Assembly (NCBI GenBank): GCA_017983795.1
Contig: JAGOAS010000001.1
Location: 186,001 to 250,000, forward strand
Length of the DNA: 64,000 nucleotides
Direction of reading: 5' to 3'
Source of the DNA: Piscinibacter sp.
GTDB lineage: Bacteria > Pseudomonadota > Gammaproteobacteria > Burkholderiales > Burkholderiaceae_C
A program made the position numbers and the translations under genes. Of the stretch, positions 1 to 64,000 are shown piece by piece. The first letter of the stretch is position 1. Each line of letters begins with the position of its first letter. Under the pieces are notes generated by a model that did not search any database, was not told the origin of the DNA, and saw only the letters and a list, made by a program, of their open reading frames with translations.

Positions 1-1
1 C

Positions 2-355
2 AACGACACCATCGTGCGCTTCGCGATGATCGAGACCGCGCAGGCGCTCGACAACCTCGACGCCATCCTCGGCGTCGAAGGCCTGGACGCGATCTACATC
101 GGCCCCTCGGACCTGTCGCTGGCGCTGGGCTGCAAGCCGCAGTTCGACGACGTCGAGCCCAAGGTGGCGCAGGCCATCGACCACATCGTCGCGCGCGCCA
201 AGGCGCATGGCGTGGTGGCCGGCATCCACAACGGCCGCAGCGACGTCGCCAAGGCGCGCATCGCCCGTGGCTTCCGCTTCGTGACGGTGAGCTCGGACGC
301 GCGCCTGATCGCGGCGGGTTCACAACAGGTGCTGGCCGAGATGCGCCAGCGCTGA
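2..355 (+). CDS. garL: HpcH/HpaI-family aldolase, 3' part (GarL-like)
   Basis: Only the C-terminal ~117 residues are inside the window; the open frame runs in from base 2 without a start. The visible stretch has the class II HpcH/HpaI aldolase signature: MIETAQALDNLDAI followed by IYIGPSDLSLALG, then a C-terminal HNG and a final helix. These metal-dependent enzymes cleave 2-keto-hydroxyacids to pyruvate plus an aldehyde. The next gene, 19 bases on, is a tartronate semialdehyde reductase, so this aldolase may be GarL, which splits 5-keto-4-deoxy-D-glucarate into pyruvate and tartronate semialdehyde, the reductase's substrate. The family is clear; the substrate is inferred only from that neighbour. 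HpaI or a related aldolase remains possible. Confidence 0.8.
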   Translation, partial: NDTIVRFAMIETAQALDNLDAILGVEGLDAIYIGPSDLSLALGCKPQFDDVEPKVAQAIDHIVARAKAHGVVAGIHNGRSDVAKARIARGFRFVTVSSDARLIAAGSQQVLAEMRQR

Positions 356-374
356 ACGAAGAAAGGACATCACC

Positions 375-1256
375 ATGAAGCTGGGATTCATCGGCCTCGG
401 GATCATGGGTGCGCCCATGGCAGGCCATCTGCGTGCCGCCGGGCATGACTTGTTCGTCAACACGCGCAGCCAGGTGCCGCAGGCCTTGCGCGACGCCGGC
501 GCGGTGGCCTGCGCCTCGCCCAAGGAAGTGGCGCAGCGCGCCGACGTGATCTTCACCATGGTGCCGGACACGCCGGACGTGGAGAAGGTGCTGTTCGCGG
601 AGAACGGCGTGGCGGCGGGACTCTCCAAGGGCAAGACCGTGGTCGACATGAGCTCGATCTCGCCGATCGAGACCAAGGCCTTCGCCAAGAGGATCAACGA
701 ACTCGGCTGCGACTACCTGGATGCACCGGTGTCGGGTGGCGAAGTCGGTGCCAAGGCCGCAAGCCTGACCATCATGGTCGGCGGTCCGCAGGCCGCGTTC
801 GATCGCGTGCTGCCGCTCTTCCAGCTGATGGGCAAGAACATCACCCTGGTGGGCGGCAATGGCGACGGCCAGACCACCAAGGTGGCCAACCAGATCATCG
901 TGGCGCTCAACATCGCGGCGGTGGGCGAAGCGCTGGTCTTCGCCAGCAAGGCCGGCGCCGACCCGGCCAAGGTGCGGCAGGCGCTGATGGGCGGCTTCGC
1001 GGCCAGCCGCATCCTCGAAGTGCATGGCGAGCGCATGATCAAGCGCACGTTCAATCCGGGCTTCAGGATCCAACTGCACCAGAAGGACCTGAACCTCGCG
1101 CTGCAAGGCGCGAAGCAACTCGGCGTGAGCCTGCCCGGCACGGCCAACGCGGCGCAGCTGATGCAGGCCTGTGCGGCGCACGGGCTGGCCGACAGCGATC
1201 ACTCGGCGCTGGTGCGTGCCTTGGAGATCCTCGCCAGGCACGAGGTCGCTGCGTAG
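375..1256 (+). CDS. garR: 2-hydroxy-3-oxopropionate (tartronate semialdehyde) reductase
   Basis: The 293-residue protein is a full-length member of the 3-hydroxyisobutyrate dehydrogenase superfamily. The N-terminus MKLGFIGLGIMGAPMAGHL is the NAD(P) Rossmann motif GxGxMGxxM. DAPVSGGEVGA near residue 116 is the substrate-binding loop, and the catalytic lysine lies in KVANQIIV near residue 170. The enzyme reduces tartronate semialdehyde to D-glycerate, in glucarate/galactarate breakdown (GarR) or the glyoxylate carboligase route (GlxR). An AAAGGA ribosome site lies 8 bases before the ATG. It probably shares a transcript with the upstream aldolase. The choice between GarR and GlxR rests on that neighbour. 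Confidence 0.88.
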   Translation: MKLGFIGLGIMGAPMAGHLRAAGHDLFVNTRSQVPQALRDAGAVACASPKEVAQRADVIFTMVPDTPDVEKVLFAENGVAAGLSKGKTVVDMSSISPIETKAFAKRINELGCDYLDAPVSGGEVGAKAASLTIMVGGPQAAFDRVLPLFQLMGKNITLVGGNGDGQTTKVANQIIVALNIAAVGEALVFASKAGADPAKVRQALMGGFAASRILEVHGERMIKRTFNPGFRIQLHQKDLNLALQGAKQLGVSLPGTANAAQLMQACAAHGLADSDHSALVRALEILARHEVAA

Positions 1257-1286
1257 CTTCGGTAACACGACTGAGTTGCCTCAATC

Positions 1287-1303
1287 CCGACCGTGGCGGT
1301 CGG
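1287..1303 (+). terminator. Perfect 7-bp hairpin after garR
   Basis: CCGACCG-TGG-CGGTCGG is a perfect 7-bp stem with a 3-base loop, 30 bases after the garR stop. It is followed by TTGT rather than a real T-tract, so it would be a weak intrinsic terminator at best. It may instead be the first stem of the leader described next. Confidence 0.35.
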
Positions 1304-1305
1304 TT

Positions 1306-1391
1306 GTCCCCGGAGACCCTTTGATCCACCGCAAGACGGTGCTTCGAGGGGCAAGAGACATTCCGCTCCATCAAAGAGCACAACCGGGGAC
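1306..1391 (+). promoter_or_regulatory. Nested, foldable leader before the Crp/Fnr-type gene
   Basis: Three nested or serial complementary pairs are visible: GTCCCCGG (1306-1313) with CCGGGGAC (1384-1391); CTTTGAT (1319-1325) with ATCAAAG (1370-1376); and an inner hairpin CACCG (1327-1331)/CGGTG (1337-1341). Together they make a multi-branched fold. The 3' arm of the outer stem is the purine-rich stretch just before a TTG start at 1397, so folding could mask the ribosome site. TTGATCCACCGCAA (1321-1334) also resembles the Fnr/Crp half-site layout TTGAT-N4-ATCAA (8 of 10 fixed positions), compatible with autoregulation. I do not recognise a known riboswitch class. Confidence 0.4.
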
Positions 1392-1396
1392 TGCGA

Positions 1397-2170
1397 TTGG
1401 AAACCCACACCACCCTCAGCGGCGTCGGCGCTCGGCCGATGCGTCCGTTGCGGCCGCGTCGTGTGGCGCCGGGCTCTGAGCCCGCGCCCGTCGCCGGCGG
1501 CAGTGCCTTCTGGGCCGCAGTTCTCGGGCCCGCCTTGCCCGCCGATGTCGTCGCCGAATTGCAGGAGCTGGCGCAGGTGCGCGAGCTGCCGGCCGGCAGC
1601 CTGCTGGTGTCGAGCCGCGAACCCGCGCGTGACCTCTGCCTGATCGCCCGCGGCGACGCGGCGCTGGGCAGCGCGCCGGCCGACGGCAGCTTCCAGCCCG
1701 AGCGCAGCGTGCAGGGCCCGGCTTGGCTGGACGCGAGCAGCGCCTGGCTGGGCGCCGCACCCGCGCAGGATGCCGTGGCGGTGTCGGACGTGACCCTGGT
1801 CAGCGTGCCGCGCGCCGATGTGCAGGCCCTGATGCAGCGTCATCCGGAACTGGCACGGCGGCTCGTGGTGACGCTGGCGCGCCAGGTGCAGTCGCTCACG
1901 GTGGCCACGCACGACCTGATGCACAAGGACGCCGAGGGCCGCTTCGCCGCGTGGCTGCTGCAGCGCTGCTGCAGCGAAGCGGCGAGCGACGGCAGCGTCA
2001 CGGTGTCGCTTACCGAGCGCAAGCGCGACATCGCTTCGCAGCTCGCGATCACGCCCGAGACGCTGTCGCGCCTGCTGCGCCAGCTCAGCCGCAAGGGCCT
2101 GATCGCCGTGGCCGGCTACACCGTGAAGGTGCTGGACGTGGCCGCGCTGCGCGCGCTGGCCGGCGTCTGA
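1397..2170 (+). CDS. Crp/Fnr-family transcriptional regulator
   Basis: This is a 257-residue regulator with an N-terminal cyclic-nucleotide-binding-like beta-roll (about residues 40-150) and a C-terminal Crp-type winged helix. The recognition region reads ERKRDIASQLAITPETLSRLLRQLSRKGLI. The N-terminus has no cysteine cluster, so an Fnr-type oxygen-sensing iron-sulfur cluster is unlikely; the ligand is unknown. The chosen start is TTG at 1397, preceded by GGGGA; an in-frame ATG at 1439 would give 243 residues but has no ribosome site. The 3' end overlaps the convergent xdhC by 55 bases. It may control garLR, xdh or itself; nothing in the sequence decides this. Confidence 0.85.
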   Translation: METHTTLSGVGARPMRPLRPRRVAPGSEPAPVAGGSAFWAAVLGPALPADVVAELQELAQVRELPAGSLLVSSREPARDLCLIARGDAALGSAPADGSFQPERSVQGPAWLDASSAWLGAAPAQDAVAVSDVTLVSVPRADVQALMQRHPELARRLVVTLARQVQSLTVATHDLMHKDAEGRFAAWLLQRCCSEAASDGSVTVSLTERKRDIASQLAITPETLSRLLRQLSRKGLIAVAGYTVKVLDVAALRALAGV

Positions 2171-3081
2171 GCCTCGGCGCGGCTGCTCGCCACGAGCAGC
2201 TGCGCCACCACCGACGCCGCGATCACCTCGGGCTCCTTGCCCTCCACCCCCGCCACGCCGATCGGGCAGGTGAGGCGTGCGATCGCTTCGGGTGCGAGCC
2301 CCAGGGTCTCGAAGCGGTGGATGAAGCGCGCGCGCTTCGTCTTGGAGCCGATCAGGCCGAAGAAGGCGAAGTCGTTGCGCTTCAGGATCGCCGCCGAGAT
2401 GCGCAGATCCAGGTCGTGGCGGTGCGTCAGCACGAGGAAGAACGTGCCCTTCGGCGCTTCGTCGACCTCGGCTTCCGGCGCGTCGACGGCGATCACGCGC
2501 GTGTGGGCCGGAGTATCGGCCGCGGGCGGAAACTGATCGTCGCGCTCGTCGATCCAGTCGATCCGCACGTTGAGCGGCGCCAGCGCGCGCACGATGGCGC
2601 GGCCCACGTGGCCGGCGCCATAGAGCTGCAGATGAAAGCGCGGCGCGGCCAGCGGCCAGGCGGCGAGCGCCTTGGCGTCGAGGCGAGAGAAGGCCAGCGT
2701 CACCGCGCCGCCGCAGCACTGGCCGAGTGCGGGGCCGAGCGGGTAGTGGACTGAGACACTCCCACCCCGTTCGCCCTGAGCCTGTCGAAGGGCCGTGCGT
2801 GGCTCGCCGGGGGCTTCGACAAGCTCAGCCCGAACGGAAGGGAGCTCAGCCCGAACGGAAGCGAACTCATCTCGAACGGACGCCAGCATCTGCCGCGCAC
2901 GCGCGATCGCCTTCAGCTCCAGATGCCCGCCGCCTATCGTGCCCTCGCAGCGCGTGGCGCTCACCAGCATGCGCGCGCCGGCCTCGCGCGGCGCCGAGCC
3001 GAGGGCTTCGCTCACTTCGACGAGCACGGCGGGCTCGCCCCGGGCGAGCCAGGCAGCGGCGAGATTGCGCAGCGCATTCAT
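2116..3081 (-). CDS. xdhC: Xanthine dehydrogenase accessory protein XdhC
   Basis: XdhC binds the molybdenum cofactor, supports its sulfuration and inserts it into the XdhB subunit. The 321-residue protein has the N-terminal XdhC/CoxI domain (ALGSAPREAGARMLV, then GTIGGGHLELKAIA), the metal-site-like LGQCCGG, and a C-terminal Rossmann part (QLYGAGHVGRAIV). Residues about 68-105 are not XdhC-like: they are encoded by a REP-type palindrome plus tandem heptads (SVRAELP, SVRAELV) inserted in frame between the two conserved blocks. The start lies one base after the xdhB stop, so it is the last gene of xdhABC. The C-terminal tail runs 55 bases into the convergent regulator gene. Confidence 0.9.
   Translation of the reverse strand: MNALRNLAAAWLARGEPAVLVEVSEALGSAPREAGARMLVSATRCEGTIGGGHLELKAIARARQMLASVRDEFASVRAELPSVRAELVEAPGEPRTALRQAQGERGGSVSVHYPLGPALGQCCGGAVTLAFSRLDAKALAAWPLAAPRFHLQLYGAGHVGRAIVRALAPLNVRIDWIDERDDQFPPAADTPAHTRVIAVDAPEAEVDEAPKGTFFLVLTHRHDLDLRISAAILKRNDFAFFGLIGSKTKRARFIHRFETLGLAPEAIARLTCPIGVAGVEGKEPEVIAASVVAQLLVASSRAEAQTPASARSAATSSTFTV
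2767..2880. repeat. REP-like palindrome with tandem 21-bp units inside xdhC
   Basis: The left arm starts CCGTTCGCCCTGAGCCTG and the right arm ends AAGCTCAGCCCGAACGG (2767-2837); they are imperfect reverse complements. After the right arm, the end unit AGCTCAGCCCGAACGGA is repeated at a 21-bp spacing, with a third, diverged copy ending at 2880. Two more copies of the palindrome lie between genes at 51311-51384 and 61053-61123. This copy stays in frame because the units are multiples of three and contain no minus-strand stop. Confidence 0.88.
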
Positions 3082-3082
3082 C

Positions 3083-5443
3083 TCACGCGGCCTTCCTCAC
3101 CGCCTCGACCGCGCGCAGGATCGCTTCGCCCGTGGCCGGCGCCGACAGCGGCGGATCGACGCGGTGCGCGCCGACCGACGAGATCGCATCGCGGATCGCG
3201 AAGAACACCGAGAAGGGCAGCAGCAGGGGCGGCTCGCCCACCGCCTTGCTGCGGTGGATGCTGTCCTCGGCGTTGTCGTTCTCGAACAGGCGCACGCGGA
3301 AGTCGGCCGGGCAGTCGTTGGCGGTGGGGATCTTGTAGGTGCTGGGCGCGTGCGTCATCAGCATGCCGCTTTGCGGATGCCACACCAGCTCTTCCATCGT
3401 CAGCCAGCCCATGCCCTGGATGAAGGCGCCTTCGACCTGACCGATGTCGATGGCCGGGTTGAGCGAGCGGCCCACGTCGTGCAACACGTCGGCGCGCAAG
3501 AGCTTCCACTCGCCGCTCAGCGTGTCCACCAGCACCTCGCTCACCGCCGCGCCGTAGGCGAAGTAGTAGAAGGGCCGGCCCTGCAGCGTGTCGCGGTCCC
3601 AGCTCAGGCCGGGGGTGGCGTAGAAGCCGTCCGACCAGAGCTGCACGCGCTCGTGATAAGCCCTGGTCACCAGCTCGGCGAAGGGCAGGGTGATGCCGTT
3701 GACCTCCACCTGCCCGCCACCGAAGCGCACGGCCGCGGCCGTGCCGCCGAACAGCTGCGCGGCGCAGGCGGCGAGGCGCTCGCGGATCTGGCGCGCCGCG
3801 TCCTGCGCGGCCTTGCCGTTCAGGTCGCTGCCGGTGGAGGCAGCGGTGGCCGAAGTGTTGGCGACCTTGTGCGTGTCGGTGGCCGTCACGCGCACGCTCT
3901 CGAAGGGCATGCCCAGCTCGTGCGCCACCACCTGCGCCACCTTGGTATTCAGGCCCTGGCCCATCTCGGTGCCGCCGTGGTTCACGAGGATGGAGCCGTC
4001 GCTGTAGACGTGCACCAGCGCGCCGGCCTGGTTGAAGTGCTTGACGTTGAAGGAGATGCCGAATTTCACCGGCGTGAGCGCGAGGCCGCGCTTGAGCACC
4101 GGGCTGGTCGCGTTGAACGCGGCCACCTGGGCGCGGCGCACGCGGTAGTCGCTCGTGGCTTCGAGCTCGGCCACCAGCGCGTGGATGACGTTGTCCTCCA
4201 CCTTCTGGCCGTAGGGCGTGGTCTGGCCCTGGCCGTAGAAGTTGATGCGCCGCACGTCCAGCGCATCCTTGCCCAGCGCGCGTGCGATCGAATCGAGGAT
4301 GCGCTCGATGGCGATCGCCCCCTGCGGCCCGCCGAAGCCGCGGAAGGCGGTGTTGCTCTGTGTGTTGGTCTTGGCGCAGAAGCCGTGCATGGCGACGTCG
4401 GGCAGCCAGTAGGCGTTGTCGAAGTGGCACAGTGCGCGCGTCATCACCGGGCCGGAGAGATCGGCCGAATGGCCGGCGCGCGAGACCATGGTGATCTCGG
4501 CGCCGAGCACGCGCCCCGCGTCGTCGTAGCCGACCTCGGCCTCGTACCAGAAGCAGTGGCGCCGGCCGGTGATCAGGAAGTCGTCGTCGCGGTCCAGGCG
4601 CAGCTTGACGGGGCGGCCGAGCCGGCGCGCCGCCACTGCGGCGACGCAGGCGAACAGCGCCGACTGCGATTCCTTGCCGCCGAAGCCGCCGCCCATGCGC
4701 CGGCACTCCACCTGCACGTGGTGCGCGTGCAGGCCCAGCGCATGCGCCACCAGGTGCTGCATCTCGCTGGGGTGCTGGGTCGAGCAGTGCACCCGCATGC
4801 CCCCGTCCTCGCCGGGGATGGCGTAGCTGATCTGGCCTTCCAGGTAGAACTGCTCCTGGCCGCCGACCTGGAAGCGCTCCTTCAGGCGATGCGGCGCGGC
4901 GGCTATCGCCGCGCGTGCGTCGCCGCGCTGCAGGTGCATGGGCGGCAGCACGTACTGGCCCTGCGCATGCGCTTCGAGCGGCGCAATCACGGCCGGCAGC
5001 GGCTCGATCTGCAGCACCGCCTTGGCCTGGGCCGCGGCGCGGCGCGCGGCCTCGCGCGTGCGGGCGATCACGGCGAAGACCGGTTGGCCGAGATAGCGCA
5101 GTTCGCTGGTCCACGAACCATCGTCCTGCCGGACGATGGGGGCGAGGATGGGGTCGTCCTTGACGATCGAGCCGCAGTCGTTGGTGCCGGGAATGTCGGC
5201 CGCCGTCAGCACGGCCACCACGCCGGGCAGGGCGCGCAGCGTGTCGAGGGCGATGCCCTTCAGCCGCCCGTGCGCCACCGGCGAGAGGCCCAGCGCGCAG
5301 TGCAGCGTGCCGGCGAGTTCGGGCAGGTCGTCGATGTAGGCGGCCTCGCCGGCCACGTGCAGGTGCGCCGATTCGTGCGCGCGCACGATGCCGACCTGGG
5401 CGCTCGAGGCGGCGAGCACGGCGGTGTCGACGGGCTTGTTCAT
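3083..5443 (-). CDS. xdhB: Xanthine dehydrogenase, molybdopterin-binding subunit
   Basis: This is the large catalytic subunit, 786 residues, normal for the bacterial XdhB type. It oxidises hypoxanthine to xanthine and xanthine to urate at the Mo centre. Seen: an N-terminal aldehyde-oxidase/Xdh a/b hammerhead domain, RRMGGGFGGKESQ (Mo-cofactor loop), AFRGFGGPQG, GTEMGQGLNTKVAQV and the C-terminal KAVGEPPLLLPFSV, which contains the conserved glutamate of the active site (GEPP). It starts one base after the xdhA stop and ends one base before xdhC, so the three genes are translationally linked. It is cytoplasmic: there is no signal peptide. Confidence 0.95.
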   Translation of the reverse strand: MNKPVDTAVLAASSAQVGIVRAHESAHLHVAGEAAYIDDLPELAGTLHCALGLSPVAHGRLKGIALDTLRALPGVVAVLTAADIPGTNDCGSIVKDDPILAPIVRQDDGSWTSELRYLGQPVFAVIARTREAARRAAAQAKAVLQIEPLPAVIAPLEAHAQGQYVLPPMHLQRGDARAAIAAAPHRLKERFQVGGQEQFYLEGQISYAIPGEDGGMRVHCSTQHPSEMQHLVAHALGLHAHHVQVECRRMGGGFGGKESQSALFACVAAVAARRLGRPVKLRLDRDDDFLITGRRHCFWYEAEVGYDDAGRVLGAEITMVSRAGHSADLSGPVMTRALCHFDNAYWLPDVAMHGFCAKTNTQSNTAFRGFGGPQGAIAIERILDSIARALGKDALDVRRINFYGQGQTTPYGQKVEDNVIHALVAELEATSDYRVRRAQVAAFNATSPVLKRGLALTPVKFGISFNVKHFNQAGALVHVYSDGSILVNHGGTEMGQGLNTKVAQVVAHELGMPFESVRVTATDTHKVANTSATAASTGSDLNGKAAQDAARQIRERLAACAAQLFGGTAAAVRFGGGQVEVNGITLPFAELVTRAYHERVQLWSDGFYATPGLSWDRDTLQGRPFYYFAYGAAVSEVLVDTLSGEWKLLRADVLHDVGRSLNPAIDIGQVEGAFIQGMGWLTMEELVWHPQSGMLMTHAPSTYKIPTANDCPADFRVRLFENDNAEDSIHRSKAVGEPPLLLPFSVFFAIRDAISSVGAHRVDPPLSAPATGEAILRAVEAVRKAA

Positions 5444-5444
5444 C

Positions 5445-6956
5445 TCAAGCTCCCTCGTGCGCCAAGCTGGCGAACACGCTGGTCTGCTGCGGCGACAGCG
5501 GATCCACGGCCCGCGTCTCCAGCCAGAAGCGCATCAGCAGATTGGCGGCCACGCGTGCGCGGTGCTCCGCGCTGGCGCGCATGTCGGTGAGCGGCGTGAA
5601 GTCGCGCGCCAGCGCGGCCTGCGCCGCCGCGACGCTGGCCTCGTTCCAGGGCTGGCCGAGCAGCGCGGCTTCGGCCTGCGCGGCGCGCTTGACGATCGCC
5701 GCCATGCCGCCGAAGGCCAGGTGCACGCTGCGCACCGTCTCGCCGTCGAGCTCGATGGCGAAGCCGGCGCAGACGGCCGAGATGTCGCAGTCGAAGCGCT
5801 TGCTGATCTTGTAGCCGCGCACCTGGCGCGTGGCGGGCAGGGCGGGCACGACGATCGCCTGCAGAAACTCGCCCGGCTCGAGGCGGTTCTTCATGTAGTC
5901 GACGTAGAAGTCGGGCAGCGGCATGCAGCGGATGTGGTGGCCGCGGCGCAGTTCGATCTGCGCGTCCAGCGCCATCAGGATGGGCGCGCCGTCCCCGATC
6001 GGCGAGCCGTTGGCGAGGTTGCCGCCCAGCGTGCCGGCATGGCGGATCGGCGGCGAGGCGAAGCGCAGCCAGACGTCGGTGAGCGCAGGCCAGCGCTTCG
6101 CGAGCGCGCGCCAGGCGTCTTCCAGCGAAGCACCGGCGCCTATGCGCAACTGGCCGTTGCGTTCCTCGATGGCTTGCAGCGCGGCCACGTTGCCGAGATA
6201 GATGAGATCACCCAGCTCGCGGAACTGCTTGTTGACCCACAGGCCGATGTCGGTCGAGCCGGCGAGCAGGCGTGCCTCGGGCTTCGCCTGGCGCAGCTCG
6301 GCCAGCGCCTCCAGCGTCTTCGGCGCGAAGAAGCGGCCGCCCGGCGCGGCGTACTCGAAGGTCTCGTCCGACTGCATGCTGCGCAGCGCGGCCAGCACCG
6401 GCGCGGTGTCCAGCGTGGCGGCGGGCAGCTCGAACATGCGCTGCCCGGCGTCGAGGATGGGCCGGTAGCCGGTGCAGCGGCACAGGTTGCCCGAGAGTTC
6501 GTCGGCCAGCGCCTGGCGGCTCGGCGTCGCGCCGCACGCGCGATGGCGCTCGTAGCTCTCCCACAGGCTCATCACGAAGCCCGGCGTGCAGAAGCCGCAT
6601 TGCGAGCCGTGGCACTCCACCATGGCCTGCTGCACCGGGTGCAGCGGCTGCTGCGGCGCGATGGCCTTCAGGTCTTCCACGCTGAACAGCGCCTTGCCGT
6701 CCAGCGTGGGCAGAAACTGGATGCAGGCGTTGACCGTCTGCAGCTTCAGCCCGCGCACCGCGTCGGCGTCGCCCGGCCCGGCCGGCGTGCCGATCACCAC
6801 CGTGCAGGCGCCGCAGTCGCCCTCGTTGCAGCCCTCCTTGGTGCCGGTGCAGCGGGCGTCCTCGCGCAGCCAGTCGAGCACGCTGCGCGTGGCCGCCACG
6901 CCGTCGACCTCGACGATCTGGCCTCGGTGGAAGAAGCGGATGGGGCGGCTGGACAT
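5445..6956 (-). CDS. xdhA: Xanthine dehydrogenase, FAD/2Fe-2S subunit
   Basis: The 503-residue small subunit passes electrons from the Mo site in XdhB through two 2Fe-2S clusters to FAD and NAD+. The first cluster motif is CTGTKEGCNEGDCGAC and the second is QCGFCTPGFVMS with CRCTGYRPI. The C-terminal half is the FAD-binding fold (LLAGSTDIGLWV and GGNLANGSPIGD). The ATG at 6956 (MSSRPIRFF) was chosen because the family starts here; the frame stays open upstream to 7034 but that stretch looks non-coding and holds the divergent promoter region. It is the first gene of xdhABC, read away from the LysR gene. Confidence 0.94.
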   Translation of the reverse strand: MSSRPIRFFHRGQIVEVDGVAATRSVLDWLREDARCTGTKEGCNEGDCGACTVVIGTPAGPGDADAVRGLKLQTVNACIQFLPTLDGKALFSVEDLKAIAPQQPLHPVQQAMVECHGSQCGFCTPGFVMSLWESYERHRACGATPSRQALADELSGNLCRCTGYRPILDAGQRMFELPAATLDTAPVLAALRSMQSDETFEYAAPGGRFFAPKTLEALAELRQAKPEARLLAGSTDIGLWVNKQFRELGDLIYLGNVAALQAIEERNGQLRIGAGASLEDAWRALAKRWPALTDVWLRFASPPIRHAGTLGGNLANGSPIGDGAPILMALDAQIELRRGHHIRCMPLPDFYVDYMKNRLEPGEFLQAIVVPALPATRQVRGYKISKRFDCDISAVCAGFAIELDGETVRSVHLAFGGMAAIVKRAAQAEAALLGQPWNEASVAAAQAALARDFTPLTDMRASAEHRARVAANLLMRFWLETRAVDPLSPQQTSVFASLAHEGA

Positions 6957-7025
6957 GGGCGTGCGGGAGTGAGCGGGTTCAGCGCGAAGGTACGCCGATC
7001 CGGTGCGAAGTGGATACGGTGTGCC

Positions 7026-7040
7026 TGATAACACCTATCA
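7026..7040. promoter_or_regulatory. Likely LysR operator between xdhA and lysR
   Basis: TGATA-ACACC-TATCA is a perfect inverted repeat with the T-N11-A layout typical of LysR-family sites. It lies 10 bases before the LysR ATG and 70 bases before the divergent xdhA start, the classic place for a regulator that represses itself and activates the opposite operon. No biochemical support is available here. Confidence 0.6.
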
Positions 7041-7050
7041 TCGAAGCAAT

Positions 7051-8022
7051 ATGGCGGAGCGCAACGATTTCGACAAGATCGAGCTTCATCTCATCCGGGT
7101 GTTGCAGACCTTGATCACCGAACGCAGCGTCTCCCGTGCCGCCATGCGCCTGCGCAGCACGCAGCCGGCGGTGAGCGCCCAGCTCAAGCGGCTGCGCGCG
7201 CTCACCGGCGATCCGCTGCTGGTGCGCTCGGGCAACGGCATGACGCCCACCGAGACGGCCCTGCAACTGCTGGAGCCGGCCAGCCGCCTGCTGCAGGACG
7301 CCGACCGGCTGTTCAGCCCCAGGGCCCGCGCGCGCGGCTTCGCGCCCGCCGAGACGGCGCTGACCTTCCGCATCGCCGCGAGCGACTACCTCGACCCGCT
7401 CTTCCTGCCCGAGCTGGTGGCGCATCTCAAGCACGAGGCGCCGCAGGCGCGGCTCGAGCTGCTGCCGCTGTCGGGCGCCTTCGACTACCGGCGCAGCCTG
7501 GCGCAGGGCCAGGTCGACCTGGTGATCGGCAACTGGCTGGAGCCGCCGGGCGAGCTGCACCTGGGCCGGCTGATGTCCGACGAGATCGTCTGCCTGGTGG
7601 CCGAGGATCACCCGGCCGCGCGCATGACGGCGCGCGCCTGGACGCCCGAGCGCTATCTGGAGTGCCAGCATGTCGCGCCCACGCCGCTGCACGGCAATAC
7701 GCCCGGCGTGATCGACGAGCACCTCGCCTCGCTGGGCCTGCGCCGTGACGTTGTCGTGAAGAGCGCGCACTTCAGCCTCTTCCCGCTGATGGTGGCGGGC
7801 AGCCTGCTGGTGCTCACCACCGGGCGGCTGTTCTGCTCGCGCTACGTCGATTCGCTGCCGGTGCGCATCGTGCGCTGCCCGGTGGCCTTTCCGCCGCTCA
7901 CCTACTACCAGCTCTGGCACGAGCTGACGCATGCCTCGGCGGCGAACCGCTGGCTGCGCGAGCAGGTGCGCGAGGTGGCGCGCAACGTGGCCGGCCATGG
8001 CATGCCCGGGCGGGCGCGATGA
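7051..8022 (+). CDS. LysR-family transcriptional regulator of the purine cluster
   Basis: The 323-residue protein has a LysR winged-helix domain at residues ~8-65 (TERSVSRAAMRLRSTQPAVSAQLKRL as the helix-turn-helix region; the family signature is AxxLxxxQPAVS) and a type 2 periplasmic-binding-like effector domain after ~residue 95. The ATG at 7051 is preferred to an upstream frame start at 7003 because the domain begins directly after MAERNDFDKIE. It diverges from xdhABC and overlaps guaD by 4 bases, so it is cotranscribed with the deaminase and probably the transporter. The effector is likely a purine or purine breakdown product; that is inference from the neighbours. Confidence 0.9.
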   Translation: MAERNDFDKIELHLIRVLQTLITERSVSRAAMRLRSTQPAVSAQLKRLRALTGDPLLVRSGNGMTPTETALQLLEPASRLLQDADRLFSPRARARGFAPAETALTFRIAASDYLDPLFLPELVAHLKHEAPQARLELLPLSGAFDYRRSLAQGQVDLVIGNWLEPPGELHLGRLMSDEIVCLVAEDHPAARMTARAWTPERYLECQHVAPTPLHGNTPGVIDEHLASLGLRRDVVVKSAHFSLFPLMVAGSLLVLTTGRLFCSRYVDSLPVRIVRCPVAFPPLTYYQLWHELTHASAANRWLREQVREVARNVAGHGMPGRAR

Positions 8023-9245
8023 TGAAGACGCGTGTGGCGATCCGCGGCGACCTGCTCGACTTCACGGCCGAGCCGGCCTGGGGCGAGACCGAGTCCAGCG
8101 CGGTGCGCTTCCGCCCCGATCACTGGCTGCTCATCGAAGACGGCCGCATCGTCGCGGTGCAGGCGCAGGCGCCGGGCGCCGACTGGCCGCGCGCGGACCA
8201 TGCCGGCCGGCTCGTCCTGCCCGGCTTCGTCGACACCCACGTGCACAGCCCGCAGCTCGACGTGATCGGCAGCTACGGCAGCGAGCTGCTCGACTGGCTC
8301 AACACCTACACCTTCCCGGCCGAGCGGCGTTATGCCGATGCGGCGGTGGCGCAGCAGGGCGCGGCGCTCTTCCTCGACGCGCTGCTGGCGCACGGCACCA
8401 CCGCTGCGGTGGTATTCCCGACGGTGCACAAGGTCTCGGCCGACGCGCTCTTCGCCGCGGCGGCCGAGCGCGGCATGCGCCTCATCGCCGGCAAGGTGCT
8501 GATGGACCGCCACGCGCCCGACGGCCTGCGCGACGACGTGGTGCAGGCAGAAGCCGATTGCCGCGAGCTGATCGCGCGCTGGCACGGCCGCGAGCGCCTC
8601 GCCTACGCGGTGACGGTGCGCTTCGCGCCCACCAGCACGCCCGCGCAGCTGGCCATGGCCGGCCGCCTGTGCGCCGAGGATGCGACGCTCTACATGCAGA
8701 CCCACGTCGCCGAGAACCGCGACGAGGTGCGCTGGGTGCGCGAGCTGTTCCCCGAGGCGCGCAGCTACCTCGACGTCTACGCCCGCGCCGGCCTGCTGCA
8801 TGGCCGCAGCGTGCTGGCCCACGGCATCTGGCTGGACGACACCGACCGCGCCGTGCTGCGCGCGGCCGGCGCGCAGATCGCGCACAGCCCCTCGTCCAAC
8901 CTCTTCCTCGGCAGCGGCCTGTTCGGCTGGCGCGAGGCGGAAGCCGCGGGCGCCGCGGTGACGCTGGCCAGCGACGTGGGCGGCGGCACCAGCCTCTCGA
9001 TGCTGCGCACCATGGCCGATGCCTACAAGGTGCAGGCCATGGCGCACCAGCGCCTGACCGCCTGGAAGGCGCTGCACGCCGCGACGCGCGGCGCGGCGCG
9101 CGCGCTCGCGCTGGAGCACGAGATCGGATCGCTGGAGGCCGGCCGCATCGCCGACCTCTGCGTGTGGGACTGGGCCGCCGGCCCGGTGGTCAGCGCCGCA
9201 TGGAGGTGGCGCGCGGCTTGCATGAGAAGGTGTTCGCATGGCTGA
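8019..9245 (+). CDS. guaD: Guanine deaminase, C-terminus frameshifted
   Basis: This amidohydrolase deaminates guanine to xanthine, which feeds XdhAB. Zinc-site motifs are present: FVDTHVHSPQLD, THVAEN, HGIWLDD, HSPSSNLFLGSG and ASDVGGGTSLSM. As read, it has 408 residues and ends in an odd tail, AAWRWRAACMRRCSHG. The expected family ending, LHEKVFAWLTLGDERCL, follows immediately in the -1 frame (9200-9310). One missing base near 9193-9199 would explain this and restore about 430 residues, the usual length. The catalytic residues all lie upstream of the break, so activity might survive. It overlaps the LysR gene by 4 bases. Confidence 0.88.
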   Translation: MMKTRVAIRGDLLDFTAEPAWGETESSAVRFRPDHWLLIEDGRIVAVQAQAPGADWPRADHAGRLVLPGFVDTHVHSPQLDVIGSYGSELLDWLNTYTFPAERRYADAAVAQQGAALFLDALLAHGTTAAVVFPTVHKVSADALFAAAAERGMRLIAGKVLMDRHAPDGLRDDVVQAEADCRELIARWHGRERLAYAVTVRFAPTSTPAQLAMAGRLCAEDATLYMQTHVAENRDEVRWVRELFPEARSYLDVYARAGLLHGRSVLAHGIWLDDTDRAVLRAAGAQIAHSPSSNLFLGSGLFGWREAEAAGAAVTLASDVGGGTSLSMLRTMADAYKVQAMAHQRLTAWKALHAATRGAARALALEHEIGSLEAGRIADLCVWDWAAGPVVSAAWRWRAACMRRCSHG

Positions 9246-9310
9246 CGCTCGGTGACGAGCGCTGCCTCGTGGCCGCCTACGTGAACGGCGTGCAAAGACA
9301 CCGCCGCTGA
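9200..9310 (+). pseudogene. guaD: Displaced C-terminal end of guanine deaminase
   Basis: Reading from the ATG at 9200, which is -1 relative to guaD, gives MEVARGLHEKVFAWLTLGDE and on to a stop at 9310. This looks like the conserved C-terminal end of guanine deaminases. It is 18 bases before the next gene, where a guaD stop would be expected. Either a true 1-base deletion or a sequencing error is possible; the sequence alone cannot tell. Confidence 0.7.
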
Positions 9311-9328
9311 ACGAGACAGGAGACAAGC

Positions 9329-10855
9329 ATGCTGCGACTCGAGCTGATCGACATCAGCAAGCAGTACCCGGCCGTGAAGGCCAACGACCGCGTCAACCTG
9401 CGCGTCAAGCCCGGCGAGATCCACGCCGTGCTGGGCGAGAACGGCGCGGGCAAGTCGACCATGATGAAGATGATCTACGGCGCCGTCCGCCCCGACGAGG
9501 GCGAGATCCGCTGGAACGGCCAGGCCGTGCAGATCGCTTCGCCCGCGCAGGCACGTGCGCTCGGCATCAGCATGGTCTACCAGCACTTCAGCCTGTTCGA
9601 CACGCTCACCGCGGCGGAGAACGTCTGGCTCGGGCTGGACAAGAGCCTGTCACTCGCCGAGGTCAGCGCGCGCATCGTCAAGGTGGCCAAGGAATACGGC
9701 CTGGCCGTCGAGCCGCAGCGCCCGGTGCACACGCTCTCGGTGGGCGAGCGCCAGCGCGTCGAGATCGTGCGCGCGCTGCTCACCGACCCCAAGCTGCTCA
9801 TCCTCGACGAGCCGACCTCGGTGCTCACGCCGCAGGCGGTCGAGAAGCTCTTCGTCACGCTGCGCCAGCTCGCCGACGAGGGCTGCTCCATCCTCTACAT
9901 CAGCCACAAGCTCGACGAGATCCGCTCGCTGTGCCACCACTGCACGGTGCTGCGCGGCGGCAAGGTCACCGGCGAGGTCGATCCGACGCAGGAGAGCAAT
10001 GCCAGCCTGTCGCGCCTGATGATCGGCGCCGAGCCGCCGCAGCTGCAGCACATCCAGGCGACGCTGGGCGCCACGGTGCTGGAGGTCAAGGGCCTGTCGG
10101 TGCCCAAGGCTGACCCCTTCGCCACCGCCTTGTCGGACATCGGCTTCGAGGTGCGTGCCGGCGAGATTCTCGGCATCGCCGGCGTCTCCGGCAACGGCCA
10201 GCAGGAGCTGATGGCGGCGCTCTCGGGTGAGGACCTGCGCGCGCCGGCCGGCTCGATCAAGCTCTTCGGCCAGGACATCGCCCACGATTCGCCGCGCCGG
10301 CGGCGCAAGGAGGGCCTGCACTTCGTGCCCGAGGAACGCCTCGGCCGCGGCGCGGTGCCGACGCTCTCGCTTGCCGCAAACACGCTGCTCACGCGCACCG
10401 GCACGGTCAACCGCAGCGGCTGGATCCGCAGCGCCGAGGTGACGGCGCTGGCCGAGAACCTGATCAAGCGCTTCAACGTCAAGGCCGGCGGGCCGGACGC
10501 GGCGGCCAAGAGCCTGTCGGGCGGCAACCTGCAGAAGTTCATCGTCGGCCGCGAGATCGACGCCGCGCCCAAGCTGCTGATCGTCTCGCAGCCGACCTGG
10601 GGCGTGGACGTGGGCGCGGCGGCGCAGATCCGCGGCGAGCTGCTGGCGCTGCGCGACAAGGGCTGCGCGCTGCTGGTGGTCAGCGAGGAGCTCGACGAGC
10701 TGTTCGAGATCTGCGACCGGCTGGTGGTGATCGCGCAGGGCCGCGTCTCGCCGAGCATCCCAACCGCCCAGGCGACGATCGAGATGATCGGCGAGTGGAT
10801 GAGCGGCCTGTGGAACCGGGCCGACGCGAAGGAGACCGATCATGCTGAAGCTTGA
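9329..10855 (+). CDS. Nucleoside/purine ABC transporter, double ATPase subunit
   Basis: This 508-residue protein has two fused ABC ATPase domains in the RbsA/YufO layout. The first has Walker A GENGAGKST, signature LSVGERQRVEIV and Walker B LLILDEPTSVL. The second, from about residue 255, has a degenerate Walker A (GVSGNGQQE, no GKT) and the signature LSGGNLQKF, as is normal in this family. It powers the importer made with the two following permeases and a BMP-type binding protein. Those components, with guanine deaminase and Xdh nearby, point to purine nucleosides or bases as substrates. It overlaps the next gene by 14 bases. AGGAGA precedes the ATG. Confidence 0.9.
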   Translation: MLRLELIDISKQYPAVKANDRVNLRVKPGEIHAVLGENGAGKSTMMKMIYGAVRPDEGEIRWNGQAVQIASPAQARALGISMVYQHFSLFDTLTAAENVWLGLDKSLSLAEVSARIVKVAKEYGLAVEPQRPVHTLSVGERQRVEIVRALLTDPKLLILDEPTSVLTPQAVEKLFVTLRQLADEGCSILYISHKLDEIRSLCHHCTVLRGGKVTGEVDPTQESNASLSRLMIGAEPPQLQHIQATLGATVLEVKGLSVPKADPFATALSDIGFEVRAGEILGIAGVSGNGQQELMAALSGEDLRAPAGSIKLFGQDIAHDSPRRRRKEGLHFVPEERLGRGAVPTLSLAANTLLTRTGTVNRSGWIRSAEVTALAENLIKRFNVKAGGPDAAAKSLSGGNLQKFIVGREIDAAPKLLIVSQPTWGVDVGAAAQIRGELLALRDKGCALLVVSEELDELFEICDRLVVIAQGRVSPSIPTAQATIEMIGEWMSGLWNRADAKETDHAEA

Positions 10856-11948
10856 GGCGCGCCCCGAGGCGTCGCGGTTCATGGCGATCGCCTCGCCGCT
10901 GCTGGCGCTGGCGATCACGGTGCTGATCGGCACGCTGCTCTTCCTCGCGCTGGGCAAGGATCCGCTGCGCGGCCTGCAGGTCTTCTTCGTCGAGCCGGTG
11001 AAGAGCGCCTATGCGCACTCCGAGCTGGCGATGAAGGCCACGCCGCTGCTGCTCATCGCGCTCGGCCTGGCGGTGTGCTTCCGCTCCAACGTGTGGAACA
11101 TCGGCGCCGAAGGCCAGTTCGTCATCGGCGCGATCTTCGCCGGCGGCACGGCCATGCAGGCCGGGCCCGAGACCGGGCGCTGGTTCGTGATCGTGGTGCT
11201 GCTGGCCGGCGTGGTGGGCGGCATGGTCTGGGCCGGCATCGTCGCGCTGCTGCGCGACCGCTTCAACGCCAGCGAGATCCTGGTCAGCCTGATGATGGTC
11301 TACATCGCCGACATGGTGCTGGGCTACCTGGTCTACGGGCCGTGGAAGGATCCGGCCGGCTACAACTTCCCGCAGACCATCACCTTCCTCAAGAGCACGC
11401 AGGTGCCGCGGCTGGTCGAGGGCTTCCGCGTCAACATCGGGCTGCCGATCGCGCTCGCCGCCGTGGCAGGCTTCTGGGTGCTGCTGTTCCGCACCTACGC
11501 CGGCTTCCAGCTGCAGGTGGGCGGGCTCGCGCCGGCAGCGGCGCGTTATGCCGGCTTCTCCTCGCGCAAGGCGCTGTGGATGGCGCTGCTGCTGTCGGGC
11601 GGCATGGCGGGCCTGGCGGGTGCCCTCGAGGTGGCCGGGCCGCTCGGTCAGCTCACGCCCTACGTGCCGGCCGGCTACGGCTTCGCGGCCATCATCGTCG
11701 CCTTCGTCGGGCGGCTGCATCCGGTGGGCGCGATCTTCGCGGCCATCCTGATGAGCATGTTCTACATCGGCGGCGAGCTGGCGCAGTCGCGCCTGGGCCT
11801 GCCCAAGTCGCTCACCGGCGTATTCCAGGGCCTGCTGCTGTTCACGCTGCTGGCTTGCGACACGCTGATCCACTACAGAGTGCGCTGGAAACCCGCGCAT
11901 ACGCCGGTGCACAAGCCGGCGGTCGTTGCCCAGACCAAGGAGGCTTGA
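10842..11948 (+). CDS. BMP-type ABC transporter permease 1
   Basis: A 368-residue inner-membrane permease of the BPD_transp_2 family (YufP/NupP type). About 8-10 hydrophobic segments are visible, beginning with LLALAITVLIGTLLFLAL, and the conserved FRSNVWNIGAEGQFVIGA and NASEILVSLMMVYIADM blocks. It starts inside the end of the ATPase gene. A second, shorter permease of the same superfamily follows; the pair forms the membrane channel. The C-terminal ~25 residues are polar and probably cytoplasmic. Confidence 0.9.
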   Translation: MLKLEARPEASRFMAIASPLLALAITVLIGTLLFLALGKDPLRGLQVFFVEPVKSAYAHSELAMKATPLLLIALGLAVCFRSNVWNIGAEGQFVIGAIFAGGTAMQAGPETGRWFVIVVLLAGVVGGMVWAGIVALLRDRFNASEILVSLMMVYIADMVLGYLVYGPWKDPAGYNFPQTITFLKSTQVPRLVEGFRVNIGLPIALAAVAGFWVLLFRTYAGFQLQVGGLAPAAARYAGFSSRKALWMALLLSGGMAGLAGALEVAGPLGQLTPYVPAGYGFAAIIVAFVGRLHPVGAIFAAILMSMFYIGGELAQSRLGLPKSLTGVFQGLLLFTLLACDTLIHYRVRWKPAHTPVHKPAVVAQTKEA

Positions 11949-11950
11949 CG

Positions 11951-12096
11951 TGACGCCCCTCTTCGCAATTCACACATCGGAGCGCAGCGCCGGCCGGGCG
12001 GGCCGGGCTGTGCGCGGCCCGATATCCGTGCTCGCCCAGACCGGCACACCCCGCCCTCGTCGCGCTCGATGGTCGCAACAAGGATGGAGCAACTGA
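11951..12096 (+). CDS. Possible 48-residue peptide bridging the two permease genes
   Basis: The 149-base gap between the two permease genes is an unbroken frame from GTG at 11951 (2 bases after the permease stop) to TGA at 12094-12096, one base before the next ATG. The product would be arginine- and alanine-rich without a recognisable domain. It could serve only to carry ribosomes across the gap. In DNA this GC-rich a 48-codon frame can occur by chance, so this is a weak call. Confidence 0.2.
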
Positions 12097-12097
12097 C

Positions 12098-13018
12098 ATG
12101 GAAGCCCTCGCACTCCTGCTCGCCGCCACCTTCAACGCCGGCACCGTGCTGGCCATCGCGGCGCTCGGCCTCTTGATCAACGAGCGTGCCGGCATCGTCA
12201 ACCTCGGCGCCGAGGGCATGATGCTGGTGGCGGCCATCGCCGGCTTCGCCACCGCCGTGCACACCGGCAACGACTGGCTGGGCTTCGGCGCCGGCGCCGT
12301 GGCCGGGGCGCTGCTCGCCGCGGCCTTCGGCGTGCTCGTCATCTGGCTCAACACCAACCAGTACGCCACCGGCCTGGCGCTGAGCCTGTTCGGCACCGGC
12401 TTCTCGGCCTTCGCCGGCATCAAGTACACGCAGGAGAAGCTCTCCGAGCGGCCGCACTTCGAGATCCCCGGCCTGGCGGACATTCCCTTCTTCGGCCCGG
12501 CGATGTTCAAGCAGCACCCGATGGTGTATTTCGCCGTGCTGCTGACGATCGCCATCGCCTGGTTCCTCTACCGCTCGCGCGCCGGCCTGGTGCTGCGCGC
12601 CATCGGCGAATCGCCCGAATCGGCGCACGCGCTGGGTTACCCGGTGCGCCGCATCCGCCTCGCCGCGGTGATGGTGGGCGGCGCGCTGTGCGGCGTGGCC
12701 GGCGCCTACATCTCGGTGATCTACACGCCGCTGTGGGTGGAGGGCATGATCGCCGGCAAGGGCTGGATCGCGCTGGCGCTCACCACCTTCGCCACCTGGC
12801 GACCGGCACGTGTCTTGCTCGGCGCCTACCTGTTCGGCGGCGTCACCATGCTGCAGTTCCACCTGCAGGGAGAAGGCGTGCAGATCGCGAGCCAGTTCCT
12901 CACCATGCTGCCCTACGTGGCGACCATCGTCGTGCTGGTGCTGATCTCGAGGAATGCGAACTTCATCAAGGTGAACATGCCGGCGTCGATCGGCAAACCC
13001 TTCTTCCCAGGCTCGTGA
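12098..13018 (+). CDS. BMP-type ABC transporter permease 2
   Basis: The second inner-membrane permease of the importer, 306 residues, matches the YufQ/NupQ class. Seen: NERAGIVNLGAEGMMLVAA near the N-terminus and VLRAIGESPESAHALGYPV in the loop that contacts the ATPase, with about eight hydrophobic segments. GGAG lies about 12 bases before the ATG. It pairs with the 368-residue permease, as in other nucleoside importers of this type, and is followed by the binding lipoprotein gene. Confidence 0.9.
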   Translation: MEALALLLAATFNAGTVLAIAALGLLINERAGIVNLGAEGMMLVAAIAGFATAVHTGNDWLGFGAGAVAGALLAAAFGVLVIWLNTNQYATGLALSLFGTGFSAFAGIKYTQEKLSERPHFEIPGLADIPFFGPAMFKQHPMVYFAVLLTIAIAWFLYRSRAGLVLRAIGESPESAHALGYPVRRIRLAAVMVGGALCGVAGAYISVIYTPLWVEGMIAGKGWIALALTTFATWRPARVLLGAYLFGGVTMLQFHLQGEGVQIASQFLTMLPYVATIVVLVLISRNANFIKVNMPASIGKPFFPGS

Positions 13019-13077
13019 GCAACCGCATAATTCCCCGCTTCAACGCTCTCTCTCGCACCTCTCAACCTGGAGACGAC

Positions 13078-16261
<3,184 letters not shown>

Positions 16262-16286
16262 TCTCATCGGCGACAATCACGCCTCG

Positions 16287-16314
16287 CGAAGCGGCAGTGC
16301 TCCCTGCCGCTTCG
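16287..16314 (+). terminator. Strong hairpin after the adenine deaminase gene
   Basis: CGAAGCGGCAG - TGCTCC - CTGCCGCTTCG is a perfect 11-bp stem with a 6-base loop, 26 bases after the deaminase stop, followed by TGCTTTCC. The T-tract is short but the stem is by far the best in this intergenic region. It probably ends the guaD-transporter-deaminase transcript and leaves the next BMP gene under separate or reduced expression. Confidence 0.7.
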
Positions 16315-16348
16315 TGCTTTCCGACACGGAGCCATGTAGAGGAACACC

Positions 16349-17437
16349 ATGTACAAAAACCTCGCCCGCGCGGCTGCGCTCGCCGCCGCGTTGCTGAGTC
16401 CCTTCCACACCCCCGCCCAGACGACGAACGCGCCGCTCAGGGTCGGCTTCGTCTACGTCAGCCCGGTAGGCGAGGCCGGCTGGAGCTACCAGCACGATCT
16501 CGGCCGCCGTGAGATGGAGCGTGCCCTCGGCGACAAGGTGAAGACCACCGTCGTCGAGGCCGTCGCCGAAGGCGCCGATTCCGAGCGCGTGATGCGCGAC
16601 CTCGCGCGCCAGGGCCACCAGCTCATCTTCGCCACCAGCTTCGGCTACCTCGAGCCGGCGCTGCGCGTGGCCGCCGAGTTCCCGCAAGTGAAATTCGAGC
16701 ATGCCGGCGGCTACAAGACCGCGCCCAACCTCGGTACCTACAACGCGCGCTACTACGAGGCGCGCTACCTGGCCGGCTGGCTGGCCGGCAAGACCAGCAA
16801 GAGCGGCATCGCCGGCTACGTGGCGGGCTTCCCGGTGCCCGAGGTGGTGCAGGGCATCAACGCCTTCGCCATCGGCATGCGCGAGGCCAACCCGAAGGCG
16901 CAGGTGCGCGTGCTGTGGCTCAACACCTGGTTCGACCCGGCTCGCGAGCGCGAGGCGGCGCAGGCGCTCATCAACCAGGGCGCCGACGTGCTGACCAACC
17001 ACAGTGGCTCGCCCGCCGTGCCGCAGGCGGCGCAGGCCGCCTTCAAGGACAAGGGCGTGCGCGTGATCGCCTACCAGAGCGACATGCGCGCGTTCGCGCC
17101 CGACGCGCAGCTCGCCGCCGTGACGCACCACTGGGGCGGCTACTACACGCGCGTGGCGCGCGCCGTGCTCGAAGGGCGCTGGAAGCCCGAGCCGGTGTGG
17201 GCCGGCATGAAGGACGGCCTGGTGCAGCTCAGCGCGCTCGATGCCTCGCTGCCCAAGGAGTTGCGCGCGCAGCTCGAAGCCAAGCGCCAGGCCATCGTCG
17301 GCGGCAGGCTGCAGCCCTTCGCCGGGCGGCTGCTCGACAACGCCGGCCACGAGCGCCAGGCCGGCGGTGTGATGGGCGACGCGGCGATCGCGAGCATGAA
17401 CTGGCTCGCCGCCGGCGTCGTCGGCACGCTGCCTTGA
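16349..17437 (+). CDS. Second BMP-family substrate-binding protein
   Basis: The 362-residue periplasmic protein has a signal peptide (MYKNLARAAALAAALL, cleavage likely after TPAQ) and, unlike the lipoprotein upstream, no lipobox cysteine. The BMP fold is clear: VGFVYVSPVGEAGWSYQHD, FATSFGYLEPAL, AGYVAGFPVPEVVQGINAF and AYQSDMRAFAPDAQL. It has no ATPase or permease genes of its own here, so it probably feeds the importer encoded upstream, perhaps with a different purine specificity. A terminator-like hairpin separates it from the deaminase gene; AGAGGAA lies before the ATG. Confidence 0.9.
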   Translation: MYKNLARAAALAAALLSPFHTPAQTTNAPLRVGFVYVSPVGEAGWSYQHDLGRREMERALGDKVKTTVVEAVAEGADSERVMRDLARQGHQLIFATSFGYLEPALRVAAEFPQVKFEHAGGYKTAPNLGTYNARYYEARYLAGWLAGKTSKSGIAGYVAGFPVPEVVQGINAFAIGMREANPKAQVRVLWLNTWFDPAREREAAQALINQGADVLTNHSGSPAVPQAAQAAFKDKGVRVIAYQSDMRAFAPDAQLAAVTHHWGGYYTRVARAVLEGRWKPEPVWAGMKDGLVQLSALDASLPKELRAQLEAKRQAIVGGRLQPFAGRLLDNAGHERQAGGVMGDAAIASMNWLAAGVVGTLP

Positions 17438-17447
17438 TCGGGCGTGA

Positions 17448-18284
17448 TCAGCCCAGCAGCCGCTGCGCGTTCGGCCCGAAGGCGTAGGCGTCCATGCCCA
17501 GGCAGCCGTAGGTGATGCTCTCGTGCAGGCGCAGCGGCGCCGCCTCGCGCCCGCCGGCGCCGGCCGCCACGTACCAGGGCAGCAGGTGCTCGTCGGTGGG
17601 GTGCATGTCCAGCGCGTGCGGCGCGCGCTCGCGGTAGGCGAATAGCGCCTCCCAGTCGCGCGCCGCGCTGCGCTCGGCCATCCAGTGGCGGAAGGCCGCG
17701 CTCTCGGGAATCTCCTTCGCATCCACCGGCCCGCGCATGCCGCTCGAGAAGACGCGGCGCAGGTTGTGTGTGATGCTGCCGCTGGCGAGCACCAGCACGC
17801 CTTCGTCGGCCAGCGGCGCGAGTGCAACGCCGAGCGCAAACTGCTGCGCCGGCGTCTGCGTGGGCACGAAGGCGAGCGGCAGCACGGGCACGTCGGCGTC
17901 GGGGTAGAGGTAGCGCAGCGGCGTCCAGTTGCCGTGGTCCAGCCCGCCTTCGGGGCTCAGGTGCACGGGCAGGCCGGCCTCGTGCATCAGCGCCACCACA
18001 CGAGCGGCCAGCGCAGGCGCGCCCGGCGCGTCGTAGCGCAGTTCGTAGAGCTTCGGGTCGAAGCCGCCGAAGTCGTACACCGCCTCGTGGCGCGCGGCGG
18101 CGAGCAGCACCGGGGCACGCGCCGCGGTGTGGGCCGACACGGCGAGGATGGCCTTGGGACGGCCGAAGGCGGCGGCTATGCGCGGCCCCAGCGCCTGCAT
18201 GAAGGCGCCGGCGGCACCCGGCTCCAGCGCTGTCATCGGCGAGCCGTGGGAGACGAAGAGGGCAGGCATGCGATTCGAGTCCAT
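17448..18284 (-). CDS. DODA-type extradiol ring-cleavage dioxygenase
   Basis: A 278-residue member of the LigB/4,5-DOPA extradiol dioxygenase family, non-haem metal enzymes that open catechol-type rings. Metal-site motifs seen: FVSHGSPM near the N-terminus, SAHTAAR, LDHGNWTPLRYLYPDADVPV and SGSITHNL. DEHLLPWYVAAGA and the C-terminal half match the family. ATG at 18284 and ATG at 18269 (MPALFVSHGSP) are both plausible; the family usually begins close to the second. The gene converges on the BMP gene (10 bases apart) and diverges from the permease gene. The natural substrate cannot be read from the context. Confidence 0.88.
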   Translation of the reverse strand: MDSNRMPALFVSHGSPMTALEPGAAGAFMQALGPRIAAAFGRPKAILAVSAHTAARAPVLLAAARHEAVYDFGGFDPKLYELRYDAPGAPALAARVVALMHEAGLPVHLSPEGGLDHGNWTPLRYLYPDADVPVLPLAFVPTQTPAQQFALGVALAPLADEGVLVLASGSITHNLRRVFSSGMRGPVDAKEIPESAAFRHWMAERSAARDWEALFAYRERAPHALDMHPTDEHLLPWYVAAGAGGREAAPLRLHESITYGCLGMDAYAFGPNAQRLLG

Positions 18285-18379
18285 GAGGAGATTGGACGCC
18301 GGCGGCGCGCCCGCGAGGCTCAGGTGGTTTGAACGCGGCATTCAGCGCCGCTGCGCCGGGCGTGGCACAGTCGGCCCCC

Positions 18380-20941
18380 GTGAACGCCTCTTCCGCTCCC
18401 GCTTCGTCCTCCGTATTGGCCCTGGCCTGGCGCCAGATCGTGCGCGACTTCCGCGCCGGCGAGCTGCGCCTGCTGGTGGTTGCCGTGATGCTCGCCGTGG
18501 CCGCGCTCAGCGCGGTGGCCTTCTTCGCCGACCGCATCAACGGCGGCCTGGCGCGCGATGCGCGGCAGCTGCTGGGCGGCGATGCCATCGTCGCCAGCGA
18601 CCAGCCCGCGCCGCCCGAGTTTGCGCGCAAGGCGGCGGCGATGGGGCTGAAGACGGCGCTCTCGACGACCTTTCCGACCATGGGCCGCGCCAGCGACGAA
18701 CGCGGCGGCGCCACGCGCCTGATCACCGCCAAGGCGGTGGGCGCGCTCTACCCGCTGCGCGGCACGCTGCGCGTCGCCGAGGCGCCCGGCGGCGCGGAGC
18801 AGGAGCTGGCCGCGGCGCCCGCGCCCGGCACGGTGTGGGTGGATGCGGCCGTGCTCAGCTCGCTGAACCTCAGCGTCGGCGACGCGCTGCTGCTCGGCGA
18901 CGCCAGCCTGCGCATTGCGAAGGTGCTGGTGGTCGAGCCCGACCGCGGCGCCGGCTTCCTCGGCTTCGCGCCGCGCGTGATGCTCAACCAGGCCGACCTG
19001 CCGGCCACCGCGCTCATCCAGCCGGCCAGCCGCGTGACCTACCGCCTCGCCGTCGCGGCGCCCGGCGCCAGCGACGCGCCGGTGCGCGCCTTCGTGCAAT
19101 GGGCCGAGGACGAGATCAAGGCGCGCGATCTGCGCGGCCTGCGCCTCGAGTCGGTGGCCACCGGCCGGCCCGAGATGCGCCAGACACTGGACCGCGCCGA
19201 GAAGTTTCTCAACCTCGTCGCGCTGCTCGCCGCGCTGCTCGCCGCAGTGGCGGTGGGCATCGCCGCGCGTGATTTCGCCGGCCGCCACCTCGACGACTGC
19301 GCGATGCTGCGCGTGCTCGGCCAGCCGCAGCGGCGCATCGCCGCGCTCTACCTGCTCGAATTCCTCGGCGTCGGGCTGCTCGCCAGCGTGCTCGGCGTGG
19401 CGCTCGGCTTCGTGGTGCACCACGTGTTCGTGTGGCTGCTCGCCGGGCTGGTCGACAGCGCCTTGCCCGCGGTCGGCGGGTGGCCGGCCGCCTTCGGCCT
19501 CGGCGTGGGCATGACGCTGCTGCTGGCCTTCGGCCTGCCGCCGGTGCTGCAGCTGGCGCAGGTGCCGCCGTTGCGCGTGATCCGGCGCGACGTCGGCGCG
19601 CTCAAGCCGGCCTCGATCGCGGTGCTCGCGGCCGGCACGGCGGGTTTCGTCGCGCTGCTGCTGGCGGTGTCCAGTGATCTCACGCTCGGCCTCATCGCGG
19701 TGGGCGGTTTCGCCGCGGCGGTGCTGCTGTTCGCGCTGCTGTCCTGGGGCGCGGTCGTGCTCTTGCGCCGCGCCGTGCCCGAGTCGCGCGCGCCGCGCTG
19801 GATGATCCTCGCCACGCGCCAGATCGCCGCGCGGCCGGCCTTCGCGGTGCTGCAGGTCTCGGCGCTGGCGGTCGGCCTGCTCGCGCTGGTGCTGCTGGTG
19901 CTGCTGCGCACCGACCTGATCTCGAGCTGGCGCCGCGCCACGCCGCCCGACGCGCCGAACCGCTTCGTCATCAACATCCAGCCCGAGCAGGGCGAGGCCT
20001 TCCGCCAGCGCCTCGCTGCCGCCGGCATCGCGCGCTACGACTGGTACCCGATGATCCGCGGCCGGCTGGTGGCCATCAACGGCAAGAGCGTGCGCCCCGA
20101 AGACATGGCCGAGGAACGCGCGCGCCGCCTCGTCGACCGCGAGTTCAACTTGAGCCACACCGCCGCGCTGCCGCCGCACAACGAGATCGCCGGCGGGCGC
20201 TGGACGGCCGAGGAGGCGAACGGCCTGAGCGTCGAGGAAGGGCTGGCGAAGACGCTGGGTGTCAAGCTCGGCGACACGCTGCGCTTCGACATCGCCGGCA
20301 CGGCCACCGAAGGCCGCATCACCAGCCTGCGCAAGGTCGATTGGGGTTCGATGCGGGTCAACTTCTTCGTCATCTTCCCGACCGCCTCGATCGCGGGCCT
20401 GCCGGCGAGCTACATCGCCGCCTTCCGCGCGCCCGCGGGCCGCGAGGCCGGTGCCGCCTTCGACAACGCGCTCAGCCGCGACTTCCCCAACATCACCAAC
20501 GTCGATGTGACGGCCTCGATCGCGCAGGTGCAAGGCGTGCTCGACCAGGTGATCCGCGCGGTGGAATTCCTGTTCGGCTTCACGCTGGCGGCCGGCCTGG
20601 TGGTGCTGTTCGCCGCCGTGACGGCCACGCGCGAGGCGCGCGCCAAGGAGTACGCGGTGATGCGCGCCATGGGCGCCGGCGCACGCCTGCTGACGCAGGT
20701 GCAGCGCGCCGAGTTGCTGGGCGTCGGTGCATTGGCGGGCGTGCTGGCCTCGCTGGCCGCGGTGGCGGTGGGCTGGGGCCTGGCGCGCTACGTCTTCGAG
20801 TTCAGCTGGAACCCCTCGCCGCTGGTGCCGCTGGCCGGCGGCGCGGCCGGCGCGCTGCTGGCGCTGGCGGCGGGCTGGTGGGGGCTGCGCGAGGTGCTGC
20901 GCCGGCCGGTCGTCGAGACCTTGCGTCGCGCGGCGGAGTAG
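18380..20941 (+). CDS. FtsX-like ABC transporter permease (YbbP type)
   Basis: A large inner-membrane permease, 853 residues from GTG at 18380 (TTG at 18329 would add 17). The layout is that of YbbP: one membrane helix near the N-terminus (LLVVAVMLAVAALSAVAFF), a large periplasmic domain, three helices of the first FtsX domain (~residues 265-400), further helices and a periplasmic domain, and a C-terminal FtsX domain. REARAKEYAVMRAMGAGARLL is the conserved cytoplasmic coupling region. YbbP works with the ATPase YbbA, but no such ATPase is encoded next to it, so the partner must lie elsewhere. A role in lipid or toxic-compound handling is only a family guess. Confidence 0.85.
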   Translation: MNASSAPASSSVLALAWRQIVRDFRAGELRLLVVAVMLAVAALSAVAFFADRINGGLARDARQLLGGDAIVASDQPAPPEFARKAAAMGLKTALSTTFPTMGRASDERGGATRLITAKAVGALYPLRGTLRVAEAPGGAEQELAAAPAPGTVWVDAAVLSSLNLSVGDALLLGDASLRIAKVLVVEPDRGAGFLGFAPRVMLNQADLPATALIQPASRVTYRLAVAAPGASDAPVRAFVQWAEDEIKARDLRGLRLESVATGRPEMRQTLDRAEKFLNLVALLAALLAAVAVGIAARDFAGRHLDDCAMLRVLGQPQRRIAALYLLEFLGVGLLASVLGVALGFVVHHVFVWLLAGLVDSALPAVGGWPAAFGLGVGMTLLLAFGLPPVLQLAQVPPLRVIRRDVGALKPASIAVLAAGTAGFVALLLAVSSDLTLGLIAVGGFAAAVLLFALLSWGAVVLLRRAVPESRAPRWMILATRQIAARPAFAVLQVSALAVGLLALVLLVLLRTDLISSWRRATPPDAPNRFVINIQPEQGEAFRQRLAAAGIARYDWYPMIRGRLVAINGKSVRPEDMAEERARRLVDREFNLSHTAALPPHNEIAGGRWTAEEANGLSVEEGLAKTLGVKLGDTLRFDIAGTATEGRITSLRKVDWGSMRVNFFVIFPTASIAGLPASYIAAFRAPAGREAGAAFDNALSRDFPNITNVDVTASIAQVQGVLDQVIRAVEFLFGFTLAAGLVVLFAAVTATREARAKEYAVMRAMGAGARLLTQVQRAELLGVGALAGVLASLAAVAVGWGLARYVFEFSWNPSPLVPLAGGAAGALLALAAGWWGLREVLRRPVVETLRRAAE

Positions 20942-20963
20942 GGCGCTCGGGTCCGGGTTCGGA

Positions 20964-21497
20964 TCAGGCGTTCTCGATCAGCCCCATGTCCGTGGAGGCC
21001 ATGAGGGCCTCGATGTCCATGAGGATGAGCATGCGCTCGGAGGCGTCGTCGCCGGAGCCGTTCTTGACGGTGCCGATGCCGGTGATGAAGCCGGCATCGA
21101 CGGCGCTGGACATCTCCGGGGCCGGCTTGATGGAAGCCGAGGCGAGCTCGAGCACGTCGGAGACCGAGTCGACGACGGCGCCGACGACGCGGCCCTTGAC
21201 GTTGAGGACGATGACGACGGTGAAGGTGTTGTACTCGGCCGAAGCGCAGCCGAGCTTCATGCGCAGGTCGACGATGGGGACGATGACGCCGCGCAGGTTG
21301 ACCACGCCCTTGATGAAGGCCGGGGCGTTGGCGATGCGGGTGGGCTGCTCGTAGGAGCGGATCTCCTGCACGCGCAGGATGTCGATGCCGTATTCCTCGT
21401 CGCCGAGGCGGAAGGTGAGGAACTCCCCGCCGGCGTGGGTCTGGGCGCGCGCGGCTTCATGCTGGGCCACGTGTTGGGCGTCGGTGATCATGTCCAT
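20964..21497 (-). CDS. cheW: Chemotaxis coupling protein CheW, copy 1
   Basis: A 177-residue CheW-domain protein that links MCP receptors to CheA. Seen: [38 protein letters not shown] and VSDVLEL, the SH3-like double barrel. It is the last gene of the operon. It is almost identical to the next CheW upstream: only two substitutions in the first ~170 residues (Phe/Tyr and Asn/Thr), then different C-terminal tails (IENA here). The near-identity extends to the DNA, so this is a recent tandem duplication or is kept alike by gene conversion. Confidence 0.94.
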
Positions 21498-21510
21498 GGC
21501 GGCTACAAGT

Positions 21511-21564
21511 CGAGTGATGGAATCACTCGGATCTTCGGCAGCCCGGGCGGAAACTGAAGCCCGG
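21511..21564 (-). other. Two stem-loops between the cheW copies
   Basis: The 78-base gap between the cheW genes holds CGAGTGAT-GGA-ATCACTCG (21511-21529), a perfect 8-bp stem with a 3-base loop, and CCGGGC (21543-21548)/GCCCGG (21559-21564) with a 10-base loop. Neither has a T-tract on the minus strand. They could reduce read-through or protect the mRNA end, giving unequal amounts of the two CheW proteins. Confidence 0.4.
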
Positions 21565-21575
21565 CCCTCACCGGG

Positions 21576-22112
21576 TCAGTGCAGCTCGTTGATCAGCCCC
21601 ATGTCCGTGGAGGCCATGAGGGCCTCGATGTCCATGAGGATGAGCATGCGCTCGGAGGCGTCGTCGCCGGAGCCGGTCTTGACGGTGCCGATGCCGGTGA
21701 TGTAGCCGGCGTCGACGGCGCTGGACATCTCGGGGGCGGGCTTGATGGAGGCCGAGGCGAGCTCGAGCACGTCGGAGACCGAGTCGACCACGGCGCCGAC
21801 GACGCGGCCCTTGACGTTGAGGACGATGACGACGGTGAAGGTGTTGTACTCGGCGCTGGCGCAGCCGAGCTTCATGCGCAGGTCGACGATGGGGACGATG
21901 ACGCCGCGCAGGTTGACCACGCCCTTGATGAAGGCCGGGGCGTTGGCGATGCGGGTGGGCTGCTCGTAGGAGCGGATCTCCTGCACGCGCAGGATGTCGA
22001 TGCCGTATTCCTCGTCGCCGAGGCGGAAGGTGAGGAACTCCCCGCCGGCGTGGGTCTGGGCGCGCGCGGCCTCGTGTTGGGCCACGTGTTGGGCGTCGGT
22101 GATCATGTCCAT
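21576..22112 (-). CDS. cheW: Chemotaxis coupling protein CheW, copy 2
   Basis: A 178-residue CheW, the upstream member of the tandem pair, with the same residues as copy 1 up to MASTDMGLI and then the tail NELH. The homology block in the DNA runs from 21591 to 22112 and matches 20976-21497 at a constant offset of 615 bases. Both copies keep the hydrophobic core and the receptor/CheA contact residues, so both should fold. It follows the 523-residue MCP gene by 31 bases. Confidence 0.94.
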
Positions 22113-22143
22113 GGTGTTGCTCGCTGGCTGGGGTGGAAATCTC

Positions 22144-23715
22144 TCAGGCGACCGCTTCCACGCGGAAGGTGCCGACGATCTGGTTGAGCCGCTGAGCCTG
22201 GTCCTTGAGGGATTCGGCGGCGGCGGCGGACTGCTCGACGAGGGCGGCGTTCTGCTGCGTCATCTGGTCGAGCTGGGTGACGGCGGTGTTGACCTGGCCG
22301 ATGCCGTCGCTCTGCTCGGAGGCGGCAGCGGTGATCTCGCCGATGATGTCGGTGACACGCTGCACCGAGGCGACGATCTCGCCCATGGTGGAGCCGGCAT
22401 CGGCGACCAGCTTGGAGCCGGTGTCGACCTTCTCGACGGACGCGCCGATGAGGGCCTTGATCTCGCGGGCCGCCTCGGCCGAACGCTGGGCCGGCGTGCG
22501 CACCTCGGCGGCGACGACCGCGAAGCCGCGGCCCTGCTCGCCGGCTCGCGCAGCTTCCACCGCGGCATTGAGCGCCAGGATGTTGGTCTGGAAGGCGATG
22601 CCGTCGATGGTGCCGATGATGTCGGAGATCTTGCGCGAGGAGGCGTTGATCTCGTCCATGGTGGAGACGACCTGCGAGACCACCGAGCCACCGCGCTGGG
22701 CGACCTCGGCGGCCGAGGCCGCGAGCTGGTTGGCCTGGCGCGCCGAGTCGGCGCTCTGCTTGACGGTGCCGGTGAGCTGCTCCATGGAGCTGGCGGTCTG
22801 CTGCAGGTTGCTGGCGGTCTGCTCGGTGCGTGCCGACAAGTCCTGGTTGCCGCTGGCGATCTCGGCGCTCGCCGTGCCGATGTTCTCGCCGCTGGCGCGC
22901 ACCTGCGTCACCAGGCCGCCGAGGAAGTCCTGCATGTTGTGCAGCGCGTGAAGCAGGTCGCTCGCCTCGTCGCGGCCCTCGACGGTGAAGCGGCGCGTCA
23001 GGTCGCCCGAAGCGATCGCCTGCGCGATCTGCTGCGCATCTTGCACCGGCTGCACGATCGAGCGCGAGTTCAGCAGCGTCAGCGGCACCACCACCAGCAG
23101 TGCCAGCACGAGCAGCGCGGCGAAGACGTAGAGCGTGTTGCGCATGCTGGCCGCGAACTCGGCGTGGCGCTCCGCGACCTCTTCGTGCACGATGCGCGCG
23201 ATCTCGACGATGCCGCGTTCCACTTCCTGCACGTGGCCCTTGGCCTTTTGCAGGCGCCGGTCGGCGACCTTGGCGGTGTCGAAGGCGCCGTTCTGCACCG
23301 CGTCGAGCACGGGGCGGGATTCGACGACATACGCGTCCAGCTCCTTGAGCGCCGTACGGGCGTGGACGTTGTCCTCGTCCTCCTCGCCTTCGAGCAGCGC
23401 CTCGAGCGACTTCTTCGCCTGGGCGGTCGAGGCGGCCCAGGCCTCGCGGTGCTTGAGCACGGCGACGCCGTCCTCGTAGTCGATCACCATGTTCTTCTCA
23501 TGGCGACGCAGGTCGCCGAGCTGCACGCGCAGATCGGCCAGGGTGTCGATCTCGTGCACCGAGTGCGTCATGAACGTCTCGTTCAGCGCCTTCAGCCGGG
23601 CACCGCCGAGCAGCGCAGCGCCGCCGATCAGCAGCAACAGGCCGACGACCACGAAGATCGCGCCCAGCATGCGGGTGCGGATGGTGAAGTTGCGCAGCAG
23701 AGCCCGGGCGTTCAT
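22144..23715 (-). CDS. Methyl-accepting chemotaxis protein with four-helix sensor
   Basis: A 523-residue transmembrane receptor. Membrane helices lie at about 15-37 and 190-212 with a helical periplasmic sensor between them ([11 protein letters not shown] is typical of 4HB-type sensors). A HAMP domain and the long cytoplasmic coiled coil follow. The hairpin tip that contacts CheA/CheW is [20 protein letters not shown]. Odd feature: at residue 408, just after the tip, this copy has proline (VRTPAQRSA, codon CCG at 22492-22494), where the neighbouring receptor and most MCPs have leucine. The signalling domain is nearly identical in DNA to the next MCP. It has no C-terminal CheR-binding pentapeptide. 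Confidence 0.93.
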
Positions 23716-23743
23716 GGTGTGGCTTGCGAGATGAGGCGAGGGA

Positions 23744-25615
23744 TCAGAAGGTCTCCCACTCGCCGTCGGCCGGTGCCGAGATCACGCGGGCGGGCGCGGC
23801 GGGCTTGGGCTCGACGGGCTTGGGTTCGCTGCGCACGGCGGCCGGCTTGGCCGTTGCCGCCTTGACGGCCTTGATGGCCTTGCTCAACGGCTTGACGGAC
23901 GCGGGCTTGGCGGCCGCCGGCTTCTTGACGGCGACGGGAACCGCCTTGGGCTCAGGCTTGGCTTCGGGCTTCGCCTCGGCCCTGGCGACCGGCGCGGCGC
24001 TGGTCGCGACCACCGGCTCGACGCGCAGCGCCACCGGCGCTGCCAGCGTGGGTTCGCTGCTCGGCGCGAGGCGGAACGACGCCACCACCTGCGCCAGCCG
24101 CTGAGCCTGGTCCTTGAGGGATTCGGCGGCGGCGGCGGACTGCTCGACGAGAGCGGCGTTCTGCTGGGTCATCTGGTCGAGCTGGGTGACGGCGGTGTTG
24201 ACCTGGCCGATGCCGTCGCTCTGCTCGGAGGCGGCGGCGGTGATCTCGCCGATGATGTCGGTGACGCGCTGCACCGAGGCGACGATCTCGCCCATGGTGG
24301 AGCCGGCATCGGCGACCAGCTTGGAGCCGGTGTCGACCTTCTCGACGGAAGCGCCGATGAGGGCCTTGATCTCGCGCGCCGCCTCGGCCGAACGCTGGGC
24401 CAGCGTGCGCACCTCGCCGGCGACGACCGCGAAGCCGCGGCCCTGCTCGCCGGCGCGGGCGGCTTCCACCGCGGCGTTGAGGGCCAGGATGTTGGTCTGG
24501 AAGGCGATGCCGTCGATCGTGCCGATGATGTCGGAGATCTTGCGCGAGGAGGCGTTGATCTCGTCCATGGTGGAGACGACCTGGGAGACGACGGCGCCGC
24601 CGCGCTGGGCGACCTCGGCGGCGGAGGCCGCGAGCTGGTTGGCCTGGCGCGCCGAGTCGGCGCTGTTGCGCACCGTCGCGGTCAGCTGCTCCATCGCGCT
24701 GGCGGTCTGCTGCAGGTTGCTGGCGGTCTGCTCGGTGCGGCTGGACAGATCGTGGTTGCCCGAGGCGATCTCGGTGCTGGCGGTGCCGATGCTGTCGCTG
24801 CTCGAGCGCACCTGGCCGACCAGCGTGCGCAGCGAATCCTGCATCGCTTCCAGCGAACGCAGCAGTTCGGCGAGCTCGTCGCGGCCCTGCACCGGCAGGT
24901 GGGCGCTCAGGTCGTGCGCGGCGATGCGGCCGGCCAGCGCCTTGGCGGCTTCGATGGGCCCGAGCACCGAGCGGTAGGTGACCCACATCACGCCGGCCAG
25001 CAGCGCCATGATCAGCGCGCCGCCGACCATGCCGGCATTGGCGATCTGGTGGTCCTGCACGCGCGCTTCGGCACGCGTGGCGTCGACGCGCGCGCGCGAT
25101 TCCGCCAGCAGCGCACCGAGCGTGGCTTCCAGCACCTGGCGCTGCGGATCGGCCTTGCTCGCGTAGGCGAACGCCACCGTGCCGTCGATCAGCATGCCCG
25201 AGAGCTGCTTGACCACCGGGGCCAGCAGCTCGTCGTAGCCGGCCAGCGCGGCTTCCAGCTTCGCGCCGTGCTGGGCGGTGCCGGCCTCGCCTTCCTTGGC
25301 GAGGCGCCGGGCGCCGTCGCGCAGCGTCTGCTGCTCCTGGCGCCACAGGCCGGCGAGGCGATCGACCTCCACCGCGTTGCTGGCGTTGAGCATGATGGCG
25401 TGCTCGTGGCCCGTCATGCGCGAGTACGCCATGCGCAGGTCGTCGACGCGCGCCAGCTCGCCGAGCTCGTGCGTCACCGTGGCGTCGAGCCGGGCGTTGA
25501 TGCGGTCGCGCGCCACGCGGGTCGCGCCGAGGAACAGTGCGGTCATCACCGCCAGCAGGATCGTCGCCGCGATGAAGCGGTCGCGGATGCTCAGGCTGCG
25601 CAGGAAGGCGGACAT
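23744..25615 (-). CDS. Methyl-accepting chemotaxis protein with CheR-tether-like tail
   Basis: A 623-residue receptor with helices at ~10-32 and ~190-212, a periplasmic helical sensor (TAR/4HB-like), HAMP, and a signalling domain with the normal tip [20 protein letters not shown]. After the signalling domain comes a ~100-residue linker rich in Ala, Lys and Pro, ending in the last five residues EWETF. This resembles the NWETF pentapeptide that recruits CheR and CheB to the high-abundance receptors of enteric bacteria. No cheR or cheB gene is in this window. The ligand is unknown. Confidence 0.93.
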   Translation of the reverse strand: MSAFLRSLSIRDRFIAATILLAVMTALFLGATRVARDRINARLDATVTHELGELARVDDLRMAYSRMTGHEHAIMLNASNAVEVDRLAGLWRQEQQTLRDGARRLAKEGEAGTAQHGAKLEAALAGYDELLAPVVKQLSGMLIDGTVAFAYASKADPQRQVLEATLGALLAESRARVDATRAEARVQDHQIANAGMVGGALIMALLAGVMWVTYRSVLGPIEAAKALAGRIAAHDLSAHLPVQGRDELAELLRSLEAMQDSLRTLVGQVRSSSDSIGTASTEIASGNHDLSSRTEQTASNLQQTASAMEQLTATVRNSADSARQANQLAASAAEVAQRGGAVVSQVVSTMDEINASSRKISDIIGTIDGIAFQTNILALNAAVEAARAGEQGRGFAVVAGEVRTLAQRSAEAAREIKALIGASVEKVDTGSKLVADAGSTMGEIVASVQRVTDIIGEITAAASEQSDGIGQVNTAVTQLDQMTQQNAALVEQSAAAAESLKDQAQRLAQVVASFRLAPSSEPTLAAPVALRVEPVVATSAAPVARAEAKPEAKPEPKAVPVAVKKPAAAKPASVKPLSKAIKAVKAATAKPAAVRSEPKPVEPKPAAPARVISAPADGEWETF

Positions 25616-25634
25616 GTCTCGTTCCGTGGAGAGA

Positions 25635-27779
25635 TCAGTGACGCGAGCGGCGCACCAGGCTGCCCACGTCGAGGATGAGGGCGACGCGGCCGTCGCCCAT
25701 GATGGTGGCGCCGGAGACGTCGTCGACGCGGCGGTAGTTGGCCTCGAGGTTCTTCACCACGACCTGCTGCTGGCCGAGCAGCTCGTCGACCAGCAGGGCG
25801 ACGCGGCCGCCCTCGGCCTCGACCACCACCAGGATCGCGCTGACGTTCTCGAAGTCGAAGCGCGGCACGTCGAAGACCTGCTCGAGCTCGAGCACCGGCA
25901 TGTATTCGTCGCGCACCTCGACCACGCGGCCGCTGCCGCCGATGGTGCGGATCATTCCGGGCTGCACCTGGAAGGACTCGACCACGCTGGACAGCGGCAG
26001 GATGTAGCACTCCTCGCCGACGCCCACGCTCATGCCGTCCATGATCGCCAGCGTCAGCGGCAGGCGCACCTTGACGCTCATGCCGTAGCCCTCGGCCGAG
26101 TCGATCTCGACCGTGCCGCCCAGCGAGGTGATGTTCTTCTTCACCACGTCCATGCCGACGCCGCGGCCGGAAACGTCGGTCACCACCTCGGCGGTGGAGA
26201 AGCCGGGCGCGAAGATCAGGCTCCAGACCTCCTGGTCGGTCATCGAGTCGGGCGCGTCGATGCCCTTCTCGCGCGCCTTCTTCAGCAGCTTCTCGCGCGA
26301 CAGGCCCTTGCCGTCGTCGCGCACCTCGATGACGATGGAGCCGCCCTGGTGCGAGGCCGACAGCGTGATGGTGCCGTGCTCGGGCTTGCCCTTGGCAATG
26401 CGCTCGGCGGGCAGCTCGATGCCGTGGTCGCAGCTGTTGCGCACCAGGTGGGTGAGCGGATCGGTGATCTTCTCGACCAGGCCCTTGTCGAGCTCGGTGG
26501 CCTCGCCGTGCGTCACGAACTCGACCTTCTTGCCGAGCTTGCCGGCGAGGTCGCGCAGCATGCGCGGGAAGCGGCTGAACACCACCGACATCGGAATCAT
26601 GCGGATCGACATCACCGATTCCTGCAGGTCGCGCGTGTTGCGCTCCAGGTCGGCGAGGCCGGAGGCGAGCTGCTGGTACAGCGCCGTGTCGACGTTCTTG
26701 CTGTTCTGCGCCAGCATGGCCTGCGTGATGACGAGCTCGCCGACCAGGTTGATGAGCTGGTCGACCTTCTCCACCGAGACGCGCAGCGTCGACGATTCCA
26801 TCGTCGCGGCCGACGCCTTCTCGGCCTTGGGCGCGGGGCGCGCGGCGGGCTTGGGCGCGGCGGCGGCCGCAGCGGCGGCGGCAGCCGCCGGTGCCGCGGC
26901 AGCGCTGCCGGGGGCACCCGGCGCGCCGGGCGCGTCGTCGAAGAAGCCGTAGCCGGGGTCGGCCGGCGCTTCCTCGGCCGGCGCACCGGGGTTGCCGGCG
27001 TGGAAGCCGTAGCCCGGGCCGAGCGGCATCAGGGCAACGGCCTCGCGCGGCACGTGGAAGGTGAACAGGTCCAGCAGGTCGCTGTCGCTGCTGGTGGTGG
27101 TGGTGATCTTGAAGCGGCGCATGCCGTCGCTGGCCTGGCCGCCGTCGATCGGCTCGATGGTGCCGAGGTCGGTGATCTCCTTGAACAGATCGATCAGGTT
27201 GTCGGCCATCTCGGGCTTGTCCAGCGGGCCGACGCGCAGCTCGAGCACGCGCGCGCCGCCGGATGCGGCCGGCGCGGCCGGTGCCGCCGTTGCGGCAAGC
27301 GGCTCGGCGGCCGTGGCGGGAGTGACGGCGGCGGCCTGCACCGGCGCGGGCAGGGCCTCGCCGGCAGACAGCGCGCGGATGTTGAACAGCAGCTCGGTGG
27401 TGTCGACCTGCGCGCTGCTCGCGCCCTGGTGGCGCGCCAGCTGGGCGCGCAGCGCGTCGCCCGAGGCGAGCAGCACGTCGACCATCTCGGTGGTCGGCGC
27501 AAGCTCGTGGCGGCGCAGCTTGTCCAGCAGCGTCTCCATCTGGTGCGTCAGCTCGGCCACGTCCATGAAGCCGAAGGTCGCGGCGCCGCCCTTGACGGAG
27601 TGCGCGCAGCGGAAGATCGAGTTCAGCTCCTCGTCGTCGGCGGCCGCGATGTCCACCTCGAGCAGCAGCTGTTCCATGCGCTCGAGGTTCTCGCCGGCCT
27701 CCTCGAAGAAGACCTGGTAGAACTGGCTCAGGTCGATGCCGGCGCCGGCGTTCGCGCTTTCCGAAGTCATCTCGCCCAT
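25635..27779 (-). CDS. cheA: Chemotaxis histidine kinase CheA
   Basis: The 714-residue soluble kinase phosphorylates CheY. The Hpt domain has FRCAHSVKGGAATFGF with the phospho-accepting His60. A region around residues 170-250 resembles the P2 domain, then comes an Ala/Pro-rich linker (~260-320), the dimerisation helices (VDQLINLVGELVITQAML), the ATPase N-box RNSCDHGIELP and G-boxes DDGKGLS and GRGVGMDVV, and a C-terminal CheW-like P5 domain. The start at 27779 (MGEMTSES) follows GGGAG; the frame stays open upstream into cheY but without CheA-like sequence. It lies between cheY and the MCP genes in the same operon. Confidence 0.95.
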   Translation of the reverse strand: MGEMTSESANAGAGIDLSQFYQVFFEEAGENLERMEQLLLEVDIAAADDEELNSIFRCAHSVKGGAATFGFMDVAELTHQMETLLDKLRRHELAPTTEMVDVLLASGDALRAQLARHQGASSAQVDTTELLFNIRALSAGEALPAPVQAAAVTPATAAEPLAATAAPAAPAASGGARVLELRVGPLDKPEMADNLIDLFKEITDLGTIEPIDGGQASDGMRRFKITTTTSSDSDLLDLFTFHVPREAVALMPLGPGYGFHAGNPGAPAEEAPADPGYGFFDDAPGAPGAPGSAAAAPAAAAAAAAAAAPKPAARPAPKAEKASAATMESSTLRVSVEKVDQLINLVGELVITQAMLAQNSKNVDTALYQQLASGLADLERNTRDLQESVMSIRMIPMSVVFSRFPRMLRDLAGKLGKKVEFVTHGEATELDKGLVEKITDPLTHLVRNSCDHGIELPAERIAKGKPEHGTITLSASHQGGSIVIEVRDDGKGLSREKLLKKAREKGIDAPDSMTDQEVWSLIFAPGFSTAEVVTDVSGRGVGMDVVKKNITSLGGTVEIDSAEGYGMSVKVRLPLTLAIMDGMSVGVGEECYILPLSSVVESFQVQPGMIRTIGGSGRVVEVRDEYMPVLELEQVFDVPRFDFENVSAILVVVEAEGGRVALLVDELLGQQQVVVKNLEANYRRVDDVSGATIMGDGRVALILDVGSLVRRSRH

Positions 27780-27822
27780 GGCGTCGTGCTCCCGTGGTTC
27801 TCGTCGTGCTCGCCGCGTGTCT

Positions 27823-28185
27823 TCAGCGGATGACCTTCTTGATGACCTCGAGCAGCTTGGTCGGGTCGAAGGGCTTGACCAGCCAGCCGGTGGCACCGGC
27901 GTTGCGGCCGGCCTGCTTCATCTGGTCGCTCGACTCGGTGGTCAGGATCAGGATCGGCGTGGCCTTGAACTTCGGGTTGTCGCGCAGCTTCTTGGTCAGC
28001 CCGATGCCGTCCAGGCGCGGCATGTTCTGGTCGGTCAGCACCAGGTCGAAGTCGCGCGAGCCCGCCTTTTCCCAGGCGTCCTGGCCGTCTACGGCCTCGA
28101 CGACGTTGTAGCCGGCGCTCTTGAGCGTGAAGGAGACCATCTGGCGCATCGAGGCCGAGTCGTCCACAGCGAGGATTGAGTGCAT
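27823..28185 (-). CDS. cheY: Chemotaxis response regulator CheY
   Basis: A 120-residue stand-alone receiver domain. It keeps the acidic pair Asp8/Asp9, the phosphorylated Asp52 (LVLTDQNMPRLDG), the Thr in ILILTTES and the Lys in GWLVKPFDP. Phospho-CheY binds the flagellar switch FliM. The ribosome site CTGGAG is clear. It sits between the CheZ-like gene and cheA, so kinase, messenger and presumed phosphatase are made together. Confidence 0.94.
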   Translation of the reverse strand: MHSILAVDDSASMRQMVSFTLKSAGYNVVEAVDGQDAWEKAGSRDFDLVLTDQNMPRLDGIGLTKKLRDNPKFKATPILILTTESSDQMKQAGRNAGATGWLVKPFDPTKLLEVIKKVIR

Positions 28186-28245
28186 GTCGGGCTCCAGGTA
28201 ACGAGTGGATTTCGGGAGGATTCCGGATTTCTTGAACGCCGGGGG

Positions 28246-28707
28246 TCAGAACAGCTCGATGGAACCGGCGTCCATCTCGTCCTGCGTGACGGGGTTGGGG
28301 CGCAGCGGCGCGGCTTCGACGACGGCCTCGCCGTCCTCGTCCTCGCCCATGGCCTCGGCGGCCAGGCGGTCGGCGCAGCTGCGCAGCCGCGTGTTGGTGT
28401 GGTTGATCAGCTGCGAGGCCATGTCCTGGAACTGCATCGCGGTGATCGCGCCGGCCATGTGCTGCATCGCGTCGTGCAGCTCGTGGGTGTTCAGCTCGGG
28501 GTACTGCGCCATCGCGTGCAGCAGGTGGTTGAGCTGGCCCGAGGCGCCGTAGAAATGGCCCAGCAGCGCGTCGCTCGCGTCGCTGAGCAGGCGCTGGAGG
28601 CGCTCCAGGTCATTGCTGGCCGTCATCAGGTTGTCCTGGATGTCGGCCGCGGCCATCAGGGGCAGCGTGCTGCTGCCACCAGGGTCGGTGTCGAGGCGGT
28701 CTGGCAT
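28246..28707 (-). CDS. Short CheZ-like CheY phosphatase candidate
   Basis: The 153-residue protein is mostly helical. AMQFQDMASQLI contains the D-x3-Q pair (Asp95, Gln99) that matches the catalytic QDLTGQ of E. coli CheZ (Asp143, Gln147). The acidic/hydrophobic end MDAGSIELF resembles the CheZ C-terminal peptide that grips CheY. It is much shorter than CheZ (about 214 residues), lacking part of the long hairpin. Position supports the role: first gene of the operon, directly before cheY. A function as a CheY-P phosphatase is inferred from these residues and place. GGAG precedes the ATG at 28707. Confidence 0.7.
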   Translation of the reverse strand: MPDRLDTDPGGSSTLPLMAAADIQDNLMTASNDLERLQRLLSDASDALLGHFYGASGQLNHLLHAMAQYPELNTHELHDAMQHMAGAITAMQFQDMASQLINHTNTRLRSCADRLAAEAMGEDEDGEAVVEAAPLRPNPVTQDEMDAGSIELF

Positions 28708-28766
28708 CGGTGCTCCGCGAAGGTGTGCTGGGGCTCACCGGCCCGCGGGGCCGGCGGCTCAGACCA

Positions 28767-28793
28767 TTTTCGGCAGCGCCTCGCCAATCATTA
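28767..28793 (-). promoter_or_regulatory. Sigma-28 (FliA)-like promoter of the chemotaxis operon
   Basis: On the minus strand the sequence reads TAAT-N15-GCCGAAAA, against the flagellar sigma-28 consensus TAAA-N15-GCCGATAA: 10 of 12 fixed positions with exact spacing. It lies 60 bases before the CheZ-like start codon, in the only divergent gap upstream of the operon. This would tie the operon to the late flagellar gene class. Confidence 0.65.
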
Positions 28794-28854
28794 GGGCGAT
28801 GTCGGTGCGGATTGCCGGCCAGATCGGCCGCCGCCGGCGCGGCATACTTCACGC

Positions 28855-30000
28855 ATGCCCGCGCCCTTGCTGCCCCATGTGCTGCGCGTCCTCCACCTGG
28901 AGGACTCGGCCATGGATCACGAACTGATGCTGGCGCACCTGCGCCGCGGCGGCATCGAGGTGCGCTCGCTGCGCGTCGATTCGGAGGCCGCCTTCCTGGC
29001 CGCGCTGCAGCAGGACTGGGACGTGGTGCTGTCCGACTTCAACCTGCCGGGCTTCTCCGGCCTGGTGGCGCTGGACCTGCTGCGCGCCAGCGGCCGCGAG
29101 ATCCCGTTCATCTTGGTATCGGGCGAGATCGGCGAGGACACGGCGGTCGAGGCGATGAGGAACGGCGCCTCCGATTACCTGCTGAAGAACAACCTGGCGC
29201 GGCTGGTGCCGGCCGTCCTGCATGCGGTGGAGGCCAACGAGACGCGCCACGCGCGCGAGCGCGCCGACCGCGAGCTGAACAAATCGCGCCAGCGCCTGCG
29301 CGAACTGGCCCAGCACCTGCAGACCAGCATCGAGCACGAGCGCGCGGCGATCGCCCGCGAGATCCACGACGACGTCGGCGGCTCCTTGACGGCACTCAAG
29401 TTCGACCTCGCCTGGATCGCCCGCCACACCACCGACGAGGGCGTGCGGCTGCGCGTGCACTCGGCGCTCGAGACGGTGACGCTGGCCATCGAATCGAGCC
29501 AGCGCATCATGCACAACCTGCGGCCGGCCATCCTCGAGCAGGGCCTGGTGGCGGCGCTGCAGTGGATCGCCTCGCGCTTCGAGAAGCGCACCGGCATCAC
29601 CTGCGAGGTGCGCATCCCTTCGCACGCGCCCGAGTGGCCGGCCGGCGTGCCGCTGGTGGCCTACCGCACGGCGCAGGAGGCGCTGACCAACATCACCAAG
29701 CATGCGCACGCGACGCGCGTGCAGATCGACCTCTCGCTGGCCGGCGGGGTGATGTCGCTGGAGATCAGCGACAACGGCCGCGGCCTGTCGCAGCAGGATC
29801 TGGCCAAGGCGCATTCCTTCGGCATCCGCGGCCTGCACGAACGCGCCGGCACGGTGGGCGGCTGGGTCGACCTGTCCAGCGGCCCGGCGGGAACCACCCT
29901 GATACTCTCGGTACCCTTGAATACGCCGGGCGACACCGCGCCGATGCCGACCGGACCCGGCGGCGAGCCGGACGACCCTTCGCAGTGGGGCTCTCTGTGA
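28855..30000 (+). CDS. Receiver-histidine kinase hybrid, NarX-type
   Basis: A 381-residue soluble protein with the domains in unusual order: an N-terminal receiver (LSDFNLPGFSG, Asp61), a coiled linker, and a C-terminal HisKA_3/HATPase_c kinase. The kinase core has AREIHDDVGGSLTALKFDL with His171, TAQEALTNITKHAHAT (N-box) and DNGRGLS...GIRGLHERA (G-box). With no membrane helices, it must sense through its receiver or a partner. It overlaps the next gene, a NarL-type regulator, by 4 bases (GTGA), and that regulator is the obvious phosphorylation target. It diverges from the chemotaxis operon across a 147-base gap. Confidence 0.9.
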   Translation: MPAPLLPHVLRVLHLEDSAMDHELMLAHLRRGGIEVRSLRVDSEAAFLAALQQDWDVVLSDFNLPGFSGLVALDLLRASGREIPFILVSGEIGEDTAVEAMRNGASDYLLKNNLARLVPAVLHAVEANETRHARERADRELNKSRQRLRELAQHLQTSIEHERAAIAREIHDDVGGSLTALKFDLAWIARHTTDEGVRLRVHSALETVTLAIESSQRIMHNLRPAILEQGLVAALQWIASRFEKRTGITCEVRIPSHAPEWPAGVPLVAYRTAQEALTNITKHAHATRVQIDLSLAGGVMSLEISDNGRGLSQQDLAKAHSFGIRGLHERAGTVGGWVDLSSGPAGTTLILSVPLNTPGDTAPMPTGPGGEPDDPSQWGSL

Positions 30001-30635
30001 TCAAAGTCATGCTTTGCGACGACCACGCGCTGATCCGGCGCGGCATCCGCGACACGCTCTCGGACGCGCCGGACATCGAGGTGGTCGGCGAGGCCGGCGA
30101 CTACGGCGAACTGCGCACCCTGCTGCGCCAGCACAGCTGCGACGTGCTGGTGCTGGACATCAACCTGCCCGGCGGCCGCTCCGGCCTGGACGTGCTGCAC
30201 GTGCTCAAGGACGAAGGCCTGCCGATGCGCGTGCTGGTGGTGTCGATGTATCCGGAAGACCAGTACGCCATCCGCGCGCTGCGCGCCGGCGCCTTCGGCT
30301 ACGTCAACAAGGGCGGCGATCCGGCGCAGCTGGTCACCGCGGTGCGCACCGTCGCCCAGGGCCGCAAGTACGTCACGCCCGAGATCGCGCAGATGCTGGT
30401 CGAGAGCCTGACCGCGCCGGTGGTGGAGAACTCGCACGAGAAGCTCTCCGACCGCGAGCTGCAGACCCTGGTGCTGATCGCCTCGGGCAAGCGCCTGTCC
30501 GACATCGCCGAGGAGCTCAAGCTCAGCCCCAAGACGGTGAGCGTCTACCGCGCCCGCGTGCTGGAGAAGCTGTCGCTCGCGAACAACTCGGAGATGACGG
30601 TCTACGCGATCCGCCACGGCCTGGTCGGTCACTGA
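29997..30635 (+). CDS. NarL/FixJ-family response regulator
   Basis: A 212-residue two-domain regulator: receiver with Asp8/Asp9 and phosphorylated Asp54 (LVLDINLPGG), then a LuxR-type helix-turn-helix (LSDRELQTLVLIASGKRLSD, then LSPKTVSVYRARVLEKL). The start is GTG at 29997, which overlaps the kinase stop by 4 bases and gives the normal family N-terminus MIKVMLCDDH. It is the cognate partner of the receiver-kinase. Targets are not evident; the GGDEF-EAL gene downstream is a candidate. Confidence 0.93.
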   Translation: MIKVMLCDDHALIRRGIRDTLSDAPDIEVVGEAGDYGELRTLLRQHSCDVLVLDINLPGGRSGLDVLHVLKDEGLPMRVLVVSMYPEDQYAIRALRAGAFGYVNKGGDPAQLVTAVRTVAQGRKYVTPEIAQMLVESLTAPVVENSHEKLSDRELQTLVLIASGKRLSDIAEELKLSPKTVSVYRARVLEKLSLANNSEMTVYAIRHGLVGH

Positions 30636-30660
30636 AGTTGGGGGACGACGGCGGCCAGAT

Positions 30661-30679
30661 GCGGCGTGCGTCACGCCGC
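30661..30679 (+). terminator. Hairpin after the NarL-type regulator
   Basis: GCGGCGTG-CGT-CACGCCGC is a perfect 8-bp stem with a 3-base loop, 25 bases after the stop. No T-tract follows. The rest of the 144-base gap up to the next gene shows further GC-rich complementary stretches but nothing that I recognise as a c-di-GMP riboswitch. Confidence 0.4.
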
Positions 30680-30779
30680 GGCCCCTGGCGAGCGTTCAAG
30701 GCGGCGGCGCAGGCGCCGAAAGGGTTGAAGATCCGGGGCACGCGCTCTCGGGCGCCCTTGTTTGCCCCTGCCTGACCGA

Positions 30780-32867
30780 ATGCTTCTTGCCGCCTGCTTC
30801 GTCGTGACTGCCCTGATGCTGTGGCTGGCCGCCGGCATTGCCGCCCGCGCCGACCGCTACCGCAAGCCGCTGCCCTGGGTGATCCGCGGCGGCGCGGCGG
30901 CGCTGGTGGCCTGCGCGCTGTGGTGGCCGCCGCACACCCTGCAGATCGAAGGCACCCTGGTCGCGGCCGACGGGCCGATGGCCCTGCTCGGCTGGCTGCC
31001 GGCGCTGGGCTTCGCGCTGGTGGCCCTGGCCACGGCGCGCGCCGCCGCCACCCGTTCGATCGCCGGCATGCTCGCCGGCGGCGTGGCGACGCTGGCGGCC
31101 GCCTACGGCTTCGCGATGCTGATGCTGCCCGGGCTGTTCCGCCTCGCGCCGATCGGCCTGCCGGTGAACGACGGCCTGGCGGTCTCGGTGCTGGCGGCCG
31201 CCGGCATCGCCCTGTTCCTGCCGCTTCAGCGTGCGCGCCTGGCGACCGCCATGCGTGCCGGCGCGGCGCTGGGCGTGGCCGGCGTGGTGGCGCTCGCGCT
31301 CGGCCGCCTGCTCGCCACCGGCTCCGCCATGCCGGCGACGGCCTGGCACGAATTCACCGTGCTGGCGGTGCTGTGCGCCGTGGCCGCCGTGCTGTGGGCG
31401 GTGCTGGGCCAGGGCGCCGGCACGGTGCCGGTGTCGGAATCGGCGTCGCCGCGCGCCTCGCGCGGGCCGGCGGCCGATGGCCTGACCGGGCTGCCGACGC
31501 GCCAGTTCTTCGAGGAGCGGCTGATCGCCGCCGCGCGCCGCTGCGACAGCAAGAAGACCAAGCTGGCCGTGCTGTTCATCGACCTCGACGGTTTCAAGCC
31601 CGTCAACGACACCTACGGCCACGCCTGCGGCGACCGCGTGCTCGAGCAGGTCGGCGTGCGGCTGCGCTCGATCACGCGCGGCTCGGACGTGGCCGCGCGC
31701 GTCGGCGGCGACGAGTTCCTGATGCTGCTGCCGAGCGTCAGCTCGCAGGACTCGGTCTCGCGCGTGGCCAAGGCGATGATCGAGCTGCTCAGCCGGCCCT
31801 ACAAGGTCGACGAGCGCGAGGTCAACATCTCCTGCTCGGTGGGCATCGCCCTCTATCCCGAGGGCTGCAAACCCAACAAGCTGATCCCGCGCGCCGATGC
31901 GGCGATGTACGCCGCCAAGCGCGCCGGCGGCACGCGCCATGCGCTCTTCTCGGCCGAGATGGACCACGACGCCAAGCAGAACTTCGAGATGGTGCGCGAC
32001 CTGCGCCGCGCCATCACCAACAACGAGCTGGAGCTCTACTTCCAGCCCAAGATCGACGCGCGCAGCGGCCAGGTGACGGCGGCCGAAGCGCTGCTGCGCT
32101 GGAACCATCCCAAGCTGGGCATGGTGATGCCCGACGAGTTCGTGCGCCTGGCCGAACGCACCGGCCTGATCGGCGCGATGGGCGACTGGGTGATCGAGGC
32201 CGCCTGCCGCCAGGCGCGTTCGTGGCGCGACAAGGGCCTGCGCATGCGCGTGGCCATCAACCTCTCGGTCAACCAGATGCGCCAGGACGACATCGTCGAC
32301 CGCATCACCGAGGCGCTCAAGCGCCACAAGATCCGCCCCTCGCTGCTGACCTGCGAGATCACCGAGTCGACCGCGATGGAGGACACGCGCGCCACGCAGG
32401 AGACCTTCCGCCGCCTCGGCGAGCTGGGCGTGCACCTGTCGATCGACGACTTCGGCACCGGCCAATCGAGCCTCGCCTACCTGCGCAAGCTGCCCGCCGA
32501 GGAGCTGAAGATCGACCGCATGTTCGTGCAGGATCTCGAGCACAGCGCCGACGCGCGCGCAGTGGTCGATGCGGTGGTCAAGCTGGCGCACGCGCTCGGC
32601 CTGAAGGTGGTGGCCGAGGGCGTGGAGAACCCGCGCCAGCACCAGATCCTCGCCGAGCTGGGCTGCGACGAACTGCAGGGCTACCTGTTCGCCAAGCCGA
32701 TGACGGCGCGCGCGCTGCTGCTGTGGGCGCTGGGCGACCGCGGCGAATCCTCGGTGTTCCGCAACTCGCTGTTCGGCGAGACGCGCCAGACCTCGCGCCT
32801 GGCGACGCAGCCGCTGTCGATACAGAAGCCGGCGCCGGATCCCCAGCAGCTCAGCAAGGTGGCCTGA
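30780..32867 (+). CDS. Membrane GGDEF-EAL protein (c-di-GMP turnover)
   Basis: A 695-residue protein. About seven membrane helices fill residues 1-220. A GGDEF domain follows with an intact active site (RVGGDEFLML, residues 309-313) and an inhibitory I-site RGSD five residues before it. The EAL domain has AEALLRWNHP (Glu436), NLSVNQMRQDD, ITEST, DDFGTGQSSLAYL and VVAEGVEN, the residues needed for phosphodiesterase activity. Both activities could work; which dominates cannot be told. The ATG at 30780 is preferred over TTG at 30762. It follows the two-component pair and may be controlled by it. Confidence 0.92.
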   Translation: MLLAACFVVTALMLWLAAGIAARADRYRKPLPWVIRGGAAALVACALWWPPHTLQIEGTLVAADGPMALLGWLPALGFALVALATARAAATRSIAGMLAGGVATLAAAYGFAMLMLPGLFRLAPIGLPVNDGLAVSVLAAAGIALFLPLQRARLATAMRAGAALGVAGVVALALGRLLATGSAMPATAWHEFTVLAVLCAVAAVLWAVLGQGAGTVPVSESASPRASRGPAADGLTGLPTRQFFEERLIAAARRCDSKKTKLAVLFIDLDGFKPVNDTYGHACGDRVLEQVGVRLRSITRGSDVAARVGGDEFLMLLPSVSSQDSVSRVAKAMIELLSRPYKVDEREVNISCSVGIALYPEGCKPNKLIPRADAAMYAAKRAGGTRHALFSAEMDHDAKQNFEMVRDLRRAITNNELELYFQPKIDARSGQVTAAEALLRWNHPKLGMVMPDEFVRLAERTGLIGAMGDWVIEAACRQARSWRDKGLRMRVAINLSVNQMRQDDIVDRITEALKRHKIRPSLLTCEITESTAMEDTRATQETFRRLGELGVHLSIDDFGTGQSSLAYLRKLPAEELKIDRMFVQDLEHSADARAVVDAVVKLAHALGLKVVAEGVENPRQHQILAELGCDELQGYLFAKPMTARALLLWALGDRGESSVFRNSLFGETRQTSRLATQPLSIQKPAPDPQQLSKVA

Positions 32868-32879
32868 GCCGCCGTCGCG

Positions 32880-33311
32880 CTACCGCGTCGCGCGCCGCCG
32901 CACGCACTCGAGGTAACGCTCGCCATCCGGCGGCAGGCCGCTGCGTTGCGAGGCCCACACCATCTCGCCCAGGCACTCCATCACCTCGTGCTGCGCCTCG
33001 TGCGCCGAGCCGCTTCGCGCCGCCAGCAGGGCGAAGGCCTGCTTGATGCCGCGCGGCTGGTCGATGGAGATCTGCTCGCTGATGGTCAGGTGCATCGACA
33101 GATGCAGGAAGGGGTTGGTGCGGCCGCTCTCGACGTCGTAGACCGCGGCGAGCGCGGCGTCCAGGTCGTCGAGCTCGGCGTGGTATTCCGGGTGCTCGGC
33201 GATCCAGTCGGCGGCGATGCTCTCCATCGGCGTCAGGGGCGCGCGCTCGCGGCGCTTGCGCTGCGTCTCGCAGAAGAAGCGCCGCACGTCGTTCTGGGAA
33301 GGGGCAAACAT
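32880..33311 (-). CDS. DUF1841 family protein
   Basis: A 143-residue soluble protein typical of betaproteobacteria. NPFLHLSMHLTISEQI followed by DQPRGI and a C-terminal HEVMECLGEMVW are the family's conserved blocks. Its function is not known. It converges on the GGDEF-EAL gene (12 bases apart) and diverges from the TauE gene with only 17 bases between the two start codons, so at least one promoter must lie inside the opposite gene. Confidence 0.88.
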   Translation of the reverse strand: MFAPSQNDVRRFFCETQRKRRERAPLTPMESIAADWIAEHPEYHAELDDLDAALAAVYDVESGRTNPFLHLSMHLTISEQISIDQPRGIKQAFALLAARSGSAHEAQHEVMECLGEMVWASQRSGLPPDGERYLECVRRRATR

Positions 33312-33328
33312 CGCACAATTGTCGCCTC

Positions 33329-34105
33329 ATGACGGCCTGGAACGCGTGGAGCGAATGGCCGCTGATTCACGATCCGGCCTTCTGGGCCGTGGCCGTGCCG
33401 GCGGTGTTGATGATGGGGCTCTCCAAGAGCGGCTTCCTCGGCGGCTTCGGCTCGCTGGCGGTGCCGCTGATGTCGCTGGCCGTCCCCGTGCCGCAGGCCG
33501 CAGCCATCATGCTGCCGCTGCTGCTGGTGATGGATGCCACCGGGCTGCAGCAACTCTGGAAGCATTGCGATCGTGCCTTGCTGCGCCGGCTGCTGCCGGC
33601 CGGGCTGCTGGGCACGCTGGTGGGCACGCTGCTGTTCGGCGTGCTCAGCACGCGCACCGTGGCGGGCGTGGTGGGCGCGCTGACGCTGCTCTTCCTCGCC
33701 CAGCGCCTCGCGTTCCCGCCGCGTGCCGACCATGCGCCGCCGCCTCGCCCGGTGGGCTTCGTGCTCGGCATCGCCTCGGGCTTCACCAGCTTCGTGGCGC
33801 ATGCCGGCAGTCCGCCCTTCAATGCCTATGTGCTGCCCTTGCGCCTGAACCCGGTCACCTACGCGGCCACCGCGGCGGTGTTCTTCGCGGCGGTGAACCT
33901 CTCGAAGTGGATTCCCTATGCCTGGCTGGGCCTGATCGACCTGCGCAACATGGCGACCTCGCTGGCGCTGATGCCGCTCGCGCCGATCGGCGTGTGGCTG
34001 GGCATCCGCGCCACCCGACGCATCGATCCTTCCTGGTTCTACCGCCTCGCCTACGCCGGCATGGCGCTCACCGGCGCCAAGCTGCTCTACGACGGCTTGC
34101 GCTGA
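33329..34105 (+). CDS. TauE/SafE-family sulfite or organic anion exporter
   Basis: A 258-residue inner-membrane protein with about eight hydrophobic segments and the internal repeat of the TauE/SafE family (GLSKSGFLGGFGSLAVPLMS in the first half, GFTSFVAHAGSPPFNAYVLP in the second). Members export sulfite, sulfoacetate or related anions, but the substrate here is not shown by the context. The 3' end overlaps the convergent znuA by 19 bases. Confidence 0.88.
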   Translation: MTAWNAWSEWPLIHDPAFWAVAVPAVLMMGLSKSGFLGGFGSLAVPLMSLAVPVPQAAAIMLPLLLVMDATGLQQLWKHCDRALLRRLLPAGLLGTLVGTLLFGVLSTRTVAGVVGALTLLFLAQRLAFPPRADHAPPPRPVGFVLGIASGFTSFVAHAGSPPFNAYVLPLRLNPVTYAATAAVFFAAVNLSKWIPYAWLGLIDLRNMATSLALMPLAPIGVWLGIRATRRIDPSWFYRLAYAGMALTGAKLLYDGLR

Positions 34106-34968
34106 AGCGCCGCGACGAGCGTGTCGATGTTGTGCGCCATCAGCTTGAGGTAGGTGTCCGGGCCCTGGCCGGGCAGCGCCAGCGCATCGGAATACAGCGT
34201 GCCGCCGACACGCGCGCCGGTCTCCTGCGCGATGCGCTCGATGCTGCGCCGGTCGGTGATGTTCTCGACGAACAGGGCGTGCGCCTGGTGCCGGCGCAAC
34301 TCGCGGATCACCGCCGCCACGCCGGCCGCCGAGGCTTCGCTCTCGGTATTCCAGCTGCGCGGCGCGATGAAGCTCACGCCGTAGGCCTCGCCGAGGTAGC
34401 CGAAGGCGTCGTGCGTGCTGACGACGCGGCGCTGCTCGCGCGGGATGGCGTCGAAGGCGGCGCGCGCGCGCGCATCCAGCGCGGCCAGGCGCGCCGTGTA
34501 GGCGCGCGCGCGCTCGTCGATCGCGGCGGCCTGGGCGGGCGCCGCCTTCACCAGCGCGGCGCGCAGGTTCTCGACGTAGCGCTGTGCGTGCACGAGGCTC
34601 TGCCAGGCATGCGGGTCGACGCCCGTGCCGGCGCGGCGCGGCGTGATGCCCGCGCTGGCCACCACCAGCGGCCCGCGGTAGCCCGAGCTGCGCACCAGGC
34701 GCTCGATCCAGCCTTCGAAGTGCAGGCCGTTGACGACCACGAGGTCGGCCTTCGCCAGCCGTTGTGCATCGGCCGGGCGCGGCTCGAAGACATGCGCGTC
34801 GGCGTTTGCGCCGACCAGCGAATGAACCTCGGCCGCATCGCCGGCGACTTCGCGCGCCATGTCGGCCAGCAGCGAGAAGCTCGCCACCACCTGCAGCGGC
34901 TTCGCGGTCTGCGCGCGCAGCGGCAGCGTGGCCGCGGCGAGCGCCAGCAGCGCGGCGCGGCGCTTCAT
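34087..34968 (-). CDS. znuA: Zinc ABC transporter, periplasmic binding protein
   Basis: A 293-residue cluster 9 (TroA-like) metal-binding protein with a cleavable signal peptide (MKRRAALLALAAATLPLRAQ). Metal ligands: the His in GANADAHVFEP, DPHAWQS, VSTHDAFGYLGEAYG and a C-terminal acidic site near LYSDAL. It lacks the long His-rich loop of many ZnuA proteins; a separate His-rich peptide is encoded in the operon instead. The ATG at 34968 overlaps the permease stop by 4 bases. It is the last gene of the zur operon. Zinc is preferred over manganese because of the Zur gene and operator. Confidence 0.9.
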   Translation of the reverse strand: MKRRAALLALAAATLPLRAQTAKPLQVVASFSLLADMAREVAGDAAEVHSLVGANADAHVFEPRPADAQRLAKADLVVVNGLHFEGWIERLVRSSGYRGPLVVASAGITPRRAGTGVDPHAWQSLVHAQRYVENLRAALVKAAPAQAAAIDERARAYTARLAALDARARAAFDAIPREQRRVVSTHDAFGYLGEAYGVSFIAPRSWNTESEASAAGVAAVIRELRRHQAHALFVENITDRRSIERIAQETGARVGGTLYSDALALPGQGPDTYLKLMAHNIDTLVAALQRKPS

Positions 34969-35840
34969 GCCACCCGATGCGCGTGCAGCGCGAGGCGGCG
35001 GGCGAGCAGGCTGTCGTGGCGTCCGGCCAGGAAGGAGACGATGTAGCCCGCCCCGGCCAGCAGCACGATGGCCGGGCCGGAAGGCAGCTGCAGGTGGTAG
35101 CTCAGCAGCAGGCCGCCGGCGGCGCTGGCCAGCGCGATCAGCGTGGCCACGCCGGCCAGGCTCCAGACCTCGTGCGCCCAGAAGCGCGCCGCGGTGGCCG
35201 GCAGCATCATCAGGCCCACCGCCATCAGCGTGCCCAGGGCCTGGAAGCCGGCCACCAGGTTGAGCACCACCAGGCCGAGGAAGACGAAGTGCAGCGTGCG
35301 CTCGGCGCCACCCACCGAGCGCAGGAAGCCGGGGTCGACGCTGGCCACCAGCAGCGGCCGGTAGAGCGCGGCCACCGCCAGCAGCGTGAGGCTGGCCACC
35401 GCGGCCACGCCGATCAGCGCGCTGTCGTCGACGGCGAGGATGCTGCCGAACAGCACGTGCATCAGGTCCACCGGCGTGCCGTGCAGCGAGACGATCAGCA
35501 CGCCGGCGGCGAGCGCGATCAGGTAGAAGGCGGCGAAGCTGGCGTCCTCGCGCTGCGTGGTCACCTGCGCCACCCAGCCGGCCAGCAGCGCCACCAGCAG
35601 CGCGGCGGCCAGCCCGCCTGCGCCCATCGCCGGCAGCGAGAAGCCGGCGAGCGCGAAGCCGATGGCCGCGCCGGGCAGCACGGCATGCGCCATGGTGTCG
35701 CCCATCAGGCTCATGCGGCGCAGCACCAGCAGCGTGCCCATCGGCGCGCTGCCCAGCGCCAGCGCGACGCACGCCACCAGCGCACGGCGCATGAAACCGA
35801 ACTCGGCGAAGGGCTGGATGAAGAGTTCGTAGGGGCCCAC
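34965..35840 (-). CDS. znuB: Zinc ABC transporter permease
   Basis: A 291-residue inner-membrane permease of the ABC-3 family with eight or nine hydrophobic segments. RRMSLMGDTMAHAVLPGAAIG is the conserved coupling region. The start is GTG at 35840, 4 bases after the ATPase stop; an internal ATG (MRRALVACV) is an alternative. It overlaps znuA by 4 bases. Confidence 0.9.
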   Translation of the reverse strand: MGPYELFIQPFAEFGFMRRALVACVALALGSAPMGTLLVLRRMSLMGDTMAHAVLPGAAIGFALAGFSLPAMGAGGLAAALLVALLAGWVAQVTTQREDASFAAFYLIALAAGVLIVSLHGTPVDLMHVLFGSILAVDDSALIGVAAVASLTLLAVAALYRPLLVASVDPGFLRSVGGAERTLHFVFLGLVVLNLVAGFQALGTLMAVGLMMLPATAARFWAHEVWSLAGVATLIALASAAGGLLLSYHLQLPSGPAIVLLAGAGYIVSFLAGRHDSLLARRLALHAHRVA

Positions 35841-35844
35841 CGCT

Positions 35845-36585
35845 TCAGGCCCTCTCGCACACCGGCGCGGTCTCGTCCCAGCGCTCGGCCATCTGGCGTG
35901 CGCGGAACAGGTTCTCCGCGTGCAGCACCTGCGCCGTCGGACCCCAGGCCACCGCCTCGCGCGCCAGCAGCAGCGCCTGCGGGAAATGCTCGCGCACCAG
36001 CTCCATGTCGTGCAGCACGGCGATCACCGTGCGTCCCTCGCCGTGCCAGCGCTGCACCACGCGCAGCAGGTCGGCACACGTGCGTGCGTCGATGCCGTTG
36101 AAGGGCTCGTCGAGCAGGATCAGCTGCGCGTCCTGCAGCAGCAGGCGCGCGAACAGCACGCGCTGGAACTGGCCCACCGAGAGTTCGCCGATGCGGCGCC
36201 GCTCGAAACCCGCCAGGCCGACCGCGGCGAGCGCCTCGCGCGCCTTGGCGATGAGCGCGGCGTCGATGGCGCCGAAGGCGCCGCGCCGCGGCCAGTGACC
36301 GAGCGCGACGAGATCGAGCACGCCGAGCGGGAAGCTGCGGTCGATGTGCGACTGCTGCGGCAGGTAGGCGATGCGGCCGGCAAGCTCGGGGGCGATCTCG
36401 ATGCGCCCGGCGCTGGCCGGCAGGCGCCCCGCGAGCGCTTCCAGCAGGCTGCTCTTGCCGGCGCCGTTGGGGCCGATCACGGCGGTGAGCGAGCCCGGCG
36501 CGAGTTCGCCGCTGAGGTGATGCACCGCCGGGTGGCGCTGGTGCGTCACCGTGAGGTCGACGATGCGGATGGCGTTGGCGCTCAT
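35845..36585 (-). CDS. znuC: Zinc ABC transporter ATPase
   Basis: A 246-residue ABC ATPase with Walker A GPNGAGKSS, the Q-loop AYLPQQSHID, signature LSVGQFQRVLFARLL and Walker B LILLDEPFNG. The H-loop is VIAVLHD. The order ATPase-permease-binding protein matches cluster 9 metal importers. The ATG at 36585 overlaps the stop of the His-rich peptide gene by 4 bases (ATGA), so it is translated together with it. Confidence 0.92.
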   Translation of the reverse strand: MSANAIRIVDLTVTHQRHPAVHHLSGELAPGSLTAVIGPNGAGKSSLLEALAGRLPASAGRIEIAPELAGRIAYLPQQSHIDRSFPLGVLDLVALGHWPRRGAFGAIDAALIAKAREALAAVGLAGFERRRIGELSVGQFQRVLFARLLLQDAQLILLDEPFNGIDARTCADLLRVVQRWHGEGRTVIAVLHDMELVREHFPQALLLAREAVAWGPTAQVLHAENLFRARQMAERWDETAPVCERA

Positions 36586-36779
36586 GGTGCGAGATCCGCC
36601 AAAGCCCAGGCCACCGCGGCCCACAGCAGCACGAGCGCGGCCAGCGCCACGGCCACGCGCGCTCCCGCGCCGCGCATCAACACGCTCGCCCCGGCTTCGG
36701 CCGCGGCCGGGCGTTCGTGCGCATGGTCGTGCGCGTGATCGTGCCCGTGCGGATGGGCATGCGCATGCTCGTGGCTCAT
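36582..36779 (-). CDS. Alternating-histidine membrane peptide in the zinc operon
   Basis: A 65-residue protein. Residues 3-21 carry histidine at every second position, ten in all ([19 protein letters not shown]), then a short linker, and a single membrane helix (~residues 43-62: VAVALAALVLLWAAVAWALA). It overlaps zur upstream and znuC downstream by 4 bases each, so it is a deliberate part of the operon. It could be a zinc buffer or chaperone at the membrane, replacing the His-rich loop missing from this ZnuA. That role is inference; I know no named family for it. Confidence 0.75.
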   Translation of the reverse strand: MSHEHAHAHPHGHDHAHDHAHERPAAAEAGASVLMRGAGARVAVALAALVLLWAAVAWALADLAP

Positions 36780-37210
36780 GCCGCGCCCTTCGCGCAATCG
36801 GCGCAGCGCCCGCGCAGCGTCAGCTCGTGCTGCTCGACCTGGAAGCCCGCCGGCGCGAGCCGCTCGATGCCGCCCGGGCAGGCGTGGATCGGGAAGACGC
36901 GGTCGCACACCGTGCAGTGGAAGTGATGATGGTGGTGCTGGTGCGCCGTGCCGCGCGCCTGGGCGTGGCTGCAGGGCGCCTCGAAGCGCGAAGCCTGGCC
37001 GGGCAGGTCGACCTTGACCACCTGCGCTTCCTCGTGCAGCGCGCGCAGCTGGCGGTAGACGGTGGAGAGGTTCAGCGTCGGCACCTCGCCGCGCGCCAGT
37101 TCGAGGATCTCGGACGGCGCCAGCGAACGGCCGCTCTCGGCGAGCGAGCGCAGCACGGCGTCCTTCTGGCGCGTCTGGCGGGTGGGTCGGGCTTCCATGG
37201 AGGCCGGCAT
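36776..37210 (-). CDS. zur: Zinc uptake regulator Zur (Fur family)
   Basis: A 144-residue Fur-family repressor. The winged helix holds LNLSTVYRQLRALHEEAQV. The metal sites are HQHHHHHFHC, CTVCDRVFPIHAC and the C-terminal CADC; the CxxC pairs are the structural zinc site. The ATG could be at 37210 or 37198 (MEARPTRQ); neither has a strong ribosome site. A perfect palindrome lies 6 bases upstream of the first ATG, as expected for a self-regulated zur. It heads the operon zur-His peptide-znuC-znuB-znuA. Zur rather than Fur is inferred from the linked zinc importer. Confidence 0.9.
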   Translation of the reverse strand: MPASMEARPTRQTRQKDAVLRSLAESGRSLAPSEILELARGEVPTLNLSTVYRQLRALHEEAQVVKVDLPGQASRFEAPCSHAQARGTAHQHHHHHFHCTVCDRVFPIHACPGGIERLAPAGFQVEQHELTLRGRCADCAKGAA

Positions 37211-37216
37211 CTTATT

Positions 37217-37236
37217 GCAAATGCACTTGCATTTGC
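37217..37236. promoter_or_regulatory. Zur operator
   Basis: GCAAATGCACTTGCATTTGC is a perfect 9-2-9 palindrome, AT-rich against a very GC-rich background, 6 bases upstream of the first zur ATG. It has the size of a Fur-family site. With zinc bound, Zur would sit here and shut down the whole operon. The identity of the binder is inferred from position. Confidence 0.8.
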
Positions 37237-37277
37237 CGTGCCGGTGCGAATGCCCGGGCGACGCCTCCGGGAATGCC

Positions 37278-39095
37278 TCAGGACGAGCGGCGGTGCTGCC
37301 GGGCCTCCTCGCGCTCGCGGGCGAACTGCTCCTCGAGCTGCTGGCGGCCCTGCTTGGCGATGGCGATCAGCTGTGCCTCGTCGCCGGTGTGCGGGCGCAT
37401 CTGCTCGACCAGCTCGAGGTTGTGGCGCCGAAAGCGCAGCGCCAGCGTGCGCGCCTGGTGGCGCTCCAGGCCGAGCAGCTCGAGCGCGCTGCGCCCGCTC
37501 ATCAGCGCCGAATCGAGCGTCTCGCGCTCGACCGCCTCGACGCCGAGATTGCGCAGCTGGTAGTAGTGCGAGACGTTGCGCGCGCGCGCCACGATGCCCA
37601 GGCGCGGGAAATGCTCGCGCACCAGCCTGGCCACCGCCACGCTCTGCTCGACGTCGTCGATGGCCAGCACGAACAGGCGCGCGCTGTCCGCGCCGGCGCT
37701 GCGCAGCAGATCGAGCCGCGTCGCGTCGCCGTAGTAGACCTGCCAGCCGAAGCGGCGCACCGCCTCGACTTGCTCGGCATCGTGCTCCAGCACGGTGGCC
37801 GAGAAGCCGCTCGCATGGAGCAGGCGGCCGACGATCTGCCCGTAGCGGCCGAAGCCGGCGATGATCACCGGCGGTGCATGCCCATCGTCGATGCGGTCGC
37901 CGATCTCGTCATACGGCGCCGCGCGGTCCTGCCGCGCATGCCGGCGTGCGCGGATGCGGTCGGAGGCGAGCAGCAGCAGCGGCGTCAGCAGCATCGACAG
38001 CGCCACCGCCGCCACCAGCAGCGAGGAGGTGGGCGCGTCGATCACGCCGGCCGTCGCGGCGCTCTGGAACACCACGAAGCCGAACTCGCCGCCTTGCGCG
38101 AGCAGGATCAGGAAGGGCGGCCGCTCGCGCGCCGGAATCGGCATGGCGCGCCCCATGCCCCACAGCACGGCCGCCTTGACGAGCAGGAAGCCGGCGACGA
38201 TGGCGGCCACGAGCAGCGGCTGCGCCAGCACCACCGCGAAGTCGATGCTCATGCCCACGGCGATGAAGAACAGGCCCAGCAGCAGGCCCTTGAAGGGCTC
38301 GATGTCGGTTTCCAGTTCGCGGCGGTATTCGCTCTCGGCCAGCAGCACCCCGGCGAGGAAGGCGCCCAGCGCCATCGACAGGCCGACCGACTGCATCAGC
38401 GCCGCCGTGGCCACCACCAGCAGCAGCGAGGCGGCGGTGAAGATCTCCGGCGTGCGGCTGCGTGCGATCCAGCGCAGCGCCGGGCGCAGCAGCAGCCGGC
38501 CGCCGAGCACGATGATGGCGATCACCGCGGCGGCCTTGGCCGCGCCCCACCAGCCGCCGCCTTCGTGTGCCGCGCCGGCGCCGGCCAGCAGCGGCACGAA
38601 GGCGAGGATCGGAATGGCGGCCACGTCCTGCAGCAGCATCACGCTGAGCACGCCCTGGCCGGAGCTCGTCGCCATCAGGTTGCGCTCGGCGAGCACGCCC
38701 AGGCCGATGGCGGTGGAGCTCATCGCCAGGCCCAGCGCGGCCACCAGCGCGATGCGCCAGTCGACGCCGCAGGCCACGCCCACGGCCGTCATCAGCGCCG
38801 CCGAACCGGCCAGCTGCACGCTGCCCCAGCCGAAGATGGGCCGGCGCAGCGCCCACAGGCGGCGCGGCTCGAGCTCGAGGCCGACGAGGAAGAGCATCAG
38901 CACCACGCCGAATTCGGCGAAGTGCAGCATGTCCTGCGGGTCGGACACCAGCTTCAGCCCCCAGGGGCCGATGACGATGCCGGCGGCGAGGTAGCCGATG
39001 ATCGAGCCCAGGCCCAGCGCCTTGGCCAGCGGCACGGCCAGCACCGCCGCGGCGAGGTAGACCAGGCTGCCGGTCAGCCAGTTGCCGTGCTCCAT
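37278..39095 (-). CDS. kefC: Kef-type potassium/proton antiporter (CPA2)
   Basis: A 605-residue antiporter of the KefB/KefC type. Residues 1-380 form about 12 membrane helices; GLGSIIGYLAAGIVIGPWGL and FLVGLELEPRRLW are family motifs. A cytoplasmic TrkA-N domain follows with the nucleotide motif IIAGFGRYGQIVGRLL near residue 410, then a charged tail. Such systems lose potassium when glutathione conjugates form, protecting against electrophiles. The kefF-like gene lies upstream on the same strand, separated by a 266-bp palindromic element. GGAG precedes the ATG. KefB and KefC cannot be told apart here. Confidence 0.88.
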   Translation of the reverse strand: MEHGNWLTGSLVYLAAAVLAVPLAKALGLGSIIGYLAAGIVIGPWGLKLVSDPQDMLHFAEFGVVLMLFLVGLELEPRRLWALRRPIFGWGSVQLAGSAALMTAVGVACGVDWRIALVAALGLAMSSTAIGLGVLAERNLMATSSGQGVLSVMLLQDVAAIPILAFVPLLAGAGAAHEGGGWWGAAKAAAVIAIIVLGGRLLLRPALRWIARSRTPEIFTAASLLLVVATAALMQSVGLSMALGAFLAGVLLAESEYRRELETDIEPFKGLLLGLFFIAVGMSIDFAVVLAQPLLVAAIVAGFLLVKAAVLWGMGRAMPIPARERPPFLILLAQGGEFGFVVFQSAATAGVIDAPTSSLLVAAVALSMLLTPLLLLASDRIRARRHARQDRAAPYDEIGDRIDDGHAPPVIIAGFGRYGQIVGRLLHASGFSATVLEHDAEQVEAVRRFGWQVYYGDATRLDLLRSAGADSARLFVLAIDDVEQSVAVARLVREHFPRLGIVARARNVSHYYQLRNLGVEAVERETLDSALMSGRSALELLGLERHQARTLALRFRRHNLELVEQMRPHTGDEAQLIAIAKQGRQQLEEQFAREREEARQHRRSS

Positions 39096-39109
39096 CAGCG
39101 CGGCTCCGA

Positions 39110-39375
39110 GGGCCTGTTCACACTACGGGAAGGCTCGCGCCGGGGTGGCCCAAGGCGCTGGGCAAGGCGCGGCGCGCCGCCCAGGCAGGCCGCCTGGGCC
39201 AGCGGCGCAACGCGGCCCAGCGCCTTGGGGTACCCCGGCCCGCAGGGTGATCTCGACAAACAGGCGCCCGCCGCGTTACACGTCTTGCCCAGGCGGCCGG
39301 CCTGGGCTGCGCCGTGCGCCTTGCGGGCGCCTGTTTGTCGAGTCACGCGAGCCTCCCCGTAGTGTGAACAGGCCC
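39110..39375. repeat. Nested palindromic element 1, between kefF and kefC
   Basis: The ends are inverted repeats: GGCCTGTTCACACTACGG at 39111-39128 and its exact complement at 39357-39374, extended by GGRAGGCTCGCG to about 29 bp with one mismatch. Inside are two side-by-side hairpins. Hairpin 1 pairs 39139-39163 with 39215-39239 (23 of 25). Hairpin 2 pairs CTCGACAAACAGGCGCCCGC (39252-39271) with 39323-39342 (20 of 20). Each is topped by the same small hairpin GCCCAGGC-N5-GCCTGGGC (39179-39199 and 39287-39307). It fills the whole gap from the last bases of kefF to 14 bases before kefC. There is no open frame in it worth calling. Confidence 0.9.
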
Positions 39376-40064
39376 TACGCCGCTGCAGGCCGGGCATCGG
39401 CCGGCACCACGCAGGCCACGCACTCGGGCAGCTCGGCGATCTCCGGCCAGTCGGGCCAGCGGGTCAGCCGCTCGGCGTACAGCGCGGCGTGCGCGGCGAT
39501 CTCGGCTTCGCTCGCGTGGTGGGCGCCGTGCAGCAGCAGCGGCGGCAGGAAGCGCATGCCGCACAGCGCCGCGGTCTGCTCCATCGGCGGCAGGAAGGCG
39601 TCGAAGAAGTAGCGGTTGTGGCCCTCGGGGCTGTAGGCCTGCTGCGAGCCGCCGGTGGACAGCGCCAGCCACAGGTCCTTGCCCTGCAGCGCCGCGCCGC
39701 CGGGGCCGTAGGCCCAGCCGAAGGCCAGCACCTCGTCGAGCCAGAGCTTGAGCAGCGGCGGCAGCGAATACCAGTGCACCGGGCACTGCATGACCACCAG
39801 CCGCGCCGCGGCGAGGCGCGCGCGCTCGGCGGCGCCGTCGATGAAGTAATCGGGGTAGAGCGCGTAGAGGTCGCGCAGCTCGATGCGGCCGTTCGAGGCG
39901 GCGGCCGCGCCAGCGGCGGCTTGCAGCATCGCCCGGTTGATCCGCGATTGCTCCATCTGCGGATGGGCCGCCAGCACCAGCACCTCGGGGGCGGCGCCCT
40001 CGTTGCGCGGCGGGTCGGTGTCGGGTTGCAAGGGAGGGGCGGGCTGCGGGCTTGCCGCTACCAT
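39375..40064 (-). CDS. kefF: KefF/KefG-type NAD(P)H oxidoreductase
   Basis: A 229-residue flavodoxin-fold quinone reductase. After a ~25-residue Pro-rich N-terminal extension come VLVLAAHPQMEQSRINRAML (phosphate-binding loop of FMN), QCPVHWYSLPPLLKLWLDEV, and LSTGGSQQAYSPEGHNRY, the signature of Kef ancillary proteins. Such subunits bind to and activate KefB/KefC and reduce quinones. The antiporter gene follows on the same strand. The gene is flanked on both sides by palindromic elements with the same 18-bp ends; the stop codon touches element 1 and the start lies 27 bases from element 2. Confidence 0.85.
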   Translation of the reverse strand: MVAASPQPAPPLQPDTDPPRNEGAAPEVLVLAAHPQMEQSRINRAMLQAAAGAAAASNGRIELRDLYALYPDYFIDGAAERARLAAARLVVMQCPVHWYSLPPLLKLWLDEVLAFGWAYGPGGAALQGKDLWLALSTGGSQQAYSPEGHNRYFFDAFLPPMEQTAALCGMRFLPPLLLHGAHHASEAEIAAHAALYAERLTRWPDWPEIAELPECVACVVPADARPAAA

Positions 40065-40091
40065 AACCGCAAAGCCCGACCCAGACAGACT

Positions 40092-40359
40092 GGGGCCTGT
40101 TCACACTACGGATGCCAGATGCGTTGCCACGAGAAGGCCCGCGAGCAAGGCGCGAACCGCAGCCCAGGCTGGACGCCTGGGCAAGGTTTGCAACGCCGCG
40201 CGCGGGCCTTCTCGTGGCAACCCGAAGGGAACGGGCCTGGCAGCGCGCAGGGCGGCGTTGCGCTCCTAGCGGAGGCGGCCAGCCTTCGCGTCGTCGCGCG
40301 CCTTGCCCTGCGCGCTGCCAGGCCCGTTCGCACTGGCATCCGTAGTGTGAACAGGCCCC
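40092..40359. repeat. Nested palindromic element 2, between kefF and parA
   Basis: This fills most of the 317-base gap between the divergent kefF and parA-like genes. Perfect 27-bp terminal inverted repeats lie at 40092-40118 and 40333-40359, starting with the same 18-bp core as element 1 (GGCCTGTTCACACTACGG). Inside, hairpin 1 pairs 40123-40143 with 40201-40221 (21 of 21) and carries the apical GCCCAGGC-TGGAC-GCCTGGGC (40162-40182). Hairpin 2 pairs 40230-40253 with 40305-40328 (24 of 24). The stem sequences are unlike those of element 1, yet each stem is perfect. Promoters for the two genes must lie in or beside it. Confidence 0.9.
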
Positions 40360-40381
40360 TCAAGCCAGGACGGAGGTCCCG

Positions 40382-40996
40382 ATGCCGGTGATCGTGGTGG
40401 CCAATCCCAAGGGAGGCGTGGGCAAGAGCACGCTGTCGACCAACCTCGCGGGCTATCTGGCCGCGCGGGGGCACGCGGTGATGCTCGGCGACGTGGATCG
40501 CCAGCAGTCGGCGCTGACCTGGCTCTCGCTGCGGCCCAAGCCGCTGCCGGCCATCGGCACCTGGGACACGCACGGCGAGGTGGTGCGTCCGCCCAAGGGC
40601 ACGACCCACGTGGTGCTGGACACGCCCGCCGGCCTGCACGGCAAGCGCCTCGACGAGGTGATGAAGCTGGCCGACAAGGTGATCATCCCGATCCAGCCCA
40701 GCATCTTCGACATCCACGCCACGCATGCCTTCGTCGCCGAGCTGCTGGCGCACCGGCGCAGCGACAAGGTCAAGTTCGGCATCGTCTGCATGCGCGTGCG
40801 CGAAGGCACGCTCTCGGCCGAACACCTGCGCGCTTTCGTCGACAAGCTGAAGGTGCCGCTGATCGGCCAGCTGCGCGACACGCAGAACTACGTGCACCTG
40901 GCCGCGCACGGGCTGACGCTGTTCGACGTGAGCTCGTCGCGCTTCGAGCGCGATCACGAGCAATGGAAGAGCATTCTCGAATGGGTGAACGCATGA
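40382..40996 (+). CDS. Orphan ParA-family ATPase
   Basis: A 204-residue deviant Walker A ATPase: VVANPKGGVGKSTLSTNLAG with both signature lysines (Lys10 and Lys15), then a short GDVDRQQSAL (A' motif) and HVVLDTPAGL (Walker B). Such proteins place plasmids, chromosomes or protein clusters. There is no ParB gene or parS-like site nearby, so it is not a chromosome partition locus; a role in positioning some other cargo is possible. It overlaps the MaoC gene by 4 bases. GGAGG lies before the ATG. Confidence 0.88.
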   Translation: MPVIVVANPKGGVGKSTLSTNLAGYLAARGHAVMLGDVDRQQSALTWLSLRPKPLPAIGTWDTHGEVVRPPKGTTHVVLDTPAGLHGKRLDEVMKLADKVIIPIQPSIFDIHATHAFVAELLAHRRSDKVKFGIVCMRVREGTLSAEHLRAFVDKLKVPLIGQLRDTQNYVHLAAHGLTLFDVSSSRFERDHEQWKSILEWVNA

Positions 40997-41445
40997 GGAA
41001 ATTCGAATCGCTGGAAGAACTCGGCCGCGAGCTCGGCCAGGTGGTGGGCACGAGCGAGTGGGTCACCATCACGCAGCAGCACATCGACGAGTTCGCCCGC
41101 GCCACCGGCGACCTGCAGTGGATCCACGTCGATCCGGTGCGCGCCGCCGCCGGCCCCTTCGGCAGCACCATCGCGCACGGCTTCCTCACGCTCTCGCTGC
41201 TGCCGCAGATGGGCGCCTCGGCGATCGATATCGGCGGCGTGCGCATGGGCGTCAACTACGGCCTGAACAAGGTGCGCTTTCCGGCGCCGGTGCCGGTGGG
41301 CAGCCGGCTGCGCGGCCACTTCAAGCTGATCGGCTTCGAGCCCATCGAAGGCGGCGCGCAGATCACCTTCGAAGTGACGATGGAGCGCGAGGGCTCGGCC
41401 AAGCCGGTGTGCGTGGCCGAATCGCTCTCGCGCCGCTACGTCTAG
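40993..41445 (+). CDS. MaoC-like (R)-specific enoyl-CoA hydratase
   Basis: A 150-residue single hot-dog protein. The catalytic Asp-x4-His is in ATGDLQWIHVDPVRA, followed by GPFGSTIAHGFLTLSLLPQM, the typical hydratase 2 stretch. It would hydrate trans-2-enoyl-CoA to (R)-3-hydroxyacyl-CoA, linking fatty acid breakdown to PHA or other pathways. The ATG at 40993 overlaps the ParA stop (ATGA). Coupling of a ParA protein and a hydratase is unexpected and has no clear reason. Confidence 0.87.
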   Translation: MRKFESLEELGRELGQVVGTSEWVTITQQHIDEFARATGDLQWIHVDPVRAAAGPFGSTIAHGFLTLSLLPQMGASAIDIGGVRMGVNYGLNKVRFPAPVPVGSRLRGHFKLIGFEPIEGGAQITFEVTMEREGSAKPVCVAESLSRRYV

Positions 41446-41457
41446 GAGGACATCGCC

Positions 41458-42192
41458 ATGAAGGTCCTGCTGATCGACGACCACCCGCTGATCCTCTCCG
41501 CCCTCAAGACCGTGATCCAGGGCCTGGGCGACCATGTCTCGGTGGTGGGCGCGGCCAGCGCCGCCGAGGCGCGCGGCGTGCTCGCCGCCGACCCCGATTT
41601 CGACCTGGTGCTGCTCGACCTCGCGCTCGGCGACGCGCACGGCTTCGACGTGCTCACCGAATTCCGTGCCCAGTACCCGGCGGTGCCGGTGGTGGTGGTG
41701 TCGGCCTCGGACCGCAGCAGCGACGTGATCCACGCCGTCGACCTCGGCGCGATGGGTTTCGTGCCCAAGCGCGCCAGCAACGAGATCCTCTTCGAGGCGC
41801 TCAACGTGGTGATGTCCGGCGGCATCTATGTGCCGCCGATGACGCTGCGCAGCTTCGGCGACGGCGCCGGCGCGCCGGCCGGCGCCGGCAGCGTGCCGCA
41901 GGCGCTCGCCGTGGTGCGCGAGCAGGCCGAGGCCGGCGCGGTGCAGAAGACGCCGCCGCTGGCCTCGCTGGGCCTGACGCCGCGCCAGACCGACGTGCTC
42001 GCCCTGCTGCTGCAGGGCAAGCCGAACAAGCTGATCGCGCGCGACCTCAACCTCTCGGTCGAGACGGTGAAGGACCACGTCGCCGCGGTGCTGCGCGCGC
42101 TCAACGTCAGCTCGCGCACGCAGGCCGTGCTGGCGGTCAGCCAGATGACGCACCAGGGCGGCATCAACGCATGGCGCAACCCGCCGCGCTGA
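41458..42192 (+). CDS. LuxR-type response regulator
   Basis: A 244-residue regulator: receiver with Asp7/Asp8 and Asp54 (LVLLDLALGD), a ~35-residue Gly/Ala-rich linker, and a LuxR helix-turn-helix (LGLTPRQTDVLALLLQGKPN, LSVETVKDHVAAVLRAL). AGGAGG precedes the ATG. It overlaps the following hybrid kinase gene by 22 bases and is its likely output partner. Confidence 0.93.
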   Translation: MKVLLIDDHPLILSALKTVIQGLGDHVSVVGAASAAEARGVLAADPDFDLVLLDLALGDAHGFDVLTEFRAQYPAVPVVVVSASDRSSDVIHAVDLGAMGFVPKRASNEILFEALNVVMSGGIYVPPMTLRSFGDGAGAPAGAGSVPQALAVVREQAEAGAVQKTPPLASLGLTPRQTDVLALLLQGKPNKLIARDLNLSVETVKDHVAAVLRALNVSSRTQAVLAVSQMTHQGGINAWRNPPR

Positions 42193-44018
42193 GCGACGCG
42201 TCGACGGCGGCCGCGGCGGTGCGCCCGGCGCCGCCCTCGCGCGAGGCGCTGCTGCCCGACGAGGTGCTGGCGCTGTACGCCTTCACCGGCGCCACGCTGG
42301 CCGGCCTGGCCGGCGGCTTCGCCCTGATGCTGATGCTGTTCTGGGGCAAGGCGCCGACGAAGCTGTTCCTCGCCTGGGCGGCGCTCTTCATCGGCCTGTG
42401 GTTCGTTCGTATCGTGCTCGCGCGCGCCTTCCGGCACGCCTACAAGCACGGCCCGGCGATGGCGTGGGCGCGCTGGCAGCTGCGCTGGAACGTGCTGACG
42501 CTCAGCTCGGCCGCGGCCTGGGGCTTGTCGGGCTGGCTGTTCTATTCGCATGCGATCGGCATCCAGCAGACCGGCCTGATCCTCACCATCTATACCTTCT
42601 GCATCGCGGTGGTGCCGGTGCTGGGCAACCACCCGCGCATGTTTGTCGCCTACGTGGCGATCTGCTTCACGCCGCTGGTGGTGCGCATCGCCATGGGCGG
42701 CGATGCCTACAGCGTCCAGCTCGCCGGCATGCTGGCGGTCATCGTCTCGCTGACCACCGCGCTGGCGCGCAACTACCGCCACACCGTGCAGCGCCTGCTC
42801 GAACACAAGCTGCGCGCCGATACGCTGGCCGCGCAGTTGCGCGTCGAGAAGGCCGCGGCCGAGGCGGCGCGCCAGGAGGCCGAGGTGGCCAACCGCGCCA
42901 AGACGCAGTTCTTCACCGCCGCCAGCCACGACCTGCGCCAGCCGCTGCACGCCATGGGCCTGTTTGCCGAGGCGCTGCGCCAGCGCGTGCACGAGCCCGA
43001 GGTGGCCAACCTCGTCAACAGCATCAACGCCTCGGTCGACGCGCTCGAAGGCCTGTTCTCGGAACTGCTCGACATCACCCGCATCGACGCCGGCGGCATC
43101 GACGTGCGGCCGCAGTCCTTCGAGGTCGAGGACATCCTGCGCAAGCTGCGCCTGCACTTCGAGCCGACCGCCTTCGAGAAGGGCCTGGCGCTGACGCTGC
43201 GCGGCGGCGCCCGCGTGGTGCACGCCGACCCGCTGCTGGTCGAGCGCATCCTGCGCAACCTGGTGAGCAACGCCATCCGCTACACCAACGACGGCGGCGT
43301 GCTGGTGGCGGCGCGCGTGCGCGGCGGCAAGGTGATCCTGCAGGTGTGGGATTCGGGCCTGGGCATCCGCGAGGAAGAGCAGGCGCGCGTCTTCGAGGAG
43401 TTCTACCAAGTGCCCAATACGCCGGCGGTGGCGCCGCACCAGCGCAAAGGCCTGGGCCTGGGGCTGGCCATCGTCAAGCGCCTGGCCGACCTGATGGGCG
43501 CGCCGCTCACGCTGCGCTCGCGCTCCGGCCACGGCACCGTGTTCACGCTCGAGCTGCCGACCGGCACGCGGCCTCAGCCCTCGCTCTCGGCGCTCGCCTC
43601 CGGCGGCGTGCCGGGGCTGACGCTGGCCGGCCGCAGCATCGTGGTGGTGGAAGACGAGCCCGCGGTGCGCGCCGGCCTGGAGGTGCTGCTGCAGGGCTGG
43701 GGCGCGCGCGTCTTCTCCTTCGACAGCATGGCCGACAGCGTGGCCTGGGCCGACGCGGCCGACCGCGCGCAGATCCGGCCCGACGTGCTGATCGTCGACT
43801 ACCGGCTCGAGAGCGGCCGCAACGGCGTCGAGGCGATCGCGGCGCTGCGCGCGCGCTTCGGCGCGGCCGTGCCCGCCATCGTCGTGACCGGCAGCACCAT
43901 GAGCACGCTCGACAAGGAAGCGCAGGACAAGGATTTCCACCTGCTGCTCAAGCCGGTGGTGCCCAACAAGCTGCGCGCGATGATCGCCTTCAAGCTCGGC
44001 GTCAAGCCGCAGCGCTGA
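42171..44018 (+). CDS. Membrane hybrid sensor histidine kinase
   Basis: A 615-residue protein with about six membrane helices at residues 35-200 and no large periplasmic domain, so it senses in or near the membrane. A coiled coil leads to HisKA (FFTAASHDLRQPLHAMGLFA, His253) and HATPase_c (RNLVSNAIRYTNDG, then DSGLGI and GLGLGLAIV). The C-terminal ~120 residues are a receiver domain (VVVEDEPAVRAGL, LIVDYRLESGRNG). The signal is unknown. The ATG at 42171 lies inside the regulator gene. Confidence 0.92.
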   Translation: MAQPAALSDASTAAAAVRPAPPSREALLPDEVLALYAFTGATLAGLAGGFALMLMLFWGKAPTKLFLAWAALFIGLWFVRIVLARAFRHAYKHGPAMAWARWQLRWNVLTLSSAAAWGLSGWLFYSHAIGIQQTGLILTIYTFCIAVVPVLGNHPRMFVAYVAICFTPLVVRIAMGGDAYSVQLAGMLAVIVSLTTALARNYRHTVQRLLEHKLRADTLAAQLRVEKAAAEAARQEAEVANRAKTQFFTAASHDLRQPLHAMGLFAEALRQRVHEPEVANLVNSINASVDALEGLFSELLDITRIDAGGIDVRPQSFEVEDILRKLRLHFEPTAFEKGLALTLRGGARVVHADPLLVERILRNLVSNAIRYTNDGGVLVAARVRGGKVILQVWDSGLGIREEEQARVFEEFYQVPNTPAVAPHQRKGLGLGLAIVKRLADLMGAPLTLRSRSGHGTVFTLELPTGTRPQPSLSALASGGVPGLTLAGRSIVVVEDEPAVRAGLEVLLQGWGARVFSFDSMADSVAWADAADRAQIRPDVLIVDYRLESGRNGVEAIAALRARFGAAVPAIVVTGSTMSTLDKEAQDKDFHLLLKPVVPNKLRAMIAFKLGVKPQR

Positions 44019-44026
44019 GCGCGAGA

Positions 44027-44896
44027 TCAGGCCGGCTCGTAGGCCAGCCGCACGTAGATCGGCGCGAAGGCCTCGGCCTGGGTGATCTCGAGCAGGCGCT
44101 CGCGCGCCAGTTCGAGCATGGCGATGAAGGTCACCACCAGCACCTGCGGGCCGCGGCTGGTGTCGAACAGGTCTTCGAAGAGCGCGAAGCGCCGGCCCTG
44201 CAGGCGGCGCAGCACGATGCTCATGTGCTCGCGCACCGAAAGCTGCTCACGCGTGATGGTGTGGTGCTGGTTGAGCTTGGCGCGGCGCAGGATGTCGGCC
44301 CAGGCGGCGCGCAGGTCGTCGGCGTCGACGTCGGGGAAGCGCGGCACCAGCGACTGCTCGATCGTCACCTGCGCGCGCAGGAAGTCGCGGCCGATCAGCG
44401 GCAGCGTATCCAGGCGCGCGGCGGCGAGCTTGATCTGCTCGTACTCGATCAGGCGGCGCACCAGTTCGGCACGCGGATCCTCGGGCTCGCGGCCGTCCTC
44501 GCTCTTCTTGGGCGGCAGCAGCATGCGCGACTTGATCTCGATCAGCATCGCCGCCATCAGCAGGTATTCGCTGGCGAGTTCGAGGTTGGTACTGCGGATC
44601 TGGTCGACGTAGGCGAGGTACTGGCGCGTCACGTCGGCCAGCGGGATGTCGAGGATGTTGAAGTTCTGCTTGCGGATCAGGTAGAGCAGCAGGTCCAGCG
44701 GGCCTTCGAAGGCCTCGAGGAAAACTTCCAGCGCGTCCGGCGGGATGTACAGATCCTGCGGCAGCGCGAACAGCGGCTCGCCGTACAGGCGCGCCACCGC
44801 CACGCTGTCGACCGCGGCGGGCGGCAGGGCCTGCACGTCGGGCGTCGGCGGGGGCATGTCGGGCACCTCGGGTGCCGCCGCGGCCTCGTGGCTCAT
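44027..44896 (-). CDS. scpA: Segregation and condensation protein A
   Basis: The 289-residue kleisin closes the SMC ring with ScpB to compact chromosomes. Seen: FEGPLDLLLYLIRKQNFNIL near the start, ASEYLLMAAMLIEIKSRMLLP in the middle, and a C-terminal winged helix (REHMSIVLRRLQG...FIAMLELARERLLEITQ). The ATG at 44896 follows the DUF3460 gene stop by 13 bases; the first ~40 residues are Ala/Pro-rich and poorly conserved. scpB is not in the window. Confidence 0.93.
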   Translation of the reverse strand: MSHEAAAAPEVPDMPPPTPDVQALPPAAVDSVAVARLYGEPLFALPQDLYIPPDALEVFLEAFEGPLDLLLYLIRKQNFNILDIPLADVTRQYLAYVDQIRSTNLELASEYLLMAAMLIEIKSRMLLPPKKSEDGREPEDPRAELVRRLIEYEQIKLAAARLDTLPLIGRDFLRAQVTIEQSLVPRFPDVDADDLRAAWADILRRAKLNQHHTITREQLSVREHMSIVLRRLQGRRFALFEDLFDTSRGPQVLVVTFIAMLELARERLLEITQAEAFAPIYVRLAYEPA

Positions 44897-44909
44897 CGCC
44901 GCAGAAGGC

Positions 44910-45113
44910 TCAGTGGCCGCTCGTCTGGTAGACGTAGGGCTGCTGGGCCACGCGCGCGGCGCGGTATTCGGCCTGGGCTTCGCGGTCGATCGTCTTGTCC
45001 CACAGCAGGGCACGGCCGGCCTGCTGTTCCTGTTCGAGGGTGGGACGCTTCGCCTTCAGCTGTTCGATGAAGGTCGTGACGTCGGACTTGTAGGGTTTCC
45101 AGAAGAGCGGCAT
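44910..45113 (-). CDS. DUF3460 family protein
   Basis: A 67-residue protein found in betaproteobacteria, often just before scpA as here. The conserved parts are SDVTTFIEQLK and LLWDKTIDRE. Its function is not known. It shares a transcript with scpA (13-base gap). Confidence 0.88.
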   Translation of the reverse strand: MPLFWKPYKSDVTTFIEQLKAKRPTLEQEQQAGRALLWDKTIDREAQAEYRAARVAQQPYVYQTSGH

Positions 45114-45149
45114 GGCGGCGATTTTATCCGCCCGGGCCGGACCCCCGCC

Positions 45150-45854
45150 TTACGCCTCGACACGCCGCAGATTGCGCGCCCCGGCGAAGAACTGGTGCGG
45201 CTCGCCGAGCAGCCACTTGGCGAGTTCGTCCAGCCGCGCCGAGCCGACCTCCAGCGCCGGGAATTCCAGCGTGATGGTTTCGAAGCCGTCGAGGTTCATG
45301 GCCTTGAAGTGCAGGCTGGTGCTCTCGGGCTCGGGCGTGACGGTCACGCCGAAGGCGAAGTCGACCGCCATCTCGTAGCGCATCTCCTGCAGCTTGTTGT
45401 TGTCCGGGTTGCGCACGGCCTGCGCATGCACCGGCGCGCCGGCCTGGCGCAGCTTCGCATCGATCTTCTCGATGTCGGGCAGGAAGTCCTTGGTGAAGGC
45501 GATTTTCTGGCCGTTGCGCAGCCGGCCATGCAGTGCGACGTACTCGAACATCTCGTGGCCGTGCAGTGCGACGTACTCGAACATCTCGTGGCCGTGCAGC
45601 TTGCGGCGGCGCGCGTCGACCTTCAGATCGACCATGGGCAGTTGCTCGAAGACCGTGCGGCGATCCAGCGCATAGCGTGTCTTCGAGACCGGCTTGAGCA
45701 CTTCGAGCTGGCGGATCAGCGTGTCGAAGTAGGTGAACACCGCCTTGCACACCGCATTGGTGATCAGCGCGTTGCGCTCGGCGGCGGCTTGATCGGTGTT
45801 CTGGCCGGACTTGATGGCGTCGGCCTGGCGCTTGAGGTCGTCGAGGAATCCCAC
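45150..45854 (-). CDS. Uncharacterised protein with an 11-residue tandem duplication
   Basis: The 234-residue soluble protein starts at GTG 45854 (MGFLDDLKRQADAIKS). I recognise it only as the kind of hypothetical protein seen in other Burkholderiales; no function is known. It ends with LDELAKWLLGEPHQFF and LRRVEA. Residues around 87-109 contain GHEMFEYVALH twice in a row, from a perfect 33-bp tandem repeat, where I would expect one copy. The duplication sits in what should be a beta-strand region, so it makes a bulge or a longer hairpin. It precedes the DUF3460 gene on the same strand. Confidence 0.72.
   Translation of the reverse strand: MGFLDDLKRQADAIKSGQNTDQAAAERNALITNAVCKAVFTYFDTLIRQLEVLKPVSKTRYALDRRTVFEQLPMVDLKVDARRRKLHGHEMFEYVALHGHEMFEYVALHGRLRNGQKIAFTKDFLPDIEKIDAKLRQAGAPVHAQAVRNPDNNKLQEMRYEMAVDFAFGVTVTPEPESTSLHFKAMNLDGFETITLEFPALEVGSARLDELAKWLLGEPHQFFAGARNLRRVEA
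45529..45594. repeat. Perfect 33-bp tandem duplication inside a gene
   Basis: Two identical 33-base units, 45529-45561 and 45562-45594, each starting TGCAGTGCGACGTACTCGAA. The length is a multiple of three, so the frame is kept and 11 residues are doubled. Zero differences between units suggest a very recent event (or an assembly artefact). Confidence 0.93.
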
Positions 45855-45950
45855 TTCTTGTTCGCGAGCCTGTTGACGCGGGCGAGGATATCGCAGCGCC
45901 GCGCGCGGCATTCGTCGATAACCGGGGATGTCTCTGCCAAGATCGCCGGG

Positions 45951-47420
45951 ATGACCGAGATCGAGCTGAAGTTCCAGGTACCGGCGGAGTCGCGCGCCGC
46001 CGTCGCGGCGGCCGTGGCCGGGCGCGGCGCCACGGCGCGCACGCTGCGGCTGCAGGCCGCCTACTTCGACAGCCCCGACGGCCGGCTGGCGGCGGCCGGC
46101 GTGGCGCTGCGCCTGCGCCGCGAGGGCGCGCGCTGGGTGCAGACGGCGAAGGCGGCCGGCGAGGATGCGATGACGCGCCTCGAGCACAACGTGCCGCGCC
46201 GCGAGCGCACGGCCGCGGTTCCGGAGCCCGAGCCCGCGCTGCATGCCGGCACGCCGGTGGGCGAGCGCCTGGCCGCGCTGCTGGGCGAGGGCGGCGAACT
46301 GGTGTGCCGCTACCGCACCGACATCCGTCGCACGCTGCGCAGCGTGCGGCGCCCGGGCGCGCTGCTGGAGCTGGCCTTCGACCAGGGCCGCATCGTCGCC
46401 GGCGATGCCTCGGCGCCGGTGTGCGAGCTCGAGATCGAGCTGCTGCGCGGCGACCCGGCCGCGCTGCTTGCCGCCGCGCGCGAGTGGGTGGCGCGCCACG
46501 GCCTCTGGCTCGACGTGCGCAGCAAGGCCGAGCGCGGCACGCTGCTCGCCGCCGGCACGCAGCGCGCGCGCGAGCGCAAGGCCGGCGCCGTGGTGCTGGA
46601 TGCGGCCATGAGCCTCGGCGCGGCGCGGCGTGCCGTGCTCGGCGAGTGCGTGCAGCAGGTCGTCGTCAACGCCAGCCAGATCGCCAGTGGCGACTTCGGC
46701 GACGAGCATGTGCACCAGCTGCGCGTCGGCCTGCGTCGCCTGCGCAGCGCGCTGGCGCTGTTCGCCGCCGACGCTGAAGACGATCCGCTCGACGCCGGCG
46801 CGGCGGCACTGTTTCGCGCGCTCGGCGCGGCGCGCGATCGCGTGGCCATCGCGCAGCCCTTGGGCGAGCAGATCGGCGCGGCGATGCGTGCGGCGGGCGT
46901 CGCGCTCGCGGTGCCCACCTGGCCTGCGGGCGCGGACGAGGATCCCGTGCAGGCCCTGCGATCGGCGGCCGCCCAGGCCTGGCTGCTGGCCGCCTTGCAG
47001 GCGAGCGCCGTCGTCGCGCCAGACGAGGCTGGCGCCGTAGAACCATTGAAAGCGCGCCTCGCCGCCTGGCATCGCCAGCTGCGCCGCAGCGCACGGCGCT
47101 TCGCCGAGCTGGACGAAGAAGCGCGCCATCGCCTGCGCAAGCGCGTCAAGCGGCTGCGCTATGCCCTGGAGTTCACGCGCGGCCTGTTCGAGGCGAAGAA
47201 GCTGGCGCGGCTCGTGAAGGCGCTCGCCGAACTGCAGACCCGGCTGGGCGCGCTCAACGATGCCGGCGTGGCGCTGCAGGCGCTGCGCACCGCGCCGGCC
47301 ACCGACCCGGCGGTGAGCTTCGTGCTCGGCTGGCTGACGGCGCGCTGCGCCGCGCTGGCCGACGAGTGCCGGCCCGCGCTCGAGCGCTTCGTCACGACCC
47401 GGCCGCCCTGGAAGCGCTGA
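45951..47420 (+). CDS. CYTH-CHAD domain protein (inorganic triphosphatase type)
   Basis: A 489-residue fusion. The N-terminal CYTH domain starts MTEIELKFQV with the ExExK motif (Glu3, Glu5, Lys7) that binds triphosphate and metals; related E. coli YgiF is a triphosphatase. From ~residue 230 a CHAD domain follows, with its conserved histidines and basic residues (VHQLRVGLRRLRSALALF and RHRLRKRVKRLRYALEF) that bind polyphosphate. It diverges from the unknown gene at 45854 and its end overlaps the convergent SulP gene by 29 bases. A role in polyphosphate handling is inferred from the domains. Confidence 0.9.
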   Translation: MTEIELKFQVPAESRAAVAAAVAGRGATARTLRLQAAYFDSPDGRLAAAGVALRLRREGARWVQTAKAAGEDAMTRLEHNVPRRERTAAVPEPEPALHAGTPVGERLAALLGEGGELVCRYRTDIRRTLRSVRRPGALLELAFDQGRIVAGDASAPVCELEIELLRGDPAALLAAAREWVARHGLWLDVRSKAERGTLLAAGTQRARERKAGAVVLDAAMSLGAARRAVLGECVQQVVVNASQIASGDFGDEHVHQLRVGLRRLRSALALFAADAEDDPLDAGAAALFRALGAARDRVAIAQPLGEQIGAAMRAAGVALAVPTWPAGADEDPVQALRSAAAQAWLLAALQASAVVAPDEAGAVEPLKARLAAWHRQLRRSARRFAELDEEARHRLRKRVKRLRYALEFTRGLFEAKKLARLVKALAELQTRLGALNDAGVALQALRTAPATDPAVSFVLGWLTARCAALADECRPALERFVTTRPPWKR

Positions 47421-49080
47421 GCGCTTCGGCCAGCGTGCCCGAGAAGGCGGCCTCGCCGACATGCGCGGCGAAGCCGGCGCGCTCCATCAGCGAGCGCGGC
47501 TGTTCGTTCACCGCGGCCAGCCGCAGCGTGATGCCGCGCTTGGCGAGCACGCGCCGCAGCTGCTCGAGCGCCTCCAGCCCCGAGGTGTCCATCGAGATCA
47601 GGCGGTGCAGGTCCAGCACCAGCGTGCGCGTGCCTTCGGGCAGCTGCGCCGGCAGCGCCTCGAGCTTGCCCACCGCGCCGAAGAAGAGCGCGCCGAACAG
47701 CTCGCGGATCTCCACGCCGGCGGGCACGCCTGCGGGCGCGTCGGCCGCGGCGGGCGGCTCGACGCGGAACAGCGTGCTCATGCGGTAGATGAAGAAGACG
47801 CAGGCCAGCATCAGGCCGACTTCCACCGCCACCGTGAGGTCGAACACCACGGTGAGGAAGAAGGTGCCGAGCATGATGGTGCGGTAGGGCACGCTGAAGT
47901 GGCGCAGGCGCGCGAACTCGCGCCACTCGCCCATGTTCCAGCTCACGAACAGCAGGATGCCGGCCAGCGCCGCCAGCGGCACGTTGGCCGCCAGCGGCGC
48001 GGCGGCCAGCACCACCACCAGCAGCGTCGCCGAGTGCACCATGCCCGCCACCGGGCTGGTGGCGCCGGAGCGCACGTTGGTGACGGTGCGCGCGATGGTG
48101 CCGGTGGCCGGGATGCCGCCGAAGGCCGGGGCCACCATGTTGGCCACGCCCTGCGCCATCAGCTCCTGGTTGGGGTCGTGGCGCGGCGCGTCGATCAGGT
48201 TGTCGGCCACGCGCGCGCACAGCAGCGATTCGATCGCGCCCAGCATGGCCAGCGTCAGCGTCGGAAAGACGAGCTGCTTGGCGCTCTCCCAGCTGAAGGG
48301 CGGCAGCTGCAGGTCGGGCAGGCTCTGCGGGATGCCGCCGAACTTGCTGCCGATGGTCTCCACCGGCAGGTGCAGCACGGCGGTGGCCAGCGTGGCCAGC
48401 ACCAGCACGACGATGGTGCCGGGCACGTGCGCCGCGAGGCGGTAGGCGCGATGCCGCCAGCCGATGTTGTCCAGCGGCATGGTGTAGGACTTGGGCCACA
48501 CCACCACCAGCGCCAGGCAGGCCAGCCCGATGGCCAGTGCGTAGGGGTTGAAGGTCGAGGCATGCTCGAGCAGCACGCCGATCTGCGTGAAGAAATCGGC
48601 CGGCAGCTTGGCGATCTTCAGGCCGAACAGGTCCTTCAGCTGCGACAGCCCGATCAGCACCGCGATGCCGTTGGTGAAGCCGATGATGATGGTCACCGGG
48701 ATGTAGCGCACCAGCGCGCCGAGGCGCAGCAGCCCCATCGCGAACAGCAGCACGCCCGACAGCGCAGTGGCGATCAGCAGGTTGGTCAGCCCGTAGCGCT
48801 GCACGATGCCGTAGACGATGACGATGAAGGCGCCCGCCGGGCCGCCGATCTGCACCTGCGAGCCGCCCAGCGCCGAGATGAGGAAGCCGGCGACGATCGC
48901 GGTGACGATGCCCTGCTCGGGCTTGACGCCGCTGGCGATGGCGAAGGCCATCGCCAGCGGCAGGGCGACCACGCCGACGGTCAGGCCGGCGGCGATGTCG
49001 GCGCGCAGCTGCGTGCCGCTGTAGCCGCGCACGGCGTCGAGCAGGCGCGGGCGGAAAGGGTGTAGTTGGGGCAGGGCCAT
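47392..49080 (-). CDS. SulP-family anion transporter with STAS domain
   Basis: A 562-residue transporter with about 12-14 membrane segments. The N-terminal SulP signature is ADIAAGLTVGVVALPLAMAFA, then GGSQVQIGGPAGAFIVIV and GGIPATGTIARTVTNVRSG. The C-terminal STAS domain (~450-555) has TLVLDLHRLISMDTSGLEAL. SulP proteins carry sulfate, bicarbonate or dicarboxylates; nothing here decides. The ATG follows a strong GGAGG, which can be paired in a leader hairpin. metG lies upstream on the same strand after 133 bases. Confidence 0.9.
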   Translation of the reverse strand: MALPQLHPFRPRLLDAVRGYSGTQLRADIAAGLTVGVVALPLAMAFAIASGVKPEQGIVTAIVAGFLISALGGSQVQIGGPAGAFIVIVYGIVQRYGLTNLLIATALSGVLLFAMGLLRLGALVRYIPVTIIIGFTNGIAVLIGLSQLKDLFGLKIAKLPADFFTQIGVLLEHASTFNPYALAIGLACLALVVVWPKSYTMPLDNIGWRHRAYRLAAHVPGTIVVLVLATLATAVLHLPVETIGSKFGGIPQSLPDLQLPPFSWESAKQLVFPTLTLAMLGAIESLLCARVADNLIDAPRHDPNQELMAQGVANMVAPAFGGIPATGTIARTVTNVRSGATSPVAGMVHSATLLVVVLAAAPLAANVPLAALAGILLFVSWNMGEWREFARLRHFSVPYRTIMLGTFFLTVVFDLTVAVEVGLMLACVFFIYRMSTLFRVEPPAAADAPAGVPAGVEIRELFGALFFGAVGKLEALPAQLPEGTRTLVLDLHRLISMDTSGLEALEQLRRVLAKRGITLRLAAVNEQPRSLMERAGFAAHVGEAAFSGTLAEALSASRAAGS

Positions 49081-49084
49081 GAAA

Positions 49085-49130
49085 CCTCCGGAAGCGATGT
49101 CGGGCGAAGCGAGGGCTTCGCCCGCGGAGG
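49085..49130 (-). promoter_or_regulatory. Leader hairpin that can mask the SulP ribosome site
   Basis: Read on the minus strand, CCTCCG (49125-49130) can pair with CGGAGG (49085-49090), and CGGAGG is the ribosome site 4 bases before the SulP ATG. Between them is a perfect 9-bp hairpin, GGGCGAAGC (minus strand, 49115-49123) with GCTTCGCCC (49102-49110). Such a fold could hold translation low until melted or displaced. Another inverted pair, GGCTCGC (49143-49149)/GCGAGCC (49187-49193), lies further up the metG-SulP gap and may end metG transcripts. Confidence 0.45.
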
Positions 49131-49213
49131 TCCGCAGTGGTGGGCTCGCGCCATGAACCGGCGCCGGCGCGTCGGTCCCTGGAGCAGCGAGCCTGCGTGC
49201 ATGGCGGCGTGGT

Positions 49214-51259
49214 TCAGCGCACGCGCAGGCCCGGCGTCGCGCCCGGCCAGGGTTCGAGCACGTAGAGCCCGGGGTGGGCCTTTTCGTCGGCGTGGCTGGC
49301 GGCCAGCACCATGCCTTCGCTGACGCCGAACTTCATCTTGCGCGGCGCCAGGTTGGCGACCATCACGGTGAACTTGCCGACCAGCTGTTCGGGCTGGTAG
49401 GCCGATTTGATGCCGCTGAACACGTTGCGCGTCCGCCCCTCGCCGACGTCGAGCGTCAGGCGCAGCAGCTTGTCGCTGCCCTCGACGTGTTCGCAGGCGA
49501 CGATCTTGGCGATGCGCAGGTCGATCTTGGCGAAGTCGTCGACCTTGATCTCGGCGGCGACGGGCTCTCCGCCCGGCGGCGGCAGCTCGATCTTGGGCGG
49601 CTCGAAGAGCTTGTCGAGCAGCAGCGGGTCGACGCGCTGCATCAGGTGCTTGTACTCGCCGATCGCGTGGCGGCCGAGCGCGCGCGAGGCATCGGCGAAG
49701 GTCATCGCCGGCACCTTGAGGAAACCCTCCACCTGCGCGGCCAGCGCCGGCAGCACCGGCTTGAGGTAGATCGTCAGCACGCGGAAGGCCTCGATGCAGA
49801 CCGTACAGACGTCGTGCAGCACCGCGTCCTGTCCTTGCTGCTTGGCCAGCTCCCAGGGCTTGTGGGTGTCGACGTATTCGTTGACGCGGTCGGCCAGCAG
49901 CATGATCTCGCGCAACGCCTTGCCGTATTCGCGCTCCTCGTAGAGGCGCTCGACCTCGCCGCGCTGCGCGCGCAGCGCGTCGAGCAGCGTGCGGCCCTCG
50001 ACGCCGATGTCGGCCGAGAGATGCCCGCCGAAGCGCTTGGCGAGGAAGCCGGCGGCGCGGCTGGCGATGTTGATGTACTTGCCGACCAGGTCGCTGTTGA
50101 CGCGGGCGACGAAGTCGTCGGGGTTGAAGTCGATGTCCTCGACCTTGGCGTTCAGCTTGGCGGCGATGTAGTAGCGCAGCCACTCGGCATTCATGCCCAG
50201 CTCGAGGTACTTGAGCGGCGAGATGCCGGTGCCGCGGCTCTTGCTCATCTTCTCGCCGCCGTTGACGGTGATGAAGCCGTGCACGAACACCTTGTCGGGC
50301 GTCTTGCGGCCGCTGAAGTGCAGCATCGCCGGCCAGAACAGGGTGTGGAAATAGGTGATGTCCTTGCCGATGAAGTGGATCTGCTCGAGCGTGGGGTCGG
50401 CCATCAGCGCGTCGTAATCACGGCCCGACTTGCCGCAGTAGTTCTTCAGCGAGGCGAGATAGCCCACCGGCGCGTCCAGCCAGACGTAGAAATACTTGTC
50501 CTCGGTGTCGGGGATGCGGATGCCGAAGTAGGGCGCGTCGCGGCTGATGTCCCAGTCCGACAGGCCGACGTGGCCCTCGTCGTCGGTGGCGAACCATTCG
50601 CGGATCTTGTTCAGCACCTCGCCCTGCAGGCGGCCGGGGTCGTGCGTCCACTGCTGCAGGAAATCGATGCAGCGCTGCGAGGAGAGCTGGAAGAAGTGGT
50701 GCTCGCTCGACTTCATCACCGGCGTCGCGCCGGTCAGCGTCGAGTAGGGGTTCTTCAGCTCGGTGGGCGCGTAGACCGCGCCGCAGACCTCGCAGCTGTC
50801 GCCGTACTGGTCTTTCGCGCCGCACTTCGGGCACTCGCCCTTGATGTAGCGATCGGGCAGGAACATGCCCTTGACCGGATCGTAGAACTGCTCGATGGCG
50901 CGCACCGCGATCAGGCCCTGGCGCCGCAGCGCGAGGTAGATGTCCTGCGCGAGCTGGTGGTTCTCGGCGCCGTCGGTGGAGTGCCAGTTGTCGAAGCCGA
51001 TGTGGAAGCCGTCCAGATACTGCTTGCGGCCGGCGGCGATCCGGGCGACGAACTCCTGCGGCGACAGGCCCGCCTTCTCGGCGGCGATCATGATCGGCGC
51101 GCCGTGCGCGTCGTCGGCGCAGACGAAGTGCACCTCGTTGCCCATCATGCGCTGGAAGCGCACCCAGATGTCGGCCTGGATGTACTCCATCATGTGCCCG
51201 ACGTGGAAGGGCGCGTTGGCGTAGGGCAGGGCGGTGGTGACGAAGAGCTTGCGGGTCAT
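49214..51259 (-). CDS. metG: Methionyl-tRNA synthetase
   Basis: The 681-residue class I synthetase charges tRNA-Met. The HIGH motif is HVGH (19-22) and KMSKS is at 337-341. The zinc knuckle is [18 protein letters not shown]. The C-terminal ~110 residues are the tRNA-binding domain that also dimerises the enzyme ([20 protein letters not shown]). The ATG at 51259 gives the usual [17 protein letters not shown] start; the frame is open 96 bases further but that part contains the REP arm. The first 11 codons plus two upstream bases recur exactly at 56050-56084. Confidence 0.97.
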
Positions 51260-51310
51260 GGTGTGATTATTCCAGCAGCGCCGACCCGTTCGCTGCCGAT
51301 CATCACACTC

Positions 51311-51384
51311 CCCGTTCGCCCTGAGCTTGGTCGAAGGGCCCGCAAGTAGCTCCACAGGGCTTCGACAAGCTCAGCCCGAACGGG
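51311..51384. repeat. REP-like palindrome upstream of metG
   Basis: CCCGTTCGCCCTGAGCTTGG on the left and AAGCTCAGCCCGAACGGG on the right, with the inner TCGAAGGGC/GGGCTTCGA, form an imperfect stem with an ~18-base loop. It is the same family as the copy inside xdhC. The 211-base gap between metG and the next gene holds nothing else that I can name. Confidence 0.88.
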
Positions 51385-51469
51385 ATCTTCCAGCCTGAAT
51401 GGGGTCGATGCGATTGAACGCGAAACCGTATCAGGCGCCGGGCGCCGTGCCCGGCGGCACTCGATCTTC

Positions 51470-51685
51470 CTACTCGTCGGTCAGCGAACCGGCCTTCGTC
51501 AGGTCGACCTGGGTGCGGCCGAGCGAGAACACCGGCTGCCTGAACGGCGGTACTTCGACCGCAGCGCATCCCAGTCCGGCGCGCGCTGCATCATCGAGGC
51601 GCTGTTTGGACGGACGTTCGATGCCGTGCTCGGCGTCCTGGAGCAGGCGCTGCACTTCGGCGTCGAGGGTGACGGTGGTGCGCAT
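51470..51685 (-). CDS. Orphan VapB-like antitoxin remnant
   Basis: The 71-residue product begins MRTTVTLDAEVQRLLQDAE, like the ribbon-helix-helix start of VapB/CopG antitoxins, and continues with a helix and PFRQPVF, resembling the toxin-binding tail. Internal parts look degraded, and no VapC (PIN) toxin gene follows: downstream on this strand there is only ~85 bases and the REP repeat. It may be a decayed toxin-antitoxin locus, inside the segment that seems to have been inserted between metG and mrp. Confidence 0.45.
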   Translation of the reverse strand: MRTTVTLDAEVQRLLQDAEHGIERPSKQRLDDAARAGLGCAAVEVPPFRQPVFSLGRTQVDLTKAGSLTDE

Positions 51686-51784
51686 GGCGGCAAGGCATCA
51701 GATGGGGGAGCATCCTGATGCCTTAGGCGGTGCCGGGGCGAAGGCGCCCGGCCCGCGATGCCGCCACTGCGCGTGCGAGCGGGC

Positions 51785-53452
51785 TCAGGGTCTGGCGATG
51801 GTGATGCCGAAGTCGCTCTGCGGCGCAACGGTGAAGTAGCTCGTGATGCCCGTGCCGGGCAGGGGCATTGCGACGATGCCACTGCAGGCGAGGGCCGCGC
51901 CGGCGGGCGTCGTGCAGCTGTTGGCGGCCCGTGAGCGCATGCCGGCTTGCGGATCGTCGACCTTGTAGCGGTCGACGCGGCTGGTGGATGTGCGCGTGTA
52001 CGTCCCGGCCGCGGCGTCCACGGCGGTGACGGTCGTCGATTGCTCGACGAGCGTCGGCGAGGAGCCGGATGACGTGAAGGAGACGTCCCAGTAGTTCGAC
52101 ACCGTGCCGGGGTCAGGCAAGGGCAGGGCCGCTTGTTTGGCGAGGATCATGAAGCCTCGGCCGCCGGAATACTTCATGAACATCGACAAACTCCCGTCAG
52201 CCGCCTTGTAGGCAAAGGCGCGCGAAGACGCTTCGGTTGCGCTTCCGCCGATGTCGAATCCGCCGTCCGCGTTCGCAGTGAACCCATCCCCGTTGTTGCC
52301 GATCGATCGCTCTTGGCACATACCCGCCGAATCGCAGCCCGTGAGCGCGGTCAACTTGCCTGCGCCATCGACGACCATGGTCGCGCGCCCAGCGGCGAAT
52401 GCGGTCGTGACGGTCTCGCGGTAGTACTTCATCACGTTCCAGGTGCCGGCCAGTTCGGCGAGCGGGATCGCCTGCAAGGGCACGAGGATGCCGCCCACGA
52501 ACGTGAGGCCGGCCTGCGGGCCCGAGGAGTCGGTGTCGCGCTTGATCGTGATGCCGGATGAGGAGACCAGGAACTTGCTGCTGCCTTGTGCGTCGACGGG
52601 CCCGCTGTAGGTGCAACTGCCGTCATCGGTCAGCATGGCGCTGTGATCGACGCCTGCGCCGTCGCGATAGCCCACGGTGAGCACCGCGGCGTCGATCGTC
52701 ACGAACGCGTAGCCGGGGGCGCTCGGATCGTTCTCGACCGGCGACAGCCAGGCGTAGCGGCCGGATCGCAGCCCGGCGCAGTTCGCTGCGGCGGGCTGCA
52801 GCATGGTCCCTACCGATGCCGAGGCGTCCCCTCCCGCCGCGAGCGCAGCGGCGACATCGGCCAGACTCGTCCGCGCGGCGGCCAGCGCGGCGTTCAAGGC
52901 ATCGAGCTTCTGGTCCAGCGCATTGCCGACGGCCAGCGCGTCCTTTAGCGGGTCGACGCCTGCGAGGTCGATGGTTCCTTGCAGCGCCGCGGCCACGTCG
53001 ACGATGGCGGCATCGAGTCTGCTGCGCGTGACCTTGGCCTGTGCCGCGGAGTCGAACGAGGCGACCAGATCGGCCGGCGTGCCGCCCGCGAGCCGGGCAA
53101 CCACCAGCTCGGTCAGCGGGCTGATATTGACGGTGACCGTGCCGGGGCCACTGCCCTCGATCACCGAATGCAGCGCGCTGCCGCCGGCCGGCTGGACCGT
53201 CAGGGCGCAGGGCAGGCTGCCCGCGGCGATCTCGACCGTGTAGCGGCCATCGGCGGCGCTGGTGGCCGAGCCGGTTCCGCTGGCGCACTTGACCTGGACG
53301 GGTGCGCCGGCGATGGCAGCTCCGGTAGCGGCCGTTCCCGTCAGCGTCAAGGATGGCGTGACCGGCGCACTGCCGCCGCCCCCGCCGCCGCAGGCGCTGA
53401 GCAGTGCCGCCATGACGCCGGCGGCAAGTTGCGATTGACGAAGGATGGACAT
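51785..53452 (-). CDS. Uncharacterised lipoprotein
   Basis: A 555-residue lipoprotein: signal peptide MSILRQSQLAAGVMAALLSAC with the lipobox LSAC (Cys21), then a run of six glycines. Residues ~35-110 look like a carboxypeptidase-regulatory beta domain (GAAIAGAPVQVKC, ADGRYTVEI). The rest is rich in Gly, Ser, Thr and Asp, with a few Cys that may form disulfides. It resembles surface lipoproteins scattered in Comamonadaceae-type genomes, but I do not know a function. It follows the two-component genes on the same strand after 154 bases and might be their target. Confidence 0.75.
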   Translation of the reverse strand: MSILRQSQLAAGVMAALLSACGGGGGGSAPVTPSLTLTGTAATGAAIAGAPVQVKCASGTGSATSAADGRYTVEIAAGSLPCALTVQPAGGSALHSVIEGSGPGTVTVNISPLTELVVARLAGGTPADLVASFDSAAQAKVTRSRLDAAIVDVAAALQGTIDLAGVDPLKDALAVGNALDQKLDALNAALAAARTSLADVAAALAAGGDASASVGTMLQPAAANCAGLRSGRYAWLSPVENDPSAPGYAFVTIDAAVLTVGYRDGAGVDHSAMLTDDGSCTYSGPVDAQGSSKFLVSSSGITIKRDTDSSGPQAGLTFVGGILVPLQAIPLAELAGTWNVMKYYRETVTTAFAAGRATMVVDGAGKLTALTGCDSAGMCQERSIGNNGDGFTANADGGFDIGGSATEASSRAFAYKAADGSLSMFMKYSGGRGFMILAKQAALPLPDPGTVSNYWDVSFTSSGSSPTLVEQSTTVTAVDAAAGTYTRTSTSRVDRYKVDDPQAGMRSRAANSCTTPAGAALACSGIVAMPLPGTGITSYFTVAPQSDFGITIARP

Positions 53453-53606
53453 GGGTGTTCTCCCTGAGCTGCCGCGCAGCCTATGGAACTGCTGAGGGGC
53501 CCTCCATCCGCAACGCCCGCAAGGCCGCTTCGGAAACTACGGAGAATCCGCGCCGAAGTCGGCCCCGGCGTGACGGAATGCGCTGGAGCGCGACGGGCGG
53601 CGCCGG

Positions 53607-54227
53607 CTACGTCGGGCGTGCTGCCGCTTCGATCGCCTGCGCGTACGGCGCGAGCTCGATCACATGCTGCACCTCGAGCTTGTCGAACAGGCCGGCCCGA
53701 TGCGATTCGACGGTGCGCACGCTGACGCCCCAGGCCTCGGCCAGCTCGCGATTGGTGCGGCCGCACGCAATGCCGCGCAGCACCTCGCGCTCGCGCTCGG
53801 TCAGCCGGGCCAGCCGCTCCTTGCGTGCCGCTTCGGCATGCGATGCAGCCTTGGCCGAGGCATCGCGGGCCAGCGCCCGTTCCACGGCGTCGATCAGCGA
53901 CTGTTCGTGGATGGGTTTTTGCAGCAGATCGACCGCGCCGAGCTTGAACGCCTGCACCGTGGTCGGCACGTCGGCATGGCCGGAGATGAAGATGATCGGC
54001 AGGCACACGCCGCGCGCCTGCAGTTGCCCGGCCAGGCCCAGGCCGCTGGTGCCGACCAGGCGGACGTCGACGACGACGCAGCCGTGTTGCGTGCCGTCGA
54101 TGGCGGCCAGCAGCGAGGCCGCGTCGGCGTGCAGGCTGACGCGGTAGCCGACGGTGTGCAGCAGCAGGCCCAGCGAATGGCGCACGGCGTCGTCGTCGTC
54201 GACGAGGTGGATCAGGACCTGGCTCAT
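53607..54227 (-). CDS. FixJ-family response regulator
   Basis: A 206-residue regulator: receiver with an Asp10-13 acidic run and the phosphorylated Asp54 (CVVVDVRLVGTSG), Lys in LLQKPIHE, then a LuxR-type domain (LTEREREVLRGIACGRTNRE, VSVRTVESHRAGLFDKL). It overlaps the kinase gene by 4 bases (ATGA at 54224-54227), so it is the cognate partner. Confidence 0.93.
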   Translation of the reverse strand: MSQVLIHLVDDDDAVRHSLGLLLHTVGYRVSLHADAASLLAAIDGTQHGCVVVDVRLVGTSGLGLAGQLQARGVCLPIIFISGHADVPTTVQAFKLGAVDLLQKPIHEQSLIDAVERALARDASAKAASHAEAARKERLARLTEREREVLRGIACGRTNRELAEAWGVSVRTVESHRAGLFDKLEVQHVIELAPYAQAIEAAARPT

Positions 54228-56038
54228 GGTGTGTGGGGCGGTTCGGGTCGATCGGTTGCCGGCGGCCGCAACGGCAGCGTGACGACGAAGCGCGCCCCGC
54301 CGCCTTGGGCATTCTCGACGGCGATTTCGCCGCCATGCGCGCGCACGATGCTCGCGCACAGCGCCAGGCCGATGCCGATCCCGCCCGGCTTGGTCGATTG
54401 GAAGGGATGGAAGGCGCGCTTGCGTTGTTCGTCCGAGAGGCCGGGGCCGTTGTCGGCGACGACGAGAAGGCAGCGCTGCGCATCCGCATCGAGTTCGATC
54501 GAGATGCGCCGCGCAGAGGACGGTTGCGCGTCCGGGGCCTGGAGCGCCTCGAGTGCATTGCGCAGCAGGTTGCCGATCAGTTGTTCGAGCAGCATTGCGT
54601 CGCCGATCACGACGAGCTCGCTGGCCGGCAGGCGCCGCTCGATCGCAACGCCGGCCCGCTCGATGCGCCCGCGTTCCCGCCGCAACGCGTCGGCCAGCAC
54701 CTCCTGCATCACGACGGTGCGCATGCGCACCGGCTGCTGGCGCACCAGCGAACGCAGGCGCTGCATCAGTTCGCCGGCGCGCAGCGCCTGCTCGGCATTG
54801 GCCTGCAAGGTCTCGCGCAGCGCATCGAGCTGCTCGGCAGACGGCGTGCGCGCGGACGGCAGCATGCGCAGCGCCGCCTGGCTGTAGCCGACGATGGCCG
54901 TCAGCGGCTGGTTGAGTTCGTGCGCGATGCCCGAGCCGAGCTCGTCGAGGCTGCGACCGCGCGAGGCCTCGGCGCGGCGTTCGGTGTTCAGCAGATCCTG
55001 CTCGGCGAGCTGGGCACGCTCCCGTTCGCGGCGCGCACCGCGCAGCGCGAGCATCGCGGTGCTGCTGCTGAGCACGAGCAGCGTCCAGGCACTGAACCAC
55101 AGGGCCCAGCCGCCCCAGGCGAAGTCCTGCCAGCGCGCCTGCGCCGTCATTTCGAGCTCGAAGGGCTGGTGCGCCGAGGGCAGGGCGCGGCGCAGCCGCG
55201 TGGCCGGCGGCTCCCATGCCCCTGCTGGCTGCGCGGTGGCCGAGGTTTCGCCGACGTGCCAGAGCAGCGCAGCGCCCGGTTCGACGGCTTCGCCATGCCG
55301 CAGCGTCAGTTGTTCGCCGCGGCCGGCCGACACGCCGCTGAACAGCCGGTCGGCGCGGATCAGCGGCGACAGCAGGTGGTCCGCCTGGGGCGAATCACCG
55401 CCCAATGTGCCTGCGTGCAACCGCAAGGCGCGCACGACGATGTAGCCGCGTCCGCCTTCGACGAGATCGAAGGGAAGGGTCGCCACCGGCTCATCGAGTT
55501 GCGCCGAGCGGCTCGCGGCGGCACGAAAGCGGGTGTCGGCGGTCACGTCGTAGCCGATCACGTCTTGTGCATCGGGCAGTTCCGGTGCCATGAACACGAC
55601 CGGAAAGTGGTAGGGGCGCGGCGGCGCATCGCGCCATCGGCGGTCGCCCTCGAAGTCGAAGTCGCGGATGCGGAAGGGCCGGCCGAGGCGCTCGCTCATG
55701 CGCCGCTCGAACGCCTCGCGCTCGTCGCCCGCCACGTGCGGCTGGTAGCCGATCGTGTAGAGCTGCGGATAGCGGCGCAGCAGCTCGTCGGCGTAGCTGC
55801 GCAGTTCGGGAAACCCCGGGTCGCGCGTCGAGCGCAACAGTGCGACCAGGCCGTCGAGCAGCGCCTCGATCTGGTCGAGCCGCTGCGCCACGGTGGCATA
55901 GGCCTTCTCGAAGTCGCCGGCGAAGCGAGTCCGTTCGCGCTCGACGAAGCGGCTGAACTGCCATGCGCTGCCGAGCAGTGCGCCGGTCAGCCACAGAACC
56001 CCTGCAACTGCCCAGACGCGGCCCGGCCGGGAGCTCAT
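54224..56038 (-). CDS. CHASE-domain sensor histidine kinase
   Basis: A 604-residue membrane kinase. Helix 1 lies at ~8-28 and helix 2 at ~305-325, enclosing a periplasmic CHASE domain (TIGYQPHVAGDEREAFERRM, FEGDRRW, YHFPVVFMAPE, VIGYDVTADTRFRAA). A coiled linker leads to HisKA (GSGIAHELNQPLTAIVGYSQ) and HATPase_c (LLRNALEAL, DNGPGLS, GGIGIGLALCASIV). CHASE domains bind small ligands such as cytokinin-like adenine derivatives or peptides in other systems; the ligand here is unknown. Its start overlaps the stop of a 15-codon frame derived from the metG start (56035-56082), which may carry ribosomes into it. Confidence 0.9.
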   Translation of the reverse strand: MSSRPGRVWAVAGVLWLTGALLGSAWQFSRFVERERTRFAGDFEKAYATVAQRLDQIEALLDGLVALLRSTRDPGFPELRSYADELLRRYPQLYTIGYQPHVAGDEREAFERRMSERLGRPFRIRDFDFEGDRRWRDAPPRPYHFPVVFMAPELPDAQDVIGYDVTADTRFRAAASRSAQLDEPVATLPFDLVEGGRGYIVVRALRLHAGTLGGDSPQADHLLSPLIRADRLFSGVSAGRGEQLTLRHGEAVEPGAALLWHVGETSATAQPAGAWEPPATRLRRALPSAHQPFELEMTAQARWQDFAWGGWALWFSAWTLLVLSSSTAMLALRGARRERERAQLAEQDLLNTERRAEASRGRSLDELGSGIAHELNQPLTAIVGYSQAALRMLPSARTPSAEQLDALRETLQANAEQALRAGELMQRLRSLVRQQPVRMRTVVMQEVLADALRRERGRIERAGVAIERRLPASELVVIGDAMLLEQLIGNLLRNALEALQAPDAQPSSARRISIELDADAQRCLLVVADNGPGLSDEQRKRAFHPFQSTKPGGIGIGLALCASIVRAHGGEIAVENAQGGGARFVVTLPLRPPATDRPEPPHTP

Positions 56039-56049
56039 GTCGCGCGCGC

Positions 56050-56084
56050 CAGGGCGGTGGTGACGAAGAGCTTGCGGGTCATGG
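56050..56084. repeat. Copy of the metG start region
   Basis: These 35 bases are identical to 51227-51261, which hold the first 11 codons of metG and two bases before the ATG. On the minus strand they open a frame [15 protein letters not shown] with its stop overlapping the CHASE-kinase ATG. The bases just beyond, on the mrp side, also resemble those before the true metG ATG. The duplicates bracket the 4.8-kb segment between metG and mrp. Confidence 0.92.
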
Positions 56085-56143
56085 CTGAATTCTAGAAGCG
56101 ATAGACTGCCCTCCCCCGTATCGTCACGCCCACCCGCGCTCCC

Positions 56144-57235
56144 ATGGCCGCCACCGAATCCGCTCTGCTCGACGCCCTCAAGGCCGTCACCGACCCCAAC
56201 ACTGGCAAGGACTTCGTCTCCGGCAGGCAGGTGAAGAACCTGCACATCGAAGGCACCAGCGTGTCCTTCGACGTCGAGCTCGGCTACCCGGCCAAGAGCC
56301 AGCTGCCGGCGCTGCGCCAGGCGCTGATCGCGGCGGCGCGCGGCGTGGCCGGCGTGGAGAACGTGAGCGTCAACATCAACACCAAGGTCACCGCCCACGC
56401 GGTGCAGCGCGGCGTGCAGCTGCTGCCGGGCGTGAAGAATATCGTCGCGGTGGCCTCAGGCAAGGGCGGCGTGGGCAAGAGCACCACGGCGGTCAACCTC
56501 GCGCTGGCGCTGGCCGCCGAGGGCGCGTCGGTGGGCATCCTCGACGCCGACATCTACGGCCCCAGCCAGCCGATGATGATGGGCATCGAGGGCAAGCCCG
56601 AGAGCGTCGACGGCAAGACCATGGAGCCGCTCGAGAACTACGGCGTGCAGGTGATCTCGATCGGCTTCCTCATCGAGCCCGACAACCCGATGATCTGGCG
56701 CGGCCCGATGGCCACCCAGGCGCTCGAGCAGCTGCTGCGCCAGACCAACTGGCGCGAGCTCGACTACCTGATCGTCGACATGCCGCCGGGCACCGGCGAC
56801 ATCCAGCTCACGCTCAGCCAGCGCGTGCCGCTGACCGGCGCGGTGATCGTCACCACGCCGCAGGACATCGCGCTGCTCGACGCGCGCAAGGGCATCAAGA
56901 TGTTCGAGAAGGTGGGCGTGCCCATCCTCGGCATCGTCGAGAACATGGCGGTGCACGTGTGCGAGAAGTGCGGCCACGTCGAGCACATCTTCGGCGCCGA
57001 CGGCGGCAAGAAGATGGCCGCCGAGTACGGCATGGACTACCTCGGCGCGCTGCCGCTGAACCTGTCGATCCGCGTCGACGCCGACTCCGGCCGGCCCTCG
57101 GTGGTGAGCAACCCCGACGGCGAGATCGCCGGCCTCTACAAGTCGGTGGCGCGCCAGGTGGCGGTGAAGATCGCGCAGCGCGCCAAGGACTTCAGCGCCA
57201 AGTTCCCGACCATCACGGTCTCCAAGACCACCTGA
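56144..57235 (+). CDS. apbC: Iron-sulfur cluster carrier protein Mrp/ApbC
   Basis: A 363-residue protein. An N-terminal MIP18/DUF59 domain (~residues 5-80) is followed by a deviant Walker A P-loop ATPase (VASGKGGVGKST near residue 105) and the cluster-binding Cys-x2-Cys at 273/276 (HVCEKCGHVEHIFG). It accepts and hands on iron-sulfur clusters. In related genomes mrp lies head to head with metG; here a segment of about 4.8 kb separates them. It is followed closely by formate dehydrogenase accessory genes, which need such clusters. Confidence 0.95.
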   Translation: MAATESALLDALKAVTDPNTGKDFVSGRQVKNLHIEGTSVSFDVELGYPAKSQLPALRQALIAAARGVAGVENVSVNINTKVTAHAVQRGVQLLPGVKNIVAVASGKGGVGKSTTAVNLALALAAEGASVGILDADIYGPSQPMMMGIEGKPESVDGKTMEPLENYGVQVISIGFLIEPDNPMIWRGPMATQALEQLLRQTNWRELDYLIVDMPPGTGDIQLTLSQRVPLTGAVIVTTPQDIALLDARKGIKMFEKVGVPILGIVENMAVHVCEKCGHVEHIFGADGGKKMAAEYGMDYLGALPLNLSIRVDADSGRPSVVSNPDGEIAGLYKSVARQVAVKIAQRAKDFSAKFPTITVSKTT

Positions 57236-57248
57236 CGCGGGGCACGCG

Positions 57249-57737
57249 ATGGGCTCGCCTCGTCCCGCCGTCCGCGTCGCCGTCGTGATGGAGCGCGAGC
57301 TGCAGCCCAACCGCTGGGAGGCGGTGCGCCATCGCATCGTCGAGGTGCTGCCCATGGAAGAGGCCTTCGGCGAAACGCCGCGCGTGCTGCGCGACGATGG
57401 CAGGCTGCAGCGCACGCTGCACCCGGGCCTGACGGTGGAGCTGTTTCCCGATGAGGGCGAGGGCTACTTCCTCAACCTCGCCAGCGGCGCGCCGGTGTGG
57501 TTCGTGGTCTGGCGCAGCGACGACGAGGATCCGCTGCGCGCCTGGCCCGAGCAGGTGACGCTCTCCTACAACGAGGCCGGCCGGCGCATGGATGCCCAGG
57601 AGAAGGTCGACAACGCGCCGCTGCAGAGCGAGCTGCGCGAGTGGCTGCAGGCCTTCACCGACGAGCACTACAAGCCCGAGCCCAAGCGGCGCAAGCGCCC
57701 GGCCTCGTTCCAGGCGCCCGGCGAGCGCGGCGCGTGA
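57249..57737 (+). CDS. DUF3305 family protein
   Basis: A 162-residue cytoplasmic protein of a family found beside formate dehydrogenase genes in proteobacteria. VAVVMERELQPNRWEAVRHR and EGYFLNLASGAPVWFVVWR are the conserved blocks. Its biochemical role is not known. It starts 13 bases after mrp and ends one base before the DUF3306 gene. Confidence 0.87.
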   Translation: MGSPRPAVRVAVVMERELQPNRWEAVRHRIVEVLPMEEAFGETPRVLRDDGRLQRTLHPGLTVELFPDEGEGYFLNLASGAPVWFVVWRSDDEDPLRAWPEQVTLSYNEAGRRMDAQEKVDNAPLQSELREWLQAFTDEHYKPEPKRRKRPASFQAPGERGA

Positions 57738-57738
57738 G

Positions 57739-58320
57739 ATGGCGATGAGCGAGGACTACGGCTTCTTCGCGCGCTGGTCGCGGCGCAAGGTGCAGCAGCG
57801 CGAACAGCACGAGGCGCCGGTGCCCGAGGCGAAGCCGGCAGCGCCGGTGGCACCGCCGGCCGCAGCGCCCGCCGCGGCCGTGGATGCCGTGCCCCAGCCG
57901 CCCGCCGCCGAAGCGCCGCCGACGCTGGAGGAGGCCGGCGCGCTCACGCCCGCGTCCGACTTCACCCGCTTCGTCGCGCGCGACGTCGCCCCGGAGGTGA
58001 AGAATGCGGCGCTGAAGAAGCTGTTCGCCGATCCGCAGTTCAACCTGATGGATGGCCTGGACATCTACATCGACGACTACGGCAAGCCCGACCCGCTGCC
58101 CGAGGGCATGCTGCGCCAGCTGGCGCAGTCGCAGTTCCTCGGCCTGTTCGACGACGACAAGAAGAAGAGCGACGCGACCGCGCCATCGCTCGCCCCCACC
58201 CTGGAAGCCCCACCCGATGAAGACGCTGATCTGCGACTGCAATCGCACGATGCCGCTGACGCCGCAGAGCCTGGCGCCGGTGAGCCAGGCGCTGGCGAAG
58301 ACGCCGCTGGCGAGCGCTGA
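57739..58320 (+). CDS. DUF3306 family protein
   Basis: A 193-residue protein with a conserved start (SEDYGFFARWSRRKVQ), a long Ala/Pro linker (~25-65) and a conserved core (FTRFVARDVAPEVKNAALKK, DPQFNLMDGLDIYIDDY, LRQLAQSQFLGLF). It accompanies DUF3305 in formate dehydrogenase clusters. The ATG may be at 57739 or 57745. The last ~34 residues overlap the following iron-sulfur gene by 104 bases in another frame; this Ala/Gly/Glu-rich tail looks like a C-terminal extension after loss of an earlier stop. Confidence 0.85.
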   Translation: MAMSEDYGFFARWSRRKVQQREQHEAPVPEAKPAAPVAPPAAAPAAAVDAVPQPPAAEAPPTLEEAGALTPASDFTRFVARDVAPEVKNAALKKLFADPQFNLMDGLDIYIDDYGKPDPLPEGMLRQLAQSQFLGLFDDDKKKSDATAPSLAPTLEAPPDEDADLRLQSHDAADAAEPGAGEPGAGEDAAGER

Positions 58321-60391
58321 GGGGCTGGAGACCGTCCACACCCTGCTGTGCCGCCGCGAGGCCGGCGCCTTCCAGCGCGCCGCCACCTCGGGCGAGCCGC
58401 TGCTGGTGGCCTGCACGCAGGAGAGCCGGTTGTTCCTCGCGCTGGCCGAGCAGACCGAGGGCGCGCCTTCGCTGGCCGAGCGGCCGATCCGCTTCGTCAA
58501 CATCCGCGAGAGCGGCGGCTGGTCGAAGGATGCGAAGGCCGCCGCGCCCAAGCTGGCCGCGCTGCTCGCCGCCGCGCAGCTGCCCGACCCCGAGCCGGTG
58601 GCCACGGTGGGCTACCGCTCGCAGGGGCGCTGCCTGGTGATCGGCGGCGCCGATGCCGCCGCGCGCGCCGCCGCGATGCTGGCCGACAGCCTCGAGCTCA
58701 CGCTGCTGCTGGATCGCGCCGGCGGCGCGCTGCCGCAGGTGCGCGAGCAGGCCGTGCAGGCTGGCCGGCTGACGCGGCTGGCCGGCTGGCTGGGGGCCTT
58801 CAAGGCCGAGTGGGAGAGCAGCAACCCGATCGACCTGGACCTGTGCACGCGCTGCAATGCCTGCATAGACGCCTGCCCCGAGGGCGCGATCGACTTCAGC
58901 TACCAGATCGACCTGGGCGCCTGCCGCAGCCACCGCGATTGCGTCAAGGCCTGCGCGGCCGCCGGCGCGATCGACTTCCAGCGCGCGCCGCAGCGCAGCG
59001 ATGCCGAGTTCGACCTGGTGCTCGATCTGCGCGAGGCGCCCGCCTTCAGCATGCACCAGCCGCCGCAGGGCTACTTCCATGTGGGCGCTGACGAGCGCAA
59101 GCTGGTTGCCGCCGTGCTGGAGCTGCGCGCGCTGGGCCGCGGCGAATTCGAGAAGCCGAAGTACGTGCAGTACCGGCCGCGGCTGTGCGCGCACAGCCGC
59201 AACGAGCGCATCGGCTGCAGCGCCTGCATCGAGGTCTGCTCGGCGCGCGCCATCCGCAGCGATGCCTCGCGCAAGGGCAAGGCCAAGGGCGACAGTGCCG
59301 GCGGCATCGTCGTCGAGCCGCACCTGTGCGTGGGCTGCGGCGCCTGCTCGACGGTCTGCCCGAGCGGCGCGCTGGCCTTCGGCTACCCGGGCGCGGTCGA
59401 CCAGGGCAAGCGCTGGCGCACCCTGCTCGGTGCCTACGCGCGCGCCGGCGGCAAGGACGCCGCGCTGCTGCTGCACAGCGAAGGCGCCGGCGCGCGCATC
59501 ATCGGCGAGCTCGGCCGTGCCGCGCGCACCGATGCCGGCATCCACGGCGTGCCGGCACGCGTGCTGCCGGTGGCGCTGTGGCACACCGCGAGCACCGGCA
59601 TCGAGCTGTGGCTGGCGGCCATCGCCGCCGGCGCCAGCCAGGTGTGGGTGCTGCTCAGCGAGGAGGAAGCGCCCGAGTACCGCGAGGCGCTGGCCGAGCA
59701 GATGGCGGTGGCGCAGGCCATCCTCGCCGGGCTGGGCTACCGCGGCGAACACTTCAAGTGCATCGCGGTGCGCGACGCGCGCGACCTCGCCGAGCTCGAC
59801 GCCGCGCTGCGCGCGCCCGCAGCGCAGGGCGTGGCGCAGCCGGCGCCGCTGGCCGCGCAGGCCGAGAAGCGCGCCACGCTGGAGATCGCGCTCGACCATC
59901 TGCTCGCGCAGGCGCCGGCGCCGGCCGAGAGCATCGAGTTGCCCAGGGCCGGCGCGCCGCTGGGCACGCTGGCGGTCGACGGTGGAAAGTGCACCTTGTG
60001 CCTCAGCTGCGTCGGCGCCTGCCCGGAGGGCGCGCTGCTCGACAACCCCGAGAAGCCGCAGTTGCGCTTCATCGAGAAGAACTGCGTGCAGTGCGGGCTG
60101 TGCGCTGGCACTTGTCCGGAAGACGCAATCGTCTTGCAGCCGCGGCTGTGGCTGGCCGACGGAGGCAAGGCGCGCAAGACGGCGCGCGTGCTCGCCGAGG
60201 CCGAGCCCTATCGCTGCATTCGCTGCGGCAAGCCTTTCGGCACCCTGCGCGCCATCGAGGCGATGATGCTCAAGCTTGCTGGCCACAGCGCCTTCCAGGG
60301 CGAGGCGGCGAAGCGCCTGCAGATGTGCGGCGACTGCCGCGTGATCGACATCCACAGCAATCCGAACGAGACCAAGATCACCGACCTATGA
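58217..60391 (+). CDS. Large multi-cluster 4Fe-4S protein of the formate dehydrogenase region
   Basis: A 724-residue soluble protein that begins MKTLICDCNRTMPL. It has at least five ferredoxin-type cysteine clusters: CTRCNACIDACP, CSACIEVC, CVGCGACSTVCP, CTLCLSCVGACP and CVQCGLCAGTCP, plus CIRCGKPFG near the end. Between them is a region resembling the electron-bridging/hydrogenase delta-subunit type (residues ~430-560). It probably carries electrons or clusters for formate dehydrogenase. The start lies within the DUF3306 gene (104-base overlap) and the end overlaps the TorD-like gene by 4 bases. Confidence 0.88.
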   Translation: MKTLICDCNRTMPLTPQSLAPVSQALAKTPLASAEGLETVHTLLCRREAGAFQRAATSGEPLLVACTQESRLFLALAEQTEGAPSLAERPIRFVNIRESGGWSKDAKAAAPKLAALLAAAQLPDPEPVATVGYRSQGRCLVIGGADAAARAAAMLADSLELTLLLDRAGGALPQVREQAVQAGRLTRLAGWLGAFKAEWESSNPIDLDLCTRCNACIDACPEGAIDFSYQIDLGACRSHRDCVKACAAAGAIDFQRAPQRSDAEFDLVLDLREAPAFSMHQPPQGYFHVGADERKLVAAVLELRALGRGEFEKPKYVQYRPRLCAHSRNERIGCSACIEVCSARAIRSDASRKGKAKGDSAGGIVVEPHLCVGCGACSTVCPSGALAFGYPGAVDQGKRWRTLLGAYARAGGKDAALLLHSEGAGARIIGELGRAARTDAGIHGVPARVLPVALWHTASTGIELWLAAIAAGASQVWVLLSEEEAPEYREALAEQMAVAQAILAGLGYRGEHFKCIAVRDARDLAELDAALRAPAAQGVAQPAPLAAQAEKRATLEIALDHLLAQAPAPAESIELPRAGAPLGTLAVDGGKCTLCLSCVGACPEGALLDNPEKPQLRFIEKNCVQCGLCAGTCPEDAIVLQPRLWLADGGKARKTARVLAEAEPYRCIRCGKPFGTLRAIEAMMLKLAGHSAFQGEAAKRLQMCGDCRVIDIHSNPNETKITDL

Positions 60392-61020
60392 GCGAGCACA
60401 CTTCCGCCCTTGGTTTCGCGACTGCCGACGACGGCGAGGAACTCGCGCGCGCCGAGCTCTACGGCCTGCTCGCGCGGCTGTGGATGGCCGCGCCCGACGA
60501 AGCGCTGCTCGGGCAGTTCCGCGTCGCGGTGACGCAGGCGCCGCAGCAAGGCGCCTTCCTCGAAGCGCCCTGGGGCGCGCTGGTGGCGGCGATGCGCGCG
60601 ACCAGCGTCGATGCGGCCGCCGCCGAGTACGACGCGCTGTTCCAGGGCGTGGGCAAGCCGGAGGTGTTTCTCTACGGCTCCTTCTACCTGAGCGGCTTCC
60701 TCAACGAGCGGCCGCTGGCGGCGCTGCGCGACGAGCTGGCCGCGCTCGGCCTGGCACGCGACGAGACGCGCGGCGAGACCGAAGACCACATCGCCGCCGT
60801 CTGCGAGGTGATGCGCTACCTGATCGCCGGCGACGACGCGGCGGTGTGCAACCTGGAGCGCCAGCGGCGCTTCTTCCGCGCCCAGCTGCAGCCCTGGGGC
60901 GAGAAGCTGTGCGACGCCGTGCAGGCGCATCCGCGCGCGCAGCTCTATGCCGCGCTTGCCGCCTTCACGCGCGCCTTCCTGCAGGTGGAGACGCAGGGCT
61001 TCGACCTGCTCGAGCGGTAG
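60388..61020 (+). CDS. TorD/DmsD-family molybdoenzyme chaperone
   Basis: A 210-residue all-helical chaperone of the TorD type. EYDALFQGVGKPEVFLYGSFYLSGF matches the family core (EYxxLF...PxxPYxS), followed by DHIAAVCEVMRYLI. Such proteins guard the molybdoenzyme until its cofactor is in and it is ready for Tat export. In related genomes the formate dehydrogenase genes follow; here the cluster stops at a REP-like repeat and a convergent kinase gene, so the client must be encoded elsewhere or be lost. Confidence 0.88.
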   Translation: MSEHTSALGFATADDGEELARAELYGLLARLWMAAPDEALLGQFRVAVTQAPQQGAFLEAPWGALVAAMRATSVDAAAAEYDALFQGVGKPEVFLYGSFYLSGFLNERPLAALRDELAALGLARDETRGETEDHIAAVCEVMRYLIAGDDAAVCNLERQRRFFRAQLQPWGEKLCDAVQAHPRAQLYAALAAFTRAFLQVETQGFDLLER

Positions 61021-61052
61021 CTCGCATACCGTTCGCGGTCATCGCATGGATC

Positions 61053-61123
61053 CCGTTCGGGCTGAGCTTGTCGAAGCCCACCGCGTGCCACGCACGGCCC
61101 TTCGACAGGCTCAGGGCGAACGG
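61053..61123. repeat. REP-like palindrome between convergent genes
   Basis: CCGTTCGGGCTGAGCTTG on the left and CAGGCTCAGGGCGAACGG on the right, with inner TCGAAGCC/GGCCCTTCGA, the third copy of this repeat. It sits between the ends of the TorD-like gene and the convergent kinase gene and may act as a two-way terminator. Confidence 0.88.
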
Positions 61124-61134
61124 AGTACTTCGTA

Positions 61135-63120
61135 TCAGCGCGCCTTGCCGTCGACGCGCAGCAGCACGCTAAATACCGCGCCGCCTTCGGCACGGTTGGC
61201 GGCGCGGATGTCGCCGCCGTAGCGCTCGACGATGCTGCGGCTGATCCACAGGCCCAGGCCGGTGCCGTCTTTCTTGTGCGTGACGAAGGGCTGGAACAGC
61301 TCGGCCAGCACCTCGCTCGCGAGGCCGGCGCCGGTGTCCATCACGTCGATCTCCACGCCCTCCGCGCCGGCGTCGCGCGTCGCCAGCGTCAGCGTGCCGC
61401 CCTCGGGCATCGCATGCACCGCGTTGACCAGCAGGTTGACGATCACCTGCTGCAGCTCGTTGCGGTTGATGGCCGGCCGGCGCGTCGCGTGCAGCTCGCG
61501 CCGCAGCACGATGTTCGTGCGCACCAGCAGGTGCGCCACCAGCACCAGGCAGCTTTCCAGCACCGGCGCGAGCTCGACCTCGTCGACGTAGCCGGCGAAC
61601 TCGTTGGGGCGCGCGAACTGCAGCAGCTGGGTCACGATGAGCCGCATGCGCTCGACCTGCTCGTCGACCAGCCTCAGCTCGCCGGCCACGCGCTGTGCAT
61701 CGGCGCCGAGCAGCTCGCGCGCCAGGTCGAGGTTGCCCTGGATCACCGCGATCGGGTTGTTCACCTCGTGCGCGATGCTGGCGGTGAGCTGGCCCACCGC
61801 GGCGAGCTTCTCGCTGCGCACCAGCTGCTGCTGCGCGGCCTCCAGCGCGCGCGTGCGCTCGGCCACCTTGGCGTCGAGCTCGGCGTTCCAGCGCTCCAGC
61901 GCGCGGGTCTTCTCGGCGATCACGTCGAGCAGGTGGTCGAGGTGGCCGGCGAGCTGGCCGATCTCGTCGTGGCTGGCCACCGGCCCGACGCGCGCGCCCA
62001 TCTCGCCGCCCTCGACGCGCTGCATGGTCTGCGCCATCTGCTCGATGGGCCGGAAGATGCCGCGCGCGCCGCGCAGCGAGAGCAGCGCCGCGCCGATCAT
62101 CACGGCGAAGAAGATCAGCCCGATGGCCGCCAGCGCGCCGTATTTCAGCCAGGTGAAGGGCTGTTCGAGGAAGCCGACGTAGAGCATGCCGACGCGCCGG
62201 CCCGCGCCGTCGACCAGCGGCTCGTAGGCCGACACGTACCAGTCGCCGACCACGAAGGCGCGGTCCAGCCAGGTGGCCCCTTCGCCGAGCACGGCGTCGC
62301 GCACGGTCTGCGAGACGCGCGTGCCGATCGCGCGCGTGCCGGGGTCGGCGCCGAACAGGCGCACGTTGGTGCTGATGCGCACGTCGTCGAGGAACAGCGT
62401 GGCCGTGCCCTGGCTGCCGAAGGGCAGCGAGCCGGCCGGATAGACGATCTCGTTGATGTGGTCGATGAAGGCCAGGTTGCGGTTGAGCAGCACGCCGGCC
62501 TGCACGTGGCCGATGAGCGAGCCGTCGGCGGCCAGCACGGGCGCGTTGGCCAGCACCACCATGGCGCGGTCTTCCTGCGCGCGTGTGGTGGGCGCGGCGT
62601 TGCGCGTGGGCACCAGCGGCACGGTCACGCGCGGCAGCAGCGCCGGCGCGAGCGCGCGCAGTTCGGCCAGGCTCAGCACTTCCACGGTGGCATGGCGCAT
62701 GGCCTCGGCGCGCGGCCGCAGCGTCGGCGCGGCGGCGAGCGCCGCGTCGGGGCCGGAATCGCTCGCCAGCAGCGTGCCGTCGTTGCGGCGCAGGTTGACG
62801 AAGTCCAGCGCCTCGCGCGCCTTGAAGCGCTGCAGCAGCGTCACCAGCTCGCCCGAGGCGGGGCGCGCCAGCGCGAGCTGCAGCGCATGCGACTCGGCCA
62901 CCGCCGCCGCGCTCGCGCCCACCTCGCCGAGCACACGCTCGAAGTAGCCGTTGGCCACGGCCAGGTCGGAGCGCACCTTGGTGATCAGCAGCCGGTCGAA
63001 GGCGAGGTTGGCCCAGGCGAGCAGGATCACGCCCAGCAGCGGCAGCACCAGCGCCAGCGGCACCAGCACCATCGCCAGCAGCTTGCCGCGGATGGGCAGG
63101 TCGCGGAAGCGGCGCAGCAT
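61135..63120 (-). CDS. Cache-domain sensor histidine kinase
   Basis: A 661-residue membrane kinase. Helix 1 lies at ~13-38 and helix 2 at ~325-350. Between them is a large periplasmic sensor of Cache type (VNLRRNDGTLLASDSGPD, GTRVSQTVRDAVLGEG, YEPLVDGAGRRVGMLYVGF). HAMP and a coiled coil follow, then HisKA (ASIAHEVNNPIAVIQGNLDLA) and HATPase_c (QVIVNLLVNAVHAMPEGG, DTGAGL, GTGLGLWISRSIV). The layout suits a sensor of small carboxylates or amines. It follows the sigma-54-type regulator gene on the same strand, 13 bases apart, and is its partner. Confidence 0.92.
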   Translation of the reverse strand: MLRRFRDLPIRGKLLAMVLVPLALVLPLLGVILLAWANLAFDRLLITKVRSDLAVANGYFERVLGEVGASAAAVAESHALQLALARPASGELVTLLQRFKAREALDFVNLRRNDGTLLASDSGPDAALAAAPTLRPRAEAMRHATVEVLSLAELRALAPALLPRVTVPLVPTRNAAPTTRAQEDRAMVVLANAPVLAADGSLIGHVQAGVLLNRNLAFIDHINEIVYPAGSLPFGSQGTATLFLDDVRISTNVRLFGADPGTRAIGTRVSQTVRDAVLGEGATWLDRAFVVGDWYVSAYEPLVDGAGRRVGMLYVGFLEQPFTWLKYGALAAIGLIFFAVMIGAALLSLRGARGIFRPIEQMAQTMQRVEGGEMGARVGPVASHDEIGQLAGHLDHLLDVIAEKTRALERWNAELDAKVAERTRALEAAQQQLVRSEKLAAVGQLTASIAHEVNNPIAVIQGNLDLARELLGADAQRVAGELRLVDEQVERMRLIVTQLLQFARPNEFAGYVDEVELAPVLESCLVLVAHLLVRTNIVLRRELHATRRPAINRNELQQVIVNLLVNAVHAMPEGGTLTLATRDAGAEGVEIDVMDTGAGLASEVLAELFQPFVTHKKDGTGLGLWISRSIVERYGGDIRAANRAEGGAVFSVLLRVDGKAR

Positions 63121-63133
63121 CGGCCGGTGCGGC

Positions 63134-64000
<867 letters not shown>

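Follow-up and report, generated by a model that had tools for sequence, protein, structure and literature searches.

The interiors of MITEs are usually regarded as disposable filler between the ends. ERIC elements are intergenic, MITE-like imperfect palindromes, and both they and the Correia/NEMIS elements are single palindromes with ends other than those considered here. IS870 belongs to the IS427 group. For Correia/NEMIS elements, lengths of ~107 and ~155 bp are given in the excerpts of the literature used here, which also included parts of PMC10969869 and PMC2229807. MITEPsy1 of Pseudomonas syringae, as described in excerpts of PMC3189936, is 100 bp long, carries the ends GGAAGGTCTGAAAAAGCC, inserts at CTAG or YTAA with a reported 4-nt duplication and shows probable kinship with IS5. 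IS427-group elements from Paracoccus measure 832-865 bp and mostly generate 2-bp duplications (PMC3281130, in part), and a title cited in PMC6471742 gives CTAG as the target of IS870. REP and REPIN sequences are repeated paired hairpins in an inverted arrangement, partly on the basis of excerpts of PMC2817692 and partly as general knowledge. In the literature searched, which took in few subscription papers and not ISfinder, no description of the family reported below was found.

The window analysed in this study, a stretch of 64,000 nucleotides from a Piscinibacter sp. genome, contains two elements of 266 bp, neither of which is assigned a strand. Element 1 (39110..39375) lies between kefC and kefF, and element 2 (40093..40358) between kefF and a gene for a ParA-like ATPase. 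We consider it likely that both are MITEs with ends for IS427-like transposases of the IS5 family, and that their interior is an old structural module whose fold is needed for spread. The limits of both elements rest on their terminal inverted repeats (TIRs), on their folding z-scores and on the end bases of 43 related copies. The window holds exactly four copies of the 18-mer GGCCTGTTCACACTACGG (at 39111 and 40094, and on the minus strand at 39357 and 40340), where 0.03 are expected by chance, which confirms the shared 18-bp TIRs described by the first-pass annotation. In 43/43 copies, a G adjoins the outer side of this 18-mer at the left end and a C at the right end. These constant bases were therefore counted as part of the element, and the ends were set at 39110-39375 and 40093-40358; the limits proposed earlier for element 1 are thereby kept, and those for element 2 (40092-40359) each lay one base too far out. 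The resulting 19-bp TIRs are exact and identical in both window elements, and 43 relatives with TIRs stand beside them. In element 1, the left TIR (GGGCCTGTTCACACTACGG; 39110..39128, plus strand) begins a pairing that continues to about 39139; in element 2, the left TIR (40093..40111, plus strand) is followed by perfect pairing onward to 40118. The right TIRs lie at 39357..39375 and 40340..40358, both on the minus strand. The outer arms are 31 nt long and 97% paired in one window element, and 27 nt long and 100% paired in the other.

Each element follows the same plan, in which an outer stem formed from the TIRs encloses two hairpins of ~105 nt in opposite orientation, here called alpha and beta. 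Strands are given for the hairpins in motif orientation, and bit scores refer to R1, a covariance model of one hairpin. In element 1, the beta hairpin (39137..39242, plus; C45:225137-225242; 75.4 bits) precedes the alpha hairpin (39244..39348, minus; C45:225244-225348; 96 bits), and in element 2 the alpha hairpin (40121..40224, plus; C45:226121-226224; 102.7 bits) precedes the beta hairpin (40226..40331, minus; C45:226226-226331; 88.8 bits). The beta hairpin of element 1 consists of a stem, a CAAGGCG ... GCAACG core and an apical GCCCAGGC/GCCTGGGC stem. As claimed before, the apical GCCCAGGC-N5-GCCTGGGC is present on three of the four hairpins; the apical stem of the beta hairpin of element 2 deviates from it (GCGGAGGC/GCCTTCGC). 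The inner stems are near-perfect, and only their counts, previously given as 23/25, 20/20, 21/21 and 24/24, shift slightly: the arms measure 28 nt (89% paired) and 20 nt (100%) in element 1, and 24 nt (96%) and 25 nt (100%) in element 2. RNA folding bears out the earlier picture of an outer stem with side-by-side hairpins, in a fold that takes up nearly the entire element, with minimum free energies of -229.1 kcal/mol (z = -14.78) for element 1 and -232.5 kcal/mol (z = -19.75) for element 2, and with 0/200 shuffled sequences as stable as either; the fold model adds a tiny 2-bp hairpin between the two large ones. The reading frames that overlap the elements were read by eye and look like chance GC-rich frames, and by this reading neither element holds a transposase gene; at 266 bp, both are also smaller than the roughly 600 bp taken as the upper size of MITEs. 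An Rfam search of window positions 38900-40600 with E-values up to 1 returned no family at gathering score. Four matches to microRNAs below the gathering score were rejected as generic hairpins.

The genes around the elements show that both are insertions. The kefF gene (39375..40064, minus strand; KefF, NF002044 above cut-off) ends in a TAG stop codon at 39375-39377 that overlaps the final base of element 1, and kefC (37278..39095, minus strand; NF002924 above cut-off) lies downstream of it on the same strand. The ParA-like ATPase gene (40382-40996), whose best NCBIfam match, ParA_partition, is under cut-off, adjoins element 2 and is divergent from kefF, so that element 2 occupies the gap between the two; in same-genus relatives the ParA-like gene is found in the same position. 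The kefF/kefC junction lacks element 1 in five relatives, and the kefF/ParA-like junction lacks element 2 in six. At these orthologous junctions about 10-110 bp separate the matched segments and no such insert is present, and both window elements are therefore insertions. As to occupied versus empty sites, which the first-pass annotation had proposed to compare, junctions free of the elements thus exist, and a letter-for-letter empty site was not seen, the chromosomal orthologues being too diverged for target letters to be read. A pair of empty and occupied sites was also sought on plasmids, where no record had both flanks and no element.

The elements are not confined to this locus. The genome itself contains two more full copies (on C5 and C27) and several truncated ones, and the end sequence is found with at most one mismatch in 14/149 relatives, this genome counted. 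The window end also occurs on contigs of P. defluvii SH-1 and P. caeni MQ-18, and the end preceded by CTAG in 36/399 genomes of the taxonomic family, a few of which carry the IS itself. Measured over the 18-bp ends, most of the distinct end pairs (25/31) have lengths of 262-264 bp; the remaining six span 51, 149, 180, 185, 294 and 321 bp, and 21 end loci, some of them at the same place, have no pair. In the set of 43 copies, which was restricted by choice to 255-275 bp and whose length statistics are conditional on this, the lengths are 264 bp (n=25), 263 bp (n=11), 262 bp (n=3) and other (n=4). These copies beyond the present genome support the earlier suggestion of non-autonomous mobile elements that form a structured family. 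Shorter forms of about 29-51 bp with both ends were also seen (L029, L035, L065, L069, L088, L089, L122, L034), most of them adjoining TA; their form suggests internal deletion, to which palindromes are prone. Two copies in one genome (G012; L026 and L056, 294 and 321 bp) have an almost identical extra block of ~30 bp in one hairpin core, and the longer of them has a second extra block in its middle, showing that insertions are tolerated. In 2/86 hairpins (L105 beta and L108 alpha), the core lies in reverse orientation inside its stem, as though recombination between the two arms had flipped it.

The flanks of the 43 copies carry a target signature. TA adjoins the element on the left in 34/43 copies, on the right in 36/43 and on both sides in 29/43. 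Among these 29, the implied targets are CTAG (16), CTAA (6), TTAG (3), GTAG (2), CTAT (1) and ATAG (1). Outside the left edge, C is present in just 23/29, while the right edge is C in 43/43; a 4-bp CTAG repeat therefore does not fit all copies. On the simplest reading of these flanks, insertion would duplicate 2 bp, TA, within a YTAR target. The statement that no target duplication is evident was thus wrong for the family and holds for the two window copies, whose eroded flanks caused the signature to be missed.

Judged from sequence, the likely mobilisers are IS5-family elements of about 800-853 bp with the same ends. An 802-bp element (L090) with the ends GGCCTGTTAACACTA and CTAG flanks contains two overlapping IS5-family transposase frames, with PF13340 and PF01609 above cut-off and NF033580 above cut-off in one of the two ORFs; 40/399 genomes of the taxonomic family carry it or one of its DNA relatives. 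Twenty such loci, L090 included, were fetched and scanned with TA flanks as a search condition, and 16 of them have end repeats that match at least 12 of 16 bases next to TA, the typical ends being GGGCCTGTTAACACAA on one side and GGGC(C/G)TGTTAACACTA on the other. MITEs with GGGCCTGTTAACACTA and GGGCGTGTTAACACTA ends exist, and one genome (G037) holds a MITE and an IS that both carry GGGCCTGTTAACACTAC. In a further genome (G574), the MITE ends read AACCCATTTCATAAATAG, unlike the window ends, and an 853-bp IS5-family element reproduces the 18 terminal bases of the MITE exactly at one end and with 1-2 differences at the other, in 8/8 loci; many equal-scoring copies in this genome suggest recent spread. 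IS-like elements of ~821 bp in a Gemmatimonas MAG and of ~814 bp in a Nitrospira MAG begin with the same 19 bp as the window elements, without a mismatch. Between the window elements and these ISs only the ends match, interior matches being at chance level (best E 0.08). The partner ISs, about 800-853 bp long with TA flanks, are provisionally placed in the IS427 group by their length and flanks.

In the genome of the window, no partner IS was detected by a PF13340 search or by a search for DNA relatives of L090. PF13340 was found in 9/30 mostly multi-copy hosts. Among 30 IS loci fetched from these nine, with one MITE end tested per host, both ends are MITE-like only in eight loci of G574 and in 2/3 of G353, a genome in which no MITE was seen; in 7/9 hosts, the PF13340 loci do not carry the one type of MITE end tested. 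PF01609, present in 4/12 hosts, gave 0/7 loci with a matching end, again with one MITE end tested per host. Carriers of the MITE (36) and of the IS (40) overlap weakly among the 399 genomes (7 against 3.6 expected, P 0.055), and in two of the seven shared genomes (G353 and G425) it is the IS that accounts for the end match. Because the PF13340 and PF01609 loci of most hosts lack the MITE end, partners seem often to have been lost or to be of types outside those searched. For the present end type, there is good support for regarding the elements as MITEs with an IS5-type mobiliser. The co-occurring transposase that the first-pass annotation had suggested looking for is likely to be an IS5-family DDE transposase of IS427-like type rather than an IS200/REP-type nuclease, as the shared ends in G037 and G574 indicate, and none was found in the genome of the window. 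An IS630 element, whose transposase gene adjoins one Azotobacter copy, was rejected as mobiliser: by reading, its ends are unlike those of the MITE, and it lies in the flanking CTAG. On two Azotobacter chroococcum plasmids (L361 and L363), the CTAG flank of a related MITE directly houses an IS630-family element, for which the MITE copy may have acted as a landing site.

The interior reaches further than this type of end. R1 finds 15 matches in the genome of the window, where two elements share the interior but have quite different ends (AGAGCTTGAGAGGC...). A single-hairpin element with a further end type (AGAAGGTGTGAA...) was also seen in this genome (L150; G000:C4:37907-38008). Matches occur in 103/250 genomes across the order at E 0.001 and in 53/349 genomes of a phylum sample at E 1e-5, these E-values being rough owing to a short calibration. 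At 17/32 loci, two R1 matches are neighbours on opposite strands (with a gap of about 2 bp at 16 loci and of 17 bp at one), which is the expected plan, and among the loci inspected many different ends surround the same hairpin plan. Eight hosts that were scored more fully hold 20 to 63 R1 matches per genome. The boundaries of some distant copies are visibly off, an inner TA having been picked, and no length statistics were drawn from the set that contains them. One copy (L346, from G827) matches four plasmids at 75-78% identity, two from Azotobacter, one from Pseudomonas aeruginosa and one from Halomonas, and three of the four matches span the whole 268 bp. A plasmid search with element 1, a phage search with the L346 copy and an IMG/VR scan for the exact 19-bp end each gave no match. 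Three Longimicrobiales (Gemmatimonadota) contigs (L218, L222 and L229) break off within an element whose 19-bp end is identical to that of the window elements and whose divergent hairpin plan includes GCAACGC; R1 matches two of the three weakly, and the contig breaks suggest several copies.

What is conserved in this interior is its fold. The alpha start is present on exactly one of the two hairpins in 43/43 elements, and the beta hairpin is the homologue of alpha on the opposite strand. For the alignment, 68 of 86 hairpins were kept, after removal of four with an altered motif or inverted core and of 14 near-duplicates. RNAalifold yields 31 pairs, 28 of them with changes on both sides, a count just slightly higher than in shuffles (24.9). 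The other measures differ more widely from the shuffled alignments: 93.6% of cells are paired against 63.1%, 620 cells are changed on both sides against 198, and the covariation score is 0.743 against 0.194 (at most 0.165 for slid alignments), figures that are somewhat favoured by deriving the structure from the same MAFFT alignment and that are set against shuffles which ignore relatedness. The compensatory changes that the first-pass annotation had anticipated in the stems are therefore borne out across copies, and complementarity is kept elsewhere. The internal-loop motif CNAGGCG ... GCAACG hardly varies, and the invariant or near-invariant bases comprise the internal loop with its closing pairs (AGGCG, AACG), the GCG before the stem and the CCC after it.

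Divergence between copies shows how the stems change. In 17 pairs of copies that are at most 3% apart, 4/51 changed stem pairs are compensated, 21 are changed on one side and still paired, and 26 are broken. The compensated share is 24% at 3-6% divergence, 22% at 6-10% and 44-47% above 10%; the broken share at 10-40% divergence is 41-46%, in copy pairs that are not independent and in which both copies were read in the fold of one of them, a treatment that raises the broken counts at high divergence. Since near-identical copies differ mostly by uncompensated changes, fast copying from arm to arm is not favoured. Stepwise mutation with selection on lineages that are still spreading, while resident copies decay, fits better, and selection on the fold is supported. 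Regarding the molecule that folds, isolated mismatches read in motif orientation comprise 106 G-U and 62 A-C after clustering, against 80 and 88 in alpha-first orientation, counts that depend on rough alpha/beta labels, on hairpins chosen by motif pattern and on the shared ancestry of the copies. Among the initial 82 hairpins, the counts of G-U and A-C were 30 and 12 for alpha and 19 and 27 for beta; this first set leaned to the alpha-first strand (57 vs 31), and the broad set leans to motif orientation instead. The motif strand folds better in 51/80 clusters (p 0.02). In DNA, too, G-T is the milder of these mismatches, and the G-U excess therefore cannot separate RNA from single-stranded DNA. 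A single-strand structure as the acting form is weakly favoured.

Three other explanations of the fold were weighed. It might be useful to the host in transcripts, acting in mRNAs through polarity relief, 3'-end protection or an RNase III site, and the position of element 1 between kefF and kefC on one strand, the P. aeruginosa plasmid copy between two co-directional genes and the weak G-U bias agree with such a role. We regard it as unlikely, given the orthologous junctions that lack the elements and the absence of an Rfam family at gathering score. Crude gene calls show no convincing orientation bias, with 39 sense and 24 antisense placements between tandem genes, and place elements in divergent (29/120) and convergent (20/120) gaps as well. 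The uncompensated changes between close copies also argue against a strong host function at each site. It is also unlikely that the stems are a by-product of quasi-palindrome correction, in which template switching during replication would copy one arm onto the other and the fold would have no function. Template switching at imperfect hairpins is established, the stems are near-perfect, and the 2/86 inverted cores indicate that arms can recombine; the scarcity of compensated changes among copies at most 3% apart runs counter to this process, which would moreover be expected to correct the mismatched internal-loop bases that are conserved, and which does not predict the constancy of length and motif. 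Thus, of the two origins first offered for the perfectly paired stems, selection for the fold is the better one, and a quick copying process that makes one arm complementary to its partner fares poorly, as mismatched internal loops persist beside near-perfect stems.

Unlikely too, in our assessment, is that CNAGGCG and GCAACG are bound as duplex by a host or transposition protein and that the symmetry of these sites produces the palindromes. Covarying, sequence-free stems of fixed length would then be left unexplained, as would the G-U excess, even if the conserved blocks, their regular spacing and the inverted layout, which is usual for protein sites, are what such binding would produce.

The reading as MITEs with a structural module accounts for these observations as follows. 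The ends (GGGCCTGTTNACACTA...) would probably be recognised by IS427-like transposases of the IS5 family, which would insert at YTAR and duplicate TA; the shared ends and TA flanks are observed, and transposition and duplication are deduced from them. The 266-bp interior, consisting of outer stem, alpha, tiny hairpin and beta, would be an old structural module and no leftover of the partner ISs. It persists while the ends differ, its stems drifting by compensated changes and its internal loop staying nearly fixed, and the fold would be needed for continued spread of the element. The likeliest reason is that one strand, as RNA or single-stranded DNA, may fold and offer the conserved internal loop to some shared factor; as alpha and beta point in opposite directions, one of them would be correctly oriented on whichever strand is used. 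The window copies look like old insertions in a genome with no detected partner. A wider reading, put forward tentatively and not one we would call probable, is a MITE superfamily defined by its interior, in which the double-hairpin fold, with its nearly invariant internal loop, would be a general structure-based spreading device for many IS5-type transposases, with ends re-tooled, the fold passed on across the phylum, and one active hairpin presented by either strand.

In comparison with known systems, the window elements resemble MITEPsy1 in being short and gene-less, with TIRs, a CTAG-type target and probable kinship with IS5, and differ from it, as far as the excerpts of PMC3189936 describe that element, in that a 266-bp interior fold is conserved across different ends, whereas MITEPsy1 has 100 bp and unrelated ends. 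Their partner ISs, about 800-853 bp long with TA flanks, are like the IS427 group; the window elements themselves encode no transposase by reading, and their interior has no match to the ISs. Like ERIC and Correia/NEMIS elements, they are intergenic, MITE-like imperfect palindromes; unlike these shorter elements, they have paired alpha and beta hairpins with conserved internal loops. They share inverted, repeated hairpin pairs with REP/REPIN sequences; unlike those sequences with their RAYT nucleases, they have true TIRs, TA flanks and a probable DDE-type partner, features that point elsewhere. We class the elements as MITEs whose ends are IS427-like, and infer that the fold has a role in their spread. 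They differ from known MITEs because the interior fold, instead of the ends, is the conserved part: it is kept through heavy sequence turnover and is common to elements with different ends. This offers a case for structure-dependent transposition, or for structure-dependent tolerance of a selfish element, and identifies what many of the hairpin repeats of Burkholderiales genomes are, as well as some on plasmids of Azotobacter, Pseudomonas and Halomonas.
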